Source: Dermatophagoides farinae (taxonomy: Eukaryota > Arthropoda > Arachnida > Sarcoptiformes > Pyroglyphidae). Taken from it: a stretch of DNA of 64,000 bases. Shown here in pieces: positions 1-64,000 of this stretch. The notes under the pieces were generated by a model. It did not search any database, was not told the DNA's origin, and was given only the letters and a program-made list of their open reading frames with translations. The stretch lies in NCBI RefSeq assembly GCF_024713945.1, contig NC_134683.1:913501-977500 (forward strand), given 5' to 3'. The translations under genes and the position numbers were made by a program. Position 1 is the first letter of the stretch. Each line of letters begins with the position of its first letter.

Positions 1-790
1 CTCAATACTTATGAGAGTATAAATTTTGTTGTTTTTTTTTGTGCTACAAAACAATTGTTACCATTCCAAATTAATTTAGCCAAAAGTAAACAACAAAAAA
101 ATGGCTAAATTATCAATGATAATATAGATGAAAAATTATTAAATAATTTGGTTCGAATACGAAAACATGATGATAACTTTATCGATATTATTGGTTTTAA
201 ACTTAATAATCATAAACAATTTGATGAACAGCTCTTATCTGCAACAAATCTTGATTCACATTGATCAAATTAAGCTTTTAAAAAAAAGCCGAACACATTG
301 TTGCCATAATCATTCAATTTATCATCATCAGTTTATTCAAACGTTTAAACGAATAAATTATTATCCAATAAAACAGGAAAGTAATGTCATTTGAGAAATG
401 TGAATAATTAATAATGATAATTTGTTTTAGTACATCATCCAAATGAAAAAAAAGATATTTTGTTTGCACTCACGTTTGCACTAACAAATGAATAAAAGAT
501 AATGTTAAAATAAGAATGCGCACCATCAACAATTCAAAATCATCATAATTATCCACTGATTAAAAAAATTTTCTAATATTTTTGATTTTGATTACGCTCA
601 TTTTATTTCTGACTTTAGGGTAATATAAATGTATTTGACATTGAAATTTTTTTTTTTTTATAAATTCCAATGAATCTGATATATAAACATGATAATACTG
701 ATTGTGATATCATTATTGAACGTTTTATTTGGTTTGTCATTATTAGGAAAATGAAGAAAAAGTGTGAGCTTCAAATTATTCGAATAAACG
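1..790. other. Upstream flank of the ABCG gene, no recognised gene
   Basis: AT-rich sequence before the ABCG start. It holds an 11-bp inverted repeat (72-82 and 102-112, loop 19 nt) and a 75-codon open frame at 167-394 that I cannot distinguish from chance. No conserved protein motif was seen. The ABCG promoter presumably lies here; an ATATAAA-like stretch at about 680 is a weak TATA candidate. Confidence 0.5.
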
Positions 791-3700
791 ATGTCGAACA
801 TACAACGTTGTGATCAGCCAATCTCTCTTTGTTGGAAAAATTTACGCTATGAAGTCGACGAATGGTGTATGATCGACGGTTGGAAACCTAGACGTCAACG
901 AAAAGTGATTCTTAACCGTCTTAATGGTTCAGTGCGGTTGAATAGTCTGAATGCATTGCTCGGACCATCTGGTGCCGGCAAAACTTCGCTGATCAATTGT
1001 CTCACCGGCAATGTTCCAGCCAAGAACATTTCGTCCGACACAGAAATTTATATCAACAGTGAGGTAATCACAAAGTCATCGAATTCATTGGTCAGTTTTG
1101 TGCCACAATTCGTCCATGAGATTATTTTGGGACGTTTCACAGTGCTCGAGACTTTGTATTATGCATTCTGCTTCAAGAATCTTGCTCACAGTCATGGCCG
1201 AGCATATCAACACATCCAGTCAACGATCCAAGAATTGATGTTGAATCCGAAAGTGTTGCAAACACGTTTCGAAAATTGCTCTGGCGGCGAACAACGTCGA
1301 GTGGCCATCGCTCAAGAGCTGATGTCAATCGAATCGAAACCACCGTTTTTGTTTGTCGATGAGCCGACCACCGGTTTGGACAGTGAGTCAGCATTAGTGG
1401 TAATGAAATGTCTACACAGATTGTCCAGGCAGAATGGCATCACAGTCATTGTGTCAATTCATGCTCCTAGTTCGGACATATTGAATATGTTCGATCAATT
1501 GTACATCATAGCCAAGGGAGGTGTTTGTGTTTATTCTGATCAACCGGATCGATTACGACCACATTTGAATCGAATCACAGGAATCGCATTGAATGAGGAC
1601 GATTCGCCAATTCAAGAATATCTTCGCATCGCTAGCAACGGCATTGATGATGAACAAGTGAAGAAGTTGACTCAAGAAAGTGTTCAACAAGACCATCGAC
1701 GACTGACATCTCATATCAACAAATTAAACGAAAACGAATGCCCATTCCAATCGATTCCAAACGGTATTCCTCATTATTCCAAAAAATTTCGCTTTTTTGA
1801 TCTTTGGACACAATTCAAACGTCTACTGTGTTTAACATTCATTGCCGATGTAAGAATCCTGATTGGTGTTTTCGTCATAACCGCTTTCAATATAATTTTA
1901 TTTACATCATTCACCAATAATGATATGTTGATGCCTGGCGGATGTTTGCCGTTCGATATAGAACATTACAATCAAACTTGTCAGGATAAATTGAAAGATG
2001 ATCGATTAATTGGGACATTTATCATGTTTTTAACGTTTATAATGATTCTTATATTAGCACTCAGTATAGGAATGAATTCTTTGATTGCTGTCAATTCTAT
2101 GAAAGTTCTTCGCCATGAATATCGCAATGGTAAGACCATGTGGCATCAAACAATCAATGAAGAAAAATATTCTCTAATTTCAATTATTTACTTCCAGGTT
2201 GGTACAGTTATGCTTCATTGATTTATCCAGTTCATGTGAATGACATGATCACTTCGTTTTTCATCGTTTTAATATGCGCCATAACTTTGTTTATAACTAG
2301 CGGTATCATCTATGTTGATCAATATCAAATTAATTGGCATCGTTTGGCAATTTTAATTTTATTTATTTACCTCATATTTTTGTACGGTCAATCATTTGGT
2401 TACTTGGTTCTGGCAATTTGTATTGATCAACTTGAATTACTTCTACTATTATGTCAAGTGATACTTATCATATCTACTATAACTAATGGATTAGTGGTGT
2501 CGATTGATATAATGGACAAACCATTTTATTTGGCTATTTCTCATATAATTGGTACTCGATATTTAATGGAAGGAATCATTTATGTATTCTTTGGTATTGA
2601 TCGTTGTGATCCTCAAACAGAATATTCAAAGATCTTGAAACAATTTTTTATCGACCCAGACAATGTCTATTGGAATCTAATGTATCCTATTTATGTTTCA
2701 ATAGTGATTCGAATCATATCTGTCGTTGTGATGCGTTGGACCTTTAGAAATGTGAACGATTTAAAAATCATATCGGAAAAGAAAATGGAAACCTTGGCTA
2801 GAATCCTAAGTCCATCATGTGAAATTGATTTTCATGAAAAGCCTACTTCTGCCCAGATGATCGACAGTAATAATAATTTTAAAGTTGATTTGCCAAACGA
2901 AAATGAATTTCAAAAATTTTGTAATGGCCGTTTTATTATCGGATGGCGTCACTTGACATTGTTCGCTACCGATACCATTTATGAGGTGAGTCCGACACCT
3001 GAATCACTGGATGAATTTGGAGATAAGTTAATACTGCGGAATCTCAGTGGACAATTTCAGTTTGGAACATTGAATGCAATCATGGGCAGCTCCGGTTCGG
3101 GCAAAACGTCGCTATTGAAAGTTTTCAATGGGAAAATGAAAACGAAACTGACCGGTTCGACACAATTCTATCTCAGTCGTTTCGTACCAATTCGTACTTG
3201 CTATATCAACCAAGAAGTGTCAAATCACCTGATACCTGGTTTGACGAGCAAACAAAGTTTGGTTTATGCTTCTAAATTGAAGAATTGTCACAAAACAAAA
3301 ACAATTGATCATGAACAAGTGGCAGCCAAACTTCTTGGTGAATTAGACATGGTCAACACGGCCAACAACATGGTACAGAATTGCTCGGGTGGAGAAAGGA
3401 AGCGACTTGCTCTGGCGATGGAACTGACATCAGTTCGAATGCCCAATCTGATCTGTATTGATGAACCAGTCAGTGGGCTGGATTCCAATTCTGCACGGTT
3501 GGTCCTTCAATGTCTTCGACGATTCATTGCTCGACATCCGGACATCACTATGGTGGTCAGCATTCACCAACCTAGTACCGAACAGTTGGACATGTTTGAC
3601 CTGTGCTATGTGCTTGCATTCGATGGTCTGGGTATCTACTCGGGACCTCCAGCTCGAATCAAAAGCTTTCTCAGTGAGGCATCTTCCATCGATGATGATA

Positions 3701-4894
3701 AACGATTTCCAATCGAATCTCTAATTCGATATTCTTGTACTGGTCACTTGAATCCCATCGTACAGCGATTAGCTGTAGAAACCGATAATCAAATCCATAA
3801 AATCACACCGTCGTTGTTACAGGATACTGTTAATATAAAGGATGGTGTATCATTTCCTCAAATTCGGTTCTCATTGCGATCGGTAGCCATTTTATTCCGT
3901 CGTTTAGCTCACTGTTCATTTGGATATCAATGGCCATTATGGCTAGCCTACACATTCATGTACATTTTTCTGGCTAGTGTATTTAGAAGCTTTTACGATT
4001 TAACAATTACCGAAGTTGATGGTTGTATATCCATTGAGGATGATTTCCTAAACTACTGTACAAATGTTACCGATCAAATATGGAAAGAACAATTACGTCT
4101 TGCCAATAATGTAAATTATGTCATCTTTTCAAGTATCGCATTCGTTTTCATAATTGACATACAAATGATCAACTTGTTCACGTTAGAATTGAAATTTTTT
4201 TCAACTCAACATTTAAATGGTTTGTTTTTTTTTTTTTGTTTTTTCTTATACTAATTTTCTTCAATTTGAAGGTTGGTACACTTGTGGTGCATATTATCTC
4301 TCGAAATTGTTGTTCGATGCTATCACTATTCTACCGATGGTCATATTGTTTGTTTGTATAACCAATATCTATTCACCGGTTTCGCCTAACAATTACTTCA
4401 TCTGGCAAGTGTTTAATTTATATTTATCATCATTTTCAATTATGGCCATAATGAACATAAGCATAGTGTTACTACGTAAATCAATCATCGCCTTATTTAT
4501 TGTGGTAGGATTTTCACAAGGTTTTTTTCTATTATTATCCAGTATTTACAATGTAATTGAAGAAAAGAATTTTATTGTACGTTTTCTATCAAATTTTTCA
4601 TTTTATCGTTATCAATTTCCATCAACATTATTGCTTATATATGGTGGTGATCGTTGTCGTCCATATGAAATACAATCATTGTTATATATGTTGAACGTGC
4701 CAACAAATGATGAATATTTCTATGAATGTATGGTGAAACTAGTTTTATTGGCCATATTTTATCACACAATTGCATTGATTGTCTTCTGTATTAAATACAA
4801 TCCATTAATCAATCGACATGAACGTGCCGAACGAATTGAACGTTTTCGTAATGAACGTTTAATTAAATCTTACAAATTCAATAGTTATTTTTGA
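791..4894 (+). CDS. Full-size ABCG-family ABC transporter (two NBDs, two TMDs)
   Basis: Membrane ATP-driven transporter. Exons read 791-2129, 2198-4219 and 4272-4894 and join in frame to 1327 aa. NBD1: Walker A GPSGAGKT (residues about 58-65), signature NCSGGEQRR, Walker B LFVDEPTTGLDS, H-loop VSIHAPSS. It is followed by six hydrophobic segments (TMD1). NBD2: Walker A GSSGSGKT (about residue 743), signature NCSGGERKR, Walker B LICIDEPVSGLD, H-loop VSIHQPS, then a second TMD ending in exon 3. Order NBD before TMD and the motif style identify ABCG. TMD1's C-terminal half and all of NBD2 share one uninterrupted exon, so the two halves are fused rather than neighbouring genes. Both ATP sites keep canonical Walker A Lys, Walker B Glu and signature, unlike fungal PDR pumps, which have one degenerate site. 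The start is the first ATG before the N-terminal NBD. Substrate is unknown (lipid or xenobiotic are family precedents). The gene converges on the CYP cluster. Confidence 0.92.
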
Positions 4895-5033
4895 AAACAA
4901 ATCAACCAATTTCCAAGTCCTTGTTTAAAAAATATCATGATGATAAATGTTCAAAAATATGTTTATTGAAAATACAAAACAATTGCAAATGACAAAATCA
5001 GCTCTAAATACATTAATGACATTATATTTATTA

Positions 5034-5097
5034 TATTTTTTTTTTACTATCAACAATTGTTTCTGTTGTCCAACTTTCAATTAATAACATGTCAATG
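5034..5097 (-). pseudogene. Relic of a CYP exon 1/intron 1 boundary
   Basis: About 60 bp nearly identical to the end of exon 1 and the first splice donor of the neighbouring P450 genes (compare 9645-9705 and 12975-13035): the T-run, the ACTATCAACAATTGTTTCTG boundary and the following exon bases. It then switches abruptly into the 3' flank of gene A at about 5097. It is the 5' end of another CYP copy otherwise lost, showing the array once extended toward the ABCG gene. Confidence 0.75.
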
Positions 5098-5139
5098 AAG
5101 GGATCAATTTTTTGTATTTTGGTTTGATTAGATTAAAAA

Positions 5140-7000
5140 TTATATACGTTGTATGAAACGAATATTGACTGATGATTTTGGTTTTAAAACTAATGCCGCT
5201 TTCATATTAACATTACCAAGATAATCACCGGATTCAACACGATATCGAGACAATAAAGTGGCCAACGTGATTTTCTCTTCTTGTAGTGCAAATTTTTGTC
5301 CAATACAATTACGTGGCCCGGCTGAAAATGGTAGATAAGCAAATGGATTCATACGGCCACAATAATGTTCAGAACCTTCGATAAAACGATCCGGTATGTA
5401 GCGTTCTGGTTGTGGGAAATATTTTGGATCTCTTTGTATCATATAAATTACGAGTATAATTGACGTTCCTCTTGGTATGATACGACCGGGCTCTATTTCC
5501 GTGTCTTGTTGTGTGTAACGTGCTATTGCCGGCCCCGATGGATAAATTCGTAAAGATTCTTTGATACAGGCATCCAGAAATTTCATTTGTCTTAATTGAT
5601 TTTGAGACCAATTCTGCGTTGTTTGATCATAATCATCAGATTGTTGCCGTATTTCGTCGATTTCTTTATGTATACGATCCTGAATGTCAGGATGATTGCC
5701 GAGCAAATGTAATGTCCATATCAATGACACTGCCGTCGTGTCATGACCTGCAACCATGAATGTATCCACTTCTTCACGAATATCCAATTCGGTGAATTGT
5801 TTCGGATCTTTCAAATGTTGCTCGATCAATAGATCCATGAATGCTAAACGACGACCATTTTCATTCACATTCAAATTAAGATTCTTTTGGCTAAGAATTT
5901 TGTTTTTACGTTCTTTAATAACATTCATTGTGAATTCGCGAATTAGTTTAATATCACAACGATGTTCACGTCCTTCGGCCAAAAAATTAAAATAAATGAA
6001 ATTATTTTGAAGCCATGGCAATAACATTCGTTTCATAATTGTAGCCATAGTTCTGAAATTTGGATGAATTTAATTATGACAGCAAAAAAGTTCAACCATG
6101 ATCACTAACCTTGCAACTGCATCCACATAATCACGATTTTTATCGAGTTGTGAACCAATTTTCACACCCATTGCGGTTTCCGAGATAACATCCAACGTTG
6201 CATTCGTTATTAGTGGCACAATATCTAGATAACCATTACCACCAGCTTTCAGTTGACGATCATTGATTATACGAGAAAGAATTTGTGCCTGTTCATTCAT
6301 GATGGGTAAGAATTGTTCCAAAATATTAAAATGAAATGTTGGTGTCAATAATTTTCGTCGTGAACGCCATTTATCCGATGAACTGGTCAACAGTCCTTCA
6401 TTCAGCCATGGTTTAAGCATTTCGTAAAAACAATTTTTATCTATAAAGGTATCAGTGCTGGATAAAATTTTCTAAATGCGAAAAAAAAATTTTCGATTAC
6501 TATTTCCACACAAAAACACAAAAATTCGCAATATACTTACTTCAGCATCATCGGCATGACTAATAATTATAGCTGGAATGAATGAAAACCATACATGTGA
6601 TATTCCGCTAAAAATTTTGGACATTCCCGTAATCAATTTAAAATAATCTAGATGATTTTTTAATAAATGAAAAGTGAATTTGTCATAAATTAAAAAAATT
6701 TTTTTTTTTACTCTCTAAAAATGTTTCTGTTGCCAAACTTCCAATGAATAATATATCAATATTTCCAATTGGAATTTTCCAAAATGGAACATTTATGCCA
6801 GGAAATTTACAAATCATCGATCTTGATCGTAACCATCGCTGAATTATCCTTATTGAACGTAGCAAAAGTAATAAAACAATAATGGATATGATTCCATAAC
6901 GTATGAATAGAAGAATTATCTGATGAGCGAATGTTTCAATATTCGTTCCATTTGTCACCGTTGTTGTTGTTGTTGTTGTTGTCATCGTGGCCATCATCAT
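5140..7000 (-). CDS. Cytochrome P450, CYP4-like (copy A)
   Basis: Haem-thiolate monooxygenase, expected on the ER membrane. Four exons on the minus strand (7000-6712, 6647-6541, 6471-6110, 6052-5140) join in phases 1, 0 and 2 to 556 aa. An N-terminal Thr-rich stretch precedes a hydrophobic anchor (IILLFIRYGIISIIVLLLLL). Also visible: the WRSRRKLLTPTFHF helix-C region, I-helix EEVDTFMVAGHDTTA, ExxR in [17 protein letters not shown], and the haem loop [14 protein letters not shown] with the Cys ligand. The EVDTFM..GHDTT pattern is the CYP4 signature. The usual CYP4 Glu that forms the covalent haem ester is Ala here. Just after ExxR (SRS5), it reads PSGPAIARYTQQ where the paralogues read PSVPVISRYTHQ, so substrate specificity may differ. 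Tandem with copies B, C and E. Confidence 0.92.
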
Positions 7001-7444
7001 TGGTTTTAACCAAACAAAAAAAATGAAATCGATTCAAATTAGATTCACCCATTTATATATTTTACAATATATTAAATATTAACCAATCAAAAAAAAACTT
7101 TTATCATCACTTCATCACACTGGTAAACATTATATTCAAAAATTTTTCTGTGTTGATTCCCATGAATAATGTATTAGTAATAATGATTTTATTTTATTCG
7201 GAAAAAACTCTAGAACCAAGAAAATACCAGAGAGGTACTGAAGACAATGTATTAGCAAAGCGACAATTCCATGGAATTTTTTTGTTGTTGATTTTTTTTA
7301 CACAGAAAAAAATTTAAAATAGCAACCATCATGTGATTTTATCATCATCATCATCATATGATTTAAAATTGGAAATGTATTCACCATTTTAAATTGAATT
7401 AAGATAAACAATAGTTGGTGAAATGAAGGGATTATATTCTTTTT
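7001..7444. other. CYP intergenic spacer, duplicated elsewhere in the cluster
   Basis: Upstream of gene A. The segment from about 7150 to 7430 (including a GAATAATGTATTAGTAATAA block and a TAGTTGGTGAAATGAAGGG end) recurs at about 10510-10790, and its end recurs at 13540 and 13970. It is therefore part of the tandem CYP duplication unit. No coding sequence is recognised. Confidence 0.6.
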
Positions 7445-7548
7445 ATAGTTACTGCCCTTTGCATATTAACATTATCAAGATAATGACCGGTATTCAACAC
7501 TATATCAAGACAATAAAGTGGCAAGCATTATTTTGTTCGACTTGTTTT
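7445..7548 (-). pseudogene. 3'-end relic of a CYP last exon
   Basis: About 100 bp match the tail of exon 4 of the CYP genes (compare 8130-8230: CATATTAACATTACCAAGAT, the ACCGG..TTCAACAC block and GACAATAAAGTGGC). It lacks the haem loop and everything upstream. It passes directly into a TTCG-CTTGTTTTATT spacer also found at about 10097 and 16255. It is a decayed fragment of another tandem copy between genes A and B. Confidence 0.75.
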
Positions 7549-8082
7549 ATTCATTATATGAACACATATATTTGCGAAATAAAAAATTTCAGAATGCTTA
7601 AGTGCATTATTATTTATTTTTTTTCTCTTTAATTTTATTATTATCATCTTGATGTTTTAAATTTCATTTTCAAGGTTTTCGATAAATTCGAGTTTTTTCT
7701 ATGATTTTTTTTCTGATGTTGGCTATCAAAATTTTTTCAATTGGTTTGGCAATTAATCATTTGGTTTTTTTTCATAAATCGATATAAAATGATTGAACAA
7801 CACGTGATTAATGATAAAATCATGCCATAACCTATTAAAAATGGTATGAATGATGTTATTATCTAACGGGTGGGGGGTCAGATGTGTGTGCGTGTATTTT
7901 TCCTTTTTTCTATCAACAAATGATGATAATATTTCTACTGTTTTTTTTTCTCAGCAAACGAACATCATAGATCCGGACTTACTAAATTAAACGTTACAAC
8001 AAAGAATAAGCAGGAGTTGGTGGAATAAAAGAATTTATTATACCTTTTTTTAATTTTAATTTTGGTTTGATTAGATTAAAAA
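7549..8082. other. CYP intergenic spacer
   Basis: AT-rich spacer. The last part (about 7950-8080, AAACGAACATCATAGATCCG) is repeated at 11285-11400 before gene C, so genes B and C share an extended 3' flank and derive from one duplication unit. No gene recognised. Confidence 0.6.
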
Positions 8083-9927
8083 TTATGTACGTTGTATGAA
8101 ACGAATATTGACTGATGATTTTGGTTTTAAAACTATTGCCGCTTTCATATTAACATTACCAAGATAATCACCGGATTCTACACGATATTGAGACAATAAA
8201 GTGGCCAATATGATTTTTTCCTCTTGTAATGCAAATTTCTGTCCAATACAATTACGTGGCCCGGCTGAAAATGGTAGATAAGCAAATGGATTCATACGGC
8301 CACAATAATGTTCAGAACCTTCGATAAAACGATCCGGTATGTAGCGTTCTGGTTGTTGGAAATATTTTGGATCTCTTTGTATCATATAAAGTACGAGGGC
8401 GACAGACGTTCCTTTTGGTATGATACGACCGTGTTCTATTTTCGTGTCTTGATGTGTGTAACGTGATATTACCGGTACCGATGGAAATAATCGCAGTGAT
8501 TCTTTGATACATGCCTCCAGAAATTTTATCTGTCTTAATTGATTTTGAGACCAATTTTGTGTTGTTTGATCATCATCATCATCAGATTGTTGCCGTATTT
8601 CGTCGATTTCTTTATGTACACGATACTGAATGTCAGGATGATTGCCGAGCAAATGTAATGTCCATATCAATGACACTGCCGTCGTGTCATGACCTGCAAC
8701 CATGAATGTATCCACTTCTTCACGAATATCCGATTCGGTAAAATGTTTCGGATCTTTCAAGTGTTGCTCGATCAATAGATCCATGAATGCTAAACGACGA
8801 CCATTTTCATTCGCATTCAAATCAAGATTCTTTTGGTTGACAATTTCGTTTTTACGTTCTTTAATAACATTCAATGTAAATTCACGAACTAGATTAATAT
8901 CACGACGATGTTTACGTCCTTCGGCCAAAAAATTAAAATAAATGAAATTATTTTGAAGCCATGGCAATAACATTCGTTTCAAAGTTGTAGCTGAAACTCT
9001 GAAAATTTTGACGTATTTAATTATGACATGAATAAAAATTCACCCATGATCACTAACCTTGTAACTGCATCCACATAATCACGATTCTTATCGAGTTGTG
9101 AACCAATTTTCACACCCATTGCGGTTTCCGAGATAACATCCAATGTTGCATTCGTTATTAGTGGCACAATATCTACATAACCATTTTCACCTGCTTTCAG
9201 CTGACGATCATTGATTATACGAGAAAGAATTTGTGCCTGTTCATTCATGATAGGTAAGAATTGTTTCAAAATATTAAAATGAAACGTTGGTGTCAATAAT
9301 TTTCGTCGTGAACGCCATTTATCCGATGAACTGGTCAATAGTCCTTCATTCAGCCATGGTTTATGCATTTCATAAAAATTATCTTTATCTAAAAATGTAT
9401 CATTGCTGGATAATATTTTCTAAACGAGAAAAAAAATTTGATTACTATTTCCACACAAAAACACAAAACTTACTTCAGCATCATTGGCATGACTAATAAT
9501 CACAGTTGGAAAAATTGAAAGCCAAACATGAAATGTTTCACCAAAAACTTTGGACATTCCCGTGATTAATTGAAAATAATCTAGATGATTTTTAATAAAT
9601 GAAAAGTGAATTTGTCATTAATTTATAAAGCAAAATTTTTTTTTTTTTTTTACCATCAACAATTGTTTCTGTTGTCCAACTTTCAATGAATAACATGTCA
9701 ATGTTTCCAATTGGAATTTTCCAAAATGGAACATTGATTCCATGAAATTTACTAATCATCGATTTTGATCGTAACCATCGTTGAATTATTCTTATTGAAC
9801 GTAGCAAAAGTAATGAAACAATAATGGATATGATTCCATAACGTATGAATAGAAGAATTATTTGATGAACGAATGTTTCAATATTCGTTCCATTTGTCAC
9901 TGTTGTTGTTGTCGTGGCCATCGTCAT
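8083..9927 (-). CDS. Cytochrome P450, CYP4-like (copy B)
   Basis: Four exons (9927-9654, 9580-9474, 9419-9058, 8998-8083) with the same phases and, for exons 2-4, almost the same lengths as its paralogues, giving 552 aa. It has the N-terminal anchor, helix-C WRSRRK, I-helix EEVDTFMVAGHDTTA, KESLRLFPSVP for Exx[10 protein letters not shown] and haem loop [14 protein letters not shown]. As in copy A, the CYP4 Glu is Ala. Exon 1 (SKSMISKFHGINVPF) resembles copy E, whereas the I-helix and C-terminal tail (GNVNMKAA) resemble copy A, suggesting a mosaic made by gene conversion. Start is the ATG 5' of a short (ACA)n Thr tract, where all copies start. Confidence 0.92.
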
Positions 9928-10758
9928 TGGTTTTAACCCAAGAAAAAAAAATGAAATCGAATCAAATCATATAGCCCATTTATATATTATATAATAAATA
10001 TTAGTTAGTCAAAACGTTTTCCCTACCACGATTATGATGATAAAATGTACCAATACCAATTACCAATTTTTATTCAATGTGTGAATGATGATTTTGTTCG
10101 ATTTGTTTTATTTATTATGAACGCATATATTTGTGAAATATAAAATTTCAGCGAACTTAACCGCATTAATTTTTTTTTTAAATTTAATTTTCAAGATTCT
10201 TGAGAAATTCGTGTTTTTTTCTGTGATGTTGGTTATCACATAATCGATAATTTTTTTGAAATATAAATCGATATAAAATGATTAAAAACCATTTGAATAA
10301 TCACAAAATTATGCCATAACGTATCAAAAACGGTATGATGTTGTTATTACTATAATTGAATATTACAAACAAATTATGTACGTATTTCAAATTTGATCGA
10401 CGTTGACATCGAGAATTTTATTTTCATTTTCATTTTCGTTCATTATCAATATACATTAGATGCAAATGATTGTTTGTCAATTGACAAAGCCAAGCATTTT
10501 GTTTTGCAAATGTATTGATTCGCATGAATAATGTATTAGTAATAATGATTTTATTCGGAAAAACCTCTAGAACCAGGAAAATACAATAAAGGTACTGAAG
10601 ATAATGTATTAGCAAAACGACAATTCTATGGAATTTTTTTTGTTGTTGATTTTTTTTACACAGAAAAAAAATTAAAAATAGTAATCATCATGTGATTTTA
10701 TCATCACCATCATCAAATGATTTAAAATTGGAAATGTATTCACCATTTTAAATTGAAT
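9928..10758. other. Spacer between CYP B and the receptor fragment
   Basis: No gene recognised. It contains a duplicate of the spacer seen at 7150-7430 (here about 10510-10758) and of the GTTCGATTTGTTTTATTTAT segment (10096) shared with 7545 and 16253. The whole stretch looks like copied CYP flanking DNA. Confidence 0.55.
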
Positions 10759-10816
10759 AAAAATAAACAGTAGTTGGTGAAATTGTGTTAATTTCCACCA
10801 ACTACTGTTTATTTTT
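10759..10816. repeat. Perfect 21-bp inverted repeat at a rearrangement breakpoint
   Basis: Arms 10759-10779 and 10796-10816 are exact reverse complements, with a 16-nt loop. The left arm belongs to a sequence repeated downstream of the CYP genes (AACAGTAGTTGGTGAAAT). The right arm adjoins the receptor-like fragment, so this marks the junction of two unrelated segments. Confidence 0.85.
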
Positions 10817-11178
10817 CTTTTGATCAGAAAATGTTTATAGAAATTTTTAACCAAAAAGACAATAATAATCAAATCGATCAATCCAATAACACGACAAATA
10901 CGACATTGTTGATGTTGATTATATGACAATTTCGTTGATGCGGTCACCAAATTGAATTTGTATTCCATGCCGCATCGATTATAATCATATTTTTGTTTAC
11001 AAATTCTTTGTTCAGCGTACATTTTGAAATATTTTTTCAGATAATTCATTCGACCACATTTCATGAATGGAAAAATAATTTCTGCCAATTCTTTAAATAC
11101 ATCTATAATCGATAAAATAATGTTACGATAAATGAATACCATGTTGATGATTAAATCAATGATTATCAAAATCCCCAT
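10817..11178 (-). pseudogene. Truncated gustatory-receptor-like gene fragment
   Basis: The minus-strand frame from the ATG at 11178 aligns with the N-terminal third of the intact receptor at 17004. Matching blocks are MNYLKKYFKMY against LNYMKRYFDMY, then CKQKYDYN against CKQFDCDQ, and QCRICRVIGLIDLIII against KCSICQVVSFIELILL (first TM segment). Homology stops at the inverted repeat at 10816, so TM2-TM7 are absent. It lies between CYP genes B and C in opposite orientation to the intact gene. Best read as a pseudogene moved into the P450 cluster during segmental duplication. Confidence 0.75.
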
Positions 11179-11409
11179 TATTGTAGAAATATTGTTCTAA
11201 TCGCTTTAATAATAAATGCAATATGATTATGATTAAAGTTTTGTTTTTAACATTTAATAATATTTTTCCATTTTTTTTCTCTCAGTAAACGAACATCATA
11301 GATCCGGACTTACTAAACTAAACGTTACAACAAAGAATAAATAAAAATTGGTGGAATAAAAATATTTATCTTTTTTTTAATTTTAATTTTGGTTTGATTA
11401 GTTTAAAAA

Positions 11410-13258
11410 TTATGTACGTCGTATGAAACGAATATTGACTGATGATTTTGGTTTTAAAATTATTATCGCTTTTTTATGAACATTACCAAGATAATCACCG
11501 GATTCAACACGATATCGAGACAATAAAGTGGCAAGCATTATTTTTTCCTCTTGTAGAGCAAATTTTTGTCCAATACAATTACGTGGCCCGGCTGAAAATG
11601 GTAGATAAGCAAATGGATTCATACGGCCACAATAATGTTCAGAACCTTCGATAAAACGATCCGGTATGTAGCGTTCTGGTTGTTGGAAATATTTTGGATC
11701 CCTTTGAATCATATAAAGTACGATAGCGACAGACGTTCCTTTTGGTATGATACGACCAGGTTCTATTTCCGCATCTTGATGTGTGTAACGTGATATGACC
11801 GGTACCGATGGATAAATTCTCAATGATTCTTTGATACAGGCTTCCAGAAATTTCATCCGTCTCAATTGATTTTGAGACCAATTTTGTGTTGTTTGATCAT
11901 TATCATCATCAGATTGTTGCCGTATTTCGTCAATTTCTTTATGTACACGATACTGAATGTCCGGATGATTGCCGAGCAAATGTAATGTCCATATCAATGA
12001 CATTGCCGTGGCATCATGACCTGCAAGCATAAATGTATCCACTTCTTCACGAATATCCGATTCGGTAAAGTGTTTCGGATCTTTCAAGTGTTGCTCGATC
12101 AATAGATCCATGAATGCTAAACGATGACCATTTTCATTCGCATTCAAATCAAGATTCTTTTGGTTGACAATTTCGTTTTTACGTTCTTTAATAACATTCA
12201 TTGTGAATTCACGAACTAGATTAATATCATGACGATGATCACGTCCTTGGGAGAAAAAATTAAAATAAATGAAATTATTTTGAAGCCAGGGCGATAACAT
12301 TCTTTTCATAACTGTAGATGAAACTCTGAAAATTGGATGAATTTAACTATGATAGCAAAAAAAGTTCAACCATGATCACTAACCTTGTAACTGCATCCAC
12401 ATAATCACGATTCTTTTCGAGTTGTGAACCAATTTTCACTCCCATTGCAGTTTCCGAGATAACATCCAATGTTGCATTCGTTATTAATGGTACAATATCT
12501 AGATAACCATTACCACCTGCTTTCAGTTGACGATCATTGATTATATGGGAAAGAATTTGTGCCTGTTCATTCATAATGGGTAAGAATTGTTTCAAAATAT
12601 TAAAATGAAATGTTGGTGTCAATAATTTTCGTCGTGAACGCCATTTATCCGATGAACTGGTCAATAGTCCTTCATTCAGCCATGGTTTAAGCATTTCATA
12701 ATATTGATCTTTATCTAAAAATGTATCAGTGCTGGATAATATTTTCTAAATGCGAAAACAAAAATTTTCGATTACTATTTCCACACAAAAATACACAATC
12801 TATACTTACTTCAGCAACATCGGCATGACTAATAATCATAGTTGGAAACAATGAAAGCCAAATATGAGATGTTTCACCAAAAAGTTTGGACATTCCCGTC
12901 ATCACTTTAAAATAATCTAGATGATTTTTAATAAATGAAAAGTGAATTTGTCATAAATTAAACAAAAAAAAATTTTTTTGTTACTATCAACAATTGTTTC
13001 TGTTGTCCAACTTTCAATGAATAACATGTCAATGTTTCCAATTGGAATTTTCCAAAATGGAACATTTATGCCCGAAAATTTACAAATCATCGATCTTGAT
13101 CTTAACCATCGCTGCATTATTCTCATTGAACGTAGCAAAAGAAATGAAAAAATAATGGATATGATTCCATAACGTATAAATAGAAGAATTATTTGATGAA
13201 CGAATGTTTCAACATTCGTTCCATTTGTCGCCGTTGTTGTCGTCGTGGCCATCATCAT
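11410..13258 (-). CDS. Cytochrome P450, CYP4-like (copy C), altered I-helix
   Basis: Exons 13258-12985, 12916-12810, 12745-12384 and 12325-11410 give 552 aa with the same intron phases as A, B and E. It has the anchor, WRSRRK helix [21 protein letters not shown] and haem loop [14 protein letters not shown]. The I-helix reads EEVDTFMLAGHDATAMS. The Thr that follows Asp in the consensus (A/G)Gx(D/E)T(T/S), the proton-relay position equivalent to Thr252 of P450cam, is Ala, and the CYP4 haem-linking Glu is Ala too. The reading frame is otherwise intact. The enzyme may be uncoupled, specialised for an unusual reaction, or on the way to becoming a pseudogene. The B' region also differs (FFSQGRDHRHD against FLAEGRKHRRD in B and E). 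Confidence 0.9.
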
Positions 13259-13589
13259 TGGTTTTAACCAAACAAAAAAAAATGAAATCGAATCAAATCA
13301 TATCAATCACCCATTTATATATTGGATATTAATCAATAAAAAAAGATGTTTTCATCATCACTTCAATTCCCTTGTTATTATTATATTCAAATGTTTGTGT
13401 GTTGATGTCCAAGCATAATGCATTAGTAAAACGATAATTCCATAAAATGTTGTTGTTTTTAAGACAGAAAAAAAATTAAAAATAGTAATTATCATGTGTT
13501 TTATCATTATTTGATTCTGATTTCAAATATAACTTAAATAAAGATAAACAGAAGTTGGTGAAATAAAGGGATTAATCTTTTTTTATTTT

Positions 13590-13918
13590 CGCTTGATTTG
13601 ATTAAAAATTATATACGTTCTATAAAACAAACATTGACCGATAATTTTGGCCTTAAAATTTATGCCACTTTTTTATGAACATTACCATCATAATTACCGG
13701 ATTCAACATGATATATCGAGACAATAAAGTGGCAAGCATTATTTTTTTCCTCTTGTAATGCGAATTTCTGGCCAATACAATTACGTGGACCGGCTGAAAA
13801 TGGTACAAAAGCAAATGGATTCATACGGCCACAATAATGTTCAGAACCTTCGATAAAACGATCCGGTATGTAGCGTTCTGGTTGTTGAAAATATTTTGGA
13901 TCTCTTTGAATCATATTG
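13590..13918 (-). pseudogene. Truncated, frameshifted CYP last-exon copy (D)
   Basis: Covers only the end of exon 4, from [20 protein letters not shown] through the haem loop [14 protein letters not shown] to the tail. After LQEEK an extra A in an A-run shifts the frame (reading NNACHFIVS), a 2-bp gain in the GATATATC region restores it, and KKVA is followed by a premature TAA. Upstream it ends abruptly at about 13918 in CYP 3'-flanking DNA (a TTGAATAAAGATAA-CAGTAGTTG type segment). The tail (GNVHKK) resembles copy C. A partial tandem duplicate, not functional. Confidence 0.9.
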
Positions 13919-14033
13919 ATTTGATTTAAAATTGAAAATGTAATCATCATTTTAAGTTGAATAAAGATAAGCAGTAGTTGCTGAAATGAAGGGATTAATC
14001 TTTTTTTTTATTTTCGCTTGATTAGATTAAAAA

Positions 14034-15901
14034 TTATATACGTTGTATGAAACGAATATTGACTGATGATTTTGGCCTTAAAATTAATGCCGCTTTTACA
14101 TCGACATTACCACAATTATCGCCGGATTCAACACGATATCGAGACAATAAAGTGGCCAACATGATTTTCTCTTCTTGTAGTGCAAATTTTTGTCCAATGC
14201 AATTACGTGGCCCAGCTGAAAATGGTACATAAGCAAATGGATTCATACGGCCACAATAATGTTCAGAATCTTCGATAAAACGACCCGGTATGTAGCGTTC
14301 TGGTTGTTGGAAATATTTTGGATCCCTTTGTATCATATAAAGTACGAGAGCGACGGACGTTCCTTTTGGTATGATACGACCGGGTTCTATTTCCGTATCT
14401 TGATGTGTATAACGTGATATTACTGGTACCGATGGATAAATTCGTAACGATTCTTTGATACAGGCCTCCAGAAATTTCATCTGTCTTAATTGATTTTGAG
14501 ACCAATTCTGTGTTGTTTGGTCATCATCATCATCAGATTGTTGCCGTATTTCGTCAATTTCTTTATGTACACGATTCTGAATGTCCGGATGATTGCCGAG
14601 CAAATGTAATGTCCATATCAATGACATTGCCGTCGTATCATGGCCTTCAAACATGAATGTATCCACTTCTTCACGAATATCCAATTCGGTAAATTGTTTT
14701 GGATCTTTCAAATGTTGCTCGATCAATAGATCCATGAATGCTAAACGACGACCATTTTCATTCGCATTCAAATCAAGATTCTTTTGGTTGACAATTTCGT
14801 TTTTACGTTCTTTAATAACATTCATTGTGAATTCACGAACTAGATTAATATCACGACGATGTTTACGTCCTTCGGCCAAAAAATTAAAATAAATGAAATT
14901 ATTTTGAAGCCATGGCAATAACATTCGTTTCAAAGTTGTAGCTGAAACTCTGAAAATTGGACGTATTTATGATGGGAAAAAAGCTCATCCATGATCACTA
15001 ACCTTGTAACTGCATCCACATAATCACGATTGTTATCGAGTTGTGAACCAATTTTCACACCCATTGCGGTTTCCGAGATAACATCCAACGTTGCATTCGT
15101 TATTAGTGGCACAATATCTAGATAACCATTACCACCAGCTTTCAGTTGACGATCGTTGATTATACGAGAAAGAATTTGTGCCTGTTCATTCATGATGGGT
15201 AAGAATTGTTCCAAAATATTAAAATGAAATGTTGGTGTCAATAATTTTCGTCGTGAACGCCATTTATTCGATGCACTGGTCAACAGTCCTTCATTCAACC
15301 ATGGTTTAAGCATTTCATAAAAATTATCTTTATCTAAAAATGTATTAGTGCTGGATAATATTTTCTGAATGCGAAAAAAAATTTACGGTTACTATTTCCA
15401 CACAAAAATCCACAATCTATACTTACTTCAGCAACATCAGCATGACTAATAACCATAGTTGGAAACAATGAAAACCAAATATGAGATGTTTCACCAAAAA
15501 TTTTGGACATTCCGGTCATCAATTTAAAATAATCTAGATGATTTTTTTTAATAAATAAAAAGTGAATTTGTCATTAATTTATAAAACAAAAAATTTTTTT
15601 TTTTTTTACTATCAACAATTTTTTCTGTTGCCCAACTTTCAATGAATAACATGTCAATATTTCCAATCAGAATTTTCCAAAATGGAACATTGATTCCATG
15701 AAATTTACTAATCATCGATTTTGATCGTAACCATCGTTGAATTATTCTTATTGAACGTAGCAAAAGTAATGAAACAATAATGGATATGATTCCATAACGT
15801 ATAAATAGAAGTATTATTTGATGAACGAATGTTTCAACATTCGTTCCATTTGTCGCCGTTGTTGTTGTTGTTGTTGTCGTCGTCGTCGTGACCATCGTCA
15901 T
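14034..15901 (-). CDS. Cytochrome P450, CYP4-like (copy E), canonical CYP4 I-helix
   Basis: Exons 15901-15610, 15533-15427, 15364-15003 and 14949-14034 give 558 aa. Start is the ATG at 15901, matching the position in the paralogues; the upstream in-frame codons lack an ATG. It has a long Thr tract (11 Thr in a row), the hydrophobic anchor, helix-C WRSRRK, ExxR in KESLRIYPSVP and haem loop [14 protein letters not shown]. The I-helix reads EEVDTFMFEGHDTTA, the textbook CYP4 signature with the Glu that in this family esterifies the haem. It is the only copy here that keeps this Glu, so it is the best candidate for the ancestral fatty-acid hydroxylase-type activity (inference). PERYIPGRF replaces the usual D with G. 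Confidence 0.93.
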
Positions 15902-16544
15902 TTGTTTTAACAAAAAAAAAAAATGAAATGAAATGAAATCGAATCAAATCATATCACCCATTTATATATATTGAATATTAATCAATCCGAAAAAAAAAGT
16001 TTTTATCATTATCACTTCAATTACCTTGTGATCATTATGCATGTGTTTTTTGTTTTGATGCGCATGCACAAGGTAATGTTATATTTGATATAATTTTTCA
16101 TGTCATATTTTTTTTTGTCTGTGTTTTTGTGTCTGTTGAATCGATATTAAAATTTTTTCTGTTGAAAATCACGATGACGATGATGATAAAATGAACCAAT
16201 TTTTTTTTAAAAATATTTTTAATGCGATTGACATTGACATGAAAACTTTGTTGTTCGATTTGTGTTTTATTTATTATCAATCAACACACACATATATTTG
16301 TGATTTGTGATATGAAATTTTTTTTTTTTTGATCATTTTGCTGACCGAGCTCAACCGAATTCATTGTGGTGATTATATTTATCAATTTGTTTCGCTGCTT
16401 TGATTCTTTTTTATTATTATTATTATTATTAATCAATGTCGATTATTTTATGTATTAAATACCAATGACAAATTAAATAGAAGAGATCTTGGACCATAAA
16501 ATATGTCAATATTTATCGACATTTAATCATCATAGACATTAAAT
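15902..16544. other. Spacer between CYP E and the receptor gene
   Basis: Divergent intergenic region that should carry both promoters. It contains an inverted CATGTG/CACATG-rich stretch at 16035-16065, a (TTA)n run at about 16415 and the GTTCGATTTGTGTTTTATTT segment shared with CYP spacers. No gene recognised. Confidence 0.5.
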
Positions 16545-16965
16545 AACACAATTATCCACCGTGAAAGAAATTCATTTTTCAAATATGAATAAATTGATTA
16601 TTACGACCAGGTCAGCTTTTTTTTCGTTCAATAATTCTAATCGAAAAAAAAACTAGAACTGTTTGTGTGTGTGTGTGTGTGAGGTTAAATTCATATCCCG
16701 GGAAAAGGATAAATTTTTTCATCAGTCCCTGATGATTATTTTACATTTTACATTTGATATATCGTTAGCAACAAAAATTCCAATGATTCTTGATGAATTC
16801 CTTGTGTACATAAATTTTTTTTTTGTTGTTTTGCGTCAATAATTCTGTGAAGAAAACTGGCTATTTTTTTCGCCTTTTAGTGGATTTTTTTTTCGTTTCC
16901 AAGTATTTAAGATTAATTAAGTAAAATTTTTTTTTTTTTTTTTTTTTTTGATTCATCTAACGAAT
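16545..16965 (+). repeat. Receptor 5' region, copy 1 of a duplicated segment
   Basis: The segment from about AACACAATTATCCACCGTGA through the (GT)n tract at 16662, the AACTGGCTATTTTTTTCGCC block, a T-run and GATTCATCTAACG recurs as two pieces at 18865-19013 and 20600-20929, separated by a LINE. In this copy it leads directly into the receptor gene, so it holds that gene's promoter or 5' UTR. A pyrimidine tract ending TTTCTTTCCAG at 16994 is a possible splice acceptor just before the start codon. Confidence 0.8.
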
Positions 16966-17003
16966 ACTTGTGTTTACAAGAAATTTTCTTTCCAGTCATA
17001 ACA

Positions 17004-18492
17004 ATGAATAAAATGATTGAAATTTTTCGGAAAAATTTCCTATCCATTCGAATAATTTCCATTGGTATAGTAAAAATGATTAGTCCATTACTACGATTAG
17101 ATGGATTGAATTATATGAAAAGATATTTCGATATGTACAATGATCCACAAAGACAATGTAAACAATTCGATTGTGACCAGATTAGCAAACAATTTCGTTT
17201 ATCATGGATTGGTCAACATCATCATGAGAAATGTTCCATTTGTCAAGTTGTTAGTTTCATCGAATTAATTTTATTAATATGCATTATCCATCCTATTGTT
17301 CAAATGTTTCAAGACGATAGCAATAATTTTAATAATTATCTTACTGCTAATCTATTTGCAATCACACCAGTAGGTCGTCGTATTCTTGTTCTGTTTATCA
17401 TCATGTTCGTCATACAGATCCAATATTATCTTCATCGGCTTTATTACCGGAATCAAACTGTTTCCATTCTCAATGCTGTATTATTTCAACAAGATAGACA
17501 ACAATTTCATCCACCATATCGTTATCGTACTAGAATGGCAGGTAAAGTAGTCAAAGATATTGCCATGATGGTGATCAAAATGGTCAATCTTTTTATGATT
17601 ATAACTAGTGAGTTATTCAAAATGTTTTGTAATCTTAATAAATTTGATTTGTTTCATCATTTCAGTTTTGATTATCATATCAATGGAACTATTATTAGTA
17701 AAATTTATCCTTGAAAATTTGAACTATTTTTTCGCTATATTCAACCGAAATATTTTGGTTTCTCTAAATCACGCTATGTGGCTAATGTTAATGACATTCT
17801 TTTGGAAATTATATGAATTTTTCCATGTTATTTATGCCCAATGTTGTGCACTATTTGCTCTTTGTTTATTGCCATATCTGATGATCTTTCTGATAAATGT
17901 TTGGCAAACAAAACAATTATTAGTCAATCTAAGCCGTGTATCGATTTTTCAAAGATTGAAACGTTTTCAACATTTCAATACATATAATCTGAAATTAATA
18001 CAATGGGGAAATGTTTATTGTGAAACGGTCACTGTATTTATATTCGTTAATGTTTCAATCAATTGTTACATCATCTTATTCATAATGTCTGGACGTTCAG
18101 ATTTGGTCTATTCTTTGGTTTTATCCACTTTTGCTTGTCAACAAATAGTGTGCATATTTGGTGTTCATTTATTGTTTGCCATTTGTAATCAAAATTTTCA
18201 TGAATCATCTACACGATTCTTGAATCTATTGGCTCGTGAATCCAGTGGACAATCCCGTATGAAGAATTTATCATTGTTATTGAAACTGTCTAATTATGGC
18301 CATGCATATCATACTGAGAATAAATATGGCTTTACATATGGAAAATTGCAGCTCATATCGATGCGAGAATTTGTTATGGTAAGATACAAAAACAGATGCA
18401 ATTTTTGTCTATTTCAATTGATTTTTATTTCTCTCCAACAGTTTCTATTACTGTATTGTCAATTTGTAATGTTCTTCTTTGAATACATTTAA
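17004..18492 (+). CDS. Gustatory-receptor-like 7-TM protein
   Basis: Exons 17004-17607, 17666-18378 and 18442-18492 join in frame to 455 aa (introns 58 and 63 nt; donors GTGAGT and GTAAGA, acceptors TTTCAG and CAACAG). About seven hydrophobic segments are visible, with an intracellular-type N-terminus. A short last exon encodes the final TM (FLLLYCQFVMFFFEYI) after a phase-0 intron. Arthropod gustatory receptors typically have a phase-0 intron before TM7 and a QF-containing TM7 motif (TYhhhhhQF); here the QF is kept and the Thr-Tyr is weak. The last intron has a multiple-of-three length and is open, so retention would add 21 residues. Start ATG at 17004 gives the N-terminus shared with the truncated relative at 11178. 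Expected role is a ligand-gated chemosensory channel; ligand unknown. Other 7-TM families are not excluded. Confidence 0.72.
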
Positions 18493-18864
18493 GTTAAAAT
18501 CAAAATTTTCCAATTCTCATTTTCTACTGAAAACCTGTAATTTGTTCACACAAAATGAAATATCCTGCGTCGTTTCCTATTTGATATCCAATCCAAGGTG
18601 TCAATCGAATTATCTAATTGATCCGAGAATTGTTCAAGGAATTTTATGAAATTTTAATCAAACTTAACTGTTTGAATTGTTGAAAGAAAGATTGTTTTAC
18701 TGTTTAATGTCACTATAAAAGCATATTTAATTAGTGCGATCAATGGTGTAATAGTTTACCAGTTATTCATTATTATTAAAAATCATTTATATCATTCTAA
18801 AAGCCTATTTATTGAATATTATATAACTATTGAATCAATACTTCCAAGACCTCTTGTCAAATCT
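18493..18864. other. 3' flank of the receptor gene
   Basis: AT-rich, no gene recognised. It presumably contains the receptor's 3' UTR. Confidence 0.5.
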
Positions 18865-18999
18865 TAATAATAACACATTTATCTGTGAAAGAAATTCATA
18901 TCTCTCAAGTATAAACCAATCGATTACGACCAATTCAGCTTTCTCTTCGTTAAATAATTCTAATCGAAAAAAACTGGAACTATTTTTGCTGTGTATGTG

Positions 19000-19013
<14 letters not shown>

Positions 19014-19047
<34 letters not shown>

Positions 19048-20599
19048 GGAGCATGACTCCTAGCTTTATTTAAAATTATCAAATAATGAAAAATGTAAAT
19101 ACAATAAAAAAAACGAGAATAAAAGTCATACAATGATAATAATCATGTAGATAAGAGATAAAATTAAGAATAGAGCTTTAAATGATGAATTTAAGGCGTT
19201 CATTCATATCCCTTAAGCGTCGGTGGACGAGATGGGAGAAATCAGATAGTTTGTTGTTATTTAACAATTTACCAATTGTGGAGGTCAAATGTTCGTTGCC
19301 GTTAATTTCAAAGATGTTCATAATGTCATCAAACATCGGACATGTGGTGATGTGGCTATAATTTTGTGGAGAATTGCACACAGGGCAATTTGCTGATAAA
19401 CCAATTTTTCGTTTATTAAACAGGTACGCCCTTGTTGGGCCGTGGCCTGTGCATAAGGATGTAATTTCTTGGTTAACTAGATTTATATTGAAATTTTTAT
19501 GATTTATTAGAGTTGTCGTTTCTTCTTTGTTACAATTATTTGATAAGTTAACCATAGATTCATTCAGATGTGATTTAATGATTTCGTTGATTTTTGATTT
19601 GGCATAGTACTTAAAGCTGATTTTAATTCGTGAAACGTCAACTTGATTTGTGTATGTGTATCGTTCAATATGTTTTACATAAATTGTTGAATATGATAAG
19701 TTCAAAAATTGAACAATTTTCATAATATTTTTGGATGAAATTGTCTGAATCTTGTAGAGACCAGATTTTATTGGTGTGTATACAATAATCTTTGATTGAT
19801 GTAAATAGTGGTGGTTGAGCAGCAATTTTAAAGATTTCCGAATGCTATTGTCTATTGCATCAACTAAGCCAGTATGAAACCAGTATTTTGTGTAAACGTC
19901 GAATGTGTGATTTCCTTGTACAATATTAATAGAAGAGTGACAAAGAATGAAATGATCATTGAATTGATAATTTATGTCAATAGTAATGTCGTGTTCGATG
20001 TTCCAATTGCCCATGATTATTATGTTATTGTTCAGTGCATCTACTGGTCCAACAGGAATTTTGCGTATTTTAAGTGCAGCTGAATTTCTTCTCAAAATTA
20101 GTATATCATTAATCAGAGGAGTACGTGTTAGTAGATGAAGACAATCGATCGGTGTAGATTTGAAAGCATTAATTGCATTTCTTAATAATGCATTATCAAG
20201 TGTGACCAAGCTTCTTTTTGATTGATAATTAATATTATTTGACCATATTTCTGAAGCATTTAAAAGGCTAGGCTTGACAAAACAATTATATAGAGTGATT
20301 CTTTTATCACTTGATAAACCAAATTTGTGCGATACATATGTTTTGAGGATTTGTAAATATTTGTAAGCTTCCAAAATTTTTTTCTTAACATGTAAATTGA
20401 ATTTAAGGTCTCTCGTAAAAGTTACACCAAGGATTTTAGTTGATTCGACCGTTTTGATTATAAGATTGTTTGGTGTTGGTTTGTTCTTTTTCGATAAAAG
20501 AAGAGCATTGGTTTTTTCTTTATTCACAGGAATTTTATTTTGTATAGCCCAATCAAAAACGATATTTACTATCCCATTTATTTGATCACATAATTTTTT
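19014..20599 (-). mobile_element. 5'-truncated non-LTR retrotransposon (LINE)
   Basis: The poly(T) run at 19014-19044 is the poly(A) tail of a minus-strand insertion. Upstream of it, one long open frame runs from the truncation point near 20599 to 19178. Both ends abut GT repeats, so the target was the (GT)n tract of the receptor-upstream duplicate and the target duplication is hidden in the microsatellite. The 5' truncation within the RT domain is typical of target-primed insertion. Confidence 0.85.
19178..20599 (-). CDS. LINE ORF2 C-terminal part (RT thumb to CCHC end)
   Basis: About 470 codons without a stop. The N-terminal part (WAIQNKIPVNKEKTNALL, then KTVESTKILGVTF) matches the end of a non-LTR reverse transcriptase just after the catalytic palm. 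LTRTPLINDILILRRNSAAL follows the thumb. The central region sits where an RNase H would lie but lacks the usual YTDGS motif (it reads DVYTKYWF). The C-terminus has SLCTGHGPTRAYLFNKR and the Cys-His cluster CPVCNSPQNYSHITTCPMF, typical of the R1/Jockey-type ORF2 end. An uninterrupted frame suggests a fairly recent insertion, though the copy cannot be autonomous. It encodes no host function. Confidence 0.85.
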   Translation of the reverse strand, partial: KKLCDQINGIVNIVFDWAIQNKIPVNKEKTNALLLSKKNKPTPNNLIIKTVESTKILGVTFTRDLKFNLHVKKKILEAYKYLQILKTYVSHKFGLSSDKRITLYNCFVKPSLLNASEIWSNNINYQSKRSLVTLDNALLRNAINAFKSTPIDCLHLLTRTPLINDILILRRNSAALKIRKIPVGPVDALNNNIIIMGNWNIEHDITIDINYQFNDHFILCHSSINIVQGNHTFDVYTKYWFHTGLVDAIDNSIRKSLKLLLNHHYLHQSKIIVYTPIKSGLYKIQTISSKNIMKIVQFLNLSYSTIYVKHIERYTYTNQVDVSRIKISFKYYAKSKINEIIKSHLNESMVNLSNNCNKEETTTLINHKNFNINLVNQEITSLCTGHGPTRAYLFNKRKIGLSANCPVCNSPQNYSHITTCPMFDDIMNIFEINGNEHLTSTIGKLLNNNKLSDFSHLVHRRLRDMNERLKFII

Positions 20600-21221
20600 G
20601 TGTGTGTGTGTGTGTGTGTCATGCGGTGTCAAATTCATAGTCCGGGAAAAGAATAAATTTTTTCATCGGTCCGGATGAATATTTCGAATGTACATTTTAC
20701 ACATGATTATTTTTTATGTTTTTAGCAACAAAAATTCCAATGATTCTTGATTAATTTCTTGTGTACATAAATTTTTTTTCTGTTTTGCGTCAATAATTCT
20801 GTGAAGAAAACTGGCTATTTTTTTCGCCTTTTAGTGGAATTTTTTTTTCGTTTCCAAGTATTTAAGATTAAGTAAATTTTTTTTTATTTTCATTTGTATT
20901 TTTTTTTTTTTTTTTTGATTCATCTAACGCAGTCATTCTCAACCACTGTGCCGCGGCACTTTTGTGTGCCGCGAAATTTTAGATTTAATAAAATGAAAAT
21001 ATTTTTTGTTTTGATACATTTGAATATTATGGTAATCCTGAATCAAAAACATGTACTTCGATTATTCAAATATCTATTAATAGTTGTGCGAATTGTTTGT
21101 AGTGGAACCAACATAGGAAAAATAAGTATAATTAAACAAACAAATAAAAGCAATTCTTCTTTAAACAATTTTTTATTAATCAATGTTTTACAAAAAGTGC
21201 TAGATTCTAGAAATGGCAAGT

Positions 21222-22372
21222 CCAAACTAACACAACCAGTTCAGAATCGAGAAAATAACAAGTCCAAACTAACACGACCAGTTCAGAATTCAAAATTCAA
21301 AATCCAGAAAATAACAAATCCAACCTAACACAATCAATTCAGAATTCAAAATTCAAAATCCAGTAAATAACAAATCCAACCTAACACAATCAATTCAGAA
21401 TTCAAAATTCAAAATCCAGAAAATAACAAATCCAACCTAACACAATCAATTCAGAATTCAAAATTCAAAATCCAGTAAATAACAAATCCAACCTAACACG
21501 ACCAGTTCAGAATCGAGAAAATAACAAGTCCAAACTAACACAATCAATTCAAAATTTAAAATTCAAAATCCAGAAAATAACAAATCCAACCTAACACAAT
21601 CAATTCAGAATTCAAAATTCAAAATCCAGAAAATAACAAATCCAACCTAACACAATCAATTCAGAATTCAAAATTCAAAATCCAGAAAATAACAAATCCA
21701 ACCTAACACGACCAGTTCAGAATCGAGAAAATAACAAGTCCAAACTAACACAATCAATTCAGAATTCAAAATTCAAAATCCAGAAAATAACAAATCCAAC
21801 CTAACACAATCAATTCAGAATTCAAAATCCAGAAAATAACAAATCCAACCTAACACGACCAGTTCAGAATCGAGAAAATAACAAGTCCAAACTAACACAA
21901 TCAATTCAAAATTTAAAATTCAAAATCCAGAAAATAACAAATCCAACCTAACACAATCAATTCAGAATTCAAAATTCAAAATCCAGAAAATAACAAATCC
22001 AACCTAACACGACCAGTTCAGAATCGAGAAAATAACAAGTCCAAACTAACACAATCAATTCAGAATTCAAAATTCAAAATCCAGAAAATAACAAATCCAA
22101 CCTAACACAATCAATTCAGAATTCAAAATCCAGTAAATAACAAATCCAACCTAACACGACCAGTTCAGAATCAAGAAAATAACAAGTCCAAACTAACACA
22201 ATCAATTCAGAATTCAAAATTCAAAATCCAGAAAATAACAAATCCAACCTAACACAATCAATTCAGAATTCAAAATCCAGTAAATAACAAATCCAACCTA
22301 ACACGACCAGTTCAGAATCAAGAAAATAACAAGTCCAAACTAACACAATCAATTCAGAATTCAAAATCGAGA
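21222..22372 (+). repeat. Minisatellite array, left arm of the foldback element
   Basis: Alternating units of about 56 bp (CACAATCAATTCAGAATTCA... ending CCAACCTAA) and 42 bp (CACGACCAGTTCAGAATCGA... ending CCAAACTAA) form a higher-order pattern over about 1.15 kb. Units share the CAAATCCAACCTAACAC-like core. Copies are nearly identical, implying recent amplification or homogenisation. Confidence 0.9.
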
Positions 22373-22669
22373 GAATTTTTTTTAAATCATATAAAACTTC
22401 AAAGGTTCATTTCAAATACGAAAATTGGTCGAATTATTACGATTCATAACACAAGTAATAAAATTCTAAAATTATTCATATTTACTTTCAAGGTATGAAT
22501 ATGGTCATTGAGAGAGCGGAACATATGTTCTGTGTCAGTTGTGCTATTTATTCTATCCGATTTGTTTTTATGGTGATTTCGAATAAAATTCATTTGTTTT
22601 ATTTATAAATTTGTGAAAATTGTGAATTATCGATAAAATCAATTAATATAAGCCTCAACGTAAGTCGTA

Positions 22670-22935
22670 TTTTGATCTTTTGCTTGTTGCTCATCAATAT
22701 CTTTGTTGAAAATGATTTATTTTCAGAATTGCAAGAACAGAAGAGTACGAATCAATAAAAATTCTTGCAGATTGGTTTGTTCTTTTCAACCATAATGATG
22801 CTTGGAAAATTGCAAATAATTCCTCCTGGAAAATCCAACACGACCAGCCAATTTTGAACAGTCAGTATAAATATGAAAATCATGATTTTGGTTACGAACG
22901 TTATTTAAGAAGTTGAAAAATACAAATGGGTGATG
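22670..22935 (-). pseudogene. LINE RNase H fragment in the foldback loop
   Basis: On the minus strand, FHIYTDCSKLAGRVGFS matches the RNase H YTDGSK..GRVG motif. After one frameshift, EELFAIFQASLWLKR and then IFIDSYSSVLAIL match the helix and DS motifs that follow. Stops and the shift make it non-functional. It is a different LINE lineage from the 19178 copy, which has lost this motif. Confidence 0.75.
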
Positions 22936-23092
22936 AAATTGGTTAACAGGCAGCATTAATTGAAATTTCAAATCTGATAAATGATCAACATATTAGGAAT
23001 GTTTGATCCGATGAATATTTGTAAGATAAATCAGCTTTTCCCAAACTTTTTTGAACGGGGCCCGGTATGAGATTTTAAAATTTTTTTTTCGA

Positions 23093-23725
23093 CCCGTGTT
23101 AGTTTGGACTTGTTATTTTCCCGATTTTGAATTTTGAATTCATAACTGGTCGTGTTAGGTTGGATTTGCCATTTTCTCGATTCTAAACTGGTAGTGTTAG
23201 TTTGGACTTGTTATTTTCTGGATTTTGAATTTTGAATTCTGAATTGATCGTGTTAGGTCGGATTTGCCTTTTTCTCGATTGTGAATTTTGAATTCTGAAC
23301 TGGTCGTGTTAGTTTGGACTTGTCATTTTCTGGATTTTGAATTTTGAATTCTGAATTGATTGTGTTAGGTTGGATTTGTTATTTTCTCGATTTTGAATTT
23401 TGAATTCTGAACTGGTCGTGTTAGTTTGGACTTGTCATTTTCTGGATTCTGAACTGGTCGTGTTAGTTTGGATTTGATGTTTTCTCGATTTTGAATTTTG
23501 AATTCTGAACTGGTCGTGTTAGTTTGGACTTGTCATTTTCTGGATTTTGAATTTTGAATTCTGAATTGATCGTGTTAGGTTGGATTTGTTATTTTCTGGA
23601 TTTTGAATTTTGAATTCTGAATTGATTGTGTTAGGTTGGATTTGTTATTTTCTGGATTTTGAATTTTGAATTCTGAACTGATCGTGTTAGGTTGGAGTTG
23701 TCATTTTCTCGATTCTGAACTGGAA
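23093..23725 (-). repeat. Minisatellite array, right arm (inverted)
   Basis: Reverse-complement counterpart of the 21222 array (GTGTTAGTTTGGACTTGT and GTGTTAGGTTGGATTTGT units). It is about half as long and more divergent, with more GATCGTG/CTGGTCGTG variants. Paired with the left arm it could form a hairpin of over 600 bp. Confidence 0.9.
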
Positions 23726-23914
23726 TAAACGAATTAACAACAAATACACTACATACTGTTATTTTTGTAGTACATATTATATATTATTTTATTTAGCACA
23801 TTTAAAATCATTATCACAATCTATTTTACGCAGTGCTTTTTCTTTGTGTGCCGCCAAATTTTGAAATCGTAAAATGTGTACCGCAACAAAAAAAAGGTTG
23901 AGAATCACTGATAT

Positions 23915-24166
23915 AGAGTCCCAAAGACCATGTTTTGTAATTAAAACTGATAATCAGTCCGCAATGAAGATTTTTAAAGATGGACCACAAAGACATTCTA
24001 AACATATAGATATTAGAAGAGAATATGTTCTAGATAATTTAAATCAAAATGAATGTAAAATTGTATATATTCCTGGTGAAAAACAGCTGAGTGATTTTCT
24101 TACAAAACCATTTAAACAAAAAACTAAAGAAATTATCATCAAAGACGTCTTTAATTTTGGGAGGGC
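23915..24166 (+). pseudogene. Ty1/copia RNase H C-terminal remnant and polypurine tract
   Basis: The frame reads VIKTDNQSAMKIFKDG, then RHSKHIDIRREYV, then YIPGEKQLSDFLTKPF. These are the DNQSA, SKHIDIR and DxLTK motifs of copia RNase H. The GGGAGGGC at 24159-24166 is the polypurine tract preceding the 3' LTR. Gag, protease, integrase and RT are missing, cut off at the hAT element's right end. Confidence 0.85.
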
Positions 24167-24358
24167 TGTTGTAAATAATTAATTACTGTATTATTACTTA
24201 TAACAATAGAATATTGATTCTATATATGAAATTTAAAAAACCACAATAAATTAACTGCTTTATTTTATTTTTCTCAATCATCATCCTTGATTATTTTATC
24301 TCATTGCTTAACGTATTTTTTTTCTTTTAGATAACATACGGAAATTAGGAAATCAACA
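24167..24358 (+). mobile_element. Putative copia 3' LTR
   Basis: Starts TGTTGTAAAT directly after the polypurine tract. CAACA at 24354-24358 would be the complementary LTR end (TGTTG..CAACA), giving about 190 bp. There is no second LTR to confirm the 3' boundary. Confidence 0.45.
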
Positions 24359-24440
24359 ACATCATCAACTGCTGATTTATTACAACCATCAATTAGTAAA
24401 GTATTAATGATCCAAAACAATCGAAATTTCATTATTATGG

Positions 24441-24588
24441 TCAAATTATAATTGTTCCAGTGAAGTTTGAATACCATGGTTTCATCTCTTCAAGATTTTC
24501 ACCACGTATTAACCGTTTAATATTTTCCACAATTTCATGGGGATTATAATTGGGAATAAACGTATTCAAACCGGGAGCAATTGTAAAA
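24441..24588 (-). pseudogene. DNA topoisomerase II fragment 2
   Basis: The minus strand reads NTFIPNYNPHEIVENIKRL followed by MKPWYSNFTGTI, matching the eukaryotic topo II segment IPNYNPR(E/D)IV.N.(K/R)RLL.GE...M.PWYKNF.GTI. The preceding TIAPGLNT aligns with the conserved GIGTGW.T but has lost key glycines. It stops right after GTI. It follows, in sequence order, the fragment at 27027-27271 with about 2.4 kb of repeat DNA between them. Confidence 0.75.
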
Positions 24589-24830
24589 CCACGGAAAGGA
24601 TGACGTAGCGTAAAATTGGTTTGAAACAAATATAGATTTATTAACAATTAGTATATTCGGGTTGAAAAGAAAACAGAACAAACTTATGATGAATAATCGT
24701 AAATCAGAGCGAATATTTAAGCTCGGAAAGAAACTCGAAACAGTTCCATAATTAAATTAAAGAACACAGCTAAACTAAGCTGTTTCACAACAAGCAATAC
24801 CTTCCATTCCATTCACAGAGAAAAAAGCAT

Positions 24831-25075
24831 GTAGTGTACTATTCGATTTGGTAGTGTACAAATGGTAGTGCACACTACCAAATGTATAAGTACTTAACAA
24901 TTAGGTAGTGTACTATTCGATTTGGTAGTGTACAAATGGTAGTGCACACTACCAAATGTATAAGTACTTAACAATTAGGTAGTGTACATTACTAGTTGGT
25001 AGTGTGCAAATGGTAGTGCACACTACCAAATGAATAAGTACTTAACAACTAGGTAGTGTACACTATCATTTTTGA
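24831..25075. repeat. 74-bp tandem repeat with internal palindrome
   Basis: Three full units start at 24831, 24905 and 24979, plus a partial at 25053. Each contains GGTAGTG..GCACACTACC arms able to form a hairpin, and AAGTACTTAACAA. The GTAGTGTACTATTCGATTTG core recurs in the array at 26753, suggesting they bound one inserted element. Confidence 0.9.
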
Positions 25076-25915
25076 AAGTAGTTTACAACAATTTAAAAAA
25101 TTACAACATTATAACATTGTCTATGAACGGCATTAAATATATTTCATACATGTATTGACTTATAATTGCAACAACTATAAAAATGCCCAATCATCATTCT
25201 CTGTTTCAAAAAATTTCAACATTGAATTTTTTCATGTTCGAAATGTTTAACTTTGATATTTTTTCTATTTTTTTGCCATGGTAAATAGTAAGTAGCTGAT
25301 TGATTTTTGGAGCAAATATGTAACAATGTTTTGTTGTTATTAAACATATTGTAAAATATTGGGGCATTTATTCATTTATTTATTAAAATAATAAGATGCG
25401 AAGTGTCATGCACTATTGCATCATTTTTTTATAAAAAATCAATTAATTAATATTTTTACAAATATCTCTAATATACGTAGATTAATATTGTTTTTTGGAA
25501 AAAGATAAAATATTTGAACAAGTTCTGGTTTCCTAAAAACGAAATGAATATTTTATCGTTTTTGATTTCATATATGTTGAAATTAAAGACGTGACTTTTT
25601 TCCCATTAAATCCAAGAGTATGAATAATGGTATGTATCTGAATTGATTAATGATAACGACAAATGTCTTTTCGTTTAGTATTTGAGTCTTAGATCGAATT
25701 CAATATCGGCTAGATTTCAATCAAAGAGAACCAGATAAGTTATGTTTTTAAATCATGCTAACAACTGATTTTTTCTTTACTATGTGTTGTAGATTGATTG
25801 TTCAATAATTATTTGAACTGTTTGTTTTGTGTATTTCAATACGAACGTGTTAAGTATAATATAACTATTTTTATTTTACTATTAAAAATTCTTCCTATTT
25901 TCAAGTCTTAATCAG
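25076..25915. other. Non-coding spacer inside the array-bounded insertion
   Basis: AT-rich. No coding or structural motif recognised. Confidence 0.5.
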
Positions 25916-26017
25916 ATTCAGATTTCCGTCGATGTTGATGCATTGAATCTCAACCAATTTCAATTTATCAATGACCACGGAAATCAAATCACGTTTGAAT
26001 CATCGATACAAACACAG
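25916..26017 (+). other. Possible orphan exon
   Basis: A 34-codon open stretch, less AT-rich than its surroundings, lies between an acceptor-like TCTTAATCAG and a donor-like CAG/GTATTT. It reads ISVDVDALNLNQF followed by QITFESSIQTQ. The amino-acid composition looks protein-like, but I do not recognise a family. Its last 38 bp are copied at 26160. Confidence 0.35.
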
Positions 26018-26335
26018 GTATTTTTATTTATATTTTTTTCTAATATTTTTAACTTATTGTAATTGTTGTTGTTTATTTTTTTTTCTTTTTCTTTCTCTTT
26101 TTTTTGTAATATTTACATGTTTTTCCCCCTATTTTTGTTAAGGTATAGGGGTAAATAAAGAAATCAAATCACGTTTAGAATCATCGATACAAACAGGTAT
26201 TTTTATTTATATTTTTTTCTAATATTTTTAACTTGTAATTGTTGTTGTTTATTTTTTTTCTTTTTCTTTCTCTTTTTTTGTAATATTTACATGTTTTTCC
26301 CCCTTTTTTTGTTAAGATATAGGGGTAAATAAAGT
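25980..26335. repeat. Two-copy 180-bp tandem duplication
   Basis: 25980-26159 and 26160-26335 are near-identical, from GAAATCAAATCACGTTT through a pyrimidine-rich stretch to TATAGGGGTAAATAAA. The end resembles a retrotransposon tail with AATAAA, but no retroelement is identified. Confidence 0.85.
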
Positions 26336-26752
26336 TTATTTAAAAAAAACAAACAGGTATGTAATTGAATTGAAAATCCACGGTTACAACTAATCCTTTT
26401 CAATTATTTAGTATAATGCCATGTAGTCAAATCTCTCAATGCCGCTGATATGATTCGAATTGCAATATTAACATATTTTTGGGATTTGTAAACTCGGACA
26501 TTGTGTTGAAAACATTTAGAACTTGGAGAACGGAACAATATATCTTTTCTATTGGACAACAAAAATTCATACCATAAAATGTTGGATTTTGGATCAGCAT
26601 AATACAATTTGTGCATTATCATGATATTTTGTTTTTAAAAATAATTTATAATTTATTTATATTCATTTAATTTTACAATAAAATTTAAATTCAATACAAA
26701 TAATGAAAAGGAGGTCGAAAGGGTTAAAAAGGGGGAGAGGTCAAAAATCAAA

Positions 26753-27004
26753 GTAGTGTACTATTCGATTTGGTAGTGTGCACTATTTTGGTAGTGTACT
26801 ATTCGATTTGGTAGTGTGCACTATTTTGGTAGTGTACTATTCGATTTGGTAGTGTGCACTATTTTGGTAGTGTACTATCGATTTTGGTAGTGTACTATCG
26901 ATTTTGGTAGTGTACTAGCTGATTTGGTAGTGTACTATCGATTTTGGTAGTGTACTAGCTGATTTGGTAGTTTCGCCACTCCACTACGATTTAGTAGTGT
27001 ACAC
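26753..27004. repeat. GTAGTGTAC tandem array (38-bp and 20-bp units)
   Basis: Units of 38 bp (GTAGTGTACTATTCGATTTG plus GTAGTGTGCACTATTTTG) recur three times, then roughly 20-bp units (GTAGTGTACTATCGATTTTG and GTAGTGTACTAGCTGATTTG) alternate. The core is shared with the 24831 array. It ends beside the topo II break at 27027. Confidence 0.88.
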
Positions 27005-27026
27005 ACAAGGCTATTTTTTTTTGTGT

Positions 27027-27271
27027 GTTCACCAGAACAAAGGGAATTATTTTAACAAAATATTTGGGTTCGTTTTTTAAATTATCAACTTGAAGATAAT
27101 TTAACAGAGGATCATCCAATTGTGGGAATAATATCCTTGTCAACGGATTTAACTTAGTTGATAAATATCGAGGACTTGCAGGATAATTTGCTCCACGTTT
27201 ACGACTTCCAAATTGACCAACAGGAAGCAATAAATTTAGATTATTAGAACCCACGAAATTTTCATTACCAC
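27027..27271 (-). pseudogene. DNA topoisomerase II fragment 1
   Basis: The minus strand reads NFVGSNNLNLLLPVGQFGSR, then ASPRYLSTKLNPLTRILFP, then EPKYFVKIIPFVLVN. This matches the topo II breakage-reunion core (VGSNN.NLLLP.GQFG.R, ASPRY, LTR..F, EP..Y.PI.PMVLVN). It ends exactly after VLVN, where the intact protein would continue into GCEGIGTGW. A CAG acceptor-like site precedes it (27272-27274). Several conserved positions differ (GGKD is replaced), so this is a decayed copy. Confidence 0.8.
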
Positions 27272-27611
27272 TGAATCATCATCATCATTTGGCGTCAAAG
27301 ATGATCGTACACACACACATTTGAATTTTTTTTTTCATTTTTCCAATTTATCCAATCTGTGTTCATAATTTGCACAAAATTCAATTCAATTCATTTTCTG
27401 TACTGCGAACTAACAAACACACTGTCTATCTTTTCCTGATTCACAATTCAATTTGTTTTTTTTTCATTCATTTAGTTTCCAAATAAATAACTCGTTTGTT
27501 TTTTTTTTATTAAAATTATTATTAGAATTAATTATCATCATCATCATCATTGTATTAAATGTTTTGTTGATTGGAAACCCATGATATCTTTACAAAAAAA
27601 ACAAAACAAAA
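27272..27611. other. Low-complexity spacer
   Basis: T-runs and (CAT)n. No gene recognised. Confidence 0.5.
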
Positions 27612-28129
27612 GCATCTGATCATAGAATGTTTATATGTAAAATTAATGGTCATTGTATCGATTATCAATATTATTGTGATGGTATAGCCAATTGTCTTGA
27701 TGATAGTGATGAATTTAACTGCCATAATCATCAACATTTTGTTGTTACTTATAACGATGATGATAATAAAATAATAATAATAATAATCGACAATATAACA
27801 ACAACATCTTTCATCATCATCTTCATCATCATCATCAGCATGGTATATGAGAATGTCAGATGATAATGACTTTTTTTTCTTAAAAAAAAAAATTTTGTTT
27901 TTACTTTTGTTTTCTCTTTTTTGTCTCGTCTTTTTTTTCATTCATTCATTTCACTTGTAGCCATACTGGATGTATAGAATGTTTCTGTTTTGGTGTTACC
28001 AATGTTTGTTATGGTGCAAAAAATTTATATCGAAATCATATTGCAGTAAATATTGGTCGTTATTCAAATGGATTCATATGGCTACTCAACAACAATCATC
28101 ATCCGAATCGTTAACATTTGACCATTTGA
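27612..28129 (+). pseudogene. Perlecan-like fragment: LDLa domain and laminin-type segment
   Basis: 27618-27720 encodes an LDL-receptor class A repeat: MFICKINGHCIDYQYYCDG, then NCLDDSDEFNC, lacking only the first Cys of the pattern. After about 240 bp, an acceptor-like CACTTGTAG (27952-27960) leads into HTGCIECFCFGVTNVCYGA. This is the C..C.CFG.....C start of the laminin-EGF/laminin IV module that follows LDLa repeats in perlecan (Drosophila trol). The frame then meets a stop. The joining donor is unclear and no other perlecan exon is nearby, so this is probably a displaced fragment, not a working gene. Confidence 0.6.
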
Positions 28130-28843
28130 CTTTTTTTTCAAAGAAAACATTTGTATTTCCTTTACAATATGGCAGCTATTTCTTTTTTTTTGTGTCCTAA
28201 TTAATAATTCACACACCTATACACACAGAATGATAACACAAATTTTAATATCGATCTTATTTTTCTAGGGATAATGATGATTTTTTTTATATTTTTTTTT
28301 CTGTAAATAGAAAATTTTTTTTTGTATTATAATAATTTTTTTTATTGCTGGTAAACGAAAAACCAAAAATTCCTAATCCACAATTTTTGGCCATTTTGGA
28401 ATAATAACACCTGACATTTTTTTTATTTTTCTTTTTTCTCTTTTTTCTTTGAATAATAAATTATTTTTTATAAAATTAAATTATCGGCTATTGTAGTGTT
28501 TTTTTTTGTGGAGAAAAAGATAGATGAACGAAATCGTCATCATATAAAAAGATCAGCAAAATTATTCTGAGGCAGTGGGCAATAATCTCCATTGTGGAGT
28601 GTGATAATATTTCAGCAAAAAACAAAACAAACACAAAATTGTAATATTAAAATGTTGTTTATTAATTAGCTGTGTATTACATACGGAACAATAATCGTTT
28701 TTAAAAAAAAAGAATGAATATTATAAATGTGAGTATATAAATACGTCACCAATAACGGTACAATTACATTTTTTCATTAAGTTTAAGTAATAACAAATAT
28801 ATGATGGAAATTTGCTAAATGATTCTACATTATTAGATTCTCA
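28130..28843. other. Non-coding spacer
   Basis: AT-rich with long T-runs. The ATTATCGGCTATTGTAG motif at about 28483 recurs at about 33508, bracketing the fragment-rich block between. No gene recognised. Confidence 0.5.
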
Positions 28844-29190
28844 TCATGTGAAAAAAAAACAAAAACCATTTAGTTTACAAATGTCATCTTCCAGAAAAGG
28901 GCATTCAAGTTTATGATTTTTTCTTATATGCCTGTAAAGATTTGAAGGATATCTATATATTTGATTACAACTGTCTACAGGGCATCTTATAACTTCATTG
29001 TGATGCATATATGATATATGATGTTTACACATGTTAAAAGATGCATAATTTTTATTGCACTCTGGATAAGGGCATGAAAATCTATGGCGGGTATTCCATT
29101 TTATGCTTCATACGAACATGCCTATAAACTGAGGTTTGATGGCTTAATGATTTCCCACAACCAGATATCCGGCAGGGAAACCGTATGTTA
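28844..29190 (-). pseudogene. Three-finger C2H2 zinc-finger fragment
   Basis: The minus strand encodes CRISGCGKSLSHQTSVYRH, then after a frame change CPYPECNKNYASFNMCKHH, then CPVDSCNQIYRYPSNLYRH. These are successive C2H2 fingers with the C-x4-C spacing. The frame break with an in-frame TAG between fingers 1 and 2 (about 29085) and the low-complexity C-terminus indicate a pseudogene or an unresolved intron. Confidence 0.65.
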
Positions 29191-29218
29191 GTATGTATTA
29201 TATATTTCAAACAATAAT

Positions 29219-30018
29219 CTAATAAAAGAATTGTTTGTTATTTGTTGACCAAGTACAACAGTAGCAACGTCTTTCTTTGTGGAAACGCTTCTCGCAGATT
29301 TTATCGCCACAAATCGCACATTCTTCTTGACAATATCTTGAGTAGAAACAAGTGATAGCTTGTTGATGTTGTTGTTCAAATTCATTCAAATTTGATAAAG
29401 TTGAGGGTTCAATATGGAACCCTTCCACACAACGTGGAATATTGTCCATGACTATATTTTTACATTTTTTCATCAAATGAAAAACACAGATATATGTCGG
29501 TATCTGTTTGTTGGAACATTCTAGATCATCTTTATCGTGTGAAAAATTACATTTGTCCGGGGTTAGGTGCAACGCCGCCGCCAGGATTTAATTCAGGGGG
29601 TGCATTCGCGTTTTTTTTTATTATTGAAAGATTTATTTTTTTTTCTCCATTTTCTTTTTTTCAAAAGCTAGGGGGTGCACATGCACCTACTTGCACCCTC
29701 CTGCCGGCGCCCATGGTTAGGTGATGACGACAAATACGATCATTAAATGGACAGGCAAATTTTCGTGAAATATTGCGAATAGATCCATCATTATGAATGA
29801 TATTTTCATTATCATCATCAGCATTATTATTATCTGTAATGATATGATATATCATTATTGACAAAGTTTTTTATTATTATATCATTATTGACAAAGTTAT
29901 TTATTATTATTATTCTTACTTTGATTACGTTCATTACGTTGATTATTTTGTGCAACAAAATTTATTGATGAAGGTAACGATTGGGATCTTGTTAAATTTC
30001 CCAAACACGATGGACCTA
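29219..30018 (-). pseudogene. CCCH/Cys-rich zinc-finger gene fragment disrupted by a MITE
   Basis: Read on the minus strand, an exon (about 30018-29925, SINFVAQNNQRNERNQ) ends at a GTAAGAAT donor. An ATTACAG acceptor at about 29840 opens the next exon: NISRKFACPFNDRICRHHL. A 145-bp insertion then interrupts it, and the frame resumes as DKCNFSHDKDDLECSNKQ, KKCKN, RCVEGFH, and a CAICGDKICEK..FHKERRCYCC cluster. The C-x8-C-x3-H spacing across the insertion and the later Cys-His pairs suggest CCCH-type zinc-binding modules. I cannot name the family. The insertion introduces non-native codons, so the protein is broken here. Confidence 0.6.
29570..29714. mobile_element. 145-bp GC-rich MITE with 9-bp target duplication
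   Basis: Begins CAACGCCGCCGCCAGGA and ends, read inverted, CATGGGCGCCGGCAGGA, giving imperfect terminal inverted repeats of about 17 bp. Both sides carry an identical GGTTAGGTG (29561-29569 and 29715-29723). Within it is a GGGGGTGCACATGCACC palindrome. It interrupts the zinc-finger frame, and the two sides remain in frame if it is ignored. CA..TG ends suggest a hAT-like or Mutator-like origin; 8 bp is usual for hAT, 9 for Mutator. Confidence 0.82.
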
Positions 30019-30090
30019 AATCTTATATATTTCAAACAATAATCTAATAAAAGAATTGTTTGTTATTTGTTGACCAAGTACAACAGCAGC

Positions 30091-31771
30091 ACATTTGAGT
30101 CACAAACGGAATTGAGTCCAAAACGGAATTGCAACGTGTGACTCACTGAGTTGCGCAGTCAATCACTGACTCAAAACAAAAAAACGCTCATTCACAGCCA
30201 CCATTCTTATATGACGTACTCAAAAAAAAAAAAAATATGAGTCGACCAAAAATCATCATCATCATTAGCCCTACACAGAAAGAAAAAATGTAAGCTTCAC
30301 GGCATTGCATATGATTTGAAAATGCACAGTGACAGTTAAAGAGAAAAAAGCTATTTAAAAGCATTGAGCCGATTGCTGTCTAAATATGCGTATGCATGCG
30401 ACAGCATCAACAGCATTTTGATTTGAAGAAAAATTATTTTTCAAAAGTGGAAAGCTCAAAAATATCAAATTTGAAAAATTTGACTGTTTCGAAAAAAATC
30501 TAACATGATAACGATTTTGATGATTCATAAAGCTTTTTTTCCTCTCAAAGTTTGTAAAAATAATATTTTGATTTGTTTTAATCTGATTGCACAAAAAGCA
30601 CATTCAACAGAAGGCCAGAAAATCTCTCGATTGATTCTTTGTTCGCTTTTATTCAGATTCTCAATCTTTTCTTGAATTGTGGATTATCCATATATCTGCA
30701 TATCATGCCATTATTGTATGTTCAAAAAAATTGCTACAAATTACTATTACTATTATAATAATCTTTTTTAAACTTTTTAATTTAAAGTGACAACAAAAAC
30801 ATCAAAGCATCATATAATCAAGTCTTAAAATTTTCATTCGAAAATTCGAAAAAAAACGTTTTTGACAAGTGAAATCATAAAAAATGAAAAAAATTCAGAA
30901 GATTTTATTAACAATGTTTAAAGCAAAATCATCTTTGAGCTGATTGAATGTCGATAATTTAGACCGACTTTTGTAATATTCACCATATCAAAGTCGGACA
31001 TTCCATTTATGATATTTTGAAACATCACAATCTTGATCTTGATCATTTATAATCCAAGAAAATCATGTTTTGAATTTCAGATATTTCAGACATTACAATG
31101 TTTGAAATGAAATCGTTATTACCATCATCACCATCATTCAAATTCCATAAATGTATTCCTTTTTTGTAAATTTATCAATCATTGATTTCAAAAATAATTG
31201 CTTTGTTCATAGGTTTTCTTGGCTTAATGGTTTTTATTTTGGTTTACTTGCTGAAACAAATAAACGATACGAAAAAATATGGTTTAACATTGAATTTATA
31301 CAGCGGTTTACATAACATTTGCTCCTCCTTGGTTCGAATCCATCACGAGACAGAAGATTTAATTTAATATTTCTTGAATTTAAAAATTAAAACAAGCGGT
31401 ATAAAGAGATTAGCATAATTGAAGAATTCATGTTTTTCTTGAATCTGTGATAATTTCAAAATTAATGAAGATCAAAAAATCAAAAGTAAAAAAAAATTTA
31501 AAAAAAAACAAAAACAAAAAAATGTTGATCAAGAAACTTTTCGAAATTTTTCGAAATTTTTTCTTGAAATAATTTTGAGAAATTTTCAGTGAAAAAACGT
31601 CAAAAAATTTAACATAAATTAATTTCATAAATAATTTTTTGATAGCTGGAAATAACGCCATCTGTCGACTTTTCTTAATATTTGCATGTAACCTACGTAA
31701 ATTTTGGCTTTTCTGATTTACTCAATATCCTGTCAATAGACAACGTTACCAAAATTTTTTCTGTCTGTGTA
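30091..31771. other. Repeat-derived spacer
   Basis: No firm gene. About 30420-30470 and 30845-30875 repeat parts of the inverted block at 31772-33144 (CAAAAGTGGAAAGCTCAAAA and CGTTTTTGACAAGTGAAA). A 61-codon open stretch at 31182-31364 contains one hydrophobic segment but no family match. 30100-30180 has several GAGTCA/TGACTC motifs. Confidence 0.5.
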
Positions 31772-33144
31772 TGATTATTTATGTTAAATTTTAACGTTTA
31801 TACGTTGAATCACACCTCTATTTTATATTAAAGAAGAAAAAATTATTTTTCAAAAGTGGAAAGCTCAAAAATATCAAATTAAAGATATGGTGTAAATTTT
31901 GAATTTTTTTTTATTGTCAATTTTGAAATTATCACAGCGTCAAGAAAAAATGAAAAATGATCCTGTAAATATGATTAATCAATCGATGATTGTGTATCGA
32001 AACATGATTGACAAATTTTTATCTGATATTCGCCACGGGGGCGGTGCCACAACGTTTACATCCGGTCGGTCTTTTTTTTTGAAGGAGTTTGTAAAAATTT
32101 TTTTATTATTAAAAAAACTGTTATTTGTTTTTCAATATTTTCATACAACATCATCGAGGAAAATGACCGATTGATCACTATTCACTTCTATTACATCGTC
32201 TTCATCTTCTTCGGCATGAATGTCCGAAATTCCACCTGCATCTGCATCATCATCACCATTATCGTTGCCAGGAACGTTGCTATCATCATTACTATTACTA
32301 TTATTGGCGCTTTTTGCAAGCATTTTAATTTTGATTAAAGTGAAAAACATAAACAAATGAACAGAAAAGACGTTTATTTCAAAAAATATTGCGACAAAAA
32401 ACGTTTTTGACAAGTGAAAAGATAAAAAAAGAAAAAAATTAAAATTATTTCTATTCATAAATGACGTTTCTCAGCAAAATTTTCTAAGATTTTTCTATGC
32501 TGATTCAGGCAACCATACGTAAATTTTACGTACAAGCTTTTACGCCTGAGCTTATAGATAACAGATAAAAGGCAAAAACTGGATCTTTTCTATTTCTAAA
32601 GGTGTAGAAATATATTCTTGAGGAATAGAAAGGGGTTCCAGCTGTCTTAGCATCGTGAGTGTTTTTTTGGAACATTTTGAAGTGCAAAAAGCATAAATTT
32701 TACGTAGGTTACCTTTCTAGGGTTAGTACCATTGGCACATTATTATCGTTTGATGAATATTTTTTGAAATAAACGTCTTTTCTGTTCATTTGTTTATGTT
32801 TTTCACTTTATTCAAAATTAAAATGCTTGCAAAAAGCGTTTAACAACGTCCGGATGTAAACGTTGTGGCACCGCCACCGTGGCGAATATCAGATAAAAAT
32901 CTGTCAATCATGTTTTGATACACAATCATCGATTGATTAATCATATTTGCAGAATCATTTTTCATTTTTTCTTGACGCTGTGATAATTTCAAAATTGACA
33001 ATAAAAAAAAAATTCAAAATTTACAGTAAATCTTTAATTTGATATTTTTGAACTTTCCACTTTTGAAAAATGATTTTTTCTTCTTTAATATAAAATAGAG
33101 GTGTGATTCAACGAATAAACGTTAAAATTTAACATAAATAATCA
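31772..33144. repeat. Nested inverted-repeat block
   Basis: Outer arms 31772-32065 and 32850-33144 are about 294-bp reverse complements. Inner arms 32309-32390 and 32757-32838 are 82-bp reverse complements. The layout fits two copies of one element in head-to-head orientation, the right copy lacking the segment between its two parts. The left arm holds an open stretch (RQEKMKNDPVNMINQSMIVY) and the centre an acidic minus-strand frame starting MLAKSANNSN; neither is recognised. A second palindrome (33121-33172 with 33245-33297) and TACGTAAATTTTACGTA motifs flank it. Confidence 0.8.
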
Positions 33145-33296
33145 GATAAATAATTTTTATAGAGGAAATAACCCTAGAAAGGTAACCTTATCGATATTGC
33201 GGGAAAGGTAACCTACGTAAATTTTACGTAGTTGATATGCCTAACTTATTTCCGCTATAAAAATTATTTATCTGATTATTTATGTTAAATTTTAAC

Positions 33297-33428
33297 GAAG
33301 CAATAAAAATTATAACCAAATTAGAATTAGAAAAAATCAAAAAGTTAAAAGCAGAACAGCTTTGGCTACAAGATTTGGATAAATTTCTTGCAGAATATGA
33401 TCGGTTTGTAATAAATAATTTTGGGTAA
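33297..33428 (+). pseudogene. Topoisomerase II C-terminal-like fragment (third)
   Basis: A 43-codon stretch reads KLELEKIKKLKAEQLWLQDL followed by DKFLAEYDRF, then a stop. Eukaryotic topo II ends its coiled-coil/tower region with a comparable E.LKKKTP..LW..DL..F...... pattern. It begins exactly at the end of a palindrome arm and lies in the opposite orientation to the other two topo II pieces. The short length makes this weaker than those two. Confidence 0.5.
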
Positions 33429-33441
33429 AACCGTTGTATGC

Positions 33442-33500
33442 CAAATGTCCAACCTAACATGACCAGTTCAGAATCGAGAAAATGACAAATTCAAACTGAA
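33442..33500 (+). repeat. Stray unit of the foldback minisatellite
   Basis: Matches the 42-bp unit of the 21222 array: CCAACCTAACATGACCAG, TTCAGAATCGAGAAAATGAC and AAATTCAAACT. It is one isolated copy about 10 kb from the element. Confidence 0.8.
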
Positions 33501-33879
33501 TTTGAATTATTATCGGCTATTGTAGCGTTTGATTTGGTTTTTTTTACTATTTATTTACCAGGAGAAAAATGCAAATGTTTGACAAATAATAATCAAAGAA
33601 TTTTTATATTCATTTATTGTGTTATGAATTGTGACAAGACAAATAAAATTTGAGAAAGCAGAAAAAAAGATTCATATTTTAGATGATGTGAATACAAATG
33701 TGATATACAGATGACCATGTTAATGATGATCAAAACACAATTTTCATATATGATGGCATAATAGTGATGATAATGCAATAAAGAAAAAGACGAAAAAAAT
33801 ATTGCAAATAAATTATTATATATTATATATATCTATATAAAACTATATATGTAATTTTGTGAATTAATTCATTAGTTAA
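33501..33879. other. 3' flank of the BTB-ZF gene
   Basis: Carries the ATTATCGGCTATTGTAG motif shared with 28483, an AATAAA-rich tail (polyadenylation candidates on the minus strand include about 33825) and AT-repeats (TATATATATC). No gene recognised. Confidence 0.5.
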
Positions 33880-61973
<28,094 letters not shown>

Positions 61974-62293
61974 TGTTGTTGTTGTTGTTTTTCGTTCCAA
62001 TTTTTTTTTTGTTTCAATTTTTATTAACACAAAAATTACCACAATTAATAATTTTAATCGATCGATCGACGATCAATCAATCAATCACACATTCAAATGA
62101 AAAAAACATAGCAGACATACACACACACGCACTCACACAGAAATAAACATTTTCCAAATGGAATTTTTTTTTTGAAATGAAATGAAATCACAACAACAAC
62201 AACAACAAAAAACAAACAAACAAATTTCACATCACTATGAAGACATCATAATTTTTTTTATATTGCTGCTGTCTGTTGTTTTTTTTTGTGAGA

Positions 62294-62306
62294 AGGTCAA
62301 AGGTCG
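62294..62306 (+). promoter_or_regulatory. DR1-like nuclear-receptor element 1
   Basis: AGGTCA-A-AGGTCG, two hexamer half-sites with 1-nt spacing, about 320 bp upstream of the BTB-ZF start. Confidence 0.5.
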
Positions 62307-63122
62307 AATCGTTTTTCGAATATGATCAACATCATCATAAGAAGCTATGTTTGATTTTCTTTTCCTTTCCTCCCTCTCTATCTATTTCACTTTCGTGTAA
62401 AGTTAAGCAAACAAAAATGATGATGATGATAATAATAAAAAACAAAAGTTTTCCAGGTCACGACTACATCTGATGATGATCACATTTGAATCATGTCCGC
62501 TGTTTGTTTGATGGTGATGATGATGATGATGATGATGATCAAAAAAAATTCAGGATTCATTTTGGAGAAAATGAAAAAACAAAAACGAAAAACAAAAAAA
62601 AAATTCATCACCTGACAACGTTGTCCGAATGATTCTCTATATATCAGGTTGTGTTGGTGGCCGATGGTGGTCTATGAACAAGGAAAATGGGCGTTGGTCA
62701 AAGAAAAAAAAAATAAAAGGGTTAGTTTTGTTTTTTATCCAATGAGAGAGAGAAAAAAAAAATTTTTTTTCATTTTTTTATTCGCAATAAACAACAACAA
62801 CAACAACAACAACAAAAATGAAAAGGAACATCCATCATCATCAAACGAGAAAAAGATTTTTTATTTTGAATTTTTATTTTTATTTTGAAAAATTTTTTCT
62901 GTTCAATTCTCTTATCCATCATCAGACAAATCATTCATTCATTCATTCGTTTGGCCATTGTTATCAAGTGTGAATAACAAAACAAAAACGAAGAACAAAA
63001 AAAAAATGATCAACGAAAAAAAAAAATTCAATTCATGAGGTTCAATAGTGTGAATGTGAAAAAAAAACATCAAAAAAAAAAATGAATAAATAAATGCTGA
63101 AAAATAAAATAATAAGAACCTG

Positions 63123-63135
63123 GGGTCAAAGTTCG
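63123..63135 (+). promoter_or_regulatory. DR1-like nuclear-receptor element 2
   Basis: GGGTCA-A-AGTTCG, close to the HNF4-type consensus (G/A)GGTCAAAGTTCA, about 1.15 kb upstream of the BTB-ZF start. Confidence 0.45.
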
Positions 63136-63988
63136 CCATCGACGATCATCATGAGAATATTTTTTTTGTTCCGCTGCTGCTGCTGCTGTTGCTGTTGATG
63201 CTGCTGCTATTCTGGTTATTATCAAGTGTGAAAACCACAAACAAACACAACTATCTATGTCTGGTCTTTTCATGTGTGTATGTGTGGAATTTTCTGTTTT
63301 ACGTCATCATCATCATCATCATAGATTAGATGATGATGATTATCAATTTGTTGAAACAAAAAAAAAAATTCGCGTGTACATGCAACATTTGAACCTTGAA
63401 TTTTGAAAAATTTGCAAAAAAAAAAAAAAAAAAGAAAATTCAAATAAAAAGTTTCTTGTTGGTGCATGTGTTATCAAAATAAAAAAAAAACAAACAAACA
63501 AACGAGGAAAGTGAATGAAAATTATTTCTCTTTCTCTGTCTGCTCATTTCATAATGATGATGATGATGATGATGATCCAAGGATTTTTTTTTATGTGTAG
63601 CCCATTTTGTCGATTTCAATGATGATGATGATGATGATGAAAATTTGAAACATTGTTTTTTTTTATCTGTCTAGTAACCAAAAACATCTGAATGAATGAT
63701 GCATGAATTTTTGTTTTTTTTTTTGGCTTTGTATAATTGTTTTTTTTTCGCTCGTTTATCGATGAGAAAATGAAATTTTTGTTGTTGTTGTTGTTGTTAT
63801 TGCTGATGATGGATGGATGGTTGGATGTGAATGGAAGTGAATCACAACGCCGCCCCAATAACATTTGGATTTTTGTTTTTTATTTTCGATTTTTTTCCAT
63901 GATGATGATGATGATGATTATTATTATTTAGGACACGCCCGATGTTGTTGTTGTTGTTGTTGTTAAAAATTGAAAGCAAAGAAAAAAA

Positions 63989-64000
63989 AGGTCAAAGGTC
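63989..64000 (+). promoter_or_regulatory. DR1-like nuclear-receptor element 3 (cut by window end)
   Basis: AGGTCA-A-AGGTC, with the last base beyond the window. Same orientation as elements 1 and 2. Confidence 0.45.

Follow-up and report, generated by a model that had tools for sequence, protein, structure and literature searches.

Fungal PDR transporters such as Pdr5 and Cdr1 carry two NBD-TMD units in a single chain, and in these proteins the Walker A motif of the N-terminal NBD and the ABC signature of the C-terminal NBD are degenerate. In ABCG structures, two NBDs sandwich two ATP molecules, each held between the Walker A of one NBD and the signature of the other. Animal ABCG proteins are known as half-transporters, each chain bearing a single NBD and a single TMD. 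In the accessible part of a spider mite survey, metazoans are said to be known with half-transporters only (PMC3724490), and the excerpt available from another source lists the full ABCG structure as lost in metazoa (PMC4649718). The same part of the spider mite survey describes 23 ABCG genes in Tetranychus urticae, with one clade of 11 that has at most one intron; these are NBD-TMD proteins, of which none is called a full transporter there (PMC3724490). The ABCG genes are expanded in that mite as in Dermatophagoides farinae, and we compare the two by description only. For arachnids as a whole, an arthropod survey gives, in its available portion, a median of 3.5 ABCG genes (PMC8290562), and the available text on Psoroptes ovis mentions two genes named "ABC transporter G family member 20" with changed expression (PMC12364353). 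Our literature search (subscription papers and genome databases lay outside it) gave no report of a full-size ABCG in a mite or any other animal among the matches listed.

We analyzed a stretch of 64,000 nucleotides from D. farinae contig NC_134683.1 (called the window here). Positions 791–4894 on the + strand encode one predicted protein of 1,327 residues with the order NBD-TMD-NBD-TMD. The gene has three exons and is laid out as follows.

791..2129, + strand: exon 1, NBD1 and the first part of TMD1, residues 1–447, with codon 447 split
2130..2197, + strand: intron 1, 68 nt, phase 1, GT..AG, between NG and WY of TMD1
2198..4219, + strand: exon 2, the remaining TMD1, the linker, NBD2 and the start of TMD2 in one open frame
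2755..3024, + strand: intron-free linker between TMD1 and NBD2, residues 633–722, ending in a conserved WRxLTLF-like block
4220..4271, + strand: intron 2, 52 nt, phase 1, GT..AG, between NG and WY of TMD2
4272..4894, + strand: exon 3, the remaining TMD2 and the stop codon

The coding sequence (791–2129, 2198–4219 and 4272–4894) measures 3,984 nt, that is, 1,327 amino acids and a stop, and has no internal stops. An in-frame TAA starts 6 nt upstream of the ATG at 791. A custom spliced aligner returned the same exon set; its query was the window protein, so this agreement tests the splice sites and not the gene reading itself. Both introns split the G from the W of the NGWY motif and therefore lie at the equivalent place in TMD1 and TMD2. 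Pfam identifies two ABC_tran and two ABC2_membrane stretches in the window protein, with the NBD preceding the TMD in each of the two units. The ABC2_membrane model (PF01061) scores 53.6 bits over its two stretches against a cut-off of 26.9, a match that argues for ABCG over ABCH. The NBDs also group with ABCG: the top-scoring PDB rows for them belong to ABCG or PDR proteins, and in a tree that holds six named reference segments they fall with the half-ABCGs of the same mite (94/95). The two halves of the protein align to each other with 26% identity over 562 columns (E 2e-47). A first-pass annotation had read this locus as two NBD-TMD halves in one spliced gene, hence as a fused full-size ABCG in an animal, and had placed the C-terminal half of TMD1 and NBD2 in one uninterrupted exon. 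The gene model and the doubled Pfam matches agree with this description, and exon 2, which carries that stretch together with the linker, sits inside an open frame of 697 codons. The predicted gene product, with two NBDs and two TMDs where an animal half-transporter has one of each, is supported as a full-size ABCG architecture.

The window gene belongs to a family. When the D. farinae assembly (62,435,336 bases, 22 contigs) was searched with the window protein, at least 46 matches were obtained and grouped into 28 loci; a 29th locus (L067) was added from a membrane-domain search. There are thus at least 29 fused loci on six contigs, the window gene included, and arrays are present on contigs C9 and C3. 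The counts are lower bounds, since the protein search scored 35 of its 159 candidates. Models over the whole length were obtained for 23 of the 29 loci and partial models for two more. One of the partial models (L069) is incomplete on the N-terminal side, and the other (L067) starts at the linker, its TMD1 being a membrane-domain match in a 704-codon open frame. The last four loci are represented by search rows alone (C6:4506213-4508072, C3:4082608-4084662, C3:6345930-6348128 and C7:3102734-3104767). Each of these is a single match that spans TMD1 into NBD2 or further, and two of the four list stops.

The 23 full-length models measure 1,275–1,414 residues and have no internal stops. We accept 17 of them without reservation; four contain doubtful called introns (L018, L020, L029 and L036), and in two (L030 and L033) no Met was found at the start, the available sequence ending within about 70 nt. 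The TMD2 intron is at the same position in all 23 models, and the TMD1 intron in 21 (L021 and L036 are without it). Eleven of the models have one more phase-1 intron, located near residue 284. In L021, NBD1, TMD1, the linker and NBD2 all lie in one exon of 1,179 codons. PF01061 scores 30.0 bits in this copy (cut-off 26.9). Hydropathy plots of three proteins gave six helices in TMD1 and five in TMD2 for the window protein, 6+6 for L033 and 4+5 for L021.

The catalytic motifs of the window gene are located as follows.

962..985, + strand: Walker A of NBD1, GPSGAGKT, residues 58–65
1277..1291, + strand: ABC signature of NBD1, CSGGE, residues 163–167
1346..1366, + strand: Walker B of NBD1, FLFVDEP, residues 186–192
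1460..1462, + strand: switch histidine of NBD1, residue 224
3085..3108, + strand: Walker A of NBD2, GSSGSGKT, residues 743–750
3382..3396, + strand: ABC signature of NBD2, CSGGE, residues 842–846
3448..3468, + strand: Walker B of NBD2, LICIDEP, residues 864–870
3565..3567, + strand: switch histidine of NBD2, residue 903

Both NBDs of the window protein thus have Walker A, the CSGGE signature, the Walker B DE and the switch histidine. The Walker A lysine, the Walker B DE and the switch histidine are retained in both NBDs of all 23 fused models. The signature reads CSGGE or CSGGQ throughout, with the one exception of CSDGE in NBD2 of L036. The same copy has an arginine in place of the Q-loop glutamine in NBD1, and L018 has a serine at the first position of the NBD2 Walker A. 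Judged by sequence, almost every one of the 23 copies has two canonical ATP sites, as the first-pass annotation had claimed for the window gene when it set it apart from fungal PDR. As both sites are intact, hydrolysis is predicted at both, unlike in fungal PDR.

The two halves have evolved together. Distances among the N-halves and among the C-halves are correlated with a Mantel r of 0.98, and none of 9,999 permutations was as high; the N- and C-halves share one history. The copies are very divergent, with identities down to 34% between N-halves and 40% between C-halves, and we therefore consider the fusion to be old. In an eight-member cluster that includes the window gene, pooled dN/dS was 0.087 for NBD1, 0.394 for TMD1, 0.293 for residues 626–722, 0.111 for NBD2 and 0.333 for TMD2. 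The corresponding values in a six-member cluster on C3 were 0.165 for NBD1, 0.210 for TMD1, 0.333 for the linker, 0.160 for NBD2 and 0.214 for TMD2. The pair L026/L027 gave 0.481 for NBD1 (from few changes), 0.195 for TMD1, 0.274 for the linker, 0.182 for NBD2 and 0.245 for TMD2. Pooled ratios in the two larger clusters are thus 0.29 and 0.33 for the linker, 0.09–0.17 for the NBDs and 0.21–0.39 for the TMDs, and for the linker some individual pairs go as high as 1.43 and 1.94. At a pooled dN/dS of about 0.3, the predicted linker is under purifying selection.

We calculated two NBD trees and one TMD tree; the two partial models (L067 and L069, cut by the locus edge) are outside all of them. The first NBD tree had 66 rows and combined 46 halves of fused genes with 14 further ABC rows from the same genome and six named segments taken from PDB alignments. 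In it, the N-halves are united in one clade (100/100) and the C-halves in another (100/99), and some long branches were flagged. Both clades fall together with a divergent row, L063, into one group (100/100). This row is a divergent ABCG that joins the N clade by a long branch and carries a splice donor at the matching position; the stretch read covers its downstream part, which may belong to either a half-size or a fused gene. Among the other copies modeled on the second half, only L063 has the phase-1 intron within NGWY, although its acceptor moved with the query. For the second NBD tree and the approximately unbiased (AU) tests, nine of the 23 fused copies (both halves) and five of the 14 other ABC rows were removed as near-copies or long branches. 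When this tree is rooted on the PDR N-NBDs, the N and C clades are sisters (99/100), and they group with seven half-ABCGs of the same mite (94/95). Human ABCG1 falls just outside the mite group with weak support (81/64). In the TMD tree (without L042 and L060), the N-halves (100/99), the C-halves (100/99) and the half rows (97/90) likewise come out as separate groups.

In the rooted NBD tree, the fused genes thus have their closest kin in these seven half-ABCGs (L039, L044–L047, L051 and L057, an ABCG1-like group). Like other animal half-ABCGs of the ABCG1-like type, they share with the fused genes the NBD placed before the TMD and a TMD of the ABC2_membrane type. Several of them also have the NGWY and GxDRC-like landmarks of the fused copies. 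They differ in having a single NBD-TMD unit within the stretches examined. Three observations support an origin from an animal ABCG by tandem duplication and fusion: the N and C clades are sisters, they group with seven half-ABCGs of the mite's own, and each half has its phase-1 intron at the corresponding place. Our main reading is that the full-size gene arose from a tandem-duplicated half-ABCG, whose nearest kin are the ABCG1-like copies of the same mite, and that the copies were fused in frame before the family spread; we put its probability at roughly 0.87. The process would have started with the tandem duplication of an intron-bearing animal half-ABCG gene. In-frame fusion of the two copies would have followed, and the fused gene would then have spread through the genome, including the arrays on C9 and C3. 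The first-pass annotation had proposed such a duplication and fusion, and had suggested that a phylogeny of each NBD showing sister halves or halves nested in arthropod ABCG would point to a recent event. The duplication and fusion hold, with sister halves placed beside the mite half-ABCGs, but the recent date does not. At least 29 fused loci, with halves as divergent as 34% (N) and 40% (C), suggest a long-established family and not a single recent fusion. The event may also be lineage-specific, as the annotation had put it; our search covered this one mite genome.

How old the fusion is can be read further back in a way that is compatible with this origin. The fusion may be ancient in mites or in the wider arachnids and may have been missed by surveys that count domains as half-transporters. 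The divergence of the copies is in keeping with this, as is the low arachnid median in the available portion of the arthropod survey (PMC8290562). The ordinary NBD-TMD order of the 23 spider mite ABCGs, and the statement on metazoan half-transporters in the same accessible text (PMC3724490), speak against it. We regard the chances of an ancient fusion as evenly balanced.

A different origin would be a full-size ABCG of the PDR type, either acquired by horizontal transfer from a fungus or plant or retained from a common ancestor. The overall domain order is alike, and that of plant full-size ABCG (PDR) proteins is the same as in the fused mite gene, a likeness of domain order alone. The top PDB row was Pdr5 for NBD1 and Cdr1 for NBD2, though the score of such a row sums both NBDs of the chain. 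When single domains are compared, NBD1 scores 99.6 bits with ABCG2, 82.3 with the C-terminal NBD of Cdr1 and 72.7 with that of Pdr5. In the AU tests, a grouping of the fused C-NBDs with the PDR C-NBDs was rejected (p-AU 0.005), whereas a grouping of the fused N-NBDs with the PDR N-NBDs (p 0.24) and one of all fused halves with all PDR (p 0.18) were not rejected. Fungal PDR halves and fused mite halves separate in the NBD trees within the limits set by these tests (N p 0.24), and a mutual sister relationship of the N and C halves does not fit a PDR ancestry. The motifs differ as well. In the alignments, Pdr5 and one of the two rows of Cdr1 have GRPGSGCT, with no lysine, as the Walker A of the PDR N-NBD, and all three rows (Pdr5 and two of Cdr1) have LNVEQ as the C-NBD signature, where almost all fused mite copies are canonical at both sites. 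PDR_CDR and ABC_trans_N, which we take to be the PDR-specific Pfam models, had no match in the Pfam list of the window protein at E 0.001. The animal half-type profile TIGR00955 (pigment precursor permease) outscores the PDR profile TIGR00956 in the N-half (179 against 106 bits) and in exon 2 (141 against 88). In the C-half, TIGR00955 scores 163 bits and TIGR00956 is not listed at 1e-25. We therefore rejected PDR transfer as the leading reading on motifs, tree and profile scores, with the AU tests leaving it partly open, and consider a PDR ancestry very unlikely. An origin independent of fungal PDR is favoured, though not proven. The case for it draws on the tree and the profile scores, on ATP sites that are intact and on the lack of PDR domains, and not on the AU test alone.

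A head-to-tail pair of distinct half-transporter genes, the second of which starts within the linker, could in principle give the same genomic picture, as the gene model is built from genomic sequence. In all 23 models, however, the linker is open and without an intron and ends in the WRxLTLF-like block before NBD2, even though identities fall as low as 34% and 40%. Straight readings of exon 2 cross from TMD1 through the linker into NBD2 without a stop in 22 of the 23 (L029, whose exon 2 is broken, was left out). In the partial model L069, the aligner calls a 120-nt intron in the linker, while its two search rows share one open frame of 719 codons. A second start could be sought in the Met that stands just before the NBD2 Walker A in all 23 copies. 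Further Mets occur in this stretch in 15, and the window copy has two within its linker. The other eight have a single Met from residue 640 to the NBD2 Walker A; it sits at the edge of the Walker A, and a protein starting there would lose the first strand of NBD2. AATAAA or ATTAAA is found in five of the 23 linkers and is absent from the other 18. The pooled linker dN/dS of about 0.3 also speaks against separate genes, though single pairs exceed 1, and it is improbable that so many tandem pairs would stay exactly in frame. On the open, intron-free linkers, their dN/dS and the positions of the Mets, separate half genes were rejected, and we hold them to be most unlikely. Because the architecture recurs at 28 other places, the 29 loci being spread over six contigs, it is not explained by chance or by a chimeric local assembly, and the longest open run in 500 mononucleotide shuffles was 162 codons against the 697 observed, which rules out a chance open frame as the source of exon 2.

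We also predicted the structure encoded by exon 2. The model is of low confidence (mean pLDDT 61), which makes its matches supportive and no more; 49 of the 50 structure matches listed for it are ABCG or PDR proteins, the remaining one being an ECF transporter. Among these 50 matches, four of the five Pdr5/Cdr1 rows align over 627–668 columns (the fifth, 7p04, over 382), and half-transporters align over 223–423. The fit to Pdr5/Cdr1 is loose, with 13–14% identity and an rmsd of about 11–13.

The fused duplicate probably works as an exporter in which both ATP sites are active. The product would be made as one chain and would fold to bring the Walker A of either NBD against its partner's signature, so that ATP would be used at two sites, and the two TMDs would form one export path. 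Fusion would also settle the pairing of the halves, which could then diverge asymmetrically. With less weight, we suggest that the cargo may be hydrophobic xenobiotics or lipids, because the TMDs outpace the NBDs across a large family of paralogues and an array of cytochrome P450 genes is adjacent. Four P450 genes lie downstream on the − strand, with main exons at 5143–6069, 8086–9039, 11413–12342 and 14037–14966, and a P450 fragment lies upstream of the window. In the flanks examined (usually 1.5 kb), no P450 was seen beside other fused loci, and only the window gene's two loci had one. A P450 neighbor is therefore not a rule of the family, as it was seen beside the window gene's loci only.

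Taken at its widest, the finding would be a full-size ABCG subfamily of mites' own, the first in animals, with some 30 genes made from fused, duplicated halves and with two working ATP sites, as a counterpart to the PDR multidrug exporters of fungi and plants; we offer this tentatively, at slightly less than an even chance. A large fused family in a dust mite would break the rule that animals have half-transporters only. It would be a natural experiment on how fusion affects the pairing and the asymmetry of two ATP sites, and its members are candidate exporters in an allergenic mite. Inventories of ABC transporters that go by domain counts or by half-length models may miscount the ABCGs of mites.

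Four cytochrome P450 genes in a tandem array adjoin the fused ABCG gene of the window, and a fragment of a fifth lies upstream of the window (stretch L017, positions 1-183). The main exons of genes 2 to 4 are 84-87% identical to that of the first. Six long open frames of the window had no Pfam match at 1e-5.

P450 main exons and long open frames (window positions)
5143-6069, -, P450 gene 1
8086-9039, -, P450 gene 2
11413-12342, -, P450 gene 3
14037-14966, -, P450 gene 4
16917-17711, +, open frame
17605-18489, +, open frame
19181-20662, -, open frame
34363-36363, -, open frame
50302-50961, -, open frame
58804-59445, +, open frame

The genes of the C3 array are spaced approximately 4.9-5.5 kb, start to start. 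In L018/L013, a 1,140-nt intron called by the spliced aligner contains a partial repeat of that copy's TMD1 region. The apparent frame shift in L029/L014, near residue 129, reflects either a decayed copy or an assembly error.

ABCG loci outside the window
C3:5613645-5643840, -, tandem array of six fused genes
C9:2034309-2039568, fused copy L018/L013
C9:2029197-2033282, fused copy L029/L014
C5:5256445-5259828, -, divergent ABCG L063

The NBD of L063 is degenerate, with the signature replaced by CTVEERVK and FMEEP as Walker B. Its phase-1 intron donor occupies the same site as in the fused genes (after NG of NGWY), and the NBD tree places L063, on a long branch, with the clade of their first halves.
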